A DNA stretch of 64,000 bases from Jiella endophytica (GTDB lineage: Bacteria; Pseudomonadota; Alphaproteobacteria; Rhizobiales; Rhizobiaceae): assembly GCF_004519335.1 (NCBI RefSeq), contig NZ_SOZD01000003.1:186001-250000 (forward strand). The letters run 5' to 3'. The notes under the pieces are model-generated. The model saw only the letters and a list, made by a program, of their open reading frames with translations, was not told the DNA's origin and ran no database searches. Positions within the stretch are counted from its first letter, which is position 1. Every line of letters begins with the position of its first letter. Positions 1-64,000 of the stretch are shown one piece after another. The translations under genes were made by a program, and so were the position numbers.

Positions 1-532
1 TCACCGCGTCGGTGAAGGACTGGAAGCCGCCGTCGTAGCGGCCGGTCTCGGCGAGGGTGAATAGGCGGCGCTCGGCCTCCTCGATCTGGTCCTTCGGCTC
101 CATGTCGAGGGGCGCGTCGAAGGCGAGATTGACCATCTCCTCGCCGATGCCGATCAGCGAGCGGCGGAGCGCCAGGTCGTAGACCGCACGGCCGTAGTCG
201 AGGGTGTTGATGATCGTCGTCGCCTCGGCGGCGAGGCGCGCGAGATACTGCGCGACGGTCATCTCGCCGATCTTGTCCCTGGCGGCGAGGAAGGTCTTGA
301 TCGTCACCGGATTGGCGATCTTGCCCATCCGGATCATCTCGGAGGTCTTTTCGAAGATCTCCTTGTGGATCGGCTCGAAGAAGTGGTCCGGCTTCAGGAA
401 GTCGTGGACGACGTAATAGGCGTCATTGTTGACGAGGATCGCGCCGATCAGCGCCTGCTCGGCCTCGATATTGGCCGGAGCCTCGCGATAGAGCGCCTGC
501 TCTTCCTCGAATTTGCGCGCAGGCTCCGCCAT
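1..532 (-). CDS. dnaB: Replicative DNA helicase DnaB (N-terminal part, cut by window edge)
   Basis: Ring helicase that unwinds DNA at the replication fork and recruits primase. The visible about 177 residues contain the family's N-terminal signature: NIEAEQALIGAILVNN, then FLKPDHFFEP, then NPVTIKTFL, which is the DnaB N-terminal helical domain. The RecA-like ATPase domain lies beyond position 1, so the gene is partial only because of the window boundary. I chose the ATG at 530-532 because family members start a few residues before this EEQALYREAP segment; an in-frame ATG 8 codons upstream is possible. In many alphaproteobacteria dnaB follows rplI, but here rplI lies about 57 kb away with cfa after it. 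Confidence 0.93.
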   Translation of the reverse strand, partial: MAEPARKFEEEQALYREAPANIEAEQALIGAILVNNDAYYVVHDFLKPDHFFEPIHKEIFEKTSEMIRMGKIANPVTIKTFLAARDKIGEMTVAQYLARLAAEATTIINTLDYGRAVYDLALRRSLIGIGEEMVNLAFDAPLDMEPKDQIEEAERRLFTLAETGRYDGGFQSFTDAV

Positions 533-591
533 CGCCGTCCCTCGTGACCACGGCATCGGCCAACGGATCGGATGCGATCTCCGGTCGGCGA

Positions 592-652
592 GATGCGTGG
601 AATCAAACTGTCGGAGCGTCTGTCACACGTCCTTTAAGGACACGGCGCTCCG
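592..652 (+). repeat. Dispersed nested-hairpin repeat, copy A
   Basis: Intergenic element with an outer inverted repeat (GGAGCG at 613-618, CGCTCC at 646-651) around an inner hairpin (GTCC/GGAC at 629-641). It begins with a GATGCG...AATCAA segment. The same architecture occurs at 28061-28152 (plus) and 12964-13024 (minus). The stems are conserved as pairings rather than as exact sequence, which suggests a structured repeat like the short palindromic elements common between genes in Rhizobiales. Family assignment is an inference. Confidence 0.55.
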
Positions 653-703
653 GGTGTCGAAAGCAGATGCCCTACACCAAGCCGCGATTCGTCACAAAGG
701 AAA

Positions 704-731
704 GACGCCGCCCGGATCGGACGGCGTCTCT
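704..731 (-). terminator. Rho-independent terminator downstream of grpE
   Basis: On the minus strand a GACGCCG...CGGCGTC stem with a short loop is followed by TTTCCTTT. It sits about 55 bp after the grpE stop codon and would end the hrcA-grpE transcript. Confidence 0.6.
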
Positions 732-785
732 CAGGCCGGGAGAAACCCGGATGCTCTGGATAACTGCGGGGATAACCGCAAAGGC

Positions 786-1493
786 CTATTCCCCGGCCTC
801 GCTCTCCGCCTCGGCGGGTTTTGCCGGCGAAGCCTTCGGGCCGCCCTTGGAGACGCCGACCATTGCCGGCCGCAGCACCCTGTCGCCGATCGCATAGCCG
901 GCCTGGACGACCTGCAGCACCGTGCCGCTCGGCACCTCGGCATTTGGGATCTCGAACATCGCCTGATGGAAGTTCGGATCGAAGCGCTGGCCCTCCGGCT
1001 CGAGCTTCCTGACGCCATGCTTTTCCAGCGTCGAGATCAGCCCCTTCTCGGTCATCTCGACACCCTCGATCAGCGCCTTGAGGCCGGAGCTCTCGTCTGA
1101 GCGATGCTCCTCCGGGACGGCGTCGAGCGCGCGCGCCAGATTGTCGGCGACCGACAGCATCTCCCGGGCAAAGCCGGTCACCGCGTAGGTGCGCGCGTCC
1201 TTGATCTCGCGCTCGGTGCGCCGGCGCAGATTCTCCATGTCGGCGGCGAGCCGCAGCAGCCGGTCCTTGACGTCGGCGTTCTCGGCTTCGAGCGCGGCGA
1301 TCCGCTCGGCATCGGCGGAACGGGCCGCCGCCTCGCCGGCATCGCCTGCCGCCTCGCCATAGGCGGCACCCGCGCCCCACTGGGAAGACTGGGGCGTCGC
1401 CGCGCCGGCTTCACCCGTCGCGGTCTCGGTGGCCCCGGTTTCGGGACCCTTGCTCTCGGTGGCGTTGCCGTCGTTCCTGCCGGTCTCGCTCAT
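786..1493 (-). CDS. grpE: Nucleotide exchange factor GrpE
   Basis: Cochaperone that releases ADP from DnaK in the cytoplasmic Hsp70 cycle. About 235 residues: a poorly conserved Ala/Glu/Thr-rich N-terminus, a long coiled-coil dimerisation helix ([20 protein letters not shown], then [15 protein letters not shown]), and the C-terminal beta domain with the signature FHQAMFEIP followed by [21 protein letters not shown]. Two consecutive ATG codons occur; the second (1493) has AGAGGG at better spacing and is preferred. The gene follows hrcA on the same strand with a 166-bp gap, the usual alphaproteobacterial heat-shock order. The frame is open upstream to 1565 but that part has no family similarity. 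Confidence 0.95.
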
Positions 1494-1659
1494 CATCCCT
1501 CTTTCATCCCGTTCGTCGGCGCCATGGGTCGCGTCGGATGCGACTGGCGCGATGTTCTGCCGCAAGCCGGCCCGGCCGCCGTTCGATCAGAAACCGCGAC
1601 TGAAGGCCGATGCACGAATGCGTTATCGCAGCGGCATATCGAATTGCAGGGCGTGAAAA

Positions 1660-2772
1660 TCAAGCCTCGGAATCGCCCGAGCGGTTCTGCAGAAGCCGCG
1701 AGACGATCCGCGCCGTATAGTCGACCATCGGCACGACGCGGCGATAGTTCAGCCGGGTCGGCCCGATGACGCCGACGGCGCCGACAACGCTTTCCGTTCC
1801 CCCGCCCCCTCCCCCCATGTAGGGAGCGACGATCAGCGACGAGCCGGAGAGCGAGAACAGCTTGTTCTCCGAACCGATGAAGATCCGGACGCCGTTGCCC
1901 GCCTCGGCAAGGCCGAGCAGCTCGATCATGCCGTTCTTGGTTTCGAGATCGTCGAAGAGCAGCCGCAGGCGATCGATGTCCTCGCTGGCGGAGATGTTTT
2001 CAAGAAGGTTCGCCCGGCCGCGGACGATCAGCTGCGCCGGCTGGTCGGCCGCGGCGCCGGACCAGATCGCCAGCCCCTGATCGACGAGTGTCTGGGACAG
2101 AAGATCGAGGGCCGTCGCCGTCTCCTTCTGGAGCTTCGCGATCCGCTCGCGCGCCTCGCCGAGGGTGCGGCCGACGACATGGGCGTTGAGGAAGTTCGCC
2201 GCCTCGACGAGCTGCGAGGCCGTCACCCCGGCCGGCAGGTCGAAGATGCGGTTTTCCACCTCGCCGTTCTCGCCGACGAGGACAGCGAGACCGCGGGTCG
2301 GCTCCAGCCGGATGAACTCGATGTGCTTGAGGCGGAGGTCCGACTTGGTGGTGACGACGATGCCGGCGCCGCGTGACAGACCCGACAGAAGGTTGCTCGC
2401 CTCGGTGAGAAGGTTTTCCACCCCCCGACCGTCGCCGACGAGGCGCACCTTCTCCTCGATCTCGTCGCGCTCGGAAGCAGCGAGATCGCCGACTTCCAGA
2501 AACGCATCGACAAAGAATCGGAGGCCGATTTCGGTCGGCAGCCGGCCGGCCGAGACATGCGGGGCGTAGATGAGGCCGAGCGCTTCGAGGTCGCTCATGA
2601 CGTTGCGCACCGAGGCGGGCGAGAGCGACGAGGTCAGAAGCTTCGACAGCATGCGCGAGCCGACCGGCTCGCCCTGGTCGAGATAGCTCTCGACGATCAG
2701 GCGGAAGATCTCGCGGGCACGCTCGTCGAGCGGCGGAACCTGGACGCGGGCAAGATCGCTGACGGACATCAT
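1660..2772 (-). CDS. hrcA: Heat-inducible transcription repressor HrcA
   Basis: Repressor of class I heat-shock genes that binds CIRCE operators and needs GroEL for activity. 370 residues, close to the family norm. The N-terminal winged helix is visible ([40 protein letters not shown]), followed by the GAF-like and insertion domains and the C-terminal [18 protein letters not shown] signature. A run of glycines (around residue 320, MGGGGGGTE) is longer than usual. Two tandem ATG codons mark the start. No CIRCE (TTAGCACTC-N9-GAGTGCTAA) is visible upstream, so its targets are outside this window. In relatives hrcA is divergent from rph; here an accessory block separates them. Confidence 0.95.
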
Positions 2773-2804
2773 CGGACGAGGAATGCGGTGTGAACCATGG
2801 CCCT

Positions 2805-2833
2805 ACTATAGGTGCGCGCCGGCCGCGATGAAA
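2805..2833 (-). promoter_or_regulatory. Possible sigma-70-type promoter of hrcA-grpE
   Basis: Minus strand TTTCAT (2833-2828), 17 bp, TATAGT (2810-2805), about 33 bp before the hrcA start. The match is moderate and the call is by position. Confidence 0.35.
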
Positions 2834-2891
2834 GTCGCGGCAGAGGGCCGCGCACCCCTTCTTCTGCTGTCACGGCATCCGCCGATCCGGC

Positions 2892-4124
2892 TCATGCAAA
2901 ACGCGCCGGCGACAGCGCCTCCAGCACCGGGTCGCCATTGCCGGCCATGAGCTCGGCAAGAAGGACGCCGGTGGTCGGCCCCAGCGTAAACCCCTGGTGG
3001 CCATGGCCGAAATCGAACCACAGCCCGTCATGCTTCGGGGCCTTGCCGAGCACCGGGAGCATGTCCGGCATGCAGGGGCGCGTGCCGTGCCAGGGCTGGT
3101 TCTCCACCGGGCCGCCGAAATCCAGGACTTTTCGCGCGCCTTTTTCGGCTTCCTCCAGCTGACGCAGGTTCTGCGTCGCGGTCATCGCCGTGAGCTCGGC
3201 GCCGGTGGTGATGCGCATGCCGAGCTTCATCGGCACGAACACCGCGCCGACCGAGGCGTCCATCAGCGGCTTGTCGAGCGGATTGTTCTGGAAATGCTGG
3301 TGATAGCCGCGCTTCCTGACCATCGGGATCCTGTAGCCGAAGCGCTTCAGCAGCTTCGGCGACCAGGCGCCGAGGCAGACGACGACGTCCTTCGCCGAAA
3401 CCTTTCCCTCGGCGGTATCGACCCGCCAGCCGGCCCCGTCCGCAGCGAGCGTCTCGGCATCGCCGTCGAGGAGCCTGCCGCCGCGCTTCACGAAGAGGTC
3501 GCCATAGGCCTGGGTCAGATCGCCGGGGCTCGAGCAGCACCAGGAATCGGTCCAGTGGATGGCGCCGGCAAAGCCGGGCTTCAGGGCCGGCTCGGCGGCC
3601 ATCAGCCCGGCGGAATCGAGCGCCGCAAAGCCGACGCCGAACTCGGCCTTCACCCTTTCCGCCTTGGCGACCGCGGCCGCGAGCTTGGCTTCGTCGCGAT
3701 AGGCCTGGTGAAAGCCATCGCGGCGGATCAGCCCGTCCGCGCCGGCATCGTCGATGTAGCGCGCGTGGTCCTCCCGCGAGCGGCGGATCAGCCTGCCCCA
3801 GGTCCCGGTGATCCGCCGGTAGCGCCCCGGCTGGGAGTTGCGGAAATAGGCAAGGAGACTACGGACCTCGGCGAGGATCGATTCGACATTCCATTCGACG
3901 TCGTTGGTGCGCTTCAGCGCGATGGCGACGAGAGAGGGAATGTCGGTCGGCATCGCATAGGGCTCGACGGCCTCGGCCTGGATGATGCCGGCATTGCCAT
4001 AGCTCGTCTCGCCGGCAAATTTCGGCTTGCGATCGACGATGACAACGTTCCTGCCTTGCTCCTGCAAGGCCAGCGCGGCACCCACCCCCGCCATGCCGGC
4101 GCCGAGAACGATCACGTCGGTCAT
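2892..4124 (-). CDS. FAD-dependent D-amino-acid dehydrogenase-like oxidoreductase (DadA family)
   Basis: Predicted flavoenzyme of the DAO superfamily that deaminates a D-amino acid or related secondary amine. 410 residues, typical of DadA. An N-terminal Rossmann FAD motif is clear (VIVLGAGMAGVGAALALQEQG, then acidic VDRKP). The C-terminal FAD/substrate motif reads MLPVLGKAPKHDGLWFDFGH followed by GHQGFTLGPTTG. No signal peptide is visible, so it is probably cytoplasmic or peripherally membrane-bound. It stands alone, about 120 bp upstream of hrcA and on the same strand, with no racemase or transporter partner. Exact substrate is unknown; glycine oxidase-like or hydroxyproline-type activities are alternatives. 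Confidence 0.8.
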   Translation of the reverse strand: MTDVIVLGAGMAGVGAALALQEQGRNVVIVDRKPKFAGETSYGNAGIIQAEAVEPYAMPTDIPSLVAIALKRTNDVEWNVESILAEVRSLLAYFRNSQPGRYRRITGTWGRLIRRSREDHARYIDDAGADGLIRRDGFHQAYRDEAKLAAAVAKAERVKAEFGVGFAALDSAGLMAAEPALKPGFAGAIHWTDSWCCSSPGDLTQAYGDLFVKRGGRLLDGDAETLAADGAGWRVDTAEGKVSAKDVVVCLGAWSPKLLKRFGYRIPMVRKRGYHQHFQNNPLDKPLMDASVGAVFVPMKLGMRITTGAELTAMTATQNLRQLEEAEKGARKVLDFGGPVENQPWHGTRPCMPDMLPVLGKAPKHDGLWFDFGHGHQGFTLGPTTGVLLAELMAGNGDPVLEALSPARFA

Positions 4125-4252
4125 GGGGCAGTCCTTTTGTCTACGCAGGTCACCAACGGGAGGTTAGTCGGCTGGTGGCCAAGGGCAAGCGAATTTTGCA
4201 GTGCAAAATCGCCGTTGAGAGCCACCTCGCCCAAAACATGTCTGGCTCGCGA

Positions 4253-4852
4253 TCAGGGTGCCGTATCGACGAGTCTCAGATGAGGCGGTGGCAACGGCTC
4301 GAGCGATTCGTAAATCGCACCCATCATCAGCACCGCCCCTATCTCGGCGAGATCTATGGTCTGATCCAGGTCATCAAACTTCTCGACGCTCCACCCGCCT
4401 CTCAGGTTCCGCCGGTACAGCTTTACCGAGATCACGTCGGGATCGACGAAGCGGATCAGCCGGATGTCGCCATGGGACCGGTACTCGTCGAGCTTGTCGG
4501 TCGCGTCGATCGCCGAGGTACCCGGGGATGAGACTTCGACGACCAGCGTTGGTGTGGAGGCTTCCAACGCTTCGGGATTGCCCGGTCCGCAGTCGACCAC
4601 CACGTCGGGATTGCGGATCGTTACCGGCCCCGTCCTGACTGCGGTATCGCTGGCAGTTGTCCGGCAGCCGTTGCGCCTTGCATGCGGCAACAGCGCCGCG
4701 AGAGTGTCAGCGGCAACGACGTTGTAGCTCTGCTTACTGGCAGTCATCATCCGGACGACCCGACCGTCGACGAGCTCGAACCGCTCCTTCTGGGTCGCCG
4801 CCCATGCGAGGAACGCGTCTGCGGAAACCAGCTCCTTTTCCGGAGAAGCCAT
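4253..4852 (-). CDS. Uma2 family (PD-(D/E)XK-like) endonuclease domain protein
   Basis: About 199 residues matching the Uma2/DUF820 fold: an N-terminal ADAFLAWAATQKERFELVDG segment, a core with NPDVVVDCG and LVVEVSSPGTSAIDATDK, which supplies the Asp, Glu and Lys of a restriction-endonuclease-like site, and LDEYRSHGDIRLIRFVDP after it. I start at 4852 because AGGAGAGGG lies just upstream; the frame is open further up but without similarity. Members are abundant in cyanobacteria and scattered elsewhere, mostly without known function, and are thought to act on DNA. It is a single gene in an accessory block between hrcA and rph. Confidence 0.8.
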   Translation of the reverse strand: MASPEKELVSADAFLAWAATQKERFELVDGRVVRMMTASKQSYNVVAADTLAALLPHARRNGCRTTASDTAVRTGPVTIRNPDVVVDCGPGNPEALEASTPTLVVEVSSPGTSAIDATDKLDEYRSHGDIRLIRFVDPDVISVKLYRRNLRGGWSVEKFDDLDQTIDLAEIGAVLMMGAIYESLEPLPPPHLRLVDTAP

Positions 4853-5024
4853 TGTCACCCTCTCCTGACGACGCCATCGGGGCAGCATATTGGCGAGCGG
4901 GTGGCCGGGCAATGGCGGCGGCACGCAGAGACTCACACCGCATATGCGGCCCACGGCAGAAAACGACCCCGGCACGTCCACCGCGTTCGGCAGCGCCATC
5001 GCCCAGATTGCCGAGCATCTCGCT

Positions 5025-5042
5025 ATCACATATATATGTGAT
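5025..5042. promoter_or_regulatory. 18-bp perfect palindrome, probable operator of the toxin-antitoxin pair
   Basis: ATCACATATATATGTGAT is perfectly palindromic and lies 26 bp upstream of the antitoxin GTG start, within an AT-rich patch that also offers a TATATAT -10-like element. Antitoxins with a ribbon-helix-helix N-terminus usually bind such sites to repress their own operon. The binding is inferred. Confidence 0.6.
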
Positions 5043-5068
5043 CATACTGCAGCTCAGAGGCGCCGACC

Positions 5069-5398
5069 GTGCAACGCAACACGACGTTCAATCTGCCGGA
5101 TGCGTTGGTGCAGAAAGCCAAAGCCTATGCCGCCGCCAACGGAACCACGATGACCGCGATCGTCCGTTCGCATTTGGAGGCGGTGACGAGCGACGGCTCC
5201 TCGCCGCCGGAGGACGATCCGCTGCTGGCCTATTCCGAAGGGCGGCTTTCGCGCAGGGAAGCGATCAGGCTCATGGGGTTGAGGGACTATAGCGAGCTCC
5301 TCATCCAATTGGGCGAGGCCGATCTGCCTATCCCGCGACCGGCGCCCCATGAGATCGAGAACCAGGCGCTCCTCTTCGAGAAACTCTGGAAATCATGA
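5069..5398 (+). CDS. Probable antitoxin with RHH-like N-terminus
   Basis: 109 residues with a GTG start preceded by CAGAGG. The N-terminus (NTTFNLPDALVQKAKAYAAA, then GTTMTAIVRSHLEAV) resembles a ribbon-helix-helix DNA-binding segment, as in many type II antitoxins. The middle (LAYSEGRLSRREAIRLMGLR, then DYSELLIQLGEADLPIPRP) resembles the UPF0175/HigA-like antitoxin segment found next to PIN-like proteins. The gene overlaps the next one by 4 bp (ATGA), so the two are translationally coupled. An 18-bp palindrome just upstream fits autoregulation. The assignment rests on architecture and neighbour, not on a named family match. Confidence 0.7.
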   Translation: MQRNTTFNLPDALVQKAKAYAAANGTTMTAIVRSHLEAVTSDGSSPPEDDPLLAYSEGRLSRREAIRLMGLRDYSELLIQLGEADLPIPRPAPHEIENQALLFEKLWKS

Positions 5399-5994
5399 AG
5401 CGGTGCACGCTCGTCATGGCGGATGCCGGGCCCTTCAACAGCCTCTGGGTGGCGGGTCGGCTGGACCTTCTGTTGGCGCTCGACATGCGCGTCGTGGTGG
5501 TCGATGCCGTCTACGACGAGCTCACGAGTGACCCGGTCTACCTCAAAGATCGCGAGGTAAAGGCCTTTATCGACAACAACCGCCCCCCCTTCCTCATCGA
5601 GCCAACCGACATCGGGCAAATGGAGCGGGAGAAGCGAGCCAGAGGCGGAAAACTGAAAAGAAACGCCGGTGAATTGGCCATGGTCGACTTCATGACGTCG
5701 GACAACGGCTTGCCATCGTACACGGCTGCCGGAGATCCGGTGGCCATTCTGTTCGAGGACGCGGGGATACGGGTCATCAACAAGCCTCCGAACCTCCACC
5801 TGCTTTCCACGATCGGCATGCTTTACGGGCTGGAGCGGGTCGGGATCATCCCGTCGGCGGAGGACATCGTCCGTGAGATGACGCATCCGACATTGCCCGG
5901 GCGAAAATTGTCCGACGCGCGAAAGTTCACCGATTTGCCCGAGGGCATCGACGATCCCGCGGCCATCGGAAGTTCTTGGACGCCTGGATCGTAA
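5395..5994 (+). CDS. PIN-like toxin (putative ribonuclease), partner of the upstream antitoxin
   Basis: 199 residues. The N-terminus has VMADAGPFNSLWVAGRLDLL with Asp10, and the next strand ends VVVVDAVYDEL with Glu42. The segment NAGELAMVDF supplies Glu93, and AAGDPVAILFEDAGI supplies Asp114 and Asp122. Together these acidic residues fit a PIN-domain metal site of an Mg-dependent endoribonuclease. A basic, Arg/Lys-rich loop (residues 77-90) could contact RNA. It overlaps the antitoxin gene by 4 bp. The last about 50 residues (after REMTHPTLPG) are not typical of small VapC toxins. Sequence is less GC-rich than the flanking housekeeping genes, suggesting transfer. Confidence 0.7.
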   Translation: MKRCTLVMADAGPFNSLWVAGRLDLLLALDMRVVVVDAVYDELTSDPVYLKDREVKAFIDNNRPPFLIEPTDIGQMEREKRARGGKLKRNAGELAMVDFMTSDNGLPSYTAAGDPVAILFEDAGIRVINKPPNLHLLSTIGMLYGLERVGIIPSAEDIVREMTHPTLPGRKLSDARKFTDLPEGIDDPAAIGSSWTPGS

Positions 5995-6299
5995 GGCCAG
6001 CCCGCGGGCTCCATCATCGAGAATGGCACGATCCTTCGGTTGGCGATGGCTGCCGGATGGCACTGCTTTCCGGATCGAATCTTAGCTACGTCGATGAAGC
6101 CCTGATCCCCGTCTATCCCGATAGCGAAGTAGACGGGGTGTCGCCTTTATCACGGGCCCGGGTTGCAACGAAGAATGTCCGGCGCGCGGCGGAAACATCG
6201 CCGGCGAACCCTTTGCGTGCCCGCAGCTTTCCCGATACAAGCCCGGCGCAATAACACTCCGTTAACCATTCAAATTCGAAGCAAAAGCGAGCCACCGCC
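5995..6299. other. Intergenic region between PIN toxin and rph, with an inverted repeat
   Basis: No convincing gene. It holds a 9-bp inverted repeat (CCCCGTCTA 6107-6115 and TAGACGGGG 6130-6138) with a 14-base loop and no T-tract. It may be a processing signal, a weak terminator for the toxin operon, or a trace of the insertion boundary. The rph promoter must lie in its last part, but I see no strong consensus. Confidence 0.5.
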
Positions 6300-7022
6300 A
6301 TGCGCCCATCGAAACGCCCCAACGACGCCATGCGCGACGTGACCATGGACACCGGCGTCTCGCGCCATGCCGAGGGCTCCTGCCTCGTGCGCTTCGGCAA
6401 CACCGAGGTGCTCTGCATGGCGAGTCTCGAAGAGCGGGTCCCGCCGTTTTTGAAGAACACCGGCAAGGGCTGGGTGACCGCCGAATACGGCATGCTGCCG
6501 CGGGCGACCGGCGATCGGATGCGCCGCGAGGCGGCCCAGGGCAAGCAGTCCGGCCGGACCCAAGAGATCCAGCGGCTGATCGGCCGCTCCTTGCGATCGA
6601 TCGTCGACCTGCAGGCGCTCGGCGAGCGGCAGATCACCGTCGACTGCGACGTCCTGCAGGCCGACGGCGGCACCCGCACCGCGGCGATCACCGGCGGCTT
6701 CGTGGCGCTGTCGGAGTGTCTGAAATGGATGGAGGAGCGCTCGATGGTGAAGCGCCACGACGTCCTTCTCGGCCATGTCGCCGCCGTCTCCTGCGGCATC
6801 TACAAGAACGAGCCGGTGCTCGACCTCGACTATGCCGAGGATTCCACTGCCGAGACCGACGCCAATTTCGTCATGACCGGTGCCGGCGGCATCGTCGAGA
6901 TCCAGGGCACCGCCGAGGGCGCGCCCTTTTCGGAAGACGAGTTCCTCAACCTCCTAAAGCTCGCCCGCAAGGGCATTGGCGAGCTCGTCGAGACCCAGCG
7001 CCAGGTTCTCGGAGAGCACTGA
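6300..7022 (+). CDS. rph: Ribonuclease PH
   Basis: Phosphorolytic 3'-5' exoribonuclease that trims tRNA 3' ends. 240 residues, family length. Signatures are [20 protein letters not shown] at the start, [20 protein letters not shown], the [20 protein letters not shown] active-site segment, [19 protein letters not shown], and [20 protein letters not shown]. The TGA overlaps the ATG of rdgB by one base, so the two are coupled. rph followed by rdgB and hemW is a conserved alphaproteobacterial order. Confidence 0.97.
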
Positions 7023-7666
7023 TGGCGCTGCTTTCGCCGGAAGTCGGGCCGCTGCTCGTCGCCAGCCACAACAAGGGCAAGATCTGGGAAATCCGCGAGC
7101 TGATGGAGCCCTTCGGCTTCGAGGTGACCTCGGCGGCCGACAAGGGCCTCGACGACCCGGAGGAGACCGGCACGACCTTCGAGGCGAATGCCGAGATCAA
7201 GGCGCTGGCGGCTCTGAATGCGACAGGCCTCGCCTCGCTGTCGGACGACAGCGGTATTGCCATCGAGGCGCTGAACGGCGACCCTGGCATCTATTCGGCC
7301 CGCTGGGGCGGCCCGGACAGAGACTTCGCCATGGCGATGCGCAATGTCGAGGAGAAGCTCCAGGCCGCCGGCGCGACGACGCCCGACAAGCGCCGCGCCA
7401 CCTTCGTCGCCGTCCTGTGCCTCGCGCGCCCTGGCCATGAGCCGATGTTCTTCCGCGGCGAGGTGGACGGCACGATCGTCTGGCCGCCGGTCGGCGACAA
7501 AGGCTTCGGCTACGACCCGATCTTCCTGCCCGACGGCGAGAGCCGCACCTTCGGCGAGATGATGTCGGCCGAAAAGCATGCCTGGGTGCCCGGCCAGAAG
7601 ACCGCCCTCTCCCACCGGGCCCGGGCCTTCCAGAAATTCGCCAAGCTCGCCCTCGGGGTGGAATGA
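7022..7666 (+). CDS. rdgB: dITP/XTP pyrophosphatase (RdgB/HAM1)
   Basis: House-cleaning enzyme that hydrolyses non-canonical purine triphosphates such as dITP and XTP, keeping them out of DNA and RNA. 214 residues, slightly longer than the family norm. Visible motifs are [20 protein letters not shown] at the N-terminus (nucleotide-binding SHNKGK), [20 protein letters not shown] followed by SARWGG, and the late [20 protein letters not shown] segment. The start overlaps the rph stop (TGATG); the frame is open upstream but that part is a shadow of rph. Confidence 0.96.
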
Positions 7667-7676
7667 AGGGGACGGG

Positions 7677-8879
7677 ATGAACCTGATCGCGCCGCACAAG
7701 CCTTCCGACGTCCTGCCCTTCGCCAAGGCGCCGGCCCTGCCGGGGTTCGGGGTCTATATCCACTGGCCGTTCTGCGCGGCGAAATGCCCCTATTGCGACT
7801 TCAACAGCCATGTGCGGCGCTCCCCCGTCGACCAGCCGCGCTATGTCGCGGCCTTCGAGCGGGAGCTGAAGGAGGCGGCGCGGCGCTCGAAGGGCGAGAC
7901 CGTCACCTCGATCTTCTTCGGCGGCGGTACGCCGAGCCTGATGGCGCCCGAGACCGTCGGGGCGCTGATGGATGCCGTGGCGGCAAACTGGACGATCGCG
8001 CCGGACGCCGAGGTGACGCTCGAAGCCAACCCCTCCAGCGTCGAGGCCTCGCGATTCCGCGGCTACCGTGCGGCGGGGGTCAACCGCGTCTCGCTCGGCG
8101 TCCAGGCGCTGAACGACCCGGACCTTCGCCGGCTCGGCAGGCTGCATGACGTGAATGCCGCGCTGGAAGCGATCAGGCTGGCCCGGGAGATCTTTCCGCG
8201 GCTGTCCTTCGACCTGATCTATGCCCGGCCGAACCAGACGGTGGAGGCCTGGGAGGCCGAGCTCAATCAGGCGATCGATCTCGCCGCCGACCATCTGTCG
8301 CTCTACCAGCTGACCATCGAGATGGGGACGCCGTTCTTCGACCTTTACAAGGCCGGCAAGCTGAAGGTGCCGGACGGTGAGCTCTCGGCCGAACTCTACG
8401 AGGCGACGCAGCAGCTGACGGCCGTCCGCGGCCTGCCGGCCTACGAGATCTCCAACCATGCGGTGCCGGGGGCGGAATCGCGCCACAACCTCACCTATTG
8501 GCGCTACGGCTATTATGCCGGCGTCGGCCCGGGCGCCCATGGGCGCCTCAAGGGCGAGAACGGCCATCGCCATGCGATTGCCAACGAGCCGCTGCCGGAG
8601 ACCTGGCTGAAGATGGTCGAGAGCTGGGATTCAGGCGCCACCACCGACGAACCACTGAGCCTCGAGGAACAGGCCGACGAACTGCTCCTGATGGGGCTTC
8701 GCCTCACCGAGGGCATCGATCTCGCCCGCTGGCGCAAGCTCGCCGGCCGCGACATCGACCGGGCGAGCGAGGCGGACCTTGCCACCCACGGCATGATCGA
8801 GCGGCTCGGTCCGGACCGCATCCGGGCGACGCCCGCCGGCATGCTCGTGCTCGACGCGGTGGTGGCCGACCTCGCCTGA
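7677..8879 (+). CDS. hemW: HemW, radical SAM heme chaperone (coproporphyrinogen III oxidase-like)
   Basis: Radical SAM protein of the HemN-like group; HemW members bind heme and deliver it to respiratory enzymes rather than oxidising coproporphyrinogen. 400 residues. The [4Fe-4S] motif CxxxCxxC appears as CAAKCPYCDFNSH near residue 33, after FGVYIHWPF. SAM-binding segments are SIFFGGGTPSLM and VTLEANPSSVE. HemN-specific N-terminal extension residues are missing, favouring HemW. Start ATG 7677 follows AAGGGGACGGG. It follows rdgB by 10 bp in a conserved operon. Confidence 0.93.
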   Translation: MNLIAPHKPSDVLPFAKAPALPGFGVYIHWPFCAAKCPYCDFNSHVRRSPVDQPRYVAAFERELKEAARRSKGETVTSIFFGGGTPSLMAPETVGALMDAVAANWTIAPDAEVTLEANPSSVEASRFRGYRAAGVNRVSLGVQALNDPDLRRLGRLHDVNAALEAIRLAREIFPRLSFDLIYARPNQTVEAWEAELNQAIDLAADHLSLYQLTIEMGTPFFDLYKAGKLKVPDGELSAELYEATQQLTAVRGLPAYEISNHAVPGAESRHNLTYWRYGYYAGVGPGAHGRLKGENGHRHAIANEPLPETWLKMVESWDSGATTDEPLSLEEQADELLLMGLRLTEGIDLARWRKLAGRDIDRASEADLATHGMIERLGPDRIRATPAGMLVLDAVVADLA

Positions 8880-8901
8880 GGATCATCGGAGCGGCCCGCC
8901 G

Positions 8902-9666
8902 ATGTTCGATCTCCTGCCGGCCGGGCTGACGCAATCCGGCCTCCTCTTCATCGTCGCGACCGCCTTCGTCGCCGGGCTTGCCCGCGGCTTTTCCGGCTTC
9001 GGCGCAGCGCTGATCTTCGTGCCGCTGGCGAGCGCCATCGTCGGGCCGAAGCTGGCGGCGCCGGTGCTTCTGGTGATCGACGCGGTGGCGGCGCTCGGGC
9101 TCCTTCCCGGCGCCCTGAGGAAGGCAGAGGCGCCGAGCGTCGCCGTCATGGCGATCGGCGGCGCCATCGGCGTGCTGCTCGGGACGCTGCTGCTGACCGT
9201 CGCGAGCCCGCTCGCCGTCCGCTGGTTCATCGCCTCGGTCGTCGTCATCCTGCTGGTGCTGCTCGCCTCGGGATGGCGCTATCACGGCCGGCCCAAAACG
9301 CTGCTCACCATTGCGGTCGGCACGGTCTCCGGCGTCTTCAGCGGCGCCGCCGGCACCGGCGGGCCGCCGGTCGTCGCCTACTGGCTCGGCTCGCCGCGGG
9401 CCGGCAAGGTGGTGCGTGCCAACATCGTTGCCTATTTCGCCGTCTCGACGGTCTTCACCGTCGTCAGCTACGCCGTCGGCGGCCTGTTCATCCGGGCGCT
9501 GCTGCCGCTGATCGTCGCGACGGGCCCGCTCTATGCGGCAGGGCTCTTTGCCGGCACGCGGCTGTTCGGCCTTGCCCGCGAGAGCGTCTTCCGCTGGGCC
9601 TGCATCGCGCTGATTGCGGGGTCCGCGCTGGTCAGCCTGCCGATCCTCGATCCGATCCTGCGGTGA
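8902..9666 (+). CDS. Sulfite exporter TauE/SafE family membrane protein
   Basis: 254 residues, mostly hydrophobic, with about eight predicted transmembrane helices. The first TauE repeat is visible as FVAGLARGFSGFGAALIFVP and the second as GTVSGVFSGAAGTGGPPVVA, the paired glycine-rich motifs that define the family. Members export small organic or inorganic sulfur anions, or similar anions. The gene lies 22 bp after hemW and may share its transcript. Substrate cannot be told from sequence. Confidence 0.88.
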   Translation: MFDLLPAGLTQSGLLFIVATAFVAGLARGFSGFGAALIFVPLASAIVGPKLAAPVLLVIDAVAALGLLPGALRKAEAPSVAVMAIGGAIGVLLGTLLLTVASPLAVRWFIASVVVILLVLLASGWRYHGRPKTLLTIAVGTVSGVFSGAAGTGGPPVVAYWLGSPRAGKVVRANIVAYFAVSTVFTVVSYAVGGLFIRALLPLIVATGPLYAAGLFAGTRLFGLARESVFRWACIALIAGSALVSLPILDPILR

Positions 9667-9712
9667 GTTTTTCCCCCTTCAAAAACCCAACTAGACGGGT
9701 TAGTTTCGTGGC

Positions 9713-9943
9713 ATGGTCACGGTACTTCGCCACGGCGCTCTGCGCGTCGTCATCTTCAAGGACGATCACTCGCCCGCCCATATGCACGTGTTCGGCGATG
9801 GCGAAGCGAAGATCGACATATCTGGACCCGCGCCGCGACTGATCCTCAGCACGATGCGCCGAGGCGAATTGCGCAGGGCAAGCGCGTTGGTCGCGGGCCA
9901 TCAAGCGTTTCTGCTCGACGAATGGAGGAAGCATCATGGCTGA
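9713..9943 (+). CDS. DUF4160 protein, first gene of a toxin-antitoxin-like pair
   Basis: 76 residues. The DUF4160 core is visible: VLRHGALRVVIFKDDHSPAH, MHVFGDGEAKIDI, then LSTMRRGELRRASALVAGHQ and LDEWRKHHG. DUF4160 proteins are typically encoded directly before a DUF2442 protein, as here, with an 8-bp overlap (9936-9943). The pair is often listed as a putative toxin-antitoxin module, but biochemical function is not established. Upstream, AACCC/GGGTT flanks form a weak hairpin in the 46-bp gap. Confidence 0.8.
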   Translation: MVTVLRHGALRVVIFKDDHSPAHMHVFGDGEAKIDISGPAPRLILSTMRRGELRRASALVAGHQAFLLDEWRKHHG

Positions 9944-10349
9944 TTTCGAATTTCCGCCGGCGGAGGTCGAAGCCGCGATGGAGCGCGCCGAGGCGGACCG
10001 GGCCGATCGCCCCATGCCCAAGACCGTCCAATACGACAGGGCCTCCGGACGGATCGTCGTGGAGTTCACCAACGGCTCGGCCTTCATGGTGCCGGCAAGG
10101 GCACTCGAAGACCTCGAGGATGCGGCAGACGAGGACCTCGCCGAAGTCGAGTTGCTCGGCAGCTACGGGCTGCACTGGGAAAAGCTCAATGTCGACTTCA
10201 CAATCCCCGGTTTGATGGCGGGCATCTTCGGCACCGCCGGCTTCATGAGAGAGGTCCAGTCCAAGGGCGGACGATCACAATCACCGGCAAAGGCCGCTGC
10301 GGCCCGAGCCAACGGCAGGAAGGGCGGGCGCCCCCGCAAGACGGGCTGA
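9936..10349 (+). CDS. DUF2442 protein, second gene of the DUF4160/DUF2442 pair
   Basis: 137 residues. The DUF2442 domain covers about residues 28-95: VQYDRASGRIVVEFTNGSAF, MVPARALEDL, LLGSYGLHWEKLNVDFTIPG and LMAGIFG. An Arg/Ala/Gly/Lys-rich tail (residues 105-137, ending GRKGGRPRKTG) has an AT-hook-like GRPRK element, so DNA binding is plausible. It would then be the antitoxin or regulator of the pair. It overlaps DUF4160 by 8 bp. Confidence 0.8.
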   Translation: MADFEFPPAEVEAAMERAEADRADRPMPKTVQYDRASGRIVVEFTNGSAFMVPARALEDLEDAADEDLAEVELLGSYGLHWEKLNVDFTIPGLMAGIFGTAGFMREVQSKGGRSQSPAKAAAARANGRKGGRPRKTG

Positions 10350-10395
10350 CGGGTGACCTGACATACGCCCCGGCCGGCACGCCCGGCGCGCCCGA

Positions 10396-10424
10396 TTGAC
10401 AGCTCCGATCCATCTCTGTACCGA
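10396..10424 (+). promoter_or_regulatory. Possible promoter of the SnoaL-like gene
   Basis: A consensus TTGACA (10396-10401) is followed after 17 bp by TACCGA, a weak -10 that lies inside the first arm of the inverted repeat at 10416-10452. A bound repressor would block it. Confidence 0.4.
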
Positions 10425-10452
10425 TCGGTCAACACTCATCCGATCGGTACAG
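10416..10452. promoter_or_regulatory. Perfect 13-bp inverted repeat, probable TetR operator
   Basis: CTGTACCGATCGG (10416-10428) and its exact reverse complement (10440-10452) flank an 11-bp spacer, ending 9 bp before the SnoaL-like gene. Each arm also contains the self-complementary CCGATCGG. A TetR-family gene follows 0.6 kb downstream and is the obvious candidate binder. Confidence 0.65.
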
Positions 10453-10461
10453 GACCGCGCC

Positions 10462-10926
10462 ATGGCTCGCCCGCCCCTTCCGCCCTTCACCGCCGAGACC
10501 GCCGCGCAGAAGGCCCGCGCCGCCGAAGACGCCTGGAATTCCCGCGATCCGGAGCGGGTGTCGCTCGCCTATACCGAGGACTGCGTCTGGCGGAACCGCG
10601 CCGAGTTCATCCGCGGCCGGGCCGAGATCGTCGCCTTCCTCACCCGCAAATGGGCCAAAGAGCTCGATTACCGGCTGATCAAGGAGGTCTGGGCCCATGA
10701 CGGGAACCGGATTGCCGTGCGCTTCGCCTATGAATGGCACGACGACAGCGGCCAGTGGTACCGCTCCTACGGCAACGAAAACTGGGAGTTCGACGATGAG
10801 GGCCTGATGCAGCTGCGCTTCGCCTCCATCAACGACCTGCCGATCCGCGAAGCCGACCGCAGGTTCCACTGGCCGGCGGGGACGAGACCGGCGGATCATC
10901 CCTCGCTGAGCGACCTCGGGCTCTGA
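10462..10926 (+). CDS. DUF1348 / SnoaL-like (NTF2 superfamily) protein
   Basis: 154 residues, matching the DUF1348 family of small cone-shaped NTF2-like proteins: [59 protein letters not shown], then [20 protein letters not shown] and [10 protein letters not shown]. Enzymatic role is unknown; members are often found beside TetR regulators, as here. Start chosen at ATG 10462, after the operator; the open frame upstream would place the operator inside the gene. Confidence 0.82.
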
Positions 10927-11028
10927 CATGGGGCCCGCTTTGCCGTTGCCTCGTCTCGATCCCCTCATCCGGTCGCGCGACATCGCCCGGGGCGTCCCGT
11001 CGTCGCCCCTTCGGCGTGTGGCCTGAAA

Positions 11029-11598
11029 ATGGCGCGGACCGTCGCCGAACGCAGCGACGCCATCGCGCCGCTCGCCGAAGTGTTTCGCGAACATGGCTAC
11101 GAGGGTGCTAGTCTGTCGCTGATCTCCAAAGCGACGGGGCTCGGCAAGGGCAGCCTCTATCACTTCTTTCCCGGCGGCAAGGAAGAGATGATGGCGGCGG
11201 TCCTCGCCGACATCGACCGCTGGTTCGAGAGAAAAATCTTTGCCCCGCTCGAGGCGACGGACGAGGCGGAGGCGGCTATCGCGGCGATGCTTGCGGCGGT
11301 GACGGCCTATTTCCGCACCGGCCAGCGGGTGTGCCTCGTCGGCGCACTCGGCCTGTCGGAGAGCGGCAACCGCTTCGCCGCGACGCTCTCTGGCTATTTC
11401 GCCCGATGGATCGACGCTCTGGTGGCCGCTCTCGTGACGGGCGGCGTGCCGCCTGCTCTTGCCCGCGATCTTTCCGAGGATGCCGTTGCCGGCATTCAGG
11501 GCGCGATCGTCCTGTCGCGCGCCATGGGCTCGCCGGCCGTGTTCGAGCGGGTGGTCGGGCAGATCGCGCAGCGCCTGGCGGTTGCTCTTCGACGGTGA
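11029..11598 (+). CDS. TetR/AcrR family transcriptional regulator
   Basis: 189 residues. The N-terminal helix-turn-helix is clear: EVFREHGYEGASLSLISKAT then GLGKGSLYHFFPGGKEEMM. The C-terminal half is a helical ligand-binding domain with TYFRTGQR/CLVGALGLS-like segments as in the LmrA/YxaF group of regulators. It probably represses the SnoaL-like gene through the inverted repeat at 10416-10452 and may repress itself, since it lies 102 bp downstream on the same strand. Its ligand is not evident. Confidence 0.88.
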   Translation: MARTVAERSDAIAPLAEVFREHGYEGASLSLISKATGLGKGSLYHFFPGGKEEMMAAVLADIDRWFERKIFAPLEATDEAEAAIAAMLAAVTAYFRTGQRVCLVGALGLSESGNRFAATLSGYFARWIDALVAALVTGGVPPALARDLSEDAVAGIQGAIVLSRAMGSPAVFERVVGQIAQRLAVALRR

Positions 11599-11682
11599 CC
11601 GGCTCCCGCATTGCTCACGGACCGGCAAAGAGTGAGTGGAGTCGTTTCGCATCCGACTACGGCTTCGTGTAAGCCTAGCGCC

Positions 11683-12576
11683 ATGACCGCTCCCTCCTCC
11701 CCGCCGATCTACACCCTCTTCGGCACCGTCCGACCCGCTCCGAAACCCGAGCCGGGGCTCTATCTCGTCGCAACGCCGATCGGCAACCTCTCCGACATCA
11801 CCATCCGGGCGCTGGAGATCATCGCCGGCGCCGACCGGCTCGCCTGCGAGGACACGCGGGTGACCGGCAAGCTCTTGCAGCGCTTTGCCATCGAGCGGCG
11901 GATGACGCCCTATCACGAGCACAATGCAGCCGAAGCAGGGCCGGCACTGATCGAGGCGGTGGCAGCGGGGGAATCCGTCGCGCTGGTCTCCGACGCCGGC
12001 ACGCCGTTGGTGTCAGATCCCGGCTACCGGCTGGTGCAGGAGGCCTATGCGGCAGGGGTGAGCGTGGTGCCGATCCCCGGCGCCTCGGCGGCGACGACGG
12101 CACTGGTCGCCTCCGGCCTGCCCTCGGACGCCTATTTCTTCGCCGGTTTCCTGCCGCAGAAGGAAAAGGCCCGCGGCGAGCGCCTCGAAGCGCTGATCCG
12201 GGTGCCGGGCACGCTGATCTTCTTCGAGGCGCCGCACCGGATCGCCGCCAGCCTCGCGGCGATGGCAGAGGTCTTTCCCGATCGGCCGGCTGCGGTCTGC
12301 CGCGAACTCACCAAGCTGCACGAGACGGTCTATCGCGGCACGCTACCGGAGCTTGCCGCGGAATTTGCCGCGATGGCCGAGGTGCGCGGCGAGATCGTCG
12401 TCTGCATCGGACCGCCGGCCGAGGAGACCGTGGCCGCGGGAGAAGACGCCGACCAGATCCTCGCCGGCCTGCTCGGCGAGATGAAGCCGGCCAAGGCCGC
12501 CCAGGAGGCGGCGCGGCTCACCGGCCTTCCTCGCCGCGATCTCTATCAGCGCGCCCTCGACATGAAGGGAAAATGA
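11683..12576 (+). CDS. rsmI: 16S rRNA (cytidine(1402)-2'-O)-methyltransferase RsmI
   Basis: SAM-dependent enzyme that 2'-O-methylates C1402 in the ribosomal decoding centre. 297 residues. Tetrapyrrole methylase fold motifs: [60 protein letters not shown] and [20 protein letters not shown]. The C-terminus ends with the helical HTH-like segment typical of RsmI. Start at ATG 11683 leaves a normal N-terminus; the frame is open to 11611 without similarity. It overlaps yraN by 4 bp. Confidence 0.96.
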
Positions 12577-12965
12577 TCCGCCGGCGCCCGCCAGCGGAAG
12601 CGGGGGCCGCGCGGCGGCGCCGGCTTCTCTCCCGCGGCCATCGCGGCGAGACACTGGCGGCGTGGGCACTCCGGCTGAAGGGCTATCGCATCATCGCGCG
12701 GCAATACCGCACCAAGCTCGGCGAGATCGACATCATCGCGAGGCGCGGCGATCTCGTCGCCGTCGTCGAGGTGAAGGCGCGGCCGACGCTGATCGAAGCG
12801 ATGGAGGCCGTCGGCCCCCATGCCCAACGGCGAATCGAGGCCGCCGCCGACATCTGGCTGTCGCGGCAGAGGGATTTTTCGCGGCTGTCGGTGCGGTTCG
12901 ATATTGTCGCGGTCATGCCCCGGCGCTGGCCGGTGCATGTGAAGGACGCCTGGCGGGGGCGATAG
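12573..12965 (+). CDS. yraN: YraN family (UPF0102) endonuclease-fold protein
   Basis: 130 residues with a Holliday-junction-resolvase-like restriction-endonuclease fold. The family pattern is visible: [20 protein letters not shown], then [20 protein letters not shown] with the Glu-Ile-Asp and VEVKARP, which contribute the acidic and Lys active-site residues. Function is not established. It overlaps rsmI by ATGA, the usual rsmI-yraN coupling. In relatives gshB often follows, but here an oppositely oriented sulfatase does. Confidence 0.9.
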
Positions 12966-13024
12966 AGCGACGCGCGTCCAACCGGACGCTCGAAGCACGC
13001 TCTGCGTCATCGACTCACAGCATC
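12964..13024 (-). repeat. Dispersed nested-hairpin repeat, copy C
   Basis: Outer inverted repeat AGAGCG (12964-12969) with CGCTCT (12998-13003), inner hairpin GCGTCC-AACC-GGACGC (12974-12989). Read on the minus strand it is preceded by a GATGCTGTGAGTCGAT segment that matches the lead of copies A and B. It abuts the yraN stop codon. Confidence 0.5.
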
Positions 13025-13087
13025 TGCCGGGCCGGCGCAGCCTTTCGAGAGTAGCGGGGGACGGTGATTTCCTGCCGGCCCGAAGCC

Positions 13088-14602
13088 TCACTCCCCGCGC
13101 GGGAAGCGGGCGTTTTCCTCAACGACGTTGAGATCCATGTGGTTGCGCATGTAGCGCTCCGATGCCTTCTTCAGCGGCTGGTGATCCCAGGGATAGTAGG
13201 CACCGTTTCTCAGCGCCTCGTAGACGACCCAGCGCCGGGCCTGGCTCTCACGCACCTCGGCATCGAAGCGGGCCATGTCCCATTGCGCCCGCAGCTTCTC
13301 TTCGAATGCCATCAGCGTCTTGGCATGGGCCGGATCGCCGGCGAGATTGGTCAACTCGCGGGGATCGGCCTCGATGTCGAAGAGTTGCGGCGCGTCGATC
13401 TCGCAGTGATTGAACTTCCATTTGCCTTCCCGGATCGAGACCAGCGGCGCATAGGAGCCTTCTGCGGCATATTCCATATAGACCGGCTCGGGCCGTCCGT
13501 CGCCGTTCACCGTCGGCTTCAGCGAGTGGCCGTCGGTCCAGGGCATGATCTCGCTCATGTCGATGCCGGCGAGATCGCAAAGCGTCGGCGTCATGTCGAT
13601 GGTGGAGACCGGATCCTCAACAAGGCGCGGGTCGAGTCCAGGCGCTGCGATCATCATCGGCACCCGGGCCGACCCCTCGTAGAAGCACATCTTGAACCAC
13701 ATGCCGCGCTCGCCGAGCATGTCGCCATGGTCGGAGACGAAGGCGACGATGGTGTTCTCGTCCATACGGGTGCGCTTCAGGACGTCGAGGATCGAGCCGA
13801 TCTTCTCGTCGAGATAGGAGAGATTGGCGAAATAGCCGCGCCGCGCCCGGCGGACGTTCTCGGCCGTGATCTCCGACTTCGCCGCGTCGTTGGCGGCGTA
13901 GAGGCGCCGCGAATGGGCGTCCTGCTCGTCGAGCGGGATCGGCGCCACCTCGGGATCGAGATGCTCGCAGTCCTCGTAGAGATCCCAGAATTTTTTCCGC
14001 GCGACGTAAGGATCGTGCGGATGGGTGAAGGAGACCGTCAGCGCCCAAGGTCGCTGGTCGTGGCCGCGCGACAGGTCGTAGAGCTTCTGCTCGGCGTTGA
14101 AGGCGACCTCGTCGTCATATTCCATCTGGTTGGTGATCTCGGCGACGCCGGCACCGGTGACCGAACCGAGATTGTGGTACCACCAGTCGATCCGCTCGCC
14201 TGGCTTGCGATAGTCCGGCGTCCAGCCGAAATCGGCGGGGTAGACGTCGGTGGTCAACCGCTCCTCGAAGCCGTGCAACTGGTCCGGACCGACGAAATGC
14301 ATCTTGCCGGAAAGGCAGGTGTGATAGCCGGCGCGGCGAAGGTGGTGGGCGTAGGTCGGGATCGCCGACTGGAATTCGGCGGCGTTGTCGTAGACCCGCG
14401 TGCGCGACGGCAGCTGGCCGGACATGAAGGAGGCCCGCGCCGGGGCGCAGAGCGGGCTCGCGGTATAGCTGTTGCGGAATCTGGTCGAGCGCTTCGCCAG
14501 CGCTTTCAGATGCGGCATGTGAAGAAAATCCGCCGGCCCGTCCGGAAACAATGTGCCATTGGCCTGATCGACCATGATGATGAGGAAGTTCGGGCGGGCC
14601 AT
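13088..14602 (-). CDS. Sulfatase, choline-sulfatase type
   Basis: 504 residues, type I sulfatase. The N-terminus (NFLIIMVDQANGTLFPDG) gives the metal-binding aspartate. SPLCAPARASFMSGQLPSRT contains the C-x-P-x-R modification motif (Cys52, Pro54, Arg56), where Cys is converted to formylglycine. Further metal ligands are in AFVSDHGDMLGERG. The C-terminal segment VYEALRNGAYYPWDHQPLKK is like the extension found in choline sulfatases (BetC), which release choline from choline-O-sulfate for glycine betaine synthesis. No betA/betB or betI is adjacent, so the symbol is left open. It has no signal peptide, as expected for cytoplasmic BetC. Confidence 0.82.
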   Translation of the reverse strand: MARPNFLIIMVDQANGTLFPDGPADFLHMPHLKALAKRSTRFRNSYTASPLCAPARASFMSGQLPSRTRVYDNAAEFQSAIPTYAHHLRRAGYHTCLSGKMHFVGPDQLHGFEERLTTDVYPADFGWTPDYRKPGERIDWWYHNLGSVTGAGVAEITNQMEYDDEVAFNAEQKLYDLSRGHDQRPWALTVSFTHPHDPYVARKKFWDLYEDCEHLDPEVAPIPLDEQDAHSRRLYAANDAAKSEITAENVRRARRGYFANLSYLDEKIGSILDVLKRTRMDENTIVAFVSDHGDMLGERGMWFKMCFYEGSARVPMMIAAPGLDPRLVEDPVSTIDMTPTLCDLAGIDMSEIMPWTDGHSLKPTVNGDGRPEPVYMEYAAEGSYAPLVSIREGKWKFNHCEIDAPQLFDIEADPRELTNLAGDPAHAKTLMAFEEKLRAQWDMARFDAEVRESQARRWVVYEALRNGAYYPWDHQPLKKASERYMRNHMDLNVVEENARFPRGE

Positions 14603-14743
14603 GGCGGATCGTCGTTCCTTGCGGCTGGAGAGTATCGGCAGTGTCGCTCCCCTGCGGCATAACGCGTCCGGGAGGGGCGCGACAATGGGGGCCGCTTCCC
14701 GCGCCGATCACCGAAGCCGACCGCCCGCGGACCGTGCCGTTTC

Positions 14744-15613
14744 TCAGACGAAGCGGCGTGGCATCCTGAAGGGCAGCATCGCCTGGACCACCGGATTGGC
14801 GAAACGGTCGAGATCGACGCTCTCGTGGATCGCGGTGACGTCGCGCCCGAGGAGCCGGGTGGCGACGACCGAGCGGGTGTAGAAGGGCGAATCCTCCAGC
14901 GTCTCGATCACCCTCGCCGTCACCCCCCGCTCGCAGCGGGTGGAGCGCCGCATGCCCCAGAAGCTCTTGTCGAGCCGCGCCGGCGGCGGCGCCTCGAAGT
15001 CGCTGACGCCGGTCCTCGGATCGAAGCGGATCGCCAGCGAACAGGACTGGTCGTCCCGGTCGAGGAGATCGTAGAGCACGATGGTGCCCTCCGGCCCCCC
15101 TGCCCGGCACCAGTTCCAGCGGTGGAAGCTTTCTTCCAGCGGCACCTCGCCGGTGTTGAAGTCGAAATAGCCGCTGCCGGACCAGGCGAGCGCCGGTTCT
15201 TCGAGATCGACCTCGACACGGGCGCAAGGGGCGATCGGCCACCAGCAGTGGCGCGCCTCGGCATCGAGGGCGACCGGGTGGTTGACGACGGCTTCCGGAT
15301 AGAGCCGGACGGTGCCCTTCACCCGCCGCGGGATCAGCGGTGTCACCTCGTCGATCTCGGCGGTGAGGCCGCTGCCGTCCCAGCGCATGGTGCTCGGGCC
15401 GACGCGAAGGGTGCCGGCATCGCGGTGCAGCAGGCCGCGCCTTCGCTCGGTCATCGTCCAGCGCTTCGCCGAGGGGCCGGTGAGCGCGACATTGATCGAG
15501 ACGTGGTCCTCCGGCGCCCGGCGCCCGGCCAGCCGGTAATAGGGCGAGAAGACGCTGCCGACGAAGCCGATCAGCGTGAGGGAATGCCGGCCGTCGGCAG
15601 AAAGCGCGTCCAC
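14744..15613 (-). CDS. crtC: Carotenoid 1,2-hydratase CrtC (hydroxyneurosporene synthase); start uncertain
   Basis: Adds water across the 1,2 double bond of neurosporene or lycopene in spheroidene and spirilloxanthin synthesis. Family similarity begins with RFDQTVPPGGYAWWYVDALS and continues through LIGFVGSVFSPYY, HVSINVALTG, YFDFNTGEVPLEESFHRWNW and SFWGMRRSTRCE. The only canonical in-frame starts are GTG 15613, given here, and an ATG at 15952 deep inside crtD. Conserved residues RFDQTVPPGGYAWWY lie upstream of that GTG, so true initiation or frameshifting is unresolved (see findings). It overlaps the crtD end by at least 43 bp. A 1-base shift relative to crtD would fuse the two. Confidence 0.85.
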   Translation of the reverse strand: MDALSADGRHSLTLIGFVGSVFSPYYRLAGRRAPEDHVSINVALTGPSAKRWTMTERRRGLLHRDAGTLRVGPSTMRWDGSGLTAEIDEVTPLIPRRVKGTVRLYPEAVVNHPVALDAEARHCWWPIAPCARVEVDLEEPALAWSGSGYFDFNTGEVPLEESFHRWNWCRAGGPEGTIVLYDLLDRDDQSCSLAIRFDPRTGVSDFEAPPPARLDKSFWGMRRSTRCERGVTARVIETLEDSPFYTRSVVATRLLGRDVTAIHESVDLDRFANPVVQAMLPFRMPRRFV

Positions 15614-17154
15614 ATACCACCAGGCGTAGCCGCCGGGCGGGACCGTCTGGTCGAAGCGCGGTCCGCCAGGATGGCCTCGGCCGCGATCCTGCCCGACAGC
15701 GCCGCCATCGGCAGGCCAGCCCCGGGATGGACGCTGCCGCCGCAGAGATAGAGGCCCGCGAGCTTCGTTCTGGCGCCGGGACGCCGGAACGAAGCCGTCG
15801 ACCCATGCGAGGCCCGCCCGTAGAGCGCTCCGCCCGTCGCCGGAAAGCGCGTCTCGAAATCTGAGGGCGTCGAAAGCCTGATCGCCGGATCGTCCGGCCG
15901 GTCCACCCGCAAGCCCGAAGCCTTGAGCCTGGAGAATGCCGCGCTCACGCATCGCTCGACCTCCTTTGGGGAAAAGCCCGCCCCGTCGCCATCGGCCGGC
16001 GCGTTGATGATCAGAAAGAGCCGCTCGGCGCCGCGCCGCGCGGCCTCGGCCGAAAGGACGCCGCGATCGTCGCGATCGGAGGCGCAGACATAGACGGTTG
16101 GATCGCTCGGCAGCCGGCGCAGCTCGAGGATCTCGTCGAACTCGCGGGCGTAGTCGGCCGAGAAGAAGACGTTGTGGCGCAACAGCGCCATGCCGCGCAC
16201 CGGCGCCTCGAAGGCCATCGTCAGCGCCGAGAGCGAGCGCTCGGGGCGCTTCAGCGGCGGGTCGACGGCCGCTTGCGCCGCCGGGCCGAGCCTGCCGGCC
16301 GCGAGCGCTGCGACGTCGGCGTTGGAGAGGACGACGTCGGCGGCGATCCGCTCGCCGCTGGCAAGACGCACGCCGCAGACCCGGCCGCCTGCAGCCTCGA
16401 CCGCGGCGACGGGCGCGCCGAAGCGCAGCGTCGCGCCGCAGCGTGCCGCAAGGGCGGCCAAAGCGTCGGCGAGGCGCTTCATGCCGCCATCGACCAGCCA
16501 GACGCCGGATTTTTCCACCTCGGCAATGAGCATCAGGGTTGCCGGCGCGAGGAAGGGCGAAGAGCCGTTATAGGTCGAATAGCGGGCAAAGAGCTGGGCA
16601 AGGCGCGGGTCTGAAAACGCCTTGGACAGCGACTTCCACAGCGTCGTTTCGGCGCCGATCCTGAGGATCGCCGGCAGGCCAACGGGCCCGGCCCGCGCCA
16701 TCAGGGCCAGCGGGCCGGAGGGGCGCTCGGCGCGCATGAAAATCGGCGACAGCGTTTCGCAGACATCGCTCGCCCGCCGGCAGAAGGCGCGATATTCCCG
16801 CGCCGAACGCTCGCCGGAAAAGGCCGCGACCGCCGCCTCGGAGCGCGCCGCATCGGCAAAGAGATCGAGCCGTGATCCGTCGGCGAAGACATGCCGGGCG
16901 ATCGTCTCGGAGCGTATCAGCTTCAGGTGATCGTCGAGGCGCTCGCCGGCGCTCGCGAAAACGTCATCGAAGACGTCGCGCAGGGTGAAGACCGTGGGAC
17001 CGACATCGACCGGACGGCCGGCGACCGTCTCCTCGCGCAGCTTGCCGCCGGGGTTCTGACCGGCTTCCAGAAGCGTCACCGCGAGCCCGCTGGCGGCGAG
17101 CCGCACCGCAGCTGCCAGCCCTCCGACCCCGGCGCCGACGATCGCAACATGCAT
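15571..17154 (-). CDS. crtD: Carotenoid 3,4-desaturase CrtD (methoxyneurosporene dehydrogenase)
   Basis: FAD-dependent phytoene-desaturase-family enzyme that introduces the 3,4 double bond in spheroidene or spirilloxanthin synthesis. 527 residues. N-terminal dinucleotide motif VAIVGAGVGGLAAAVRLAAS, GGKLREE, DVGPTVFTLRDVFDDVF; C-terminal GGSVHPGAGLPMAALSGRIA then EAILADR, where the family normally ends. About 28 further residues are coded before the stop, running into crtC. Start ATG 17154 follows GAGGATG. The frame remains open to 18405, but that part is antisense to crtF. It is divergent from crtF across a 99-bp region holding a PpsR-type site. Confidence 0.93.
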   Translation of the reverse strand: MHVAIVGAGVGGLAAAVRLAASGLAVTLLEAGQNPGGKLREETVAGRPVDVGPTVFTLRDVFDDVFASAGERLDDHLKLIRSETIARHVFADGSRLDLFADAARSEAAVAAFSGERSAREYRAFCRRASDVCETLSPIFMRAERPSGPLALMARAGPVGLPAILRIGAETTLWKSLSKAFSDPRLAQLFARYSTYNGSSPFLAPATLMLIAEVEKSGVWLVDGGMKRLADALAALAARCGATLRFGAPVAAVEAAGGRVCGVRLASGERIAADVVLSNADVAALAAGRLGPAAQAAVDPPLKRPERSLSALTMAFEAPVRGMALLRHNVFFSADYAREFDEILELRRLPSDPTVYVCASDRDDRGVLSAEAARRGAERLFLIINAPADGDGAGFSPKEVERCVSAAFSRLKASGLRVDRPDDPAIRLSTPSDFETRFPATGGALYGRASHGSTASFRRPGARTKLAGLYLCGGSVHPGAGLPMAALSGRIAAEAILADRASTRRSRPAATPGGMWTRFLPTAGIPSR

Positions 17155-17206
17155 CTGTCCATCCTCGGTACCACCGCAAGCGAGATTGACACGGGCGCAA
17201 TCTGGT

Positions 17207-17224
17207 TGTCCAATAAATTTGACA
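17207..17224. promoter_or_regulatory. TGT-N12-ACA site (PpsR/CrtJ type) between crtD and crtF
   Basis: Perfect TGT, 12 bases, ACA in the 99-bp divergent crtD/crtF promoter region. PpsR/CrtJ is the aerobic repressor of photosynthesis genes in purple bacteria and binds this palindrome. A TTGACA lies on each side (near 17185 and 17220), so both divergent promoters could be covered. Binding is inferred from the motif and its place. Confidence 0.65.
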
Positions 17225-17253
17225 GATAGACCTGTCCAAAAGGATTGACGTTC

Positions 17254-18483
17254 ATGTCGACCACAGGATCCGCGACGCCTCTCTCCCACCGACCGTCCGG
17301 CTGGGCGGCGCCGATCCGGGAACTTCGACGCTTTTTCAGGCCGAGCCGGGACCGCTGGCGCGACTTCCGCAACCGCAAGCTGGCGGATCCGGCCTTCCAG
17401 CAGGGCGCCGCGCGGTTCTGGCTCACCCGGCCCTTCGCCAGGCGGAGTTCGCGGCGGCTGTTCGATCTCGTCGCCGGCTTCGTCTATTCGCAGGCGCTCG
17501 CAGCGGCCGTCGAACTCGGCCTGTTCGACCGCCTGAAGCGCGGCCCCCGCACCCTGCCCGAGATCGCCGCGGCGACGGACCTTGCCCCCGAGGCTGCCGA
17601 ACGGCTCCTGCGGGCGCTTGCCGCCATCGATCTCGTCGAGATCGACGACAGCGAGGAGGAGGTCGTCTACGGCCTCGGCCCGCTCGGTGCGGCGCTGGTC
17701 GGCAATCCCGGCGCCGAGGCGATGATCCGCCATCACAAGGACGTCTATCGGGACCTCTCCGACCCGGTGGCGCTGCTGAAAGGCAACGGCCCGCCGACCC
17801 GGCTGTCGAAGCTCTGGCCCTATGCCGCAGCGCCCGGCGGCACGCCGCCCGGGGACGGCGACGTCGCGGCCTATACCGACCTGATGGCGGCCAGCCAGGA
17901 CATCGTCGCCGAGGAGGTGCTCGGCTCCTACGACCTCTCCTGGGCAAAGCGCATGCTCGATCTCGGCGGCGGCGACGGCCGCTTCCTGCGCAGGGTGGCG
18001 GCGCGGCATCCGGATATCGAACTGCATCTGATGGAACTGCCGGCGGTCGCCGAAATCGCCCGGCAGCGCATCGGCGACACCCGCTTCGGCCGGCGCATCA
18101 CCGTCCATCAGGGCGACTTCTTCACCGATCCCTTTCCAGAGGGCGGCTTCGATCTCGTCACTCTCGTGCGCATCCTGCACGACCACGAAGACGCCGAGGC
18201 ACTGAAGCTGCTCACCCGGGCCCGCGAGGTGCTGCGGCCTGGCGGCGTCGTGCTGGTCGCCGAGCCGATGGCCGGATCGGACGATTCGGCGGCGATCGCC
18301 GATGCCTATTTCGGCTTCTACCTGCTCGCCATGGGCCGCGGCCGGCCGCGCACGCCCCGCGAGATCGGCCGGCTGATGAGCGAAGCCGGGCTTAGCCGCA
18401 TCCACGAGGTGCCGACGGCTCTGCCGGTCGCCACGGGCATGGTGCTCGGCGAGATTCCGCGCCGCAATGTCGCTTTTACTTGA
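17254..18483 (+). CDS. crtF: Demethylspheroidene O-methyltransferase CrtF
   Basis: SAM-dependent methyltransferase that methylates the C-1 hydroxyl of hydroxylated carotenoids. 409 residues. An N-terminal dimerisation/winged-helix part (FVYSQALAAAVELGLFDRLK, LAPEAAERLLRALAAIDLVE) precedes the class I methyltransferase domain: MLDLGGGDGRFLRRVAARHP, HQGDFFTDPFPEGGFDLVTL, RILHDHEDAEALKLL and REVLRPGGVVLVAEPM. Start at ATG 17254 after AAAGGATTGACGTTC; a TTG at 17245 is an alternative. It opens the crtF-bchCXYZ-puf superoperon. Confidence 0.93.
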   Translation: MSTTGSATPLSHRPSGWAAPIRELRRFFRPSRDRWRDFRNRKLADPAFQQGAARFWLTRPFARRSSRRLFDLVAGFVYSQALAAAVELGLFDRLKRGPRTLPEIAAATDLAPEAAERLLRALAAIDLVEIDDSEEEVVYGLGPLGAALVGNPGAEAMIRHHKDVYRDLSDPVALLKGNGPPTRLSKLWPYAAAPGGTPPGDGDVAAYTDLMAASQDIVAEEVLGSYDLSWAKRMLDLGGGDGRFLRRVAARHPDIELHLMELPAVAEIARQRIGDTRFGRRITVHQGDFFTDPFPEGGFDLVTLVRILHDHEDAEALKLLTRAREVLRPGGVVLVAEPMAGSDDSAAIADAYFGFYLLAMGRGRPRTPREIGRLMSEAGLSRIHEVPTALPVATGMVLGEIPRRNVAFT

Positions 18484-18511
18484 CAGTTTGAAGTGTCAAT
18501 TTAAACTGACA
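18480..18511 (+). promoter_or_regulatory. bchC promoter with TGT-N12-ACA PpsR/CrtJ site
   Basis: TTGACA (18480-18485), 16 bp, TAAACT (18502-18507), overlapping a perfect TGT-N12-ACA (18494-18511). It starts at the crtF stop codon and ends 20 bp before bchC, so a second, regulated promoter lies inside the superoperon. This matches the known bchC promoter arrangement of Rhodobacter. Confidence 0.65.
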
Positions 18512-18531
18512 GTCAAGCGAGGAGTTCTTCC

Positions 18532-19473
18532 GTGGTCACGCAATCCGACGCCATCGTCTTCGACCAGCCCCGCCAGCTCGGCATCAAGCGGCTGGCACTG
18601 GCGGCGCGGCAGCCCGGCGACGTCGTCGTCGAGATCGAGGCCTCGGGCATTTCCACCGGCACGGAACGGCTGCTGTGGTCCGGCGAGATGCCGGCCTTTC
18701 CCGGCATGGGCTATCCGCTGGTGCCGGGCTACGAGGCGGTCGGCCAGGTCGTCGACGCAGGCGAGGCCCGCCGGCTGAAGGCGGGCGACCGGGTCTTCGT
18801 CCCGGGCTCCAACGGCTTTGCCGGCGCCAGGGGCCTGTTCGGCGCCTCCGCCTCGCATGTGCAATTGCCGGAAGGCCGGCTCGTTCCGGTCGCAGAGTTC
18901 CTCGGCAACGAGGCGGTGCTCCTCGCGCTTGCCGCAACGGCGCATCATGCGGTGCGCGCCTCCGGCCGCGACCTGCCGGAGCTGATCGTCGGCCACGGCG
19001 CCCTCGGCAGGCTTGCCGCCCGCATCGTCGTCGGCCTCGGCGGCCAGCCGATCGTCTGGGAGACCGCCAGGGCCAGGCGCGGCGCCGCGAGCGGCTATGC
19101 CGTCATCGATCCCGAGGAAGACGAGCGGACGGACTATCGCCAGATCCTCGACGTTTCCGGCGATTCGGCGATTCTCGACAGCCTGGTGCCGCGGCTCGGC
19201 CGCGGCGGCGAGATCGTGCTCGCCGGATTTTACAAGAAGCCCGTCTCCTTCGCCTTCCCGCCCGCCTTCATGCGCGAGGCACGGATGAAGATCGCCGCGG
19301 AATGGCGGCCCGAGGACATGGAGGCGGTAACGCGGCTCCTTGCCGACGGCCGGCTCTCCCTCGACGGGCTCGTCACTCACACCGGCCGCCCGAGCGAGGC
19401 CAAGTCCGCCTACCGGACTGCCTTCGAGGACGCCGAGTGCCTCAAAATGATCCTGGACTGGAGAACGATGTGA
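18532..19473 (+). CDS. bchC: Bacteriochlorophyllide a dehydrogenase BchC
   Basis: Oxidises the 3-hydroxyethyl group of the chlorin to the 3-acetyl group of bacteriochlorophyllide a. 313 residues, medium-chain dehydrogenase-like: VEIEASGISTGTERLLWSGE, VPGYEAVGQVVDAG, GDRVFVPGS, then an NAD(P)-binding half with LIVGHGALGRLAARIV. GTG start at 18532 with GAGGAG upstream. The GTG start of bchX overlaps its stop by 4 bp. Confidence 0.95.
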   Translation: MVTQSDAIVFDQPRQLGIKRLALAARQPGDVVVEIEASGISTGTERLLWSGEMPAFPGMGYPLVPGYEAVGQVVDAGEARRLKAGDRVFVPGSNGFAGARGLFGASASHVQLPEGRLVPVAEFLGNEAVLLALAATAHHAVRASGRDLPELIVGHGALGRLAARIVVGLGGQPIVWETARARRGAASGYAVIDPEEDERTDYRQILDVSGDSAILDSLVPRLGRGGEIVLAGFYKKPVSFAFPPAFMREARMKIAAEWRPEDMEAVTRLLADGRLSLDGLVTHTGRPSEAKSAYRTAFEDAECLKMILDWRTM

Positions 19474-20492
19474 CCAACGCGCTGCGACATCTCGAAAGCG
19501 CGACGGGACCGGCCGGCGCCATGGCGGAGCGGCTGCGGGCGGAAGCTGCGGCAGAGCCCGACGCCGTCGCCACCGGCCCGGTCACCAAGGAGACGCAGAT
19601 CATCGCGATCTACGGCAAGGGCGGCATCGGCAAGTCGTTCACCCTCGCCAATCTCAGCTACATGATGGCGAGCCAGGGCAAGCGCGTGCTGCTCATCGGC
19701 TGCGACCCGAAGTCCGACACCACCTCGCTGCTCTTCGGCGGCAAGGCCTGCCCGACGATCATCCAGACCTCGTCCGCCAAGAAGGCCGCCGGCGAGGAAG
19801 TCGACATCTCCGACGTCTGTTTCAAGCGCGACGGCGTCTTCGCCATGGAGCTCGGCGGCCCCGAGGTCGGCCGCGGCTGCGGCGGGCGCGGCATCATCCA
19901 CGGCTTCGAGCTCCTCGAAAAGCTCGGCTTCCACGAATGGGGCTTCGACTACGTCCTCCTCGACTTCCTCGGCGACGTGGTCTGCGGCGGCTTCGGCCTG
20001 CCGATCGCCCGCGACATGTGCCAGAAGGTCATCGTCGTCGGCTCGAACGACCTGCAGTCGCTCTACGTCGCCAACAATGTCTGCTCGGCGGTCGAATATT
20101 TCCGCAAGCTCGGCGGCAATGTCGGCGTTGCCGGCATGGTGGTGAACAAGGACGACGGCACCGGCGAGGCAGCCGCTTTCGCCAAATCCGTGGGCATTCC
20201 GGTTCTGTCGGCGATCCCGGCTGACGAGGACATCCGCCGCAAGAGCGCGAACTATCAGATCGTCGGCATGCCCGGCGGCCGCTGGGCGCCGCTGTTCGAG
20301 ACGCTCGCGACCAATGTCGCCGAGGCGCCGCCGCTCCACCCGACGCCGCTCGATCAGGACGGGCTGCTGGCGCTGTTCTCCGACGAGGAGACCGGCCGCG
20401 AGGTGACGCTCCAGCCGGCGAGCCTTGCCGACATGATGGGCCGGCCAATCGCCGCGCGCCCGTCCCTCGAAGTCGTCTACGACAACGCGTGA
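19470..20492 (+). CDS. bchX: Chlorophyllide a reductase iron protein subunit BchX
   Basis: ATP-dependent reductase component of chlorophyllide a oxidoreductase (COR), a nitrogenase-like complex that reduces ring B. 340 residues. The P-loop is IAIYGKGGIGKSFTLANLSY; Cys ligands for the shared [4Fe-4S] cluster appear in EVGRGCGGRG and GDVVCGGFGL. GCDPKSDTTSLLFGG is the nitrogenase-reductase signature. The N-terminal about 40 residues precede the P-loop, as usual in BchX and longer than BchL. Start is a GTG that overlaps the bchC stop (GTGA), with GGAG upstream. Confidence 0.97.
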   Translation: MTNALRHLESATGPAGAMAERLRAEAAAEPDAVATGPVTKETQIIAIYGKGGIGKSFTLANLSYMMASQGKRVLLIGCDPKSDTTSLLFGGKACPTIIQTSSAKKAAGEEVDISDVCFKRDGVFAMELGGPEVGRGCGGRGIIHGFELLEKLGFHEWGFDYVLLDFLGDVVCGGFGLPIARDMCQKVIVVGSNDLQSLYVANNVCSAVEYFRKLGGNVGVAGMVVNKDDGTGEAAAFAKSVGIPVLSAIPADEDIRRKSANYQIVGMPGGRWAPLFETLATNVAEAPPLHPTPLDQDGLLALFSDEETGREVTLQPASLADMMGRPIAARPSLEVVYDNA

Positions 20493-20502
20493 GGACCGGG
20501 CG

Positions 20503-22080
20503 ATGGACTTCTCCGACATCGACCTGAAGCGCGGCGAGGCTGGCGGCACGACCACCGATGGCGACACGTCGGCTGCCGGGCCGGCGCCCCGCGAGGGCGA
20601 TGCCTCCTGCCATGGCGGCAAGGCGGAGATGCGCGCCGCGGCGGCGAAGGCAGGACAGAGCGAGATCCTCGAGCGCTATGCCAGGGACTATCCGGCCGGG
20701 CCGCACGACCAGCCCCAGTCGATGTGCCCGGCCTTCGGCTCCCTGCGCGTCGGGCTGAGGATGCGCCGCACGGCGACGGTGCTGTCCGGCTCGGCCTGCT
20801 GCGTCTACGGCCTCACCTTCACCTCGCATTTCTACGGCGCCCGGCGCACCGTCGGCTACGTGCCGTTCAATTCCGAGACGCTGGTCACCGGCAAGCTGTT
20901 CGAGGACATCCGCGAGGCGGTCCACCAGCTCGCCGATCCGGCGCTCTACGACGCCATCGTCGTCACCAATCTCTGCGTCCCCACCGCCTCAGGCGTGCCG
21001 CTGCGGCTGCTGCCAAAAGAAATCGACGGCGTCAGGATCATCGGCATCGACGTTCCCGGCTTCGGCGTGCCGACCCATGCCGAAGCGAAGGACATCCTCG
21101 CCGGCGCGATGCTCGCCTATGCAAGAGGCGAGGCCGAACAGGGGCCGGTGGCAGCGCCCGCGGCGCCGCTGAGCGACAAGCCGAGCGTCGCGCTGCTCGG
21201 CGAGATGTTCCCCGCCGACCCGATGGTGATCGGCCGGCTCGTCGAGCCGATGGGGCTTGTTGCCGGGCCGGTGGTGCCGACCCGCGAGTGGCGCGAGCTC
21301 TATGCGGCGCTCGACTGCACCGTCGCAGCGGCGATCCATCCCTTCTACACCGCGTCAATACGCGAATTCGAGACGGCCGGCCGGCCCGTGGTGGGCTCCG
21401 CCCCGGTCGGGGTGGAAGGCACGGCGGAGTGGCTGTCTCGGATCGGCGAGGCCGCCGCCGTGCCGGCGAGCCGCGTGGCCGCCGCCCAGAACGCCATCCT
21501 CCCGGCGATCCGTGGCGCGCTCGCCGGATCGCCGATCGACGGACGGATCACCCTCTCCGGTTACGAGGGATCGGAGCTGCTCGTCGCGCGGCTGCTCGTC
21601 GAGAGCGGCGCGGACGTGCGCTATGTCGGCACGGCCTGCCCGAAGACGCCGTGGTCGGCCGCCGACCGCGAATGGCTCGAGGCGAAGGGCGTCACGGTGA
21701 AGTTCCGCGCTTCGCTGGAGGACGATCTCGCCGCCTTCGAGGCTTTTTCGCCGGACCTTGCCATCGGCACGACGCCCGTCGTCCAGAAGGCCAAGCAATC
21801 CGGCACGCCGGCGCTCTACTTCACCAATCTGATTTCCTCGCGGCCCTTGATGGGGCCGGCCGGCGCCGGGTCCCTCGCCGAGGTGATCAATGGTGCGATC
21901 GCCTCGAAATCGCGCTTCGACACGATGAAGGCCTTTTTCGAGGGCGTCGGCGAAGGCTATTCCGCCGGCGTCTGGGAGAACGTTCCCAACAAGCCTGCCG
22001 CGCCGAAGCGCCGGGCCGACGTGCCGGTGCGCGCCACCGGCAAGACCGCCGCCTATGATACCGGGATGGGGGACGCCTGA
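20503..22080 (+). CDS. bchY: Chlorophyllide a reductase subunit BchY
   Basis: NifD-like catalytic subunit of COR, forming a heterotetramer with BchZ. 525 residues. Signatures: [77 protein letters not shown]. The Cys residues in these segments are candidates for cluster ligands. It ends in TGATG, so its TGA overlaps the bchZ ATG by one base. Confidence 0.97.
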
Positions 22081-23558
22081 TGCTCGTCCTCGATCACGAT
22101 CGTGCGGGAGGCTACTGGGGCGCGGTCTATGTCTTCACCGCGGTGAAGGGCCTGCAGGTCGTCGTCGACGGCCCGGTCGGCTGCGAGAACCTGCCGGTGA
22201 CCTCGGTGCTGCACTACACCGACGCGCTGCCCCCGCACGAACTGCCGATCGTCGTCACCGGCCTGTCGGAGGACAATCTCGGCCAGACCGGCACCGAGGG
22301 GGCGATGAAGCGCGCCCACGGGACGCTCGATCCGGCCGAGCCCTCGGTGGTGGTCACCGGGTCGATCGCCGAGATGATCGGCGGTGGGGTGACGCCGGAG
22401 GGCACCAACCTCAAGCGGTTCCTGCCGCGCACCATCGACGAGGACCAGTGGCAGTGCGCCGACCGGGCGCTGAAATGGCTCTTGACCGAATACGGCCCGA
22501 AGAAGGGAAAGATCCCGGCGCCGAGGGAGCGCAGGGAGGGCGAGAAGCCGAAGATCAACATCATCGGCCCGGCCTATGGCATGTTCAACATGCCCTCCGA
22601 CCTTCACGAGATCCGCCGGCTGATCGAGGGGATCGGCGCCGAGGTCAACCTCGTCTTCCCGCTCGGCTCCCATTTGCGGGACATCCCGAAGCTCACTCTC
22701 GCCGAGGCGAATGTCTGCCTCTACCGCGAATATGGCCGCCAGCTCTGCGAGGCGCTGGAGCGGCCCTATCTGCAGGCGCCGATCGGGCTGCATTCGACGA
22801 CGGCCTTCCTGCGGAAGCTCGGCGAGATGCTCGGCCTCGACCCCGAGCCCTTCATCGAGCGCGAGAAGCACACGACGATCAAGCCGCTCTGGGATCTCTG
22901 GCGGTCGGTCACCCAGGACTTCTTCGGCACGGCGAGCTTCGCCATCGTCGCCAACGAGACCTATGCCCGCGGCGTGCGGCACTTCCTCGAAGACGAAATG
23001 GGCCTTCCCTGCCGCTTCGCGGTCCCGAGGCTCTCCGGCAGGAAGACGCTGAACGACGACGTCCGGCGGATGGTCAGGGAGACCCCGCCCCTCGTTCTCT
23101 TCGGCAGCTACAACGAACGCATGTATCTCGCCGAAGCCGGCGGGCGCGGCACCTTCATCGCCGCGTCCTTCCCCGGCGCGGCGATCCGGCGGCACACCGG
23201 CACCCCCTTCATGGGCTATTCCGGCGCGACCTGGCTCGTTCAGGAAGTCTGCAACGCCCTGTTCGACGCGCTCTTCCACATCCTGCCGCTCGGCACCGAG
23301 ATGGACAAGGTCGCCGCGACGCCTGCGAGAGGCCGCTCCGGCGGCGCTGCGCGGGCCGAGGAACTCGCCTGGTCGCCCGGCGCCAACGACATGCTGCAGG
23401 CCGCGCTGGAGCGCGAGCCGGTGCTGGTGCGGATCTCCGCCGCGCGCCGGCTGCGCGACGCCGCCGAAGCCGAGGCAAGGCGGGCCGGCTCCGCCACCGT
23501 CGAGCCGCGCCACATGGCGGCAATCGCGCCGGACATGGCCGCGGAGACCGCGCCATGA
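22080..23558 (+). CDS. bchZ: Chlorophyllide a reductase subunit BchZ
   Basis: NifK-like subunit of COR. 492 residues. Family pattern: [80 protein letters not shown], and the C-terminal RPCA-like helical segment typical of BchZ ([18 protein letters not shown]). It ends in ATGA, overlapping a 20-codon reading frame that leads to pufQ. Confidence 0.97.
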
Positions 23559-23617
23559 CCGCCCCCTCTTCGATGCCAGACCGCAATGCAGGAACAGCCA
23601 GGGAGAACCCGAAATGA
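23555..23617 (+). CDS. 20-codon reading frame bridging bchZ and pufQ (possible coupling leader)
   Basis: ATG at 23555 overlaps the bchZ stop (ATGA) and its own TGA overlaps the pufQ ATG (ATGA). The frame codes for 20 residues without recognisable similarity ([20 protein letters not shown]). The two 4-bp overlaps would allow translation to pass from bchZ to pufQ. Whether it is translated is unknown, so this is offered as a possible leader, not a known gene. Confidence 0.3.
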
Positions 23618-23841
23618 GCCTCGTCGAACGCCACGGCCTGTCGAATTTCCGGGCCGACCAGCAGGAATACCGGATCCTCTTCGCCGTGACCTATCCGATC
23701 TTCCTCGCAGTCGCGCTCGTCTCGCGCCTCTTGCCGGCTCGTCTGCGGCCGGTGCCGACGGAGCGCGGCGGCGTCTTCGCCGTGTTCCGCGACGCCAGGG
23801 CCGCAGCCAACTCCGTCCTCCCCTTCGCCTTCATGCGATAG
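23614..23841 (+). CDS. pufQ: PufQ, small protein linked to bacteriochlorophyll synthesis
   Basis: 75 residues. The family pattern is an aromatic start of a single membrane helix ([20 protein letters not shown] then RLLP), followed by a [17 protein letters not shown]-like tail, the most conserved PufQ stretch. PufQ is thought to help supply bacteriochlorophyll for antenna and reaction-centre assembly. It lies directly before pufB, as in Rhodobacter. Start is fixed by ATG at 23614, preceded by GGGAGAACCCGAA. Confidence 0.88.
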
Positions 23842-23930
23842 CGCCGTCGAGGACAACGAAGCTTCGGAGCCGCCCGCGCCTGCCAAGCCGCGGCCGGCCC
23901 GGAGATCCCGGGAAACAAGGAGAAAGGAAC

Positions 23931-24155
23931 ATGGTAGACCCCATTACCGGCCGGGAGGCGGGAACGCTTTCCGGTATGACCGAGAGGGAGGCGCAGGAGT
24001 TCCACGGACTCTTCTTCACCTCCTTCCTGGTCTTCACGGCCGTCGCGGTCGTCGCGCACATTCTCGTCTGGATCTGGCGCCCCTGGCTTCAGACCCCCGA
24101 GGTGAGCTCGGCGAGTCTCGAGGCGGTCAAGCCACTTCTCACGATGCTCAGCTAG
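23931..24155 (+). CDS. pufB: LH1 antenna beta polypeptide, with C-terminal extension
   Basis: 74 residues, with one transmembrane helix (about 29-50). The bacteriochlorophyll-binding His43 is in the A-x-x-x-H pattern ([13 protein letters not shown]). A second, conserved His25 lies in [10 protein letters not shown]. Typical LH1 beta is about 45-55 residues and ends soon after RPW; here QTPEVSS and a further 14 residues follow (53-74). The ribosome-binding site is AAGGAG before ATG 23931. It is the first antenna gene of the pufBALMC order. Confidence 0.95.
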
Positions 24156-24166
24156 GAGATCGAACC

Positions 24167-24358
24167 ATGTGGAGAATGTGGCTGCTCTTCGATGCGCGCC
24201 GGGCCCTGATCGGCCTGTTCACCTTCCTGATGGTGCTGGCGCTGCTGATCCACTTCATCCTCTTGTCCACGGCCCGTTTCAACTGGCTGGCCAATCCGAA
24301 CCCGCCGGGCGGCGGGGCGCAGACCAGCCAGATCGAAACGCCGCTGCGCATCGGCTGA
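24167..24358 (+). CDS. pufA: LH1 antenna alpha polypeptide
   Basis: 63 residues. [20 protein letters not shown] is the amphipathic N-terminus and start of the membrane helix; His29 in ALLIHF is the bacteriochlorophyll ligand. WLANP follows the helix and a Gly/Gln/Thr-rich tail ends the protein. It follows pufB by 11 bp and GGAG lies just upstream. The hairpin downstream likely preserves the pufBA message. Confidence 0.96.
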
Positions 24359-24378
24359 AGCAGAGATCACGACCAATC

Positions 24379-24401
24379 GGGACGGCGTCCTTCGCCGTCC
24401 C
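24379..24401 (+). promoter_or_regulatory. Intercistronic hairpin between pufA and pufL
   Basis: GGGACGGCG, a 5-base loop (TCCTT) and CGCCGTCCC form a perfect 9-bp stem without a T-tract. Such hairpins between pufA and pufL are known to stabilise the upstream antenna message and lower the amount of pufLM, giving more LH1 than reaction centre. A weaker GC-rich inverted repeat follows at about 24405-24440. Confidence 0.7.
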
Positions 24402-24475
24402 GGATCCGCCGGGCTCCCGCCGGAACCCGGTCGGGGCACGGCCCGAATCCGGCCTGACGAGATGGGACAAACGCC

Positions 24476-25315
24476 ATGGCGATGCTGTCGTTCGAACGCA
24501 AATATCGGGTGCGCGGAGGCACGCTGATCGGCGGCGACCTCTTCGACTTCTGGGTCGGTCCCTTCTATGTCGGCTTCTTCGGCGTGACGGCGGTGTTCTT
24601 CGCGCTGCTCGGCTCGCTGCTGATGTTCTACGACATCAGCCAGGGCGACGCGACCAACGTCTTCGCCTTCTCGGTCAACCCGCCATCGATCAAATACGGG
24701 CTGGGCCTTGCGCCCCTCGACGAGGGCGGCACCTGGCAGCTGGTCACCATGTGCGCGGTCGGCGCCTTCGTCTCCTGGGCGCTGCGCGAGATCGAGATCT
24801 GTCGCAAGCTCGGCATCGGCTGGCACGTGCCGATCGCCTATTCCTTCGCCGTCCTCGCCTATGTCTCGCTGGTGGTGATCCGGCCGCTGCTGCTCGGCGC
24901 CTGGGGCCACGGCTTTCCCTACGGGATCATGTCGCATCTCGACTGGGTGTCGAACGTCGGCTACCAGTTCCTGCACTTCCACTACAATCCGGCGCACATG
25001 CTGGCGGTGACGTTCTTCTTCACCACCACGATGTTTCTCGGCCTCCACGCCGGCGTCATCCTCGGCGCGGTCAATCCCGGCAAGGGCGAGAGCGTGAAAT
25101 ACGGCGAGCACGAGAACGCCTATTTCCGCGACTACATCTGCTACTCCGTCGGCCCCTACGGCATCCACCGGCTCGGCCTGTTCTTCGCCCTGAACGCCGG
25201 TTTCTGGAGCGCGGTCTGCATCATCATTTCCGGTCCCTTCTGGGACAAGGGATGGCCGTACTTCTTCGACTTCTTCCTGAAGACCCCTGCCGCCATCGGC
25301 AACATCGCTTACTGA
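24476..25315 (+). CDS. pufL: Photosynthetic reaction centre L subunit
   Basis: 279 residues, five membrane helices, binds bacteriochlorophylls, bacteriopheophytin and QA-side iron. Family signatures: [74 protein letters not shown] with the conserved His of the non-haem iron site, and [20 protein letters not shown]. Cotranscribed with pufM, 13 bp apart. Confidence 0.98.
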
Positions 25316-25328
25316 GGGAGGCGGCACG

Positions 25329-26312
25329 ATGGGTTCCTATGCTTCGATCTACAACCGGATCCAGGTTCGCGGACCGTTCGATCCCGGGGTGCCGCTGAGG
25401 CACTCCTCGGACACCCGCATCCAGGCCAAGAGCTTCTCCTACTGGCTCGGCAAGATCGGCGATCCGCAGCTCGGGCCGCTCTATCTCGGCTGGTCCGGGG
25501 CCGCCTCGCTGGCCTTCGGCTTCATCGCCATCGAGATCATCGGCCTCAACATGTGGGCCTCGGTCGACTGGGACCCCTACGCCTTCGTGCGCAACCTCGC
25601 CTTCCTGTCGCTCGATCCGCCGCCGGCGAAATACGGGCTGAACCCGCTGGTGCCGCTCGGCGACGGCGGCTGGTGGATCCTCGCCGGCTTCTTCCTGACC
25701 ACCTCGATCCTTCTTTGGTGGGTGAGAAGCTACACCCGCGCCAGAGCGCTCGGCATGGGCACCCACACCAGCTGGGCCTTCGCCTCGGCGATCTTCCTCT
25801 ATCTCTCGCTCGGCCTGTTCCGGCCGATCCTGATGGGATCGTGGTCGGAGGCCGTGCCCTTCGGGATCATCACCCATCTGAACTGGACGGCCTCGGTCTC
25901 GGTGCTCTACGGCAACTGGTACTACAACCCGTTCCACATGCTCTCGATCGTCTTCCTTTACGGCTCGACGATGCTCTTCGCGATGCATGGCGCGACCATC
26001 CTCGCGGTGTCGCGCTTCGGCGGCGAGCGCGAGGCCGAGGAGATCGTCGACCGCGGCACCGCGGCTGAGCGCGGCGCGCTGTTCTGGCGTTGGACGATGG
26101 GCTTCAACGCCACCTTCGAATCGATCCACCGCTGGGCCTGGTGGTTCGCGGTGCTGACCACCTTCACCGGTGCGATCGGCGTGCTCCTCACCGGCACCGT
26201 GGTCGACAACTGGTATCTGTGGGGCGTCAAGCACGGCATCGCGCCGAGCTATCCCTCCGTCTATCCGTCCTTCCCGATCCCCGACGAAGCCGCTCGGAGT
26301 GTGATCCAATGA
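25329..26312 (+). CDS. pufM: Photosynthetic reaction centre M subunit
   Basis: 327 residues, partner of L, binding the other half of the pigment set. Visible signatures: [55 protein letters not shown] and [20 protein letters not shown], with the histidines that bind the special pair and iron. It overlaps pufC by 4 bp (ATGA). Confidence 0.98.
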
Positions 26313-27982
26313 CCCGGAAACACGTCCGCTCCAGCCCGATGATCGTCGGGATCCTCGCCATCGTCCTGGTGCTACTCGGGCTGACGGTGCCGCCCTGGGT
26401 GCTGCCGCCGATCGAATCCATCGAGACCGGCCCCGCCGCGATCGAGATGGTGCAGTTCAAGGATGCCGATCGCCAGCTGCCCTACAGCCGGCGCCCGGAG
26501 CCGCTGGAAGCGGCGGACAACGAAGGCAGCCCGAAGGCCAGCGAGGTCTATCAGAACGTCCAGGTGCTCGGCGGCCTGACCGACGCCGAGTTCACCCGGC
26601 TGATGCTGGCGATCACCGAATGGGTCTCGCCCGAACAGGGCTGCGAATACTGCCACAACCTCGAATCCGACGAGGGCTTCGCCAGCGACGACCGCTACAC
26701 CAAGGTCGTCGCCCGCAAGATGCTGGAGATGGTCCGGCACATCAATTCGAAGTGGCCCGAGCACGTCGCCCCCTCGGGCGTCACCTGCTACACCTGCCAC
26801 CGCGGCCAGAACATCCCGCCCTGGACCTGGTACGAGCAGAACGAGCCCTCGAGCGACCGCTTCATGGGCAAGCGGCGGCCATGGCATCTCGAGGCCAAGA
26901 CGATCCGGCAGTTCTTCCCGGACGTTCCCTACGACAAATATCTGATGGACGAGCATGCCAGCGCCCAGATCCAGTCGAGCGATCCGCTCGTCGCGGTCGG
27001 CGGCAAGGCCGAGGTCGCCCAGGAGCAGGACGCCGAGAACCTCTATCTCTTCATGATGCAGATGGCGAACTCGATGGGCGTCAACTGCACCTACTGCCAC
27101 AACTCCCGCGCCTTCCGAGACTGGGAGCAGTCCACCCCCTACCGCTGGATCGCCTATTGGGGCATCCGCATGGCCCGGGACGTCAACACCAACTACATCG
27201 AGCCCTTGAAGACGGTGTTCCCGGACAATCGCAAGGGACCGCTCGGCGACCCCGCCAAGGCCCATTGCGGCACCTGCCATCTCGGCAACAACAAGCCGCT
27301 CGGGGGCTACAAGCTGCTCGACCACTATCTCGTCGGGCTGACCGAGGACGGCAAGGCGCCGGATCCCGGCCCGAAGCAGGCGATCCTCCTCGGCGAGGCG
27401 AAGCCGGCCGCCGTCACCGGGCCGGACCAGGATGCCGCCCAGCCGGCGCCATCCGCCGCGCCGGTCTCGAAAGAGGCGATCGGCCAGTCGGTGGCGCCCG
27501 GCGGCAAGGACGGCGGCGCCGAATACAAGTCGCAGGAGCAGCCGGCCGGCACCGGAAGCGAGGATCTCGGCGGCACCGTCCAGCCGGTCCCGCAGTCGGA
27601 GGACACCGGCCCCTCGCCGCCGCCGACCGGGGCGAACGCCCCGCAGGGCTCGGAGCCGGCCGAGATGTCGCCCGGCTCGCCGATGGAGCCGAGCGAGGGA
27701 AAGGACGCCGTCGAGGGCACCGCCAACGCCCCTTCGACCGGCCAGCCGCCGAGCAACCCGCCGGCCAGCGGCGACGCGGCGACGCCCGACAAGGCCGAGC
27801 CCGCGGACAAGGGCGCGGCCATGCCCGAGCCAAAGGGTTCGAGCGACAGCCAGCCGGCGGCCGGCGGCGATGCGGCCGGCGGCCAGGCCGCCCCGGCGTC
27901 GGGCGCAACCTCCGGCAGCGGCCCGACCTCGATCCCGGCCAACAAGGGCCCGGCGCAAGGCACCACGACCCGCTTCAACTGA
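26309..27982 (+). CDS. pufC: Reaction-centre tetraheme cytochrome c subunit PufC with a long disordered tail
   Basis: Donates electrons to the photo-oxidised special pair from the periplasmic side. The four CxxCH haem motifs are CEYCH (112-116), CYTCH (160-164), CTYCH (260-264) and CGTCH (320-324), with methionines between them as expected. An N-terminal hydrophobic segment (about 11-30) is probably an uncleaved anchor; no lipobox Cys is evident, unlike lipidated PufC of Blastochloris viridis. The core ends near residue 360, the family norm. A further about 190 residues rich in Pro, Ala, Gly, Glu and Ser follow, which I do not recognise. Start ATG 26309 overlaps the pufM stop. Confidence 0.93.
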
Positions 27983-28060
27983 GCGCGGGCGGCGGGCCAC
28001 CGACGGGCATTCTGCGGGCGGGCGTCTCGAAGGCGGGCTGGCCCGCGACAGCGTCGGCCC

Positions 28061-28152
28061 GAAAATCGAAAGCGATTTTCTGAAAAGCACGATGCGGTGA
28101 TTCAATAAGTTGGAGCGTCCTATGCGGCGTCCATTCGGGCGCACGGCGCTCT
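28061..28152 (+). repeat. Dispersed nested-hairpin repeat, copy B
   Basis: Starts with a perfect 8-bp hairpin GAAAATCG-AAAG-CGATTTTC (28061-28080), then a GATGCGGTGATTCAATAAG lead, then outer arms GGAGCG (28112-28117) and CGCTCT (28147-28152) around an inner GCGTCC-ATTC-GGGCGC (28127-28142). It is the longest of three related copies in this window and lies downstream of pufC. Confidence 0.55.
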
Positions 28153-28179
28153 CGCGGACGCGAGGCCATCGGCCTGCAA

Positions 28180-28213
28180 CGGCCGGGCTCCCTTCGCCCG
28201 GCCGAGTCTTTTT
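28180..28213 (+). terminator. Rho-independent terminator of the puf operon
   Basis: CGGCCGGGC (28180-28188), loop TCCCTTC, GCCCGGCCG (28196-28204), then AGTCTTTTT. The perfect 9-bp GC stem with T-tract lies about 200 bp after pufC. Confidence 0.75.
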
Positions 28214-28383
28214 CGCCGCGGCCGCGCCCGCCGCAATGGTCGAGCCTTGCCGCCCCCCTATGATTGCGACCATGCGTCCGGCAGGTGCGGAACCGGCGCG
28301 TCGCCACACCGCCCGTGCCCGTTTGCCGCAAGGCTCCGGGGGCGGGCGTTCGACGTCATGCTCGCTGCCGGAAACGCCTGCCC

Positions 28384-29757
28384 ATGGATCTCCAGAAATC
28401 GCTTCAGTCGCTCAAGATCGCCGTCGGCGTCGAGAAGTCGCCGGCGGAGGTCTCCCGCGAGCGGGCGGGGCCGGCGAAGCTGCTGCTTCTCGGCTATCTC
28501 TCCTACATCGTCGCCGGCTGGGTCGGGCTCTCCTTCGGCTTTGCCCAGGCAAAGCCGCTGTCGGCGCTCGACACGCTGTTCACCGCCGTCTCGGCGGTCT
28601 CGACCACCGGACTTTCCACCATCGACACCGGCACGAGTTACACGTTCGCCGGGCAGATCGTCGTGCTCCTGCTGATCCAGTTCGGCGGCATCGGCTATAT
28701 GACCGGCAGTTCCTTCCTGTTTCTGTCGCTGCGCGACCATCTCAGCGAAACCCAGGAGAAGACGGCGAAAACCGCCTACTCCCTGCCGGATTCGATCACC
28801 CCGGCGCTGTTCATCCGCTCGGTCATCCTGTTCACCTTCGCCTGCGAGGCAGTCGGGGCGGCGGTGCTCTATCCGATCCTCGAGACCGGCGGCGAGACGC
28901 GGCCGCTGTTCAGCGCCATCTTCCATTCGGTCTCGGCCTTCTGCACCGCCGGCTTCAGCCTCAGGTCGGACAGTTTCGCGCCCTATGTCGCCGACGTGCC
29001 GCTCAACCTGACGCTCTCGGCGCTCAGCATCATCGGCGCCATGGGCTTCATCGTCGTCACCGACATCGTCAGAAGGATCGCCGGCAAGGCTCGCCATTTC
29101 GCCTTCGCCACCAAGGTCATCGCACGGATGACGGCACTGCTCCTCGTGGTCGGGACACTGCTGATCTTCCTTGCAGAGCCGTCGATCGCCGGCATGCCGG
29201 CCTGGGAGCGGCTGCAAGCGGCGTTCTTCCAGGCGATGAGCGCCTCGACGACGGTCGGCTTCAACACCATCGACATCGGCAGCGTCTCGCGGGCGACGAT
29301 CGTCGTCCTGTTGTTCCTGATGTTCGTCGGCGCCTCGCCCGCCGGCACCGGCGGCGGCCTCAAGACGACGTCCTTCGCGGCGCTGATCGGGCTGGTCCGC
29401 TCGACGCTGAAGGGACGGAATTCGGTGCGCTTCTTCAAGCGCGAGGTGCCACCGGCGCAGCTTCAGGCGGCGACCACCTCGCTCGCTTGCTATTGCGGTG
29501 CGCTGGCCGTCGCGGTGTTCCTGCTCGGCCTGTCCGAGCCGGCAGCAGCCTTCGACAAGCTGGTGTTCGAAGCGGTCTCGGCGATCGGCACCGTCGGCCT
29601 GTCGATGGGCCTGACGAGCGAGCTCAGCGTCATCGGCAAGCTGGTGATCATCGCCCTGATGATCGTCGGCCGTCTCGGCGTCCTCACCTTCGGGCTCGCC
29701 ACGGCGATCCCCGACGAGAGCCCGGACGAGGAGGCCGACAACGACCTCGCCGTCTGA
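28384..29757 (+). CDS. TrkH/KtrB family potassium transporter
   Basis: 457 residues with about eight to ten membrane segments and the four-fold repeat of Trk/Ktr channels. Selectivity-filter-like segments: FTAVSAVSTTGLST, FHSVSAFCTAGFSL, FQAMSASTTVGFNT and FEAVSAIGTVGLSMG. GGIGYMTGSSFLFLSL and ASPAGTGGGLKTTSFAALIG are characteristic KtrB/TrkH motifs. Start ATG 28384 chosen because the membrane part begins soon after; the frame is open upstream. No regulatory TrkA/KtrA partner is adjacent. It probably imports potassium with sodium or protons. Confidence 0.88.
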   Translation: MDLQKSLQSLKIAVGVEKSPAEVSRERAGPAKLLLLGYLSYIVAGWVGLSFGFAQAKPLSALDTLFTAVSAVSTTGLSTIDTGTSYTFAGQIVVLLLIQFGGIGYMTGSSFLFLSLRDHLSETQEKTAKTAYSLPDSITPALFIRSVILFTFACEAVGAAVLYPILETGGETRPLFSAIFHSVSAFCTAGFSLRSDSFAPYVADVPLNLTLSALSIIGAMGFIVVTDIVRRIAGKARHFAFATKVIARMTALLLVVGTLLIFLAEPSIAGMPAWERLQAAFFQAMSASTTVGFNTIDIGSVSRATIVVLLFLMFVGASPAGTGGGLKTTSFAALIGLVRSTLKGRNSVRFFKREVPPAQLQAATTSLACYCGALAVAVFLLGLSEPAAAFDKLVFEAVSAIGTVGLSMGLTSELSVIGKLVIIALMIVGRLGVLTFGLATAIPDESPDEEADNDLAV

Positions 29758-29824
29758 CGCCGAAGCGACCGGCACGACATGAGGCGGCGCAGGTCTCGGC
29801 GCGGTGCAGTCAGGGCGCGACGGC

Positions 29825-31618
29825 TCAGTCGATCGGCACCACGACGAAGCGCACGTCGCCATTCGTCGCGGTGAGCAGCAGCAGCGCGTTGCGGCGGCCC
29901 TCGTCCTTCAGCTTGGCGATCTTATCCTTCACCTCGGCAGCGCTCGAGACCGTCTCCTGGGCGACCTCGGTGATCGTCATGCCGACCTCGACGCCCTTTT
30001 CCGCCGCAGGGGAATTCGCCTTCACCGCGGTCACCACCGCGCCGGCGACGTCGTCCGGCAGGTCGAACTTCTTGCGCGCCGCATCGTCGATGTCGGACAG
30101 CGACATGCCGAGCGCCTCGACGCCCTCGCTCGACTTGTCTGCGGCATCCGGCTGCGGCTTCGGGCCGTCCTCGGTCTCGGCCATCAGCTTTTCGCCGTCC
30201 TCGAGCCGCCCGAGAGTGATCTCGACCGTCGAGGGCTTGGCAGGCGCCGAAACCTGCTCCTTGCGCAGGATGCCGATCCGAACCTTCTTGCCGACCTTGG
30301 TCTCGGCGACCATGCGCGGCAGGTCGTTGGAACCCTCGACCTTGCGGCCGTCGAAGGAGACGATGACGTCGCCGACCTTCAGCGTGCCGTTGTCGGACGG
30401 GCCGCCCGGCACGATGCCCATGACGACGGCGCCCTGATGCTGGTCGATGCCGAGGCCCTTGGCGATGTCCTCGTTGAGCGCCTGCAGCCTGATGCCGAGC
30501 CAGCCGCGGCGGGTCTCGCCATATTCGCGCAGCTGGTCGATGACGTTGACCGCGAGGTTCGACGGGATCGAGAAGCCGATGCCGATCGAGCCGCCGGTCG
30601 GCGAGATGATCGCGGTGTTGATGCCGACGACATTGCCGAACATGTCGAACAGCGGGCCGCCGGAATTGCCGCGATTGATCGCCGCATCGGTCTGGATGAA
30701 GTTGTCGTAGGGGCCGGCATTGATGTTGCGGCCCCTGGCCGAGACGATGCCGATCGACACCGAGCCGCCAAGGCCGAAGGGATTGCCGATCGCCATCACC
30801 CAGTCGCCGATCCGCAGATCCTCCGAATCGCCGAAGTTGACGAAGGGTAGCGGCTTGTCCGCATCGACCTTGAGCAATGCGAGGTCGGTCTTGGAGTCCT
30901 TGCCGAGCAGCTCGGCATCGAGCTGGTCGCCATTCGGGAAGTTCACGGTGATGGTGTCGGCGTCGCCGATGACGTGGTTGTTGGTGACGATCAGGCCGGA
31001 GGGGTCGATGACGAAGCCGGAGCCGAGCGACTGGACGCTGCGCTCGCCGGGGCCGTCCTTCTCGCGCAGGAGATCGTCGAAGAAATCCTGCAGCGGCGAG
31101 CCTTCCGGCGCCTTCAGCGGCGGAACGCCGCGGCCGGGCTGCTCCACCCCTTGCGACGTCGAGACGTTGACAACGGCATCGAGCAGCCGGTCGGCGAGAT
31201 CGGCGACGGAGGTCGGGCCGTAGCGCGTCGGCCGCGAGGCGGTGGCGGCGGGCGCCTGGGTTTTCGTCGTCGCGCCGCCCTCGGTCGGCGGCACCGGCAG
31301 CGCCGGCACCTTCTGTTCCGAGGTGGCCGGCGCGTCCGGCTGGGCCGGAGCGGCAGGCGCGGCGTTCTGGGCGTTTTCGGCAGCGCCTGGCGTCCCGGCC
31401 CCGGGGGCCTGGGCGGCAGGTGCCTGGGTGTCGGGCACCGGGATGTCGGGCTGCTGCGCGTCGGGCGCCTGAATTTCCGGCACAAGGGCCTCGGGCGCCT
31501 CTGCCTTCGGCGCCTCGCCGCCGGTCGTCTGGGCGGCGGCACCACCCAAGGGCGCGCTGCCGGCCAGAAGGGCGATCAGCAGGACGGGAAATAGGGTCTC
31601 AACGCGCTTCGCTGTCAT
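29825..31618 (-). CDS. degP: DegP/MucD-type periplasmic serine protease (Do)
   Basis: 597 residues. Signal peptide about 1-29, then an about 100-residue Pro/Ala/Gln-rich linker, an HtrA trypsin-like domain with His215 (TNNHVIGD), Asp245 (SKTDLALLKV) and Ser319 (NRGNSGGPLF), and two PDZ domains (GWLGIRLQALNEDIAKGLGI onward, and EALGMSLSDIDDAARKKFD onward). It degrades misfolded envelope proteins, and its place after hflK-hflC-DUF2065 is the common alphaproteobacterial order. Convergent with the potassium transporter gene, 67 bp apart. Confidence 0.93.
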   Translation of the reverse strand: MTAKRVETLFPVLLIALLAGSAPLGGAAAQTTGGEAPKAEAPEALVPEIQAPDAQQPDIPVPDTQAPAAQAPGAGTPGAAENAQNAAPAAPAQPDAPATSEQKVPALPVPPTEGGATTKTQAPAATASRPTRYGPTSVADLADRLLDAVVNVSTSQGVEQPGRGVPPLKAPEGSPLQDFFDDLLREKDGPGERSVQSLGSGFVIDPSGLIVTNNHVIGDADTITVNFPNGDQLDAELLGKDSKTDLALLKVDADKPLPFVNFGDSEDLRIGDWVMAIGNPFGLGGSVSIGIVSARGRNINAGPYDNFIQTDAAINRGNSGGPLFDMFGNVVGINTAIISPTGGSIGIGFSIPSNLAVNVIDQLREYGETRRGWLGIRLQALNEDIAKGLGIDQHQGAVVMGIVPGGPSDNGTLKVGDVIVSFDGRKVEGSNDLPRMVAETKVGKKVRIGILRKEQVSAPAKPSTVEITLGRLEDGEKLMAETEDGPKPQPDAADKSSEGVEALGMSLSDIDDAARKKFDLPDDVAGAVVTAVKANSPAAEKGVEVGMTITEVAQETVSSAAEVKDKIAKLKDEGRRNALLLLTATNGDVRFVVVPID

Positions 31619-31814
31619 TGCAGGTCCTTGAGGGTCTGGCGTCGATCGCCTCGGGGTGACGAGTCGCGCGGCAATGGCAGGAGCGGAGCGGAGAATTCCG
31701 ACTTAATCAAGGGGATCACCGGCAGTTGGTGAAATGGTGATCGCTCCGCCGCCCCGCCGGTGGCGCTTGCCGGCCGCCCCGAGCGGCATTCCCGCGCCCG
31801 GCGACGGACAAGGC

Positions 31815-32000
31815 CTACATCCGCGCCAGCCAGACGATCGCAAGGCCGAGGCAGACGGCGGCCAGACCGCCAAAGCGCAGCCTGTCGGGCGGCGCGGCGA
31901 TGGCCGCTTGCGCGAGCCGCTTGGCGAGCAGCGGAAACAGGCAGTAGACGACGCCCTCGATCACCAGAAGCAGACCGAGGGCATCGAAGAAGTCCATCAT
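31815..32000 (-). CDS. DUF2065 small membrane protein
   Basis: 61 residues with two hydrophobic helices (ALGLLLVIEGVVYCLFP and RFGGLAAVCLGLAIVWLAR). Between hflC and degP is the standard position of this family. Function unknown; probably linked to HflKC or DegP quality control. Two ATG codons in tandem at the start. Confidence 0.82.
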   Translation of the reverse strand: MMDFFDALGLLLVIEGVVYCLFPLLAKRLAQAAIAAPPDRLRFGGLAAVCLGLAIVWLARM

Positions 32001-32009
32001 CAGCGCGGC

Positions 32010-33212
32010 CTACCGGACCGTCGTCGCGGCGCCCGGCAGGGCATCGGCGCTGTCGGCGGTCGAGGGTGCCCCCGGCTGCTGCGCCGGCGCGGCCTGGCCG
32101 GCGGTGTTGGCCGCCGGCGCCGCCTCGGCGTTCGAGGCCTGCCCGTCGCTCTGCGAAGACGCATTGCCGGAAGCCGCGCCGGACGCCTCGCCTCCGAACG
32201 GCTGCGTCGCGGCCGCGGAGCCGTTGGCGCCGCCGGCATTGCCGGGTGTCTCGCCGGCGTCACTCGACTGATCCGACGGCGGTGCGGCGCCTTCGGGCGC
32301 TGCCGGTGCGCCCTCTCCTTCGCCGGAAATGCCCTGCCCGCCCTCGCGCTTGAAGTAGCGGAAGAACTCCGAATCCGGCGACAGCACCATGGTCGCGCCG
32401 GTGTTTTCCAGCGCCGTGCGATAGGCCTGCATCGAGCGGTAGAAGTCGAAGAACTCCGGATCGGCCTTGTAGGCCTCCGCGAAGACCTTGCTTCGCTCGG
32501 CGTCGCCCTGACCCTTGATGATCTCGGAGTCCTTGCGGGCGGTCGCCACCGTCTCGGTGACCTCGCGGTCGGCGGCGGCGCGGATCTCGCGGGCGGCCAC
32601 CTGGCCGCGGGCGCGCAGCCGCTCGGCCTCGGCGAGACGCTCGGCCTTCATCCGCTCGTAGGTCTGCTGCGAGACCTCCTGGGTGAGGTCGGTGCGGCGG
32701 ATCCTGACGTCGTCGATGGTGACGCCGAGGCTGGCGGCGTCGGGGCGGATCTCGTCGCGCACCTGCCGCATCATCTCGGTGCGCTCGTTGGAGAGCGCCG
32801 CCTCGAAGCCGCGCAGGCCGTAGACCCGGCGAAGCGCCGCGTCGAGACGGGTGCGCAGCCGCTGCTCGGCCTGGACGATCGAGCCAGACACCGTCTGGCG
32901 GAATTTCGCCGCGTCGGAGATGTTGTAGACCAGGAAGGCGTCGACCTCGTAGAACTTGCCGCCCGAAACCTGGACGCGTATGTTGTCGAGGTCGAAGCGC
33001 AGGAGCCGGTCCGGCAGCATCTGGACGTTGTCCGCCCCCGCGAAGGAGAAGGGCAGCTTGAAGTAGAGGCCCGGCTCGTCGATCACCCGTCGGATCTCGC
33101 CGAAGCGCAGGACGATCGCCTGTTCCTTCTCGTTGACGACGAAGACGGCATTCCAGAGCAGGAGAACGGCGACGGCCAGTCCGATCAGGAAGGCATAGAA
33201 GCGATTGGCCAT
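32010..33212 (-). CDS. hflC: HflC, regulator of FtsH protease, with a disordered C-terminal tail
   Basis: Membrane SPFH/band-7 protein that with HflK forms a cage around FtsH and modulates its proteolysis. 400 residues, compared with about 300 in most HflC. N-terminal anchor (FYAFLIGLAVAVLLLWNAVF), SPFH part with EKEQAIVLRFGEIRRVI and IDDVRIRRTDLTQEVSQQTY, then the conserved EFFDFYRSMQAYRTAL end. From about residue 285 an about 115-residue Gly/Ala/Gln/Ser-rich tail follows, without similarity I recognise. HflK overlaps it by one base (33212). Confidence 0.93.
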   Translation of the reverse strand: MANRFYAFLIGLAVAVLLLWNAVFVVNEKEQAIVLRFGEIRRVIDEPGLYFKLPFSFAGADNVQMLPDRLLRFDLDNIRVQVSGGKFYEVDAFLVYNISDAAKFRQTVSGSIVQAEQRLRTRLDAALRRVYGLRGFEAALSNERTEMMRQVRDEIRPDAASLGVTIDDVRIRRTDLTQEVSQQTYERMKAERLAEAERLRARGQVAAREIRAAADREVTETVATARKDSEIIKGQGDAERSKVFAEAYKADPEFFDFYRSMQAYRTALENTGATMVLSPDSEFFRYFKREGGQGISGEGEGAPAAPEGAAPPSDQSSDAGETPGNAGGANGSAAATQPFGGEASGAASGNASSQSDGQASNAEAAPAANTAGQAAPAQQPGAPSTADSADALPGAATTVR

Positions 33213-34348
33213 CAGTTGTTCGCTCCCTGGCTGGCTTTGCCGCTCTGGCCGGCGGGCCGATTGCGGGTGAGCTCGTTGAGCGGCAGGTAAGGCACGACCC
33301 CCGGCCCGTTGCCGTTGGCGTTCTGCTCGAGGATCACCTTGTCGGAATCGCGCAGCACGCCCTCCATGGTCTCCAGGAACAGCCGCTTGCGGGTGACGTC
33401 CGGCGCCTTCTGGTACTCGTCGAGAACCGAGGTGAAGCGCTGGGCCTCACCTTCCGCCCCTTGCACGACGCGGCTCTTGTAGGCGCTCGCGTCCTCGCGG
33501 ATCTGCGCCGCCTCGCCGCGCGCCTGGCCGAGCTGCTGGTTGCGGTAGCGGTTGGCCTCCTCGACGAAGCGATCCTCGTCCTGCTCGGCGCGCTGCACCT
33601 CGTCGAAGGCATCGGCGACCTGCGAAGGGGGCGCCGCGTCCTCGATCGAGATGGCGTTGATGCGCACGCCGGCGCCGTATTCGTTGAGCGTGTCCTGGGT
33701 GATCTTGCGGACTTCCTCGGCAATGCCCGCACGGTCGTCGCGGAAGACGTCCTGCACCGGCCGGCGGCCGACCACCTCGCGCATGGCGCTTTCGGAAACC
33801 TGCTGCACCATCGACACCGGGTCGTCGACGTTGAAGAGGAAATGCGTCGGATCATCGACCTGGTAGAGAACCGCGAACTGCACGTCGACGATGTTCTGGT
33901 CGCCCGAGAGCATCAACCCCGAGCTGTCGCCCCGCTGGCTGGAGCCGAGGGTGATCTGGCTCTCGACAACGGGAACCGTGTCGACCGTCTCGAATGGCCA
34001 GAACATGAAGTGCAGGCCGGGTTCGGACAATTCGGTCTTCGGCTTGCCGAAGAGCATCTCGACGCCGACCTCGTCCGGCTGGACGGTATAGACGCACTTG
34101 AACATCCAGAGCACGGCGCCGACGATCAGCACCAGGAACACCCAGCCAAAGGCCGCCGTCCCACCGCTGCCGCCACCGCCCGGCATCGCCCGGCGCAGCC
34201 GATCCTGGCCGCGGCGCAGGATGTCTTCCAGATCCGGCGAATTCCCCCCGCCGCCCGAAGGCCGTGGCCCCTGCGGACGCTGGCCCCATGGGCCGCCGCT
34301 TCCGCCGCCTTTCCAGCCCCCGTTGCCGGTCTGATTGCTCCAGGGCAT
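33212..34348 (-). CDS. hflK: HflK, regulator of FtsH protease
   Basis: 378 residues, SPFH/band-7 partner of HflC. Gly/Pro-rich N-terminus (1-55), a transmembrane segment (FGWVFLVLIVGAVLWMF), then the SPFH core: FGKPKTELSEPGLHFMFWPF, MLSGDQNIVDVQFAVLYQVD, VSESAMREVVGRRPVQDVFR and RRPVQD-region coiled coil onward to KASQGANN. Its stop overlaps the hflC ATG. A strong promoter lies upstream at 34420-34448. Confidence 0.95.
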   Translation of the reverse strand: MPWSNQTGNGGWKGGGSGGPWGQRPQGPRPSGGGGNSPDLEDILRRGQDRLRRAMPGGGGSGGTAAFGWVFLVLIVGAVLWMFKCVYTVQPDEVGVEMLFGKPKTELSEPGLHFMFWPFETVDTVPVVESQITLGSSQRGDSSGLMLSGDQNIVDVQFAVLYQVDDPTHFLFNVDDPVSMVQQVSESAMREVVGRRPVQDVFRDDRAGIAEEVRKITQDTLNEYGAGVRINAISIEDAAPPSQVADAFDEVQRAEQDEDRFVEEANRYRNQQLGQARGEAAQIREDASAYKSRVVQGAEGEAQRFTSVLDEYQKAPDVTRKRLFLETMEGVLRDSDKVILEQNANGNGPGVVPYLPLNELTRNRPAGQSGKASQGANN

Positions 34349-34419
34349 CGATGTCCTTTCAAAATACCGGGAAATCGCGGGCCGATCCCATCGCGCCCCG
34401 CGTGTGGCACGTCTCAGCC

Positions 34420-34448
34420 CTTATAAGAACTGGAAAATTGGCTTTCAA
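34420..34448 (-). promoter_or_regulatory. Promoter upstream of hflK
   Basis: Minus strand TTGAAA (34448-34443), 17 bp, TATAAG (34425-34420), a good sigma-70-type match, about 70 bp before the hflK start. It would give hflKC-DUF2065-degP their own transcript besides any readthrough from folA. Confidence 0.6.
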
Positions 34449-34526
34449 CGCATCCGCGACCTTTTCGCCCGTCGCTTTGTCACCGTGGTTGCGAAGCGAT
34501 GACCGGCCGCGAGCCGCAAAAGCGGC

Positions 34527-35093
34527 TCAGCCGCGGGAAGCGATGCGCCGATAGACGGCAAAACCGGTGGCTGCACTGTCGCGCTCTTTCTGCACCGACC
34601 TTTCCCGCGAGACCTCCTCGAAAACGGCGGGATCGATCACCGGGAACCGCGCATCGCCGTCGGGCGCTTCCATGACCTCGGTGACATAGAGCCTCTCCAG
34701 CCGGTCGAAGAACAGCTCGTAGATCTCGCCGCCGCCGGCGATCACGATTTCGCCCGCATTGCGTGAGGCGGCGCAGACCGACGCGATGGAGAGCGCCTCA
34801 TCGGGCGTTCCGGCAAGGCGCGCGCCTTCGAAGGGCACTTCGCCGGAGCGCGTCAGGACGATGGTGTCGCGGCCGTCGAGCAACCGGCCGATCGACTGCA
34901 GCGTCTTGCGACCCATGATCATCGGCTTGCCCATGGTCAGCCGGCGATAGCGTTTGAGATCGCTCGGGATCGACCAGGGCATGTCGCCGTCGCGACCGAT
35001 CACCCGGTTTTCGCCCATGGCGACGACCGCGACGAGCCTGACCTCCGGCGGACGGACATTCCTTTCCCGCTCGGCAACAAAGGCCTCAGACAT
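34527..35093 (-). CDS. folA: Dihydrofolate reductase
   Basis: Reduces dihydrofolate to tetrahydrofolate with NADPH. 188 residues. Signature VAVVAMGENRVIGRDGDMPW, then IPSDLKRYRRLTMGKPMIMG RKTLQSIGR with the NADPH-binding GRKT, and EIVIAGGGEIYELFFDRLER. Start at ATG 35093 overlaps the stop of the upstream TIR-like gene by 8 bp. In relatives folA follows thyA directly; here a TIR-like gene separates them. Confidence 0.95.
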   Translation of the reverse strand: MSEAFVAERERNVRPPEVRLVAVVAMGENRVIGRDGDMPWSIPSDLKRYRRLTMGKPMIMGRKTLQSIGRLLDGRDTIVLTRSGEVPFEGARLAGTPDEALSIASVCAASRNAGEIVIAGGGEIYELFFDRLERLYVTEVMEAPDGDARFPVIDPAVFEEVSRERSVQKERDSAATGFAVYRRIASRG

Positions 35094-35949
35094 GTCTGTT
35101 GCTCCACCGCGACGCGACGATTCCGATCTGAGGAAGAGGATCCCAAGCATCTGCAGGATCGATCTGTCCGGCAGGAAGCCAAGTCGTGTAGATGTAGCTC
35201 CAGAAGGACGTCAACGCTTCCCCAAACTGTCGTCGAGCTCCCTCTTCGTCCACGACGCCGGAAAGAACTGCATCGGACAGGCTCTCGAAGAACGCGTATA
35301 CAGTCTTGAGTGCCGGGCGTCGGGCCTCGAAGTCTGGATCCCGGGGATCGGCGGGAATCGATCGAACCATCGACCGCGCGTCTTCCACGGCGTTCGAAGT
35401 CCATAACTTCTCATAGAAAGCAAGATCTCGGCCTCGAGCATCGCCGGACTGCACCTTGGCGTCCACTGGCGCCTGAGGGCGCCGCAGCCCCATCTCGCGA
35501 AACATGCGACGCAATTGATTGCAGGCCGCACCGACGCCTGCAAGCAAATTGCGGTCTGACCGGTCAGCATTATAAGTCAGTGGCACGAGTCCCAGCAAAT
35601 CCGTTGGAAGCCGCAGGCTCTTCACATGGCGAGGCAGCAGAAAACTACATCTTCTGCGGCCCAACGCGCCGCAGAAAAGACCGAACTCGAACACGACGTT
35701 ATCTCTGACGGCGGAGAATCGACCCGCCCGTATTTCCAGCGTATCGTCGGGGGAGAATATGAAGCTGGCAAAATCGAACGTGTTAGCCGTGGCCTCCAAC
35801 TCACACATCGTTGTTTCGTTGGGCTTGAAGATGCCCTGCGGCCAGACTGTCACTTCTGCATCGAAGTCGAGAGATTCCTGAACCGCGTACGCAATATCCA
35901 GCCCCTCTGTTGAAGATCCGATGAAAAGACGTGCTGCCGGTCCGGACAA
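35086..35949 (-). CDS. TIR-like nucleotide-binding protein (CAP12/Pycsar-effector TIR type) with unknown C-terminal domain
   Basis: 287 residues. The N-terminal half (about 6-125) matches the TIR-like domain of CBASS and Pycsar effectors: RLFIGSSTEGLDIAYAVQES, FDFASFIFSPDDTLEIR, VRDNVVFEFGLFCGALGRRR and LPTDLLGLVPLTYN. Such domains cleave NAD+ when the sensor part binds a cyclic nucleotide. The C-terminal half (about 140-287) is helical and not recognised. Start is TTG at 35949, supported by GGAG 7 bases upstream; no ATG is available near the conserved N-terminus. It sits 29 bp after thyA, overlaps folA by 8 bp and is visibly less GC-rich than both, which suggests horizontal transfer. No cyclase gene is adjacent. 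Confidence 0.82.
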   Translation of the reverse strand: MSGPAARLFIGSSTEGLDIAYAVQESLDFDAEVTVWPQGIFKPNETTMCELEATANTFDFASFIFSPDDTLEIRAGRFSAVRDNVVFEFGLFCGALGRRRCSFLLPRHVKSLRLPTDLLGLVPLTYNADRSDRNLLAGVGAACNQLRRMFREMGLRRPQAPVDAKVQSGDARGRDLAFYEKLWTSNAVEDARSMVRSIPADPRDPDFEARRPALKTVYAFFESLSDAVLSGVVDEEGARRQFGEALTSFWSYIYTTWLPAGQIDPADAWDPLPQIGIVASRWSNRHV

Positions 35950-35978
35950 TGATGGACTCCGCTTAGTTTGCGTAACGG

Positions 35979-36773
35979 CTACTTCGATACAGTTGCCGGT
36001 ATGTGCGGATGCGCCTCGTAGCCTTCGATGGCGATGTCCTCGAAACGGAAGGCGAAAAGGTCGTCGATCTCAGGGTTGAGCCGCAGCTTCGGCAGGGCCA
36101 GCGGCTCGCGGGTCAGCTGCAGCCGGGCCTGGTCGAGATGGTCGTTGTAGAGATGGGTGTCGCCGAGGGTGTGGACGAAGTCGCCAGGGGCAAGGCCGGT
36201 CACCTGCGCCACCATCGCGGTCAACAGCGCATAGGAGGCGATGTTGAACGGCACGCCCAGAAACACGTCGGCCGAGCGCTGATAGAGCTGGCAGGAGAGC
36301 CGGCCGTCGGCAACGTAGAACTGAAACAGGCAATGGCAGGGCGGCAGCGCCATCTCGTCGACCAGCGCCGGATTCCACGCCGAGACGATGAGCCGGCGCG
36401 AATCCGGCGTCTGGCGGATCGCCTCGACGACCTTGGCGATCTGATCGATATGGCCGCCGTGATAGTCCGGCCAGGAGCGCCACTGCGCGCCGTAGACCGG
36501 GCCGAGATCGCCGTTCTCGTCGGCCCACTCGTCCCAGATCCGGACGCCGTTTTCCTTCAGATAGGCGATGTTGGTATCGCCCTTGAGAAACCACAGGAGC
36601 TCGTGGACGATCGAGCGGATATGCAGCTTCTTCGTCGTCAGGAGCGGAAAGCCCTCGGCGAGATCGAAGCGCATCTGATGGCCGAACAGCGAGCGTGTGC
36701 CGGTGCCGGTGCGGTCGCTCTTGGCGACGCCCTCGGCGAGCACGCGGTCGAGAAGGTCGAGATACTGCCGCAT
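35979..36773 (-). CDS. thyA: Thymidylate synthase ThyA
   Basis: Methylates dUMP to dTMP with methylenetetrahydrofolate. 264 residues, exactly the family norm. Signatures: [61 protein letters not shown], and the catalytic cysteine in [12 protein letters not shown]. Upstream of the TIR-like gene and folA; product dihydrofolate is the FolA substrate. Confidence 0.97.
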
Positions 36774-37050
36774 CGTCTTCCCCGGCTAACAAGTGGCGAT
36801 CACCGCGTCTGGCGGCCGCGGACCCTTCGAATGGCGAAACGCCGGCCGAATGTCGACAGCGGCCGATCGAATCCCCAGATATTTGACCGGAAGGTGAGCC
36901 GCGGGTCGGGCTGGGAGATCGGCATGATGCGCACCTTGCCGCAACCCCAGAGGGCGAAGCCGGCTCGTCGCCTTGCGGCGACGCGGCAACCGTCGCCGCG
37001 GGACTTCGCCTCTATTTTCACCACAAATGCCCTGCGCTGCGCCATCACCC
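36774..37050. other. Intergenic region between thyA and ssrA
   Basis: No supportable gene. A GC-rich hairpin CGTCGCC-TTG-CGGCGACG lies at about 36967-36984. A basic 85-codon minus-strand frame spans most of it but has no similarity. Together with the ssrA promoter it forms the divergent control region of thyA and ssrA. Confidence 0.5.
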
Positions 37051-37079
37051 TTTTCACGCGGCTGCAACATCCTTATATT
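37051..37079 (+). promoter_or_regulatory. Promoter of ssrA
   Basis: TTTTCA (37051-37056), 17 bp, TATATT (37074-37079). It would start transcription near 37086, just before the tmRNA acceptor part. Confidence 0.5.
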
Positions 37080-37085
37080 CGAGGC

Positions 37086-37420
37086 GTCGGGCATTCGTCC
37101 GACTATGGCGATAAACGTTCGTTGGAATAAGCCTTTCGGACCCGGGGGCGGTACCCGGCGCCTCCACCACATGCCACGACGCCCAGCGGCGGTCCTGGCA
37201 TGTGGCGGGGGCGAAATAGGATCGACGAGGGTGTAAAGATCGAATTTTCGCTCGGAATGGTACCGCCGTTATCGGGCCGTAAAAATAGTTGCCAACGACA
37301 ACTATGCGGAAGCTCGTCTCGCTGCGTAAGCAGCGCGAACGCTTCAATTCAAGTCCTGGGGGTTCGCACTTCTAGGCGGGGCTCGGAGGCGCCTGGCAAC
37401 AGAAGCCTCCACTTTCATGT
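37086..37420 (+). ncRNA. ssrA: Circularly permuted two-piece tmRNA
   Basis: Rescues stalled ribosomes and tags the incomplete protein for ClpXP. In the permuted gene the acceptor part comes first: CCGGG-GGCGGTA-CCCGG T-arm and CGCCTCCACCA 3' end (37169). After an about 37-base spacer the coding part begins at 37207 with GGGGGCG, which pairs with CGCCTCC through seven pairs (one G-U). The tag frame at 37291-37329 encodes ANDNYAEARLAA and TAA, a degradation tag ending in LAA. Outer ends are approximate. sspB, whose product recognises such tags, follows 60 bp on. Confidence 0.93.
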
Positions 37421-37478
37421 GTACCGATGGTATGTCCGCTAGCGCGGGATGGTGAGTGAGGGGGATCGGAACGCCGGA

Positions 37479-38042
37479 ATGGGCCAGGATCTTATTCGAT
37501 ACGATGTTCTCGCGCAGGAGGCGCTTCGCGGCGTCATCCGCAAGGTTCTGAGCGAGGTCGCCAAGACCGGCCTGCCGGGCGAGCATCATTTCTTCATCAC
37601 CTTCCTGACCTCGGCGCCGGGCGTGAGGATCTCCTCGCGGCTGCGCGAGAAATATCCCGAGCTGATGACCATCGTCATCCAGCACCAGTTCTGGGACCTG
37701 CAGGTCACCGAGGCCAACTTCGAGGTCGGGCTGTCCTTCTCCGACATCCCCGAACGGTTGCTGGTGCCATTCGCCGCCATTCGCGGCTTCTACGATCCGG
37801 CGGTGAATTTCGAACTGGAATTCGACGTCCAGAGCGCGACGGCGGCAAACAGCCAGCCGGACACCGACGAGCCTGCCCCGGCACCGACCCCGCTGCCCAA
37901 GCCCGCGAGTTCCTCCGGCCGCAAGGCGGGCAAGGGCAAGGAGCCGGCCAAGGTCGACGGCGAGGAAGCCGACGAGGTTGCCGAGGCCGAGCGCAAGGAC
38001 GCCGAGGTCGTGTCGCTCGACGCCTTCCGCAAGAAGACCTGA
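37479..38042 (+). CDS. sspB: SspB, ClpXP adaptor for ssrA-tagged proteins (alphaproteobacterial type)
   Basis: Binds the ssrA tag and delivers tagged proteins to ClpX. 187 residues. The core is MGQDLIRYDVLAQEALRGVI, LPGEHHFFITFLTSAPGVRI, LREKYPELMTIVIQHQFWDL and ERLLVPFAAIRGFYDPAVNF. The C-terminal tail (about 95 residues from residue 113) is Pro/Ala/Lys-rich and acidic, ending with EVVSLDAFRKK, a conserved motif likely to contact ClpX. ATG 37479 is the family start; ATG 37449 would add ten residues. It lies directly after ssrA. Confidence 0.93.
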   Translation: MGQDLIRYDVLAQEALRGVIRKVLSEVAKTGLPGEHHFFITFLTSAPGVRISSRLREKYPELMTIVIQHQFWDLQVTEANFEVGLSFSDIPERLLVPFAAIRGFYDPAVNFELEFDVQSATAANSQPDTDEPAPAPTPLPKPASSSGRKAGKGKEPAKVDGEEADEVAEAERKDAEVVSLDAFRKKT

Positions 38043-38054
38043 GCCTCTTCGCCG

Positions 38055-38327
38055 ATGGGCGACGTCGTCAATCTCCGCCGGTTCCGCAAGCAGCGTCTGC
38101 GCGACGAGAGGGAGCGCAGCGCCGGCGAAAACCGGGCGCGCAGCGGTCGCAGCAAGGCCGAGAGGACAGCCGAGCGGATCGAGACGGAACGGGCGAAGGC
38201 TCTGCTCGACGGTGCGCTGGTCGGCCAGCAGGACGCCGGCGGGGCCGGCCCCCGCGAGAACGAGCCTGAAGCAACACGATCGGCCGGCAACGACACCGAG
38301 ACGCCCGGCAAGCCGCGGCAGTCGTGA
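38055..38327 (+). CDS. DUF4169 family small protein
   Basis: 90 residues, strongly charged: MGDVVNLRRFRKQRLRDERE and RSKAERTAERIETERAKALL, the family pattern. Acidic/Gly-rich tail. Function unknown. It follows sspB by 12 bp and overlaps the next gene by 4 bp (GTGA), so all three form a likely operon. Confidence 0.75.
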   Translation: MGDVVNLRRFRKQRLRDERERSAGENRARSGRSKAERTAERIETERAKALLDGALVGQQDAGGAGPRENEPEATRSAGNDTETPGKPRQS

Positions 38328-38581
38328 CCATCCTGAAACGCTCCGTCTCGATCAGCGGCCATCCGACTTCGATCAGCGTCGAGGAGCGGTTCTGGCAGTG
38401 CCTGCGCGCCATTGCCGAGCGCGACGGCCTTCCCATCGCCCGGCTGATCGCCCGCATCGACGCCGACCGCGAGCCGGGCGGCAACCTCTCCTCGGCGATC
38501 CGTCTCTTTGTCCTGGAAGACGCTCTGGCACGCCGTGCCGAAGCGCCGGCTGGCGCGGGCGACACTGACGCCTCGACCTGA
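38324..38581 (+). CDS. Ribbon-helix-helix domain protein
   Basis: 85 residues with GTG start. The core (LKRSVSISGHPTSISVEERF, WQCLRAIAERDGLPIARLIA, then RLFVLEDALARRAE) matches a small RHH_4-type DNA-binding domain known next to DUF4169 proteins. May act as a transcription regulator. Targets unknown. Confidence 0.78.
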   Translation: MTILKRSVSISGHPTSISVEERFWQCLRAIAERDGLPIARLIARIDADREPGGNLSSAIRLFVLEDALARRAEAPAGAGDTDAST

Positions 38582-38677
38582 ACAGCCCTCCGCCCTGCCT
38601 TTTTCGCGCTCTTCGTCTCCGTCGAAGTTTCGCAACTCGCGGAGGTCGTCAGTCGGGCCGGAGAACGCCCGACAAGG

Positions 38678-41600
38678 TCAGAAATCCAGCGGGTTGTTGA
38701 CGCCGGGCAGCGACTGGAAGCCGGGATCAGGCCTGTCGCCGGCGCTCGGCACCGGCCGGTCGAAGGTGAGCGCCGCGGGTGGCCCGCCGGGTTTTTGGGC
38801 CGTCGGCGGCTTCGGCGGCGTCTCGCGCCGCCTGGCGGCTGCCGCCGCGGCGGCATCGCGCCGGGCGGCTTCTTCCTCCGCCGCCTTGTCGCGGGCGGCC
38901 TGCGCCTCGGCCGCCTTCTGCCGGGCCTGTTCTTCCTCGATCGCCTTTGCCTGTTCTTCCGCCGCCCGTCGCCGGGCTTCGGCCTCCTCGGCGCGTTTTG
39001 CGGCGACGTCCTCGCGCCAGCGATAGAACCGCCCTTCCCGGCGCAGCCTGAGCTTTTCCTCGAGACTTTCCTGCATCGCCTCGACGCGCGCCTGCTCGCG
39101 CTCGAGCGCCCGCACCGACAGGTAGTTGGTGAGCGCCGCGGTATCGAGGCCAAGCTTCGGCGCAGCGAGCGTGCCGGAAAGGCCGTAATTCACTGTCGGC
39201 TCGGCGCCCTCGACCCGTTCGAGGCCGGGATCGATCGACAGCGTCATGTCGCCGCCGAGGGCGAGATCGGCAAGGTCGAGACTGGCATCGACCGTCAGTG
39301 TCGTGTCGCCGCCGGGGATCTCCACCGGCGAGAGCTTCAGCGTCCCGCCGGTGACGGTGAATTCGCTCGTCGCCTTGGCAATGTCGAAGGCGCGGTCGGC
39401 GCCGAGCGATGCGAAGGTCGCCGCCGTCTCGGCCTGCGGCTTGAAGTCCGGCTTGTCGGCCGCGGCGAGCAGCGGCGTCAGCACGGCCTCCGGCACGCCG
39501 GGGATCCTGGCATTGACGACGGTGATGTCGCCGGCGCCGGAGAGCGCCTGAATCAGCGCCTGATAGGACTGGCCGCTGGCGTCGAGCCGGATCGCGCCGT
39601 CGAGCCGCGCCGGCCCTTCGCCGCCGGACAGCGCCGGGAAGAGGGCCGAGAGATCGAGACCCTCGGCAAAGGCGGCCAGCGAAAATCCGGCGAGGCCGTC
39701 GGTGTTACGCATCACCAGGCTGCCGGCGATCTCGGCATCGTGGGTCCGTGCCCTGAGATTGGCGAGCGACGCGGAGGTCGGCGACAGGTCGAGACTGGCC
39801 GAAGCATCCGACAGTGAAAGGCCTCCGGCAAGATCCAGCCGGTCGGCTTCGAGGGCGATCTTGGCGTTCAGCGGCGGCAGGAGGGCCGGCGTGAAGGCGT
39901 CGCGCGACCACGTCACCTCCCCGGCCGGCCCGAGCAGCGGGCGGCCATAGGCAAGATTGGCGAGCCAGGGCAGCGACAGCTGCGACAGCTTCACCTCGCC
40001 GCCGAGCGTCTGGCCTGCCGGCTTGTCGAGATCGGCCGCGACGTCGATGCCGGCGATCTTGCCATTGACCCCGGCGATCTGCCAGGCGCCATCCTGAAAG
40101 ACCACGCCGCCATTGACGGCAACCGGGACGGCGTCGAAGGACTGGCCGAGATCGATGGCGAGGCTGCGCAGCCAAGGGGCGACGTCCTCGCTGTTCACAT
40201 AGACGGAGAATTCCGCGCCGGTGACGCCTTCGGGCGCCACGTCGACGCTGCCGTCGAGGCTGATCTCGCTGCCAGGGGCGCGCATCGTCGCGCTGGTCAC
40301 CGCAGGGCCGGTCTCGGCGGTCGAGACCGAGAGCTCGACCTCCAGCGGCGAAGGCGGCGCAAGATCGACCGAGGCGATGCCGAGTTGGCCGAGCAGCACT
40401 GTCGGCCGGTCGTTCTCGAGCCGCAGGTCGAGGCCGAACCGACCGCTCTCCGCCGCGGCATAGATGCCGTTCTCGACCGCGGTGCTGAGGTCGATCTTGG
40501 TCCCGTCGGCGGTGCCGTCGAGCCGCACCAGAAGCGTCGGCTTCTTGCCGGCCGCGCCCTCGACCGCCTCCACCTCGCCGGAGAGCTTCAGCGGCGCGAG
40601 CTTACCCGCGCGCGGCGCGAGCACCTCTATCAGCGGAATGCCAGGACGGACCCGTTCGAGGAAGGCGAAGAAGCGCTGCGGTTCCTTTGAATCGAGCTCG
40701 ACGTCGAGCTTGCCCTTGGCGTCGCCGCCGGAAAGATCGGTGAGGTTGCCCGAGGCGGTGAGCCGCGCCCCGGCGAGCCCCTCGACGTCGAGATGATCCA
40801 CCTTCAGGGAATCGCCGTCGAAGCCGAGATCGGCATCGACCTTGCCGGCCGTCGCGCCGGCATAGGTCACCGGTCCGGCCTCAAGCGCGAGGTCAAAGCG
40901 CTCGGCATCGGCGATCGAGCGGTCGTGCCCGGTGAACAGCCGCGACAATGCCAGCACGGCGTCGAGATCCACCCGGCCGCCGGTCAGTTTTGCGGTCATG
41001 GTGGTGGAGCCGCCCTCCTCCTGCCGGGCGATGCGGCCGGTGATGGTGTCGCCGCCGACATCGACCTCGAGGTCGTCGAACACCTGGCGTGTGGCGGTCA
41101 AGGTCGTCTTTGCCGAAAAGCCGGCGCGGGGCAGCGTCCGGACGGCGGGATCGACGCTGCCGGTCAGCCAGTCGGAAAAGCCCGATGGCTGCTGCGAGGC
41201 GACGAGGAGATCGCCGGCGAAGGTGAAGCCCTCGTCGACACCGAGATCGCCCGACGCCTCGAGCCGAGTGCGGCCCGGCACTTCGGCGGCGAAACTGTCG
41301 AGCTTCCAGCCGGCCGGCCGAGGCTCGGCGACGAAGGCAACGTCGCGGATCGTCGTGTCGCCGGCGGTGACCACCGGCAGGGAGATCTGCAGCTGGCCGT
41401 CGATGGTCGGCCGAGGCACTTCGGACAGGACGAGGCGCATGGTCTCGACGCGCCTCGCGAGGCTCTGCTGCGGCGCCTCGGCGTCCTCGTCGCCCGTCTC
41501 CTCTTCCGGCGTTGCGGCAGGCTGCCCGGCGGTCTCGCCGCCGCCGAGGGCGTCGACATTCACCTGCTCGCCTTCGAGCTTCAGGGAAAATCGGGTCGCG

Positions 41601-42517
41601 TCGCCATAGTCGAGATTGCCGCTGCCGGTGAGGACATAGGGCTGCGGGCCGCCGCCTGCCTCGACCCTAAGATCGGTGACGTCGGCCTTTTCCGCCGAAA
41701 GGACGATGGCACCGGTCGCCCGGATCGGCGGGACGGCGGGTCCCGCCGGTGCCGCCTGCTTCTCCTCGCCGTCGAGGGTCTCGAAGGGGCTCGCCCCCTC
41801 CGCAGTCTCCGCCTGTTTCGGCGCCGGGCGCACGAGGCTGAGGCTGCCGGAAAACTGCGGCACGTCGCCGGTCGCCGTCGCCCGTCCGTCGAGGACGATC
41901 TCGCCGTCGAGGTCGCGGTTGCTGGCGGTGACGCGCAGCGGCATCGAGCCGTCATCCTGGGGGATACCGGCCGACAGGTCGAAGTCGACCGCCTTGCCGT
42001 CGACATTGAACGAGCCGCTGCCGTCGACCGGGCCGGCGAGCGAGCCGGCCGAAAGGGTGGCGTTGAGGTCGAGGAGGGTCTGGGTGCGGCCGCGCGCCTC
42101 GTCCTCGATGATCACCGTGCCGTCGTTGATCGCGACGTTCTGCAGAACGACCCTCGCCCCGGTCGGGATCTTCGGATCGTCGACCACCCAGCGGACGCTG
42201 TGGTCCTTGCGCAGCGGCAGCCGGACCGTCGGCCGGTCGAGGGTCATCGAATAGATGTAGATCTCGCCGGAGAGATAGGGCGCGAGTTCCGCGTCCATGC
42301 GGAACCGGCCGACGCTCATCAGCGACGAGCCGTCGTCGTCCTCGACCTCGACGTCGTTGAAGGTGACGGAGGGAAACGGCAGGAGCCGCGCCGCGGCGTC
42401 GCCCTTGACGATCACCTTGCGGCCGAGAATGTTCGACGCCTCGCGCTCGAAATCGGCGCGATAGGCGGTCCAGTCGATGAAATAAGGCGCCACCAGCGCC
42501 GCCAGGAGCGCCAGCAC
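38678..42517 (-). CDS. AsmA family outer-membrane/envelope protein, very large
   Basis: 1279 residues or slightly more. AsmA N-terminus: hydrophobic anchor then FIDWTAYRADFEREASNILG and KGDAAARLLPFPSVTFNDVE, the family start pattern. A long stretch of beta-rich repeated segments fills the middle, as in proteins that bridge inner and outer membranes and move phospholipids. AsmA_2-like residues LYGRPLLGPAGEV and SGAGDITVVNARIPGVPEAV are visible. The C-terminus has a coiled coil rich in Glu, Arg and Ala (AEEAEARRRAAEEQAKAIEE). GTG at 42517 is the first canonical start, but the hydrophobic anchor (LVRAFVLVGGLLVLALLAAL) starts before it; a CTG with GAGGGA 7 bases upstream could be the real one. 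Confidence 0.85.
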   Translation of the reverse strand: MLALLAALVAPYFIDWTAYRADFEREASNILGRKVIVKGDAAARLLPFPSVTFNDVEVEDDDGSSLMSVGRFRMDAELAPYLSGEIYIYSMTLDRPTVRLPLRKDHSVRWVVDDPKIPTGARVVLQNVAINDGTVIIEDEARGRTQTLLDLNATLSAGSLAGPVDGSGSFNVDGKAVDFDLSAGIPQDDGSMPLRVTASNRDLDGEIVLDGRATATGDVPQFSGSLSLVRPAPKQAETAEGASPFETLDGEEKQAAPAGPAVPPIRATGAIVLSAEKADVTDLRVEAGGGPQPYVLTGSGNLDYGDATRFSLKLEGEQVNVDALGGGETAGQPAATPEEETGDEDAEAPQQSLARRVETMRLVLSEVPRPTIDGQLQISLPVVTAGDTTIRDVAFVAEPRPAGWKLDSFAAEVPGRTRLEASGDLGVDEGFTFAGDLLVASQQPSGFSDWLTGSVDPAVRTLPRAGFSAKTTLTATRQVFDDLEVDVGGDTITGRIARQEEGGSTTMTAKLTGGRVDLDAVLALSRLFTGHDRSIADAERFDLALEAGPVTYAGATAGKVDADLGFDGDSLKVDHLDVEGLAGARLTASGNLTDLSGGDAKGKLDVELDSKEPQRFFAFLERVRPGIPLIEVLAPRAGKLAPLKLSGEVEAVEGAAGKKPTLLVRLDGTADGTKIDLSTAVENGIYAAAESGRFGLDLRLENDRPTVLLGQLGIASVDLAPPSPLEVELSVSTAETGPAVTSATMRAPGSEISLDGSVDVAPEGVTGAEFSVYVNSEDVAPWLRSLAIDLGQSFDAVPVAVNGGVVFQDGAWQIAGVNGKIAGIDVAADLDKPAGQTLGGEVKLSQLSLPWLANLAYGRPLLGPAGEVTWSRDAFTPALLPPLNAKIALEADRLDLAGGLSLSDASASLDLSPTSASLANLRARTHDAEIAGSLVMRNTDGLAGFSLAAFAEGLDLSALFPALSGGEGPARLDGAIRLDASGQSYQALIQALSGAGDITVVNARIPGVPEAVLTPLLAAADKPDFKPQAETAATFASLGADRAFDIAKATSEFTVTGGTLKLSPVEIPGGDTTLTVDASLDLADLALGGDMTLSIDPGLERVEGAEPTVNYGLSGTLAAPKLGLDTAALTNYLSVRALEREQARVEAMQESLEEKLRLRREGRFYRWREDVAAKRAEEAEARRRAAEEQAKAIEEEQARQKAAEAQAARDKAAEEEAARRDAAAAAAARRRETPPKPPTAQKPGGPPAALTFDRPVPSAGDRPDPGFQSLPGVNNPLDF

Positions 42518-42768
42518 GAGCAGTCCACCGACGAGGACGAACGCTCTGACCAGCTTCTTGTCTCCCTCTACTTCAACGCATCGTCCGGCGAAGCTACGAC
42601 GGCAATCCCGCTTCGGCCTTGCGGCTCCCCCGAACCGCCGGCCCGATCCGCGACCGGCGGACCGCCACGAAGCCTGCCGCCCGTCACATGACGGTCATCC
42701 CGCGGCGGCCCGGCCCCCCTGCAGGATAGGCCAGAACAGACCCGGAATGTCGAGGGGCAAATATTGCA

Positions 42769-44181
42769 TCACAGCACGAAGATCTTGCCGGGGTTGAGGA
42801 TCCCTTTCGGATCGAGCGCCCGCTTGATGGTGCGCATGAAATCGACGGTGTCGCCGAGTTCCGCCTCGAGATAGCCGCGCTTGCCCTGTCCGACGCCGTG
42901 CTCGCCGGTGCAGGTGCCGTCCATCTCGACCGCGCGCCGGGCGAGCCGCGCCATGAAGCCCTCGGCCGCATCGATCTCGCGGGCGTCCTCCATGTCGAGA
43001 AGCAGCGTGACGTGGAAGTTGCCGTCGCCGACATGGCCGATGATCGGGCCGATGAGGCCGTTCTCGTCGAGATCGGCCTGGGTCTCGCCGATGCAGTCGG
43101 CCAGCCGCGAGACCGGCACGCAGACGTCGGTGGCGATCGCCCGGCAGCCGGGCCTCAGCGCGATCGACGCCCAGTACATGTCGTGGCGGGCCTTCCACAG
43201 CCGCGAGCGCTCCTCCGGCCGCGACGAGGTCTCCAGCGGGCCGCCGGCATTTTCCGCGGCGAGCATGCCGAACATCTCGGCCTGTTCGGCGACCGAGGAC
43301 GGCGAGCCGTGGAACTCGACGAAGAGCGAGGGCTGCGGCTTCATGTCGAGCCCGGCATAGGCGTTGGCCGCCTGCATCGACTGGGCGTCGAGAAGCTCGA
43401 TCCGCGCGACGGGAATGCCGGTCTGCACCGTCTGGATCACCGTGTTGACGGCATCGCGCACCCTGGCGAAGGGGCAGACGCCGGAGAGCACCGCCTCGGG
43501 GATGCCGTAGAGCCTGAGGTTGAGCTTTGTGATGATGCCGAGCGTGCCTTCGGAGCCGACCAGGAGTCGCGTCATGTCGTAGCCGGCGGAGGTCTTCTTC
43601 GCCCGGCGGGCGGTGCGGATGATCCGCCCGTCGGCCATCACCGCGGTCAGCGAGACGACGTTGTCGCGCATCGTGCCGTATCGGACCGCATTGGTGCCGG
43701 AGGCCCGGGTCGCCGCCATGCCGCCGAGGCTGGCATTGGCGCCGGGGTCGATCGGGAAGAACAGGCCGGTGTCGCGCAGATGGGCGTTCAGCGACTCGCG
43801 GGTCACGCCCGGCTCGACGACGCAGTCGAGATCCTCGGCATTGACGGCGAGCACCCTGTCCATGCGCGACAGATCGAGGGAGATGCCGCCCTGGGGCGCG
43901 TTGATGTGGCCCTCCAGCGAGGAGCCGACGCCGAAGGGGACGATGGGCGTCCCGGTCTCGCCGCAGATCCCGACGATGCGCTGCACCTCCGCTTCCGATT
44001 CGGCGAAGACCACCGCGTCCGGCGCCTGGTTGGGAATGTAGGTGGTCGTGTGGGCATGGGCTCTGCGCACGTCCTCGCCGGTGACGACGCGCTCGCCGAA
44101 GGCGTCCTTCAGTCCGGCGACGGCGGCCGGAATGCCGGGCCGGCGCGCCGGGGTCTCGGCCAGAATGTCTCGCAGCGCCAT
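42769..44181 (-). CDS. FAD-binding oxidoreductase, GlcD/D-lactate dehydrogenase type
   Basis: 470 residues. VAO/PCMH fold: PDAVVFAESEAEVQRIVGIC, TPIVPFGVGSSLEGHINAPQ, GGISLDLSRMDRVL, NASLGGMAATRASGTNAVRYG and SEGTLGIITKLNLRLYG. The C-terminal half has GHVGDGNFHVTLLLD and GTCTGEHGVGQGKRGYL, conserved in cytochrome-linked D-2-hydroxy-acid dehydrogenases. Likely oxidises D-lactate or glycolate. Start at ATG 44181; no partner subunits (GlcE, GlcF) follow, so D-lactate dehydrogenase (cytochrome) is the better guess. Confidence 0.88.
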   Translation of the reverse strand: MALRDILAETPARRPGIPAAVAGLKDAFGERVVTGEDVRRAHAHTTTYIPNQAPDAVVFAESEAEVQRIVGICGETGTPIVPFGVGSSLEGHINAPQGGISLDLSRMDRVLAVNAEDLDCVVEPGVTRESLNAHLRDTGLFFPIDPGANASLGGMAATRASGTNAVRYGTMRDNVVSLTAVMADGRIIRTARRAKKTSAGYDMTRLLVGSEGTLGIITKLNLRLYGIPEAVLSGVCPFARVRDAVNTVIQTVQTGIPVARIELLDAQSMQAANAYAGLDMKPQPSLFVEFHGSPSSVAEQAEMFGMLAAENAGGPLETSSRPEERSRLWKARHDMYWASIALRPGCRAIATDVCVPVSRLADCIGETQADLDENGLIGPIIGHVGDGNFHVTLLLDMEDAREIDAAEGFMARLARRAVEMDGTCTGEHGVGQGKRGYLEAELGDTVDFMRTIKRALDPKGILNPGKIFVL

Positions 44182-44428
44182 GAAAGCTCTCCTCTTGCCT
44201 GTGGCAGCCCGCAGCGACGGCCGCGCCGCCGCCACCATGCCCACCGCCGATCAGGGTAATCAATGCCTTGCCGAGGTGGCCGCGCGGCATCGTTCCTGCC
44301 GGTCTGCCACAATGCGCCGGCAAGGAGAAGCCCGGCGGCCCGGCCTCGGCCCGAAAGGGTGAACAGCGCGGTTGACTTTGCCCTCATGCAACGCGAACTG
44401 GAGGCCTCGAAGCGACGCAAGGCCCGCC

Positions 44429-44917
44429 ATGACCGAGCCCTTCCCAACGCCGTTCCGCTCACAGGAACTCGCCGTCGAGCCGGCCTGGATCGACTATAAC
44501 GGCCATCTGAACCTTGCCTATTATCACGTACTCTTCGACCGCGGCATGGACGAGATCTTCGACGCCATCGGCCTTGGCGAGCGCTACCGGGAGCGCACCG
44601 GCTTCACCACCTACACGGCGGAGGCCCATGTGCGCTATCTGAGGGAAGTGCCGCCGGGCTCGCGGGTGATCGTCTCCTCGCAGATCGTCGGCCTCGACGA
44701 AAAGCGGCTGCATCTCTTCATGGAGATGCATCACACCGAGGGTTGGCTGGCGGCGACGCTGGAGGATCTGACGCTGTCGGTCGACCAGCGCGGCGAGAAG
44801 CCGAAGGTCGCGCCCTTCCCGCCGGAGACCTTCGCCAGCGTCCATGCCGCCGCGAAGGCGCATGCGGACATGCCGCGGCCGGCCGATCTCTGCCGGGCGA
44901 TCCGCCCGCTCGGCTGA
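44429..44917 (+). CDS. Thioesterase family protein (4HBT hotdog fold)
   Basis: 162 residues. Hotdog pattern: VEPAWIDYNGHLNLAYYHVL, FDRGMDEIFDAIGLG, TYTAEAHVRYLREVPPGSRV and HLFMEMHHTEGWLAATLEDL. It resembles the thioesterases of carnitine degradation (betainyl-CoA thioesterase), but no carnitine dehydrogenase is nearby, so the substrate is open. Start ATG 44429. Divergent from the GlcD-like gene. Confidence 0.82.
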   Translation: MTEPFPTPFRSQELAVEPAWIDYNGHLNLAYYHVLFDRGMDEIFDAIGLGERYRERTGFTTYTAEAHVRYLREVPPGSRVIVSSQIVGLDEKRLHLFMEMHHTEGWLAATLEDLTLSVDQRGEKPKVAPFPPETFASVHAAAKAHADMPRPADLCRAIRPLG

Positions 44918-44955
44918 GCCGGCCGCCGACCTCCGCGCGCAGTTTGCCCGTAACG

Positions 44956-45681
44956 TCAGTTCACGCCGAGGAACTGCCGCAGCTCCGGCGTCTTCGGCGC
45001 ACCGAACACCTCCGCAGGCGGGCCGATCTCGTGCACCCGGCCGAGATGCATGAAGACGACGCGCGAGCAGACCTCGCGGGCGAAGTTCATCTCGTGGGTG
45101 ACGGTGATCAGCGTCATGCCGTCCTCGGCGAGGCGGCGCACGACCTGCAGCACCTCGGCGACGAGTTCGGGATCGAGCGCCGAGGTGATCTCGTCGCAGA
45201 GCAGCGCCGCCGGCTTCATCGCGAGGGCGCGGGCGATGGCGACGCGCTGCTGCTGGCCGCCGGAGAGTTCGTCCGGAAGCGCGTCGAAGCGGTGGGCGAG
45301 ACCGACCTTGTCGAGCATCTCCTCGGCGATCTTCCGCGCCTCGGCCTTCGGCGTCTTCTTGACCACCGTCTGAGCCAGCATGACGTTCCGACCGGCCGAC
45401 AGATGCGGAAACAGATTGAACTGCTGGAAGATCATCCCGACCTTCTGGCGAAGGTCCCGCAGCTGCTTTTCCTCGCTCGAGAGCTGGACGCCGCCGACGA
45501 GGATCGATCCGGAATCGATCGTCTCAAGCCCGTTGATACAGCGCAGCAGCGTCGATTTGCCCGAGCCGCTCTTGCCAATGATGGCGATCACCTCGCCCTT
45601 GGCGATGTCGAGGTCGATGCCTTTCAGCACCTCGTTCTCGCCGAAACGCTTGTGAACGTCAGTAATGGCTATGAGAGACAT
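44956..45681 (-). CDS. Polar amino-acid ABC transporter ATPase
   Basis: 241 residues. Walker A GKSGSGKSTLLRC, signature DELSGGQQQRVAIARALAMK, Walker B AALLCDEITSALDPELV and VTHEMNFAREV. GlnQ/HisP-type ATPase. Overlaps the upstream permease by 23 bp. Last gene of a four-gene importer operon. Confidence 0.95.
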   Translation of the reverse strand: MSLIAITDVHKRFGENEVLKGIDLDIAKGEVIAIIGKSGSGKSTLLRCINGLETIDSGSILVGGVQLSSEEKQLRDLRQKVGMIFQQFNLFPHLSAGRNVMLAQTVVKKTPKAEARKIAEEMLDKVGLAHRFDALPDELSGGQQQRVAIARALAMKPAALLCDEITSALDPELVAEVLQVVRRLAEDGMTLITVTHEMNFAREVCSRVVFMHLGRVHEIGPPAEVFGAPKTPELRQFLGVN

Positions 45682-46318
45682 TCAGCTTTCTTTCGAGGGC
45701 CTGGCTGGTCAAGGACAGCGGCCAGCAAAGCGCGAAATAGAACAGCGCGACGAGGCCGTAGACGGTGAAGGGCTGGAAGGTCGCGTTGGTGACGATGGTG
45801 CCGGCCTTGGTCAGTTCGACGAAGCCGATGATGGATGTCAGCGCCGTGCCCTTCACCACCTGCACCGAAAAGCCGACGGTGGGCGGCACGGCGATCTTCA
45901 GCGCCTGGGGCAGGATGACGTGGCGCATCTGTTCGAACCGGCTCATGCCGAGGCTTGCCGAAGCCTCCCACTGGCCCCTGGCGATCGCCTCGACGCAGCC
46001 GCGCCAGATCTCGCCGAGGAACGCCGCCGCCCAGAGGATCAGCGCGATGCCTGCCGCAAGCCACGCCGGCACCGAGACGCCGAACAGGCCGAAGCCGAAA
46101 AAGGCGAGAAACAGCTGCATCAGCAGCGGCGTCCCCTGGAAAAGCTCGATATAGAGCTTCGCCGCCACCCGCAGCGCACGAGGCCTGGCGATCCTGGCAA
46201 ACAGGATCAGGAGGCCGACGAGGCCGCCGCCGACGAAGGAGACCAGCGACAGAAGCACCGTCCAGCGCAAGGCGAGCAGCAGGTTCCGGGCGATGTCCCA
46301 CAGCGTGAAGTCGGTCAT
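45659..46318 (-). CDS. Amino-acid ABC transporter permease (first listed, downstream)
   Basis: 219 residues with five to six membrane helices. HisM/GlnP family: ALRWTVLLSLVSFVGGGLVG, YIELFQGTPLLMQLFLAFFG and AALILWAAAFLGEIWRGCVEA-like EAA loop followed by MRHVILPQALKIAVPPTV. Heterodimer partner of the next permease; overlapped on both sides. Confidence 0.94.
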   Translation of the reverse strand: MTDFTLWDIARNLLLALRWTVLLSLVSFVGGGLVGLLILFARIARPRALRVAAKLYIELFQGTPLLMQLFLAFFGFGLFGVSVPAWLAAGIALILWAAAFLGEIWRGCVEAIARGQWEASASLGMSRFEQMRHVILPQALKIAVPPTVGFSVQVVKGTALTSIIGFVELTKAGTIVTNATFQPFTVYGLVALFYFALCWPLSLTSQALERKLNVSHSHY

Positions 46319-46986
46319 CGCGAGGACCGCCGCGGGAAGATCAGGACGCCGAGGCCGGCCATCGCCTGGCGCAGGACGATCGCCAGAACGAGATAGATCA
46401 GCGTCGAGACGAAATAGGCCTCGAAGGCGCGGAAGGTCCGGGACTGGATGAAGTTCGCCGCATAGGTCAGGTCCTCGGCGGCGATCTGCGAGACCACCGC
46501 CGAGCCGAGCATGACGATCACCAGCTGCGAGGAGAGCGCCGGCCAGATCCGCTGCAGCGATGGCACCAGCACGACGTGGCGGAAGGTCTCGAGCCTGGTC
46601 ATGGCGAGGGAAACGCCGGCCTCGAACTGGCCCTTCGGAGTCGCCTGGATGCCGGCGCGGATGATCTCACAGGCATAGGCGCCGAGATTGACCACCATTG
46701 CGATGTTGGCCGCCTCGAGTTCCCCCAGCCGGACGCCGAGGGCCGGCAGGCCGAAGAAGATGAAGAACAGCTGGACGAGGAAGGGCGTGTTGCGGATCAG
46801 CTCGACATAGGCGCCGACGACGAAGCGCAGCGGCGCCGCGCCGTACAGCTTCACGAAGGCGCAGAGGATGCCGAGGAGAATGCCGACGACGCCGCCGACG
46901 AAGGTCAGCTCCAGCGTGATCAGGATGCCCTTGACGATGACCGGCCAGTACTGGGCGATCCAGTCGAAGTTGAAGGTGTAGGTCAC
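46315..46986 (-). CDS. Amino-acid ABC transporter permease (upstream)
   Basis: 223 residues. HisQ/GlnP family: ILITLELTFVGGVVGILLGI, YVELIRNTPFLVQLFFIFFG, EIIRAGIQATPKGQFEAGVS and FRHVVLVPSLQRIWPALSSQ. Overlaps the second permease gene by 4 bp. Follows the binding-protein gene by 73 bp. Confidence 0.94.
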   Translation of the reverse strand: MTYTFNFDWIAQYWPVIVKGILITLELTFVGGVVGILLGILCAFVKLYGAAPLRFVVGAYVELIRNTPFLVQLFFIFFGLPALGVRLGELEAANIAMVVNLGAYACEIIRAGIQATPKGQFEAGVSLAMTRLETFRHVVLVPSLQRIWPALSSQLVIVMLGSAVVSQIAAEDLTYAANFIQSRTFRAFEAYFVSTLIYLVLAIVLRQAMAGLGVLIFPRRSSR

Positions 46987-47059
46987 GTCCGGGCCAAGGC
47001 TCGCTGCGATGGTCGAAGGCGCGGCCGGCGCCCTCTAGCGCCGGCCGCCATTGCGCCGA

Positions 47060-47854
47060 TCAGATGTCTTCCGGCAGCTTCACGCCGAGCCACTTCTCGC
47101 TGATTGCGTCGAGCGAGCCGTCCTTTTTGGCCTCGGCGACGATCGCGTTGACCTTCTCCATCAGCTTCGGCTCGTTCTTGGACATGCCGACATAGCAGGG
47201 GGAGTTCTTGATCAGGAACAGCGGCTCGGGCTTGCGCGGCGGGTTCTTGGCGAGGATCGCCGCGGCGACGACGTTGCCGGTGGCGACGACGTCGACCTGG
47301 TCGGACAGGAAGGCCGAGATGGTGCCGTTGTTGTCCTCGTAGCGCTTCAGCGTCGCGTCGGAGGGAGCGATCTTGCTGAGTTCCAGATCCTCGACCGAGC
47401 CGCGCGTCACGCCGACGGTCTTGCCCGACAGGTCCTCGGGCTTCGACACGCCGCTGTCCTTCGGCCCGAAGACGCCGTTGTAGAAGGGCGCATAGGCATC
47501 GGAGAAGTCGATGACCGCCTCGCGCTCGGCATTCTTGCCGAGGCTGGAGATGACGAGATCGACCTTGTCGGTCTGGAGATACGGAATGCGGTTGGCGCTC
47601 GTCACCGGGACGAGTTCGAGCTTCACGCCGATCTTGTCGGCGATCAGCTTGGCCATGTCGATGTCGTAGCCCTGGGGCGTCATGTCGGTGCCGACGCTGC
47701 CGAAGGGCGGGAAATCCTGCGGCACCGCGACCCGCAGCGTGCCGCGCTGTTCCACGGCGTCGAGCCCGGCCGCGGCGGCATGTTGCCCTGCGAGGGCGGT
47801 TGCGGCGACGAGTGCGATGCCCGCGAGACGGGCAATGAAGTGGCGGCGGTTCAT
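47060..47854 (-). CDS. Amino-acid ABC transporter periplasmic substrate-binding protein
   Basis: 264 residues. Signal peptide (RRHFIARLAGIALVAATALA, cleavage near AAA), then the SBP_bac_3 fold: RGTLRVAVPQDFPPFGSVGT, YDIDMAKLIADKIGVKLELV, DLVISSLGKNAEREAVIDFS and KTVGVTRGSVEDLEL. Start at ATG 47854, 5 bp after AGGA; a preceding ATG is too close to the site. Polar amino-acid import; ligand not predictable. First gene of the operon. Confidence 0.93.
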   Translation of the reverse strand: MNRRHFIARLAGIALVAATALAGQHAAAAGLDAVEQRGTLRVAVPQDFPPFGSVGTDMTPQGYDIDMAKLIADKIGVKLELVPVTSANRIPYLQTDKVDLVISSLGKNAEREAVIDFSDAYAPFYNGVFGPKDSGVSKPEDLSGKTVGVTRGSVEDLELSKIAPSDATLKRYEDNNGTISAFLSDQVDVVATGNVVAAAILAKNPPRKPEPLFLIKNSPCYVGMSKNEPKLMEKVNAIVAEAKKDGSLDAISEKWLGVKLPEDI

Positions 47855-48073
47855 CATGATCCTTTCAGGCTTCGCGTGGCGCCCGACTGCCGGCGCCGAT
47901 CGCCCAGCAGCAAACGCCATGCCAGTTGTCCCGAAAGATGCGGCGAGGTCCGTGCAGCCACTGCCGGCGAGCGCTCGCCGGCGCCCGTTCCGGTGCAGAA
48001 CGGTCAATTCCGCAGCGGATGACCTGCCCGCAATTGCGACAGGATGAGCATTGTTTGCTCACTGCTTCATCGG

Positions 48074-49084
48074 TCAGGCGGCCTTCGAGGCCTCGCGGCG
48101 GTCCTTGCCGGGCGGCGTCTCGCGCAGCTGGCGGGCAAGCTCCGACAGCATCGCCTCGGCAGGGCGCGCCGGCGCCTTCTCGGCGCCGATGCCGAGATCG
48201 TCGAGGACCGAACAGACGATCGCCTGTTCGCAGAGCCGGACATCCTTGGCGAGGCAGTAGATCATCACGTGGAACTGCAGCTTGCCGAGGTCGCTGGTCC
48301 CGACGCTGACTTCGGTTTCCGGCCCGGCGGTGTCGAAGCCGGCCTTGCGGGCGGCGAACTGGTGGAAGCGGGCGGCAAGCTCCCGGTCCGGCGCCAGCGT
48401 CGCCTCGGCGGCGGTCTCGATCGCCTCGATCACCCGGCGCGGCGCCCGCGGCTGTTCAAGCGTGAGGGTGAAGCGGTGCGGCGCGTAGTGGCGCGGCTGC
48501 GCCTCGACACGGACGACGCCGGTGAGAAGCACCGAATTCGGCAGCATCACCGTGCGTCCGGTCGCGACCGAGCCGAGGCCGTGGGACGGCAGCTCGACGA
48601 TGGTCGTCGAGAACAGCCCGTGGTCGATCACCTCGCCATGGATGCCGCAGAGCTCGATGCGGTCGCCCACCTTGAAGAGATGGCCGCCGAAGCGGAGCAT
48701 CGCGCCGGCTGCGCACATGATCAGCTCCTTGGTCGCGACCACCAGGGCGACGAGGACGGCGGTCAGCGACAGGAGCATGTCCTGGATCTCGGACAGCCAG
48801 ATGACCAGGAGCCCGACGGCGAGCACGACGTTGCAGATCGCGCGGATCTTGAACTTGTGGCGCCGCGCCGTCAGCGGATCGGCGCGGCGCGCGATCACCG
48901 CCTCGCCGATCATCCGGCAGAGAAACAGCGCGGCGATCAGCGCCAGAGTGACGGTAATGTTGTCAGCGATCTTCGAGGGAATGAAGAATGGCAACGGCAA
49001 GAGCTCCCGGCTCCGCCGCCGGGCCCGATCAAAGGCGCTTTGCGGCAGACTGGCCTGGCAAGGTCGATCTGAACGTCCCCGCAT
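48074..49084 (-). CDS. MscS family mechanosensitive ion channel
   Basis: 336 residues. Two to three membrane helices (TVTLALIAALFLCRMIGEAV, AICNVVLAVGLLVIWLSEI, MLLSLTAVLVALVVATKELI), a pore-helix segment, then the conserved beta domain: FKVGDRIELCGIHGEVIDHG, LFSTTIVELP and GRTVMLPNSVLL. Releases solutes on osmotic downshock. Starts at ATG 49084. Confidence 0.88.
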   Translation of the reverse strand: MRGRSDRPCQASLPQSAFDRARRRSRELLPLPFFIPSKIADNITVTLALIAALFLCRMIGEAVIARRADPLTARRHKFKIRAICNVVLAVGLLVIWLSEIQDMLLSLTAVLVALVVATKELIMCAAGAMLRFGGHLFKVGDRIELCGIHGEVIDHGLFSTTIVELPSHGLGSVATGRTVMLPNSVLLTGVVRVEAQPRHYAPHRFTLTLEQPRAPRRVIEAIETAAEATLAPDRELAARFHQFAARKAGFDTAGPETEVSVGTSDLGKLQFHVMIYCLAKDVRLCEQAIVCSVLDDLGIGAEKAPARPAEAMLSELARQLRETPPGKDRREASKAA

Positions 49085-49157
49085 ATGACGCCGACAGGGT
49101 TAAGCGGAGCTTTACCGATTGTGGTCATTTCGAGGTGTTTTGGCGGCTTCGACGACG

Positions 49158-50183
49158 TCAGTCGTCGACGTCGACGCTCGTCTCTCGTGCCGCAACGACC
49201 CGGCCGACCCGCATGACCTCGACGCGAAGCCCGTAGGTTCCCGGCAGTGGCGCCCGCTTGCGGCCGGCGAACTGCAGATAGGCCGCCTTCGGCCGGTCCA
49301 GCGGGTCGCTGGTGCTGTCGGACAGCAGGCTGCCGTCCGGCGCGGCGATGACGATGCGGATGCGATCGCCCTCGACGAGATTGGCGAACCAGCCCCAGCC
49401 GACCGTCGCTCCGTCGCCCGCCGCGAGATCCTTTGGCGGCCCGGCGACCACGAGGCGAGCATAGGTCGGGGGCACGCCGGAGAGGCCGATCGCGAGGATC
49501 GGGTCGTCGGCAGCCTTCATCCACCCCTGCGCCGTCTCGCTCCACAAGGGCTCGGCCTTTTCCGCATCGAGCAGGCAGCCCTCCGAGAGGCCGCGGCCGG
49601 TCGCCGGATCGATCACGGCGCCGCTTTTGCGCAAGGTCAGATGCACATGCGGGAACTCGGCGTCGCCCGACGCCCCGACCATGCCGACCACATCGCCCTG
49701 TTCGACGCTCTCGCCCGGCTTCACCCGCAGCGAGCCATTCTTTAGATGGCAGTACTGCACCTCCAGCCCCGAGGCGAGCGCGAGAACCAGGCCGTTGCCG
49801 CATTCCTGGCCGTCCACTGCCTGGCGATCTGCCGGCGTCGTGACCAGACGATCCGCTACGCCGTCACGGGCGCGGAGCACTTCGCCACTGCCGAGCGCGA
49901 GCACCGGCAAGCCCCTTTCGACATCGGCCATCGAGAGCGCCCTGATGTCGGTTCCGTCATGGCCGCCATAGGTCTTCGTGCCACAGAACGGATCGGCGGC
50001 GCCGGGACCCGGATCGAAATCGGGATATTGCTGGACGAAGCAGGCGACGCCCGCCTCGCAGTCCAGCGGCACGCCGAGACGCATGACGTCGTCGGCTTCG
50101 GCGGGAGCGATCCAGAGGCACGGCGCCGCGAGGATCAGCGCTGCCGCCAGCCGGCTTCTCTTCCTTGCCAAGACGTGTCGCAA
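49158..50183 (-). CDS. M23 family metallopeptidase, periplasmic
   Basis: 341 residues with a signal peptide (LAAALILAAPCLWIAPAEA). Lysostaphin/M23 zinc site: HxxxD at His75/Asp79 (YGGHDGTD), His146 (QYCHLKNG), and HxH at 179-181 (FPHVHLTLR). It may cut peptidoglycan cross-links. The C-terminal about 130 residues form a domain I do not recognise. Divergent from leuB, 52 bp apart. Confidence 0.88.
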   Translation of the reverse strand: MRHVLARKRSRLAAALILAAPCLWIAPAEADDVMRLGVPLDCEAGVACFVQQYPDFDPGPGAADPFCGTKTYGGHDGTDIRALSMADVERGLPVLALGSGEVLRARDGVADRLVTTPADRQAVDGQECGNGLVLALASGLEVQYCHLKNGSLRVKPGESVEQGDVVGMVGASGDAEFPHVHLTLRKSGAVIDPATGRGLSEGCLLDAEKAEPLWSETAQGWMKAADDPILAIGLSGVPPTYARLVVAGPPKDLAAGDGATVGWGWFANLVEGDRIRIVIAAPDGSLLSDSTSDPLDRPKAAYLQFAGRKRAPLPGTYGLRVEVMRVGRVVAARETSVDVDD

Positions 50184-50235
50184 ATTCTATTCCACCGTTC
50201 GTCAGTTTCCCGCACTCTATCCGATCGAGACCATC

Positions 50236-51351
50236 ATGGCATCGAAGACGCTCCTGCTCCTTCCCGGCGACGGCATCGGCACCGAAATCATGGTCGAGGT
50301 CGAAAAGCAGATCGGCGTCCTCAACGACGTCGCCGGCGCCGGCTTCGAGACGGAGACGGCCCTCGTCGGCGGCACGGCCTATGATGCGGAAGGCGCGCCG
50401 ATCTCCGATGCGACGATGGCAAAGGCGCAGGCCGCCGACGCGGTGCTGTTCGGTGCCGTGGGCGGGCCGAAATGGAACGGCGTTCCCTATGAGAAGCGGC
50501 CGGAGGCGGGGCTTCTCAGGCTGCGCAAGGAGATGGAGCTCTTCGCCAATCTGAGGCCCGCCATCTGCTACCCGGCGCTCGCCGACGCCTCGTCCCTGAA
50601 GCGCGAGGTCATCGAGGGCCTCGACATCCTGATCCTGCGCGAGCTCACCGGCGGCGTCTATTTCGGTGAGCCGAAGGAGATCGTCGATCTCGGGAACGGC
50701 CAAAAGCGGGCGGTCGACACGCAGGTCTACGAGACCTACGAGATCGAGCGTATCGCACGGGCGGCCTTCGACCTCGCCAAGACCCGCCGGGGCAAGGTCA
50801 CCTCGATGGAAAAGCGCAACGTCATGAAGTCGGGCCTGTTCTGGAACGAGGTCGTCACCCGGGTGCATCGGGAGGAATATCCAGAGATGACGCTGGAGCA
50901 CGAACTCGCCGATGCCGGCGGCATGAAGCTCGTCAAGGCGCCGAAGCAGTTCGACGTCATCGTCACCGACAATCTGTTCGGCGACATGCTGTCCGACATT
51001 GCGGCGATGCTCACAGGCTCGCTCGGCATGCTGCCGTCGGCCTCGCTCGGCGCGGTGGACGCGAAAACCGGCAAGCGCAAGGCGCTCTACGAACCGGTGC
51101 ACGGCTCGGCGCCGGACATCGCCGGCACCGGCAAGGCCAACCCGCTGGCGATGATCGCATCGCTCGCCATGGGCCTTCGCTATTCCTTCGAGATGATCCG
51201 CGAGGCCGACGCGCTGGAGGCCGCCATCGCCGAGACGCTGGAAGCCGGCATCCGCACCGGCGACGTGATGGCGCCGGGCTGCACGGAAGTCGGCACGACC
51301 GGCATGGGCGACGCGGTGGCCGAACGGTTCCGGGCGAAGCTTGCGGGCTGA
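50236..51351 (+). CDS. leuB: 3-isopropylmalate dehydrogenase
   Basis: NAD+-dependent oxidative decarboxylation in leucine synthesis. 371 residues. Signatures LLLLPGDGIGTEIMVEVEKQ, DAVLFGAVGGPKWNGVP, LLRLRKEMELFANLRPAICY, ITRELTGGVYFGEPK-like RELTGGVYFGEP, IVTDNLFGDMLSDIAAMLTG and YEPVHGSAPDIAGTGKANPL. ATG 50236 is the family start; frame open upstream is a shadow of the divergent peptidase. Ends at a strong terminator. Confidence 0.97.
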   Translation: MASKTLLLLPGDGIGTEIMVEVEKQIGVLNDVAGAGFETETALVGGTAYDAEGAPISDATMAKAQAADAVLFGAVGGPKWNGVPYEKRPEAGLLRLRKEMELFANLRPAICYPALADASSLKREVIEGLDILILRELTGGVYFGEPKEIVDLGNGQKRAVDTQVYETYEIERIARAAFDLAKTRRGKVTSMEKRNVMKSGLFWNEVVTRVHREEYPEMTLEHELADAGGMKLVKAPKQFDVIVTDNLFGDMLSDIAAMLTGSLGMLPSASLGAVDAKTGKRKALYEPVHGSAPDIAGTGKANPLAMIASLAMGLRYSFEMIREADALEAAIAETLEAGIRTGDVMAPGCTEVGTTGMGDAVAERFRAKLAG

Positions 51352-51404
51352 GGCAAGCCGGGAGCGGCGGCCTGAGGATGTTGGAGCGGCATCGATGAGA
51401 CATG

Positions 51405-51444
51405 AAAGGCCCGGCCACCGGATGCGGTGGCCGGGCCTTTTTCT
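51405..51444 (+). terminator. Strong rho-independent terminator after leuB
   Basis: A perfect 13-bp GC stem (GGCCCGGCCACCG with CGGTGGCCGGGCC, 51408-51437), loop GATG, then TTTTTCT. Flanking AAA on the other side makes it usable from the convergent BCCT gene as well. Confidence 0.9.
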
Positions 51445-51565
51445 GTGTGACGCCGATCGTCGGACCCGCGCTCGCCGCCGCGACGACCCTGTGCCCTCTG
51501 CGGCTCCGGGCGGGGTGAACGCGCCGCCTTTTCTGGCGGGCGCCGCGCTCCTTTCCGGACTGCGC

Positions 51566-53242
51566 TTATGCCCCGCTGGCGACCTCCGGCGGGCCCTTCA
51601 GCGCGTGCTCGTCGCGATAGGGATCCGGCGTGTTGACGTCGGTCTCCCGTTCGGTCTGGTACCACTGGTCGGCGCGGTAGAGGATCAGCTTGTCGCGTCC
51701 GAGCCCTCTCAACAGCGAATACATCATCGTCAGAAGCACGAAGGCGAAGGGGAAGCCGGCGACGACGGCGGCCGCCTGCAGCGCCTTCAGCCCGCCGGCG
51801 ACGAGCAGCATCGCCGCGATCGCGCCCTCGGTGATCGCCCAGAACAGCCGCTGGATCTTCGGCGGATCGGAGTGGCCGCCGGCGGTCAGCATGTCGATGA
51901 CGAAGCTCGCGCTGTCCGACGAGGTGACGAACCAGACGACGATCATGACGATGATGATCCCGCCGATCAGCGGCGTGCCGGGGAAGAACTCGATCAGCTT
52001 GAAGATCGCCTGACCGTAGCTCTCCTTGGTCGCCTCGATGAGGCCGGGATTGCCGTCGAGTTCCAGCTTGATCGCCGTGCCGCCGAAGGCGGTGAACCAG
52101 AAGAACAAGAGCGTCGTCGGGATCAGAAGCACGCCCAGCAGGAACTCGCGGATCGTCCTGCCCCGCGAGATGCGGGCGATGAAGACGCCGACGAAGGGCG
52201 ACCAGGAAATCCACCAGGCCCAGTAGAACAGCGTCCAGTCGACCTGCCAGTCGGTGCCCGAATAGGATTCGACCCAGAAGCTCCAGTGCACCAGGCCGGC
52301 GAAATAGTTGCCAACATTCTCGATGAAGCTGTCGAAGATGAACAGCGTCGGCCCGACGATGACGACGAAGGCGAGCAGCGCGAAGCTCAGATAGATGTTG
52401 AAGTTCGAGATCCGCTTGATGCCGCCGTCGAGGCCCAGCATCACCGAGACCGTCGCGCAGGCGGTGATCACGGCGATCAGCACCAGCTGGACGAAGATGT
52501 TGTTCGGCAGGCCGAGGAAGGTCTCGAGGCCTGAGTTGATCTGCATGACGCCAAGGCCGAGCGAGGTGACGACGCCGAACATCGTGCCGAAGACGGCGAG
52601 GATGTCGACGGCGTGCCCCCACGGGCCGTAGATGCGCTCGCCGATCAGCGGGTAGAGCACCGAGCGGATCGACAGCGGCAGGCCCTGGCGATAGTGGAAA
52701 TAGGCAAGCGACAGCGCGACGATGCAGTAGATGCCCCAGCCATGCAGGCCCCAGTCGAAGAAGGCGAGGACCATCGCCTGCTTGGCGGCCTCGACGCTTT
52801 CCGGCTCACCCACCGGCGGCGAAAAGAAGTGGAACAGCGGCTCGGCCACGGCCCAGTAGAGAAGGCCGATGCCGATACCGGCCGAAAACAGCATGGCGAT
52901 CCAGGAAAACAGCCCGTATTGCGGGGTTTCCGTCTGGGCCCCGAGGCGGATGTCGCCGTAGCGGGAGAAGGCGATATAGACCGTGAGGACGAGTGCGAGG
53001 TTGGTGACGATGATGAGGAACCAGCCGAAATAATCGGCGATGGCCCCTTGCGCGCCCTGGAAGACTGTATCCGCGGATTCCGGAAAGCCGGCGCCGAAGA
53101 CGAGAAAGCCGAGGATCAACGCTGCCGATATCAAGAATACCGGCCGACAGACATGCGGAAAAGGTCCGAGCCTCCCCGTCGCGACGCCTGTGCCTCCTTC
53201 CGCCCGGATCCTTCGATCGTCGTCTATCGCAGTACTGGTCAA
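51566..53242 (-). CDS. BCCT family betaine/carnitine/choline transporter
   Basis: 558 residues with 12 membrane helices. BCCT signature: YGLFSWIAMLFSAGIGIGLL then YWAVAEPLFHF, FDWGLHGWGIYCIVALSLAY, and WTLFYWAWWISWSPFVGVFI, with the GxG and Trp-rich substrate box. Imports quaternary ammonium compounds such as choline or glycine betaine for osmoprotection. Fits the choline-sulfatase-like gene at 13-14.6 kb. C-terminal tail is short (about 50 residues), so osmosensing by this end is uncertain. Confidence 0.92.
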   Translation of the reverse strand: MTSTAIDDDRRIRAEGGTGVATGRLGPFPHVCRPVFLISAALILGFLVFGAGFPESADTVFQGAQGAIADYFGWFLIIVTNLALVLTVYIAFSRYGDIRLGAQTETPQYGLFSWIAMLFSAGIGIGLLYWAVAEPLFHFFSPPVGEPESVEAAKQAMVLAFFDWGLHGWGIYCIVALSLAYFHYRQGLPLSIRSVLYPLIGERIYGPWGHAVDILAVFGTMFGVVTSLGLGVMQINSGLETFLGLPNNIFVQLVLIAVITACATVSVMLGLDGGIKRISNFNIYLSFALLAFVVIVGPTLFIFDSFIENVGNYFAGLVHWSFWVESYSGTDWQVDWTLFYWAWWISWSPFVGVFIARISRGRTIREFLLGVLLIPTTLLFFWFTAFGGTAIKLELDGNPGLIEATKESYGQAIFKLIEFFPGTPLIGGIIIVMIVVWFVTSSDSASFVIDMLTAGGHSDPPKIQRLFWAITEGAIAAMLLVAGGLKALQAAAVVAGFPFAFVLLTMMYSLLRGLGRDKLILYRADQWYQTERETDVNTPDPYRDEHALKGPPEVASGA

Positions 53243-53407
53243 TGTCTCACCATCATCTCTCTTTCAACAAACTGTGTTTGCTAACTGACGCGGGCCATCG
53301 GCAGGTCAAGACTTGGCCACATTCCGGCGGCTGCCCGCACTGACCGGCGCTGCGCAACCAGAGGGGCACCAGCGGCGTTATCCCGTCACAAATCGAAACT
53401 GACGGAG

Positions 53408-53527
53408 ATGACAATGATCAGGAGCATTCTGAAGGCACTGTTCGTCGGCTGGGTCGCCAAGAAGTTCCTCGAGCGGGACAAGGAGCCCGGCCAGGCACCG
53501 GCGCCGCATCAGCCGCGCCGCGCCTGA
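53408..53527 (+). CDS. Small 39-residue basic protein
   Basis: MTMIRSILKALFVGWVAKKF then LERDKEPGQAPAPHQPRRA. One short hydrophobic/amphipathic helix at the front and a charged tail. GGAG lies just upstream of ATG. Small proteins of this general look occur in Rhizobiales, but function is unknown and translation unproven. Confidence 0.4.
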   Translation: MTMIRSILKALFVGWVAKKFLERDKEPGQAPAPHQPRRA

Positions 53528-53595
53528 GCGCCAGCCCCTGCGTGACGGCGAAGAGCCACCCATGACGAGGCGGTCGATCGAGAGGTCGGCCGCTT

Positions 53596-54174
53596 TCAGT
53601 TTGTCGCGACGAAAGGCGACTGCCGAAAAGGTCGCAGATCGACGATCTTGCGGTCGTCGTCCGGGCAGCTCGGTTCCGCCTCCACATACCAGCCGCGCGC
53701 GGTCCAGTTGCGGCCGGCGCGGACGTCCTCGGCACTGACGGCGGGTTGCGAGGCGAAGCCGACGGAATAGAAATCGAAGCAGTTCTCGCCGCGCCTTGCG
53801 ACGAGGAAGCAGCCGCCGTTCAGGCTGCCGCCCGGATAGAAGGTGCAGAAGCGGGCATTGGCGACGCTCCAGTTGCCCGGCCACTGGCCCTCGCGGTCAT
53901 GATAGGAGAGCGTGCCGTCCATGCCGTAGGCTTCCTGCCAGGCGGTGGCGTCGGAATAGACCCCCTCGAGATTGCGGCCGGAAAAGGCACCGACCAGCGC
54001 GGCGTCGTCCATCGTCCCGCGCAGCAGTTCGTCGAGGCCCCCCGCCGCCCGGCCGGTGTCGGCAGAGACGCAGAGAAGAACGAGAGACAGGACGGCTGCC
54101 GCCATCCGGCCGGCGAAGGGGCCGGCGGCGCGGCGAGCGGAAATCTTCACGAGCCATCCTCCCACGCTTTCCAT
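53596..54174 (-). CDS. Hypothetical secreted protein
   Basis: 192 residues. Signal peptide about residues 20-45 (FAGRMAAAVLSLVLLCVSAD). Mature part has NLEGVYSDATAWQEAYG, GQWPGNWSVANARFCTFYPG and FYSVGFASQPAVSAEDVRA; four cysteines may form disulfides. I do not assign a family. Start ATG 54174; the frame upstream to 54492 is not supported. Follows the next, oppositely ordered gene by 52 bp on the same strand. Confidence 0.6.
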   Translation of the reverse strand: MESVGGWLVKISARRAAGPFAGRMAAAVLSLVLLCVSADTGRAAGGLDELLRGTMDDAALVGAFSGRNLEGVYSDATAWQEAYGMDGTLSYHDREGQWPGNWSVANARFCTFYPGGSLNGGCFLVARRGENCFDFYSVGFASQPAVSAEDVRAGRNWTARGWYVEAEPSCPDDDRKIVDLRPFRQSPFVATN

Positions 54175-54226
54175 GGCGAAGACTTTGCCGAAGAATGCCG
54201 CGCGAGGCCAGAGCGGCGCGCCATCG

Positions 54227-54718
54227 TCAGGCGAGAAATGCGATGAACCGGCCGGCGAGGATCGCCGCGATCCAGACGAGCAGCGAGACCCCTGCGGAGA
54301 CTGTGACGGAGGCGCTCGCCTTGCCGCTCCGGCGCAGCTCGCGAAAACCTTCTGACCGATGCATCGCCACGGCATGCAGCGTTCCGGCGGAGACCAGCAG
54401 GAGCTTGATCCGGAAGGCGGGATTGGCGGCATAGTCGAATGGCTGCACGGAAAACAGCGCCAGGCCGGCGATTGCGGCAACAAGCAGCCCACTCGCGGCT
54501 ACACGTGGCGCGAACCGCGCGAGGCTTTCGAGAAACGCCGCCTTCGCCCGCAAAAGGATCGCCAGGTCGAACAGCGCGATGGCGCCGAACGACAGGGCGA
54601 AGCCGACGATGTGCAGGGCGTTGACGAGCGGATAGACGAGCCGGGAGGATTTCAGCGCCTCGGCCGGCCAGGACGACCCGATCGCGCCAAGAATCGCGCC
54701 CAGGATCGAATCGAGCAT
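54227..54718 (-). CDS. Integral membrane protein, DUF6644-like
   Basis: 163 residues with about four to five membrane helices: PLVNALHIVGFALSFGAIAL, FDLAILLRAK, VAASGLLVAAIAGLALFS and VTVSAGVSLLVWIAAILAGR. The ALHIVGFAL segment with its His is the DUF6644 pattern. Function unknown. Followed upstream on the same strand by a DUF6152-like gene, and such pairs occur together. Confidence 0.6.
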   Translation of the reverse strand: MLDSILGAILGAIGSSWPAEALKSSRLVYPLVNALHIVGFALSFGAIALFDLAILLRAKAAFLESLARFAPRVAASGLLVAAIAGLALFSVQPFDYAANPAFRIKLLLVSAGTLHAVAMHRSEGFRELRRSGKASASVTVSAGVSLLVWIAAILAGRFIAFLA

Positions 54719-54739
54719 CGGCGTGCCCCCTCGCCGTCG

Positions 54740-55147
54740 TCACGCTGCCGGCTTCAGGCTTTTCTCGCGGCGCGGATAGACGTCATAGGTCTTGCCGTTG
54801 ACGGTGATCGTCTCGGCCTTGAAGCGCTTCTCGCCCGCGTCCTTCGAGCGATGGCCGGTGAAGCTCGCCCGGTCACCGATTTTGGCAACACCCTCGACGA
54901 AGCCGGCCCTCTCGCTGGCATAGGGCGGGGCGAGATCCACCTCCCAGACGCCGTCTTCCGCCTCGATTTCCAGATGCGAGTGGGGATTGCCGAAGGAGAC
55001 CGCCTTGATGACGCCCTCGAGACGGCTTTCCTGATCTTCCGTCCAGCCCCAGCCATGATGGGCAATGGCCGCGGCAGGCATCGCCAGCGCGACGGCGAGG
55101 CCGGCAACGAGGGCTGCGGCGGGGCGAAGGTTCTTCAAGCGACGCAT
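54740..55147 (-). CDS. DUF6152-like periplasmic protein
   Basis: 135 residues. Signal peptide (AAALVAGLAVALAMPAAAIA), then HHGWGWTEDQESRLEGVIKA, SFGNPHSHLEIEAEDGVWEV and YPRREKSLKPAA, a small beta-barrel-like family rich in His (DUF6152). Function unknown; often in metal or copper contexts. 22 bp upstream of the DUF6644-like gene, so one operon is likely. Confidence 0.65.
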   Translation of the reverse strand: MRRLKNLRPAAALVAGLAVALAMPAAAIAHHGWGWTEDQESRLEGVIKAVSFGNPHSHLEIEAEDGVWEVDLAPPYASERAGFVEGVAKIGDRASFTGHRSKDAGEKRFKAETITVNGKTYDVYPRREKSLKPAA

Positions 55148-55530
55148 GTCTCTCCTCCTCGATGGGTGCCGCAACTCTTTCGCTTGCGGCATCGATAGAG
55201 AGAGCTTACGCGCTGAATGCGTCAGACGATCCGTCAAGCCCGCGTGATAGCGCCCGTGATCGGCCGGTCGTGGAGCGGAGCGCGGTCTTGCGTTTTCCCC
55301 CCGGCCGTTGTATGCGCCGCATCGTCAAGGCCCGGTTTTCAGCTGGGGGCTGAACGGAAGGCTGTCGGTTCGCCGGCTTCATGGCGCGAAAATGTCGCCT
55401 GCTTCCCGTGTCTCCGCTCTCGACCGCTCTCCATGCCGCCTTTCCGAACCGGCCACCCGGCCATCTTGGGAAGTCGCAGAGGCTTAGCCGCTGGATCGGG
55501 CTCAACACGAAACGGAAAGGCGTTTGGCGA
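55148..55530. other. 383-bp intergenic region, leader of rpsF and of DUF6152 gene
   Basis: Holds a hairpin GCCGCAA-N9-TTGCGGC (55168-55190) near the DUF6152 gene. The plus-strand half contains the rpsF leader, with CCG-containing GC-rich stems (about 55440-55480, CCGAACCGGCCACCCGGCC), compatible with an S6:S18 autoregulatory leader, but I cannot draw the full fold. The rest has no gene. Confidence 0.45.
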
Positions 55531-55989
55531 ATGGCTCTCTACGAGCACGTATTCCTGTCGCGCCAGGACATCTCGAACCAGCAAGTCGACCAGCTGGTGG
55601 AGACGTTCCGGGGCATTCTGGAAAACAATGGCGGCAAGGTTCTCAAGGTCGAGAACTGGGGTCTGAAGACCCTTGCCTACAGGATCAAGAAGAACCGCAA
55701 GGCGTATTACACGCTCCTCAACATCGAGGCGCCGTCGACGGCCGTCGACGAGATGGAGCGCCTGATGCGCTTCAACGAGGACGTCCTGCGCTACATCACC
55801 ATCCGCGTCGAGGCCCATGAAGAAGGCCCCTCCGCGATGATGCAGAAGCGCGACGACCGTCCCCGCCGCGGCGGTGACCGTGGCGAGCGTGGTGATCGTG
55901 GCGACAGGGGTGATCGTGGCGACCGCGGCCCGCGCCGCGACCGCGACGACGACCGCCCCCGCCGCCCCCGCGACCACGATTCGGAGTAA
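55531..55989 (+). CDS. rpsF: 30S ribosomal protein S6
   Basis: 152 residues. [40 protein letters not shown] and [20 protein letters not shown] are S6 signatures. C-terminal tail is unusually long, with [20 protein letters not shown]-type repeats (about residues 110-150), common in alphaproteobacterial S6. First gene of the rpsF-rpsR-DUF2232-rplI operon. Confidence 0.97.
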
Positions 55990-55995
55990 GACCAC

Positions 55996-56244
55996 ATGGT
56001 CGATATCGCACAGCTTCCCACCCGCCGGCCGTTCCATCGTCGCCGCAAGTCCGACCCGTTCTCCGGTTCGGATTCGCCGAAGATCGACTACAAGGACGTC
56101 CGTCTCCTGCAGCGCTACATTTCCGAGCGCGGCAAGATCGTCCCGTCGCGCATCACGGCGGTGTCGCAGAAGAACCAGCGGGCGCTCGCCCGCGCCATCA
56201 AGCGCGCGCGCTTCCTCGGCCTTCTGCCCTACCTGATCAAGTAA
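55996..56244 (+). CDS. rpsR: 30S ribosomal protein S18
   Basis: 82 residues. [60 protein letters not shown] and [10 protein letters not shown] are S18 signatures. Six bp after rpsF. Confidence 0.97.
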
Positions 56245-56406
56245 GACGGCAGGCCGCGTCTCACGCGGCCTCGCATCGCAGCGATCGCCGCGCCCGGCAG
56301 ACCGGGCGCGGCACCCAGACCACCACGGCCGCCATGTCAGATGGGCGGCCGAGCTGGGGCTCGACGAGCCTCTAACTGCCAGGGCGCAGGACAGCGAACC
56401 GGACCG

Positions 56407-57381
56407 ATGACCCCTTCGAAGCTGATCATAGCGGCGGCAGCCGGCGCAGCGAGTGCGCTGCTCTTTGCCGGCCTCGTGCTGCAGTCGGGTTCGGCCGTCA
56501 CGCTGGCGCTCGCAGCGCCGATCCCGATCTTCATCGCCAGCCTCGGCTGGGGCAGCGTCGCCGGCCTCGTTGCGGCGATCGTCTCGGCCGTCGTCGTCGC
56601 GGCGATCTCCGGCATCGTTTCGGGCGGTGTCCTGCTGTTCGTGTCGATGAGCCTGCCTGCGGCGATCGCCGGCCATCTCGTCGGCCTCGCCAGGCCCGAC
56701 AGCGGACCTGGAGCCGGGCCCGAAAACGCCGCGCCGGCCATCGGACCGGCAAGGGACGCGCCGCCCCGGCTCCTCTGGTTTCCGCTCGAGCGGGTGCTGT
56801 TCGCCATCGCGCTGATGGCGGCCGTCGCCTGCATCGGTCTCGGCTGGTATCTCGGCTACGACGTCGCGACGCTGAAACCCGAGATCGTCGAGGCGCTCCG
56901 CCAGGGCGGCAATGCCGCCCAGATGAGCGACCAGGAAATGGACGCGGTCGCGAGCCTTCTGTTGTCGCTGGTTCCGCTGGTTCAACCGGCGGTGCTGACG
57001 CTGACGCTCTGCGTCAGCCTCTATGTCGCCGCATGGGTCACCCGGATCTCCGACCGGCTGCCACGGCCCAAGGACGACCTGCCGACGGCGCTGCACCTGC
57101 CGCCGCTGGCGCTGTTCGTTTTTGTCTCGGGCATGGCGGGCACGTTCCTGCCGGCGCCGGCCGAACATCTCGCCATGGTGATCTGCGGCGCCTTCGGCAT
57201 GGCGTTCACCTTCGTCGGGCTCGCCCGGATGCATGCCCGCACGCGGGGCCGCAGCAATCGCGGCCTGCTTCTCTTCGTCACCTATGCGGCGATCGTCATT
57301 CTCTCCTTCCCGCTGTTCGTCTTCACCTGCATCGGTGTCTACGACACGGTGAAGCGGATGCGCCGCCCTCCTCCGGCATGA
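56407..57381 (+). CDS. DUF2232 integral membrane protein
   Basis: 324 residues with about eight membrane segments; N-terminus MTPSKLIIAAAAGAASALLF. The position between rpsR and rplI is standard for this family in Rhizobiales. It may be related to energy-coupling-factor S-components, but function is unknown. Start ATG 56407; frame open upstream without similarity. Confidence 0.88.
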   Translation: MTPSKLIIAAAAGAASALLFAGLVLQSGSAVTLALAAPIPIFIASLGWGSVAGLVAAIVSAVVVAAISGIVSGGVLLFVSMSLPAAIAGHLVGLARPDSGPGAGPENAAPAIGPARDAPPRLLWFPLERVLFAIALMAAVACIGLGWYLGYDVATLKPEIVEALRQGGNAAQMSDQEMDAVASLLLSLVPLVQPAVLTLTLCVSLYVAAWVTRISDRLPRPKDDLPTALHLPPLALFVFVSGMAGTFLPAPAEHLAMVICGAFGMAFTFVGLARMHARTRGRSNRGLLLFVTYAAIVILSFPLFVFTCIGVYDTVKRMRRPPPA

Positions 57382-57446
57382 GCCGCCGGCTCTGCCACAC
57401 GCCAACCCCGCATTGACGCAAACCGAAAACCCAAGGAGTTGAAATC

Positions 57447-58061
57447 ATGGAAGTCATTCTTCTCGAGCGCATCGCCAAGCTCGGCCAGATGGGCGAGACC
57501 GTAAAGGTCCGCGACGGCTATGCGCGCAACTATCTTCTGCCGACCGGCCGGGCGCTGCGCGCCAACGACGCCAACCGCGCCCGCTTCGAGGCCCAGAAGG
57601 CGCAGCTCGTGCAGCGCAATGAAGAGCGCAAGTCCGAGGCGAAGGGCGTCGCCGACACCCTCGAGGGCCGCTCCTTCATCGTCGTGCGCTCGGCCGGCGA
57701 AACCGGCCAGCTCTACGGCTCGGTCTCGACCCGCGACATCTCCGAGATCCTCGCCGCCGAGGACTACAAGGTCGGCCGCAACCAGGTCGAGCTCAATAAC
57801 CCGATCAAGACGATCGGCCTGCACAGCGTCTCCATCAGCCTGCATCCGGAAGTCGTCGTCGGCATCCAGCTGAACATCGCCCGTTCGCCGGACGAGGCCG
57901 AGCGCCAGGCGCGCGGTGAGGACCTGACCTCCGCCGATGCGATCTACGGCTCCGACGAGCCGGATTACGCGCAGGAGGACGAGGAGCTTCTCGACGAAGA
58001 GAGCGGCGAGGAGACCGAGAAAACCGCCGCTTCGGACGAGGCGGAACAGCCCTCGGCCTGA
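57447..58061 (+). CDS. rplI: 50S ribosomal protein L9
   Basis: 204 residues. [40 protein letters not shown] and [20 protein letters not shown] are L9 signatures. Acidic C-terminal extension of about 55 residues ([20 protein letters not shown]), longer than E. coli L9 (149), common in Rhizobiales. GGAG lies 8 bp before ATG. dnaB usually follows rplI, but here cfa does. Confidence 0.97.
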
Positions 58062-58099
58062 AAAAGATCGACGAAGTGACGATTTGATGTCGAAAATTT

Positions 58100-58127
58100 G
58101 GGCCCCGTGGCAATGGGGCCCTTTTCT
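58100..58127 (+). terminator. Rho-independent terminator after rplI
   Basis: GGGCCCC (58100-58106), 8-base loop, GGGGCCC (58115-58121), then TTTTCTT. It ends the rpsF operon 38 bp after rplI. Confidence 0.8.
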
Positions 58128-58418
58128 TATGCATCTGGACCCTTAAGATTCCCGATGCAAAGTTGAACGAGCAACCAGTACCCGACGGCAGAGTCCAGCC
58201 GCCGCGGTCTCTGGGGCATCGGGCGATCATTTGAACGCAATCCGCGGGGACGTGGGGACGATCGGCAGCGGCGTCGAGAACGAGTTCGGGAGGGGCTCGA
58301 GGACCGGCTTCCTGGCGGTGACCTGAGACCTTGGCTTTTGGGGCCGTGCCCGACGGGCTGGCTCGTTGCGTCCACGAACACCCGATGCTCCGACGGCTCA
58401 TGCCAGGAGATCGGCGCA
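58128..58418. other. Intergenic region between the rplI terminator and cfa
   Basis: No supportable gene. A minus-strand frame (GYWLLVQLCIGNLKGPD at its end) has some look of a decayed coding sequence, but I cannot name it. GC-rich; a promoter for cfa is expected near 58340-58400. Confidence 0.4.
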
Positions 58419-59702
58419 ATGAATCGCATTCTCACATATTTCCTCGACCACCTCCTCCACACAGGCAATCTCACCGTCATCGACGCCAGTGGACATCGCC
58501 AGACCTGGGGCGATGGTACCGGCATGCCGGTCGCGATCCGCTTCAACACCAAGGCGGCAGAGCGTGGGGTGGCTCTCAATCCGAGCCTCCGCTTCGGCGA
58601 ACTCTACATGAACGGCGACATCGATATCGTCGAGGGCACCATGTACGACGCCCTGGCGATCATCTTCCAGAATGCCGGAAACAACGTGACCTCGCGTCCG
58701 TGGATGAAGGCGCTCGAAAGGCTGCGGATCGCCGCGCGCCGCATCGTCCAGTACAACACCCCGAAGCGCTCGCGCGCCAATGTCCAGCACCATTACGACC
58801 TGTCGGGCGAGCTCTACGACCTCTTCCTCGACGAGGACCGGCAATATTCCTGCGCCTATTTCGAACGCCCCGACGCGACCCTCGAAGAGGCCCAGCTCGC
58901 CAAGAAGCGGCACATCGCGGCCAAGCTGAAGTTCGACCGCGACGATCTTCGGGTCCTCGACATCGGCTGCGGCTGGGGTGGCATGGGCCTCTATCTCGCC
59001 AAGAACCTCGCCGCCGACGTCGTCGGCGTCACCCTCTCCGACGAGCAGCTGGCGATCGCCCAGCGCCGCGCCGAAGAGGCCGGGCTTTCCGACCGCGCCG
59101 AGTTCCGCCTGCAGGACTACCGCAAGACCGAAGGCCCCTTCGACAGGATCGTCTCGGTCGGCATGTTCGAACATGTCGGCGTCGGCTTCTACGACGAGTT
59201 CTTCGAGCGCTGCGCCAAGGTGCTGAAGGACGACGGCGTGATGCTCCTGCACACGATCGGCCGATACGATCCGCCTGGCACCACCAACTCCTTCATCGCC
59301 AAATACATCTTCCCCGGCGGCTACATCCCGGCGCTATCGGAAGTGATGGCGGCGAGCGAGCGGCAGGGGCTGATCATCACCGACGTCGAGGTGCTGCGCA
59401 TCCATTATGCCGAGACGCTGAAGCACTGGCGCGAGCGGTTCCTCGCCCATCGCGAGGAGGCCAAGGCGCTTTATGACGAGCGCTTCTGCCGGATGTGGGA
59501 GTTCTATCTCGCCGCCTCCGAGACGGCCTTCCGCTGGCAGGATCTCGTGGTCTTCCAGATGCAGTTCACCAAGAGCCTCGACAGCCTGCCGATCACCCGC
59601 GGCTACATGGCGGCGGAGGAGGACCGGCTGCGGCGGATCGACGAACGGCCGGCCGGCAATAGCAACGTCACCGACATCCGCGAGTGCGAAGCCGCCGAGT
59701 GA
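58419..59702 (+). CDS. cfa: Cyclopropane-fatty-acyl-phospholipid synthase
   Basis: SAM-dependent enzyme that cyclopropanates unsaturated membrane lipids, raising acid and stress resistance. 427 residues. Signatures RANVQHHYDLSGELYDLFLD, EDRQYSCAYFERPDATLEEA and DIGCGWGGMGLYLAKNLAA, then SVGMFEHVGVGFYDEFFERC and FPGGYIPALSEVMAASERQG. Start ATG 58419, AGGAG 10 bp upstream. Confidence 0.95.
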   Translation: MNRILTYFLDHLLHTGNLTVIDASGHRQTWGDGTGMPVAIRFNTKAAERGVALNPSLRFGELYMNGDIDIVEGTMYDALAIIFQNAGNNVTSRPWMKALERLRIAARRIVQYNTPKRSRANVQHHYDLSGELYDLFLDEDRQYSCAYFERPDATLEEAQLAKKRHIAAKLKFDRDDLRVLDIGCGWGGMGLYLAKNLAADVVGVTLSDEQLAIAQRRAEEAGLSDRAEFRLQDYRKTEGPFDRIVSVGMFEHVGVGFYDEFFERCAKVLKDDGVMLLHTIGRYDPPGTTNSFIAKYIFPGGYIPALSEVMAASERQGLIITDVEVLRIHYAETLKHWRERFLAHREEAKALYDERFCRMWEFYLAASETAFRWQDLVVFQMQFTKSLDSLPITRGYMAAEEDRLRRIDERPAGNSNVTDIRECEAAE

Positions 59703-59765
59703 TCGGCGGCGCCTGCGTCGCTCCGTCGTCGGCATAACAAGACGAAGCACTCTTTGAAACGAGAA

Positions 59766-59796
59766 GACCCGGCGGGACGCCCGCCGGGTCTTTTTT
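59766..59796 (+). terminator. Rho-independent terminator after cfa
   Basis: GACCCGGCGGG (59766-59776), loop ACG, CCCGCCGGGTC (59780-59790), then TTTTTT. A perfect 11-bp stem, 63 bp after the stop. Convergent with the chemotaxis operon. Confidence 0.9.
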
Positions 59797-59872
59797 CGTC
59801 GGCCTTTCGGCCACCCTCCGGCAGACCGGACGAGGTCGGGCGGCCCTCGGAAAACCGCCCTTCCCCGACCCT

Positions 59873-60220
59873 TCAGCCGAACAGTTCGAGATCGCCGCCG
59901 TCGTCGCCGGTGGCGAAGGTTTCCGATGCCTCGGTGTGAAGCCTGCGACGCAGTTCCTCCAGGCGCACCGTGTTCAGCGCCGGGCCGATGGTGACATCCC
60001 AGCCCTCGGCGGTCTGCTCGCCGATCGCCGCCACGAAGGTCGACAGGTTGTCGAGCAGCTGCGTCGTGTGGTCGATCCGCTGCACCGCGCGCACGTAGTC
60101 GCTGTCTCTCGACAGGTGCTCGTGGCAGACGAGGTGATGCATCTCCTCGGCCGTCACCGCGAGAGAGCGCAGTTCCTCCGCCAGGGTGTGCATCAGGTTG
60201 GAGAGGGGAAGAGTCGTCAT
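59873..60220 (-). CDS. CheT-like small chemotaxis protein with DxxxQ motif
   Basis: 115 residues, mostly helical. Ends the order cheW-cheR-cheB-cheY-cheD-this gene, the same position that cheT takes in Sinorhizobium meliloti. It carries RIDHTTQLLDNLS, a D-x-x-x-Q pattern like the catalytic residues of CheZ-type CheY phosphatases, in a helix-rich setting (LMHTLAEELRSLAVTAEEMH precedes it). Function as a phosphatase or adaptation factor is an inference from position and motif. Gene symbol left open because similarity to a named CheT could not be scored. Confidence 0.6.
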   Translation of the reverse strand: MTTLPLSNLMHTLAEELRSLAVTAEEMHHLVCHEHLSRDSDYVRAVQRIDHTTQLLDNLSTFVAAIGEQTAEGWDVTIGPALNTVRLEELRRRLHTEASETFATGDDGGDLELFG

Positions 60221-60288
60221 GGTTGCTCTCGGTTTGGTCCGGTCGACCGCTCGGCGCGGATCGGAAGGCGTCGGCGCGAGGGTGGCGA

Positions 60289-60828
60289 TCAGAACAGGTC
60301 GACGTCGCCGATCGTCTGCGGGGCCCTCACCGGAGCAGCAACCGGGATCTTCGGCATTGCGGTCTCCTCGAAGAAGATCTGGCGGGCCCGGCCGGAATGC
60401 GGCCAGTACTCGATCCTGCGGCCACGGGTGCCGCCGAGCGAGCCGCCGAGATAGCGGATGCCCTCCATCTGCAGGAAGCGCTCGGCAAAGGCGGCGTTCT
60501 TGGCGCCGACATCGGACAGGCCGTCGACCGTGCGGGCGCCGCCGAAGAGCTTCGCCTCCAGGTGGCCGCGCCTGGCGCCGCGCTGCAGGAGCCCGTTGAT
60601 CAGGACCTCCATCAGATAAAGGCCGAAGCTCTCGGAGCGTCCCGCCTCGGGACCGCCGCTGCCCGGCAGGAGGAAGTGGTTCATCCCGCCGACGCCGGCG
60701 TCCGGATCCCGGATGCAGGCCGCGACGCAGGAGCCGAGCAGCGTGGTGAGGACAGTCTCCTCGCCGCGCTCGATCTTCGCTTCGCCCTGCATGATGTGGA
60801 TTCGATTCGGCCGGCCGCCAGTGATCAT
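60289..60828 (-). CDS. cheD: Chemoreceptor glutamine deamidase CheD
   Basis: 179 residues. Deamidates receptor glutamines. Signature: [20 protein letters not shown] with the catalytic Cys, GGMNHFLLP with its His, and [11 protein letters not shown], then GKNAAF-like [13 protein letters not shown]. Start ATG overlaps the cheY stop by 4 bp (60825-60828). Confidence 0.95.
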
Positions 60829-61214
60829 TGCAAACGTCCCACCACAGCTTCGATTGTCTTCTTCAGGACGGGGACGGTGATCGGCTTGGCGAGAAAGTTG
60901 TTCACGCCGAGCTGCGCCGCCTTCATCACGAGTTCACGGTCGCCCTTCGAGGTCAGGATGATGAAGGGCGTCTTCTGGGTCTTCTTGTAGGAGCGGATCG
61001 CCTGCAGAAGCTGGATGCCGTCGAGCTTCGGCATGTTGAAGTCGGAGATGATGATGTGACACGGCGTCGCCATCATCGCCTTCAACGCCTCTTCGCCGTC
61101 GCAAGCGAAGACGATCTGCTTGATGCCAAGCTGTTCCAGCGCGTCGCGGATCAACATGCGACTCGTTCGATGATCGTCGACGATCAAGACTTTGAGGTGA
61201 TCTTTGATGCTCAT
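60825..61214 (-). CDS. cheY: Chemotaxis response regulator CheY
   Basis: 129 residues, single receiver domain. Acidic pocket Asp13/Asp14 ([20 protein letters not shown]), phosphorylation Asp58 ([11 protein letters not shown]), Thr in [11 protein letters not shown] and Lys in [10 protein letters not shown]. Overlaps cheD by 4 bp. Confidence 0.95.
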
Positions 61215-61301
61215 GGCGTTATTCCTTCCGAGGCCGAGTAGACACGAATTTGATGAACGAAGTCTCTCATCCGGTCGCGAATTCGTTGATTTGTAAGAGT
61301 T

Positions 61302-62333
61302 TTACCCCCCACTGAAAATCTGCCTTGCGATCTTTCCCAGTGGCAGCTGGCGCGTCACCGCACCGATTTCGTGTGCAACTCGGGGCATGCCATAGACCAG
61401 GGAACTCTCCTCATCCTGGCCGAGTGTGGTTGCTCCGGCCTGTCGCATGCCGAGAAGGCCCTGGGCGCCGTCGCGGCCCATCCCGGTCAGGATCACGCCG
61501 CAGGACGAACCGGAGAAGTTCTTGGCGACGGAGGTGAACAGGACGTCGACCGAAGGCCTGTGCCCGGAAACGGTCTCCCCCTCGACCAGCGAGACGCTCG
61601 GACGCGCCCCCGGCTTGACCACCATGTGGCGCGCGCCGCCCGGCGCGAGATAGACGTGCCCCGGCAGCAGCGGCTCGCCGCCCTTCGCCTCGCTGACCTT
61701 CGCCCGCGACACGCGGTCGAGCCGCGCCGCGAAGGATCCGGTGAAGGCCGCCGGCAGATGCTGCACGATGACCGTCGGCGGGCAGTCGGCCGGAAACTCC
61801 GACAGGACCTGCATCAGCGCCTCGACGCCGCCGGTGGACGAGCCGATGGCGATAAGGTCCGGCAGGCGGACGCGGCGATCCTTCGCCGGCTCGTTCGCCG
61901 CCGGCCGGGCTGCGGCACCGGCATGGCCGCGCCGGGTCATGCCGGCCTTCGCCTTGGCCGCTTCCTTGATCAGCCCGGGCAGCTCGTTGAACATCGTCTC
62001 GCGCGCGCTCGGCTTGGCGACGCAGTCGAACGCCCCGATCTCCAGGGCGGCCAGCGTCGTCGCCGCGCCGGGCGCGGTGAGGTTGGAGACCATGATCACC
62101 GGCGTCGGCCGGAGCGTCATGATCTTCTCGAGAAAATCGATGCCGTTCATGTTGGGCATCTCGACGTCGAGGGTGACGACGTCGGGATCGAGCTGCTTCA
62201 TCATGTTGCGGGCTTCGAACGGGTTCGAGGCCTCGCCCACGACGACGATGTCCGGATCACGGCTGAGCGCATGCTTGATCAGCGCCCGCATGGTGACGGA
62301 ATCGTCGACGACTAGAACAGATGCTGCACACAT
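61302..62333 (-). CDS. cheB: Protein-glutamate methylesterase CheB
   Basis: 343 residues. Receiver domain with Asp56 (VVTLDVEMPNMNGIDFLEKI), then a methylesterase domain: LIAIGSSTGGVEALMQVLSE with the catalytic Ser, VIVQHLPAAFTGSFAARLDR with His, and TGMGRDGAQGLLGMRQAGAT with Asp. Removes methyl groups from receptors. 87-bp gap to cheY, 144 bp to cheR. Confidence 0.96.
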   Translation of the reverse strand: MCAASVLVVDDSVTMRALIKHALSRDPDIVVVGEASNPFEARNMMKQLDPDVVTLDVEMPNMNGIDFLEKIMTLRPTPVIMVSNLTAPGAATTLAALEIGAFDCVAKPSARETMFNELPGLIKEAAKAKAGMTRRGHAGAAARPAANEPAKDRRVRLPDLIAIGSSTGGVEALMQVLSEFPADCPPTVIVQHLPAAFTGSFAARLDRVSRAKVSEAKGGEPLLPGHVYLAPGGARHMVVKPGARPSVSLVEGETVSGHRPSVDVLFTSVAKNFSGSSCGVILTGMGRDGAQGLLGMRQAGATTLGQDEESSLVYGMPRVAHEIGAVTRQLPLGKIARQIFSGG

Positions 62334-62477
62334 CCTCAGGCCCTCCCCTGCCCGGACATCTGACGCGACCGCCGGATGCCGGCACGGACCGGCGCTCCGG
62401 ACGTCAGGCGCGGACCGGCCGGACTTCGATCCTGGCGGGAAGGTCCGACCATTTCCAGAAACGGTTCAGCCATGGCG

Positions 62478-63380
62478 TCACCGGATCTTGCGGTAGGAGG
62501 TGTTGCCCTGGAACTCGACGGTTTCGAGGGCCGGGCCGGTCACCCGCTCGGAGTGGCCGATGAACAGGACCCCGTGCGGCAGGAGGCGCTCGGTGAAGCG
62601 CTTCCACACCCGCTCGCGGGTCGGCTGGTCGAAATAGATCGTCACGTTGCGGCAGAAGATCGCGTCGAACTGGCCGCGCATCGGCCATTCGCCGTTGAGG
62701 TTGAGCTCGCGGAAGGCGACGAGATCGCGCAGCGGATCGGCGACCTCGTAGAGCATCTCGGTCGCCGCCAGGCCGCGGCTGCCGCCGTCGGCGCTGGGGC
62801 GGAACCACTTGCGGCGAAGATCGGCGGGGACGCTTTCGAGGGCGCCGGCCGCATAGACGCCGGCCCGGCCGGTTGCGACGACGTTCGGATCGATGTCGCT
62901 GGCGAGAATCTTGACGTCGTATTCGGCGGCGTTCGGCAGCACCTGCAGGATCGTCATGGCGATCGAATAGGGCTCGTGGCCGATCGAGCAGCCGGCCGAC
63001 CAGATGCGCACCCGCCCGCCGCGCTTGGCTTCGGCCAAAAGCGGCGGCAGCAATTCCTCGCGCAGATGATCGAAGTGATGCATCTCGCGGAAGAAATGCG
63101 TCACGTTGGTCGTCAGCGAGGCGAGCATCGCCATCCGCTCGGTGGTCTGCGAATGATCCTGAACGAGCTCGCAATAGTCCCTGAAGCTCTGCAGTCCGAG
63201 GGCCCGAAGCCGTTTCGACAGGCGGGAATAGACGAAGGTCGCCTTGGTGTCGGCGAGATAGATGCCAGCGTCTTCGTAGAGCAACTTCGCGATGGTGGCG
63301 AAGTCGTTCTCCGTCATCGGGAATTCGCCGTTTCCGAGCTTCGTGGCGCCAGCGCCCGCTCGTTGGGAAACGTGCGTCAT
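62478..63380 (-). CDS. cheR: Chemotaxis protein methyltransferase CheR
   Basis: About 300 residues. SAM-dependent methylation of receptor glutamates. DFATIAKLLYEDAGIYLADT, NVTHFFREMHHFDHLREELL, RIWSAGCSIGHEPYSIAMTI and FDAIFCRNVTIYFDQPT are CheR signatures. I start at ATG 63380; a GTG at 63401 is an alternative. Lies between cheW and cheB. Confidence 0.95.
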   Translation of the reverse strand: MTHVSQRAGAGATKLGNGEFPMTENDFATIAKLLYEDAGIYLADTKATFVYSRLSKRLRALGLQSFRDYCELVQDHSQTTERMAMLASLTTNVTHFFREMHHFDHLREELLPPLLAEAKRGGRVRIWSAGCSIGHEPYSIAMTILQVLPNAAEYDVKILASDIDPNVVATGRAGVYAAGALESVPADLRRKWFRPSADGGSRGLAATEMLYEVADPLRDLVAFRELNLNGEWPMRGQFDAIFCRNVTIYFDQPTRERVWKRFTERLLPHGVLFIGHSERVTGPALETVEFQGNTSYRKIR

Positions 63381-63494
63381 GGACTCACGCGTAGCCGTCA
63401 CCGACCTGTTCTCCTCGATGGCGGGCAGCCCGGCTGCCGCCCTTGAATGTCTTCGAAGCGCCCGGAAAAAAGGGCCAACTCCTTCGTGTCAGCC

Positions 63495-63977
63495 TCAGGC
63501 GACGTTCTGGTACTGCGGCAGGACGTTGTCCGTCGCGATCAGCGAGATCATGCGGCCCTCGATCGCCATGACGCCGCGCACGAAAGTCTTGGCGAGGTCG
63601 GAGGCAAGGTCGGGTGTCGGCTGCAGGAGCTCGTCGGTAATCGTCAGTATATCGGAGACCGCATCCACCAGCAGGCCGAAGAGCTGCTGCTCGACCCGGA
63701 CGACGATGATGACGCTGCGCGCCGTCGGAACCGTCCTCGGGAAGCCGAGCCGCGCCGCGAGATCGACGATCGGCAGCACCGCGCCGCGCAGGTTGATGAC
63801 GCCGTTGACGTAGGAGGGAGCGTGCGGCAGGGGCGTTGCCTGGGTCCAGCCGCGGATCTCGCGCACCGACATGATGTCGACGCAGAATTCCTGCTCTCCG
63901 ATACAGAAGGCGATCAGTTCGCGCGCCGAGCGCGGGTCGGTGCGGTTGTCGTTCTGGGGTGGCGAAAGGGTCGTCAT
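63495..63977 (-). CDS. cheW: Chemotaxis coupling protein CheW
   Basis: 160 residues. SH3-like adaptor between receptors and Che[61 protein letters not shown] and [11 protein letters not shown] are typical. Start ATG 63977 with GGAG 9 bp upstream; GTG 63986 is possible. The window ends upstream, where cheA is expected in relatives. Confidence 0.95.
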
Positions 63978-64000
63978 TCTGCTCACTCCGCTGCGTGCTG

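Follow-up and report, generated by a model that had tools for sequence, protein, structure and literature searches.

The window, by which we mean the whole 64,000-nucleotide stretch of Jiella endophytica DNA that was analyzed, carries pufL, pufM, and pufC in that order, as do all 10 named loci compared with it. The product of pufC has its closest named relatives in Jiella and Aurantimonas by protein comparison, and it is a genuine PufC, encoded within the photosynthesis gene cluster of a bacterium of the Jiella/Aurantimonas group. In the frame of the ATG at 26309, the list of open reading frames also gives longer versions that begin further upstream. Searches of the organism's own genome covered 5.25 Mb in 28 contigs. 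The features considered here are as follows.

26309..27982, + strand: pufC coding sequence including the stop codon (557 amino acids), 3' of pufL and pufM; the ATG and the stop codon of pufM overlap
26336..26398, + strand: hydrophobic N-terminal segment, residues 10–30, presumed uncleaved anchor (from the sequence and the lipobox survey)
26405..27328, + strand: CytoC_RC tetraheme domain, residues 33–340 (Pfam match)
26642, 26786, 27086, and 27266, + strand: CxxCH motifs of PufC (sequence)
27329..27499, + strand: proximal extension, residues 341–397, conserved, ending AIGQSVAP (dN/dS 0.21 over residues 341–410; charge-hydropathy)
27500..27979, + strand: distal tail, residues 398–557, acidic and Pro/Ala/Gly-rich (disordered by composition)
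27515..27544, + strand: island 2, residues 403–412 (cross-species alignment)
27566..27595, + strand: island 3, residues 420–429 (cross-species alignment)
27611..27682, + strand: island 4, residues 435–458, PTGxxAPxG...P...PG (alignment and conservation tests)
27716..27760, + strand: island 5, residues 470–484 (alignment and conservation tests)
27947..27979, + strand: end peptide, residues 547–557 (GPAQGTTTR[FY][DN] in nine of nine Jiella/Aurantimonas rows)
28180..28204, + strand: terminator-like hairpin with a T run, downstream of pufC (one found against a mean of 0.6 in shuffled sequences, which makes it weak evidence)
29825-31618, − strand: gene of a DegP/HtrA-like protease, in convergent orientation to the puf operon (family named by eye)

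Up to residue 340, PufC is an ordinary tetraheme reaction-center cytochrome, which is then followed by a 217-residue extension in the same frame. The CytoC_RC family (PF02276) matches residues 33–340 (E 3.9e-102, 342 bits where the cut-off is 22.4), and CxxCH motifs are located at residues 112, 160, 260, and 320. Nearly all of the 25 sequences listed as matches from solved structures are reaction-center cytochrome subunits. The Met and His residues of PufC at the Met/Met/Met/His positions, which we take to be those of the axial heme ligands, align with the best solved chain. An earlier note on this DNA had put the end of the core near residue 360 and the length of the tail at about 190 residues. 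As the Pfam match stops at 340, the core end lies nearer 340 than 360; the tail length holds, being 217 residues counted from 340 and about 190 counted from 365.

As the same note had stated, the window PufC lacks a lipobox Cys, there being no Cys at all upstream of heme 1. Of 14 aligned rows, only that of Aurantimonas sp. VKM B-3413 shows a Cys within its first 60 residues, and this does not fit the lipobox pattern. A loose form of the pattern occurs in none of the 15 rows of the tail-bearing clade described below, in 4 of 78 others, and in all 55 presumed betaproteobacterial rows; in one of the four, L135, it is probably a coincidence within a hydrophobic stretch. AlphaFold places a helix at residues 10–26 of PufC with low confidence. 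Excerpts of PMC9640540 divide purple-bacterial cytochrome subunits into two groups by the lipoprotein Cys. According to these excerpts, the subunit of Rhodopila globiformis, which has no such Cys, was seen by structure to insert its N-terminus as a membrane helix, and that of Roseobacter denitrificans was found by protein chemistry to be anchored by an uncleaved N-terminal membrane helix. The window PufC is presumably held in the same manner. The absence of a lipobox was considered as a novelty and set aside, as it is ordinary outside the presumed betaproteobacterial rows (pattern in 4 of 78) and helix anchoring appears in the excerpted text of PMC9640540.

The extension consists of two parts. 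Residues 341–397 are conserved in the 14 aligned species, with A-I-x-x-S-V-x-P at their end. By charge-hydropathy, the first 60 residues of the extension plot as folded in 11 of 14 rows and as disordered in three, and the distal part plots as disordered in 13 of 14 (the exception is one row of genus g65); the measure is coarse, since the window's own core scores −0.001 though folded. The distal tail is 57–83% Pro, Ala, Gly, Ser, and Thr, has no Trp, Cys, or His, and varies in length between rows. Counted from 20 residues beyond heme 4, PufC is 16% Pro, 17% Ala, and 15% Gly and has 12 basic and 27 acidic residues (net −15), in agreement with the earlier description of a low-complexity, charged tail. 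The net charge of the tail is negative in all 14 rows, from −5 to −46. By these composition measures, the distal tail is probably disordered. An AlphaFold2 model from ten rows had a mean pLDDT of 31.4, core included, which is too low to show either order or disorder. The product of 27301–27979 matched no Pfam family at E ≤ 1, the OmpA family (PF00691) included. A repeat expansion was also considered as the source of the tail and rejected, with two short, low-scoring arrays found.

The tail reads as coding sequence in the same frame as the core. GC3 in this frame is 0.92 in the core and 0.94 in the tail, and its maximum is unbroken to the pufC stop. Codon comparison of the nine Jiella/Aurantimonas rows (36 pairs) gave median dN/dS values of 0.18 for residues 45–340, 0.21 for residues 341–410, and 0.44 for residues 411–557, and pS exceeds pN within the tail in the cross-species alignment. 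Alignment of the tails of relatives, which the earlier note had proposed, showed motifs that hold register across 14 species. The frameshift near 27.4 kb that it had raised was looked for through these same signals, and none was found. That a misread stop or frameshift created a tail of low complexity lacking a domain match is thus ruled out for practical purposes, as 14 species share frame and motifs, pS exceeds pN, and the GC3 signal is unbroken. The tail is in frame, clade-wide, and under purifying selection, and because relatives share its short motifs, it is real and probably useful.

The islands are unevenly retained outside Jiella and Aurantimonas. In Fulvimarina, islands 2 and 4 are present along with the first half of island 5, and island 3 is missing. 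The g65 tail has island 3 and the latter half of island 5; its island 4 is partial and its island 2 weak. The end peptides of both differ from GPAQGTTTR[FY][DN]. Across nine rows, 30 columns of the distal tail are invariant. In 40 composition-preserving shuffled sets, each realigned, the mean was 1.5 and the maximum 5, a null that ignores relatedness; the longest invariant run is 9 as compared with 1 in the shuffled sets. A second comparison used columns conserved in at least four of five outgroup rows. Among the nine ingroup rows, pN is 0.171 at the 21 of 147 distal columns that are conserved in this way and 0.319 at the other 126, whereas pS is similar (0.491 and 0.524). Random draws of columns had a pN as low as 0.171 in 30 of 5000 cases. 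Constraint on the distal islands is real but modest.

The tail occurs in Jiella, Aurantimonas, Fulvimarina, and g65 (two genomes). PufC was matched in all 10 of the genus's genomes, and the tail is present in nine; in the tenth (G009, L022) the frame runs off the end of the contig. This L022 gene looks mosaic, being Jiella-like at its 5' end and nearly Fulvimarina manganoxydans after heme 2, due either to recombination or to a chimeric contig end. In the Jiella pelagia HL-NP1 chromosome (L005/L020), pufC passes from one frame to another near residue 89 with the tail intact, reflecting either a sequencing error or a broken gene.

With the window PufC as query, 29 of the 394 genomes searched within its own family gave a PufC-family match. 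In the class 18 of 385 genomes had such a match, and in the phylum 21 of 398 (one below cut-off); for families f214 and f49 the numbers were 55 of 349 and 53 of 295, respectively. These draws are samples of the genomes available, and the labels betaproteobacterial (f214) and Rhodobacteraceae-type (f49) were inferred from sequence and kinship. The survey started from 158 loci; the 148 that have four CxxCH motifs were retained, whereas 10 have fewer and were dropped (L046, L076, L078, and L194-L200). Duplicates had already been left out before this count (L013, L014, L016-L021, L028-L030, L033, L034, L064, L077, and L080), as were L022 (contig end), L079 (weak match), and the loci from the cytochrome and tail searches (L081-L105). 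Matches outside the survey were G1215 C392, G1155 C2, and two G1444 pieces in the f214 set, and G1699, G1760, G1623, G1620, G1660, and G1551 in the f49 set.

At least 100 residues follow heme 4 in 37 of the 148 four-heme rows, and the remaining 111 have 20–93 (median 38). The 15 rows of the tail-bearing clade have 187–259 and form one group on a quick LG+G4 tree of the core (SH-aLRT 100), which is consistent with a single origin of their tail. Over the whole core tree, long and short tails require at least 14 changes, and many forks of this tree are weak. Other long extensions occur in L023 (264 residues, of different sequence) and in L024, L035, and L038 (140–144). The tree has long branches at L201, L063, and L185, and its placing of L023 next to L201 may be spurious. 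L073 (G976) has 221 residues after heme 4, rich in Asp, Glu, and Ala and with a net charge of −77; the other 39 four-heme rows of its family have 27–93.

A folded module occupies the same site in other rows. Seventeen of the 55 presumed betaproteobacterial rows have an OmpA-family domain at the PufC C-terminus (L065, L109, L110, L111, L115, L118, L119, L120, L121, L123, L124, L126, L131, L165, L168, L176, and L182; PF00691 on L065, E 4.2e-12). In 16 of the 17 domains, what we take to be the GHTD-type Asp is replaced by Ser. These extensions follow the heme-4 segment, as in the window, but they consist of a folded OmpA domain on a protein with a lipobox, whereas the window tail has no OmpA match. 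The C-terminus of PufC can thus carry a periplasmic module. Similar OmpA domains were seen, in four genomes searched, on apparent membrane pyrophosphatases (L206 and L207) and on small membrane-anchored proteins (L208, L210, and L211), all named by eye.

Among proteins of known structure or anchoring, 3wmm_C (404 amino acids) and 8wdu_C (383 amino acids) have low-complexity A/P/E-rich C-termini like that of the window PufC, which phmmer partly aligned with it. They differ from it in being lipid-anchored (for Thermochromatium according to excerpts of PMC9640540) and in having a far shorter continuation, with no common islands in the printed alignments. The PufC proteins of Rhodopila globiformis and Roseobacter denitrificans resemble that of the window in being tetraheme CytoC_RC proteins encoded after pufM, with a hydrophobic N-terminus and no lipobox. 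The window protein has 217 additional residues, and the excerpted text of PMC9640540 describes no long C-terminal extension for either of these two. A hint in excerpts of PMC12654162 that a tailed gene was transferred to Citromicrobium JL354 was pursued and rejected; the match reported in the excerpted PMC3338782 (48% identity over 328 residues) equals the core length and so provides no evidence of a tail there. In open-license PubMed Central text, nothing was recognized on this PufC tail (for Fulvimarina with PufC, among the matches listed), and nothing was found on OmpA with reaction center cytochrome and Rubrivivax. Lipobox-free anchoring is already known, and the long motif-bearing tail is a variant among other C-terminal extensions of PufC.

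For the function of the tail, we tentatively favor, at somewhat less than an even chance, a helix-anchored PufC whose two-part periplasmic C-terminus is a flexible tether with docking motifs, the proximal block packing on the core or on LH1. Close to the membrane, residues 341–397 would pack against either the cytochrome or LH1, the distal tail would form a disordered, flexible acidic tether, and the islands could dock a periplasmic partner, which may be a neighboring complex, an envelope component, or an electron donor. A tail of 217 residues would span ~13 nm end to end, an order-of-magnitude value from a scaling rule that we assume to hold. The earlier note had suggested that the tail might tether soluble electron donors or link reaction centers; the conserved islands favor some binding role. 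Points against a tether are the rapid evolution of the distal tail (dN/dS 0.44), its variable length, and an end peptide that differs in Fulvimarina and g65.

Candidate partners were sought in the same genome, and none was found. A model in which the acidic tail simply attracts a basic cytochrome c2 was discarded as lacking support, since the cytochrome c2-like protein (L094) has a net charge of 0, with the end of its signal peptide guessed, and the two cytochrome domains of L090 have net charges of 0 and −3. L090 (C25:143811-144758) is anchored in the membrane and consists of two cytochrome c domains joined by an A/E-rich linker of some 100 residues. No second tail-bearing protein was found in the genome, the other matches up to E 10 having E values of 0.28 and 2.7, and the COX2 protein (L216) carries nothing like it. 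On two contigs, di-heme cytochrome matches (C11:35747-36217 and C24:278000-278470) agree exactly in score and in frame length, being either a duplicated locus or an assembly repeat.

The tail may instead be a weakly constrained, low-complexity outgrowth in GC-rich genomes, conserved for solubility or stability only and without a docking partner. Shorter A/P-rich tails are indeed common among the surveyed rows, the distal part is the least constrained, and other periplasmic proteins of the genome have A/P- or A/E-rich stretches, as in L090 and in the DegP-like neighbor, which has a long A/P-rich stretch near its N-terminus. Such an outgrowth seems rather unlikely to us, as the islands and end peptide are conserved beyond shuffled sets and, in the outgroup-based test, beyond the rest of the tail, and the proximal block is constrained nearly like the core. 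The strong conservation of residues 341–397 would suit a structural clamp or linker, by which the tail wraps LH1 or reaches a neighboring reaction center to stabilize or pack RC-LH1, and the LH1 alpha C-termini of Allochromatium tepidum contact the termini of the C-subunit. The distal 160 residues, which are variable in length and disordered by composition, are nevertheless more than a clamp needs, and we judge this reading unlikely.

Processing of the tail appears to us improbable. By this account, the tail is wholly or partly removed after export and has its role in export, heme loading, or assembly rather than in the mature complex. The window has the DegP-like gene next to the puf operon, as do 6 of the 7 named Jiella/Aurantimonas loci. 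In addition, solved chains of one relative, presumably Thermochromatium tepidum in both cases, have 404 (3wmm_C) and 311 residues (7c52_C), which would fit an A/P/E-rich C-terminus that is unseen or absent. However, few parts of the tail are as well conserved as the end peptide, and L004 has the same end peptide with no DegP gene found within ~4 kb downstream, nor was one found in Fulvimarina L007 and L011.

The docking tether that we favor for the window may be one instance of a wider pattern. The C-terminus of PufC would then be a recurrent tether site, bearing a multivalent, disordered docking tail in the clade of Jiella, Aurantimonas, and Fulvimarina, a polyacidic tail in L073, and an OmpA domain in presumed betaproteobacteria, all of them positioning RC-LH1 relative to neighboring complexes, carriers, or the envelope. 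This is a speculative and fairly doubtful generalization; if true, it would mean that reaction-center cytochromes have an organizing role beyond electron transfer. The occurrence of the PufC tail in several cultured genera provides a handle on the arrangement of reaction centers and their access to periplasmic carriers.
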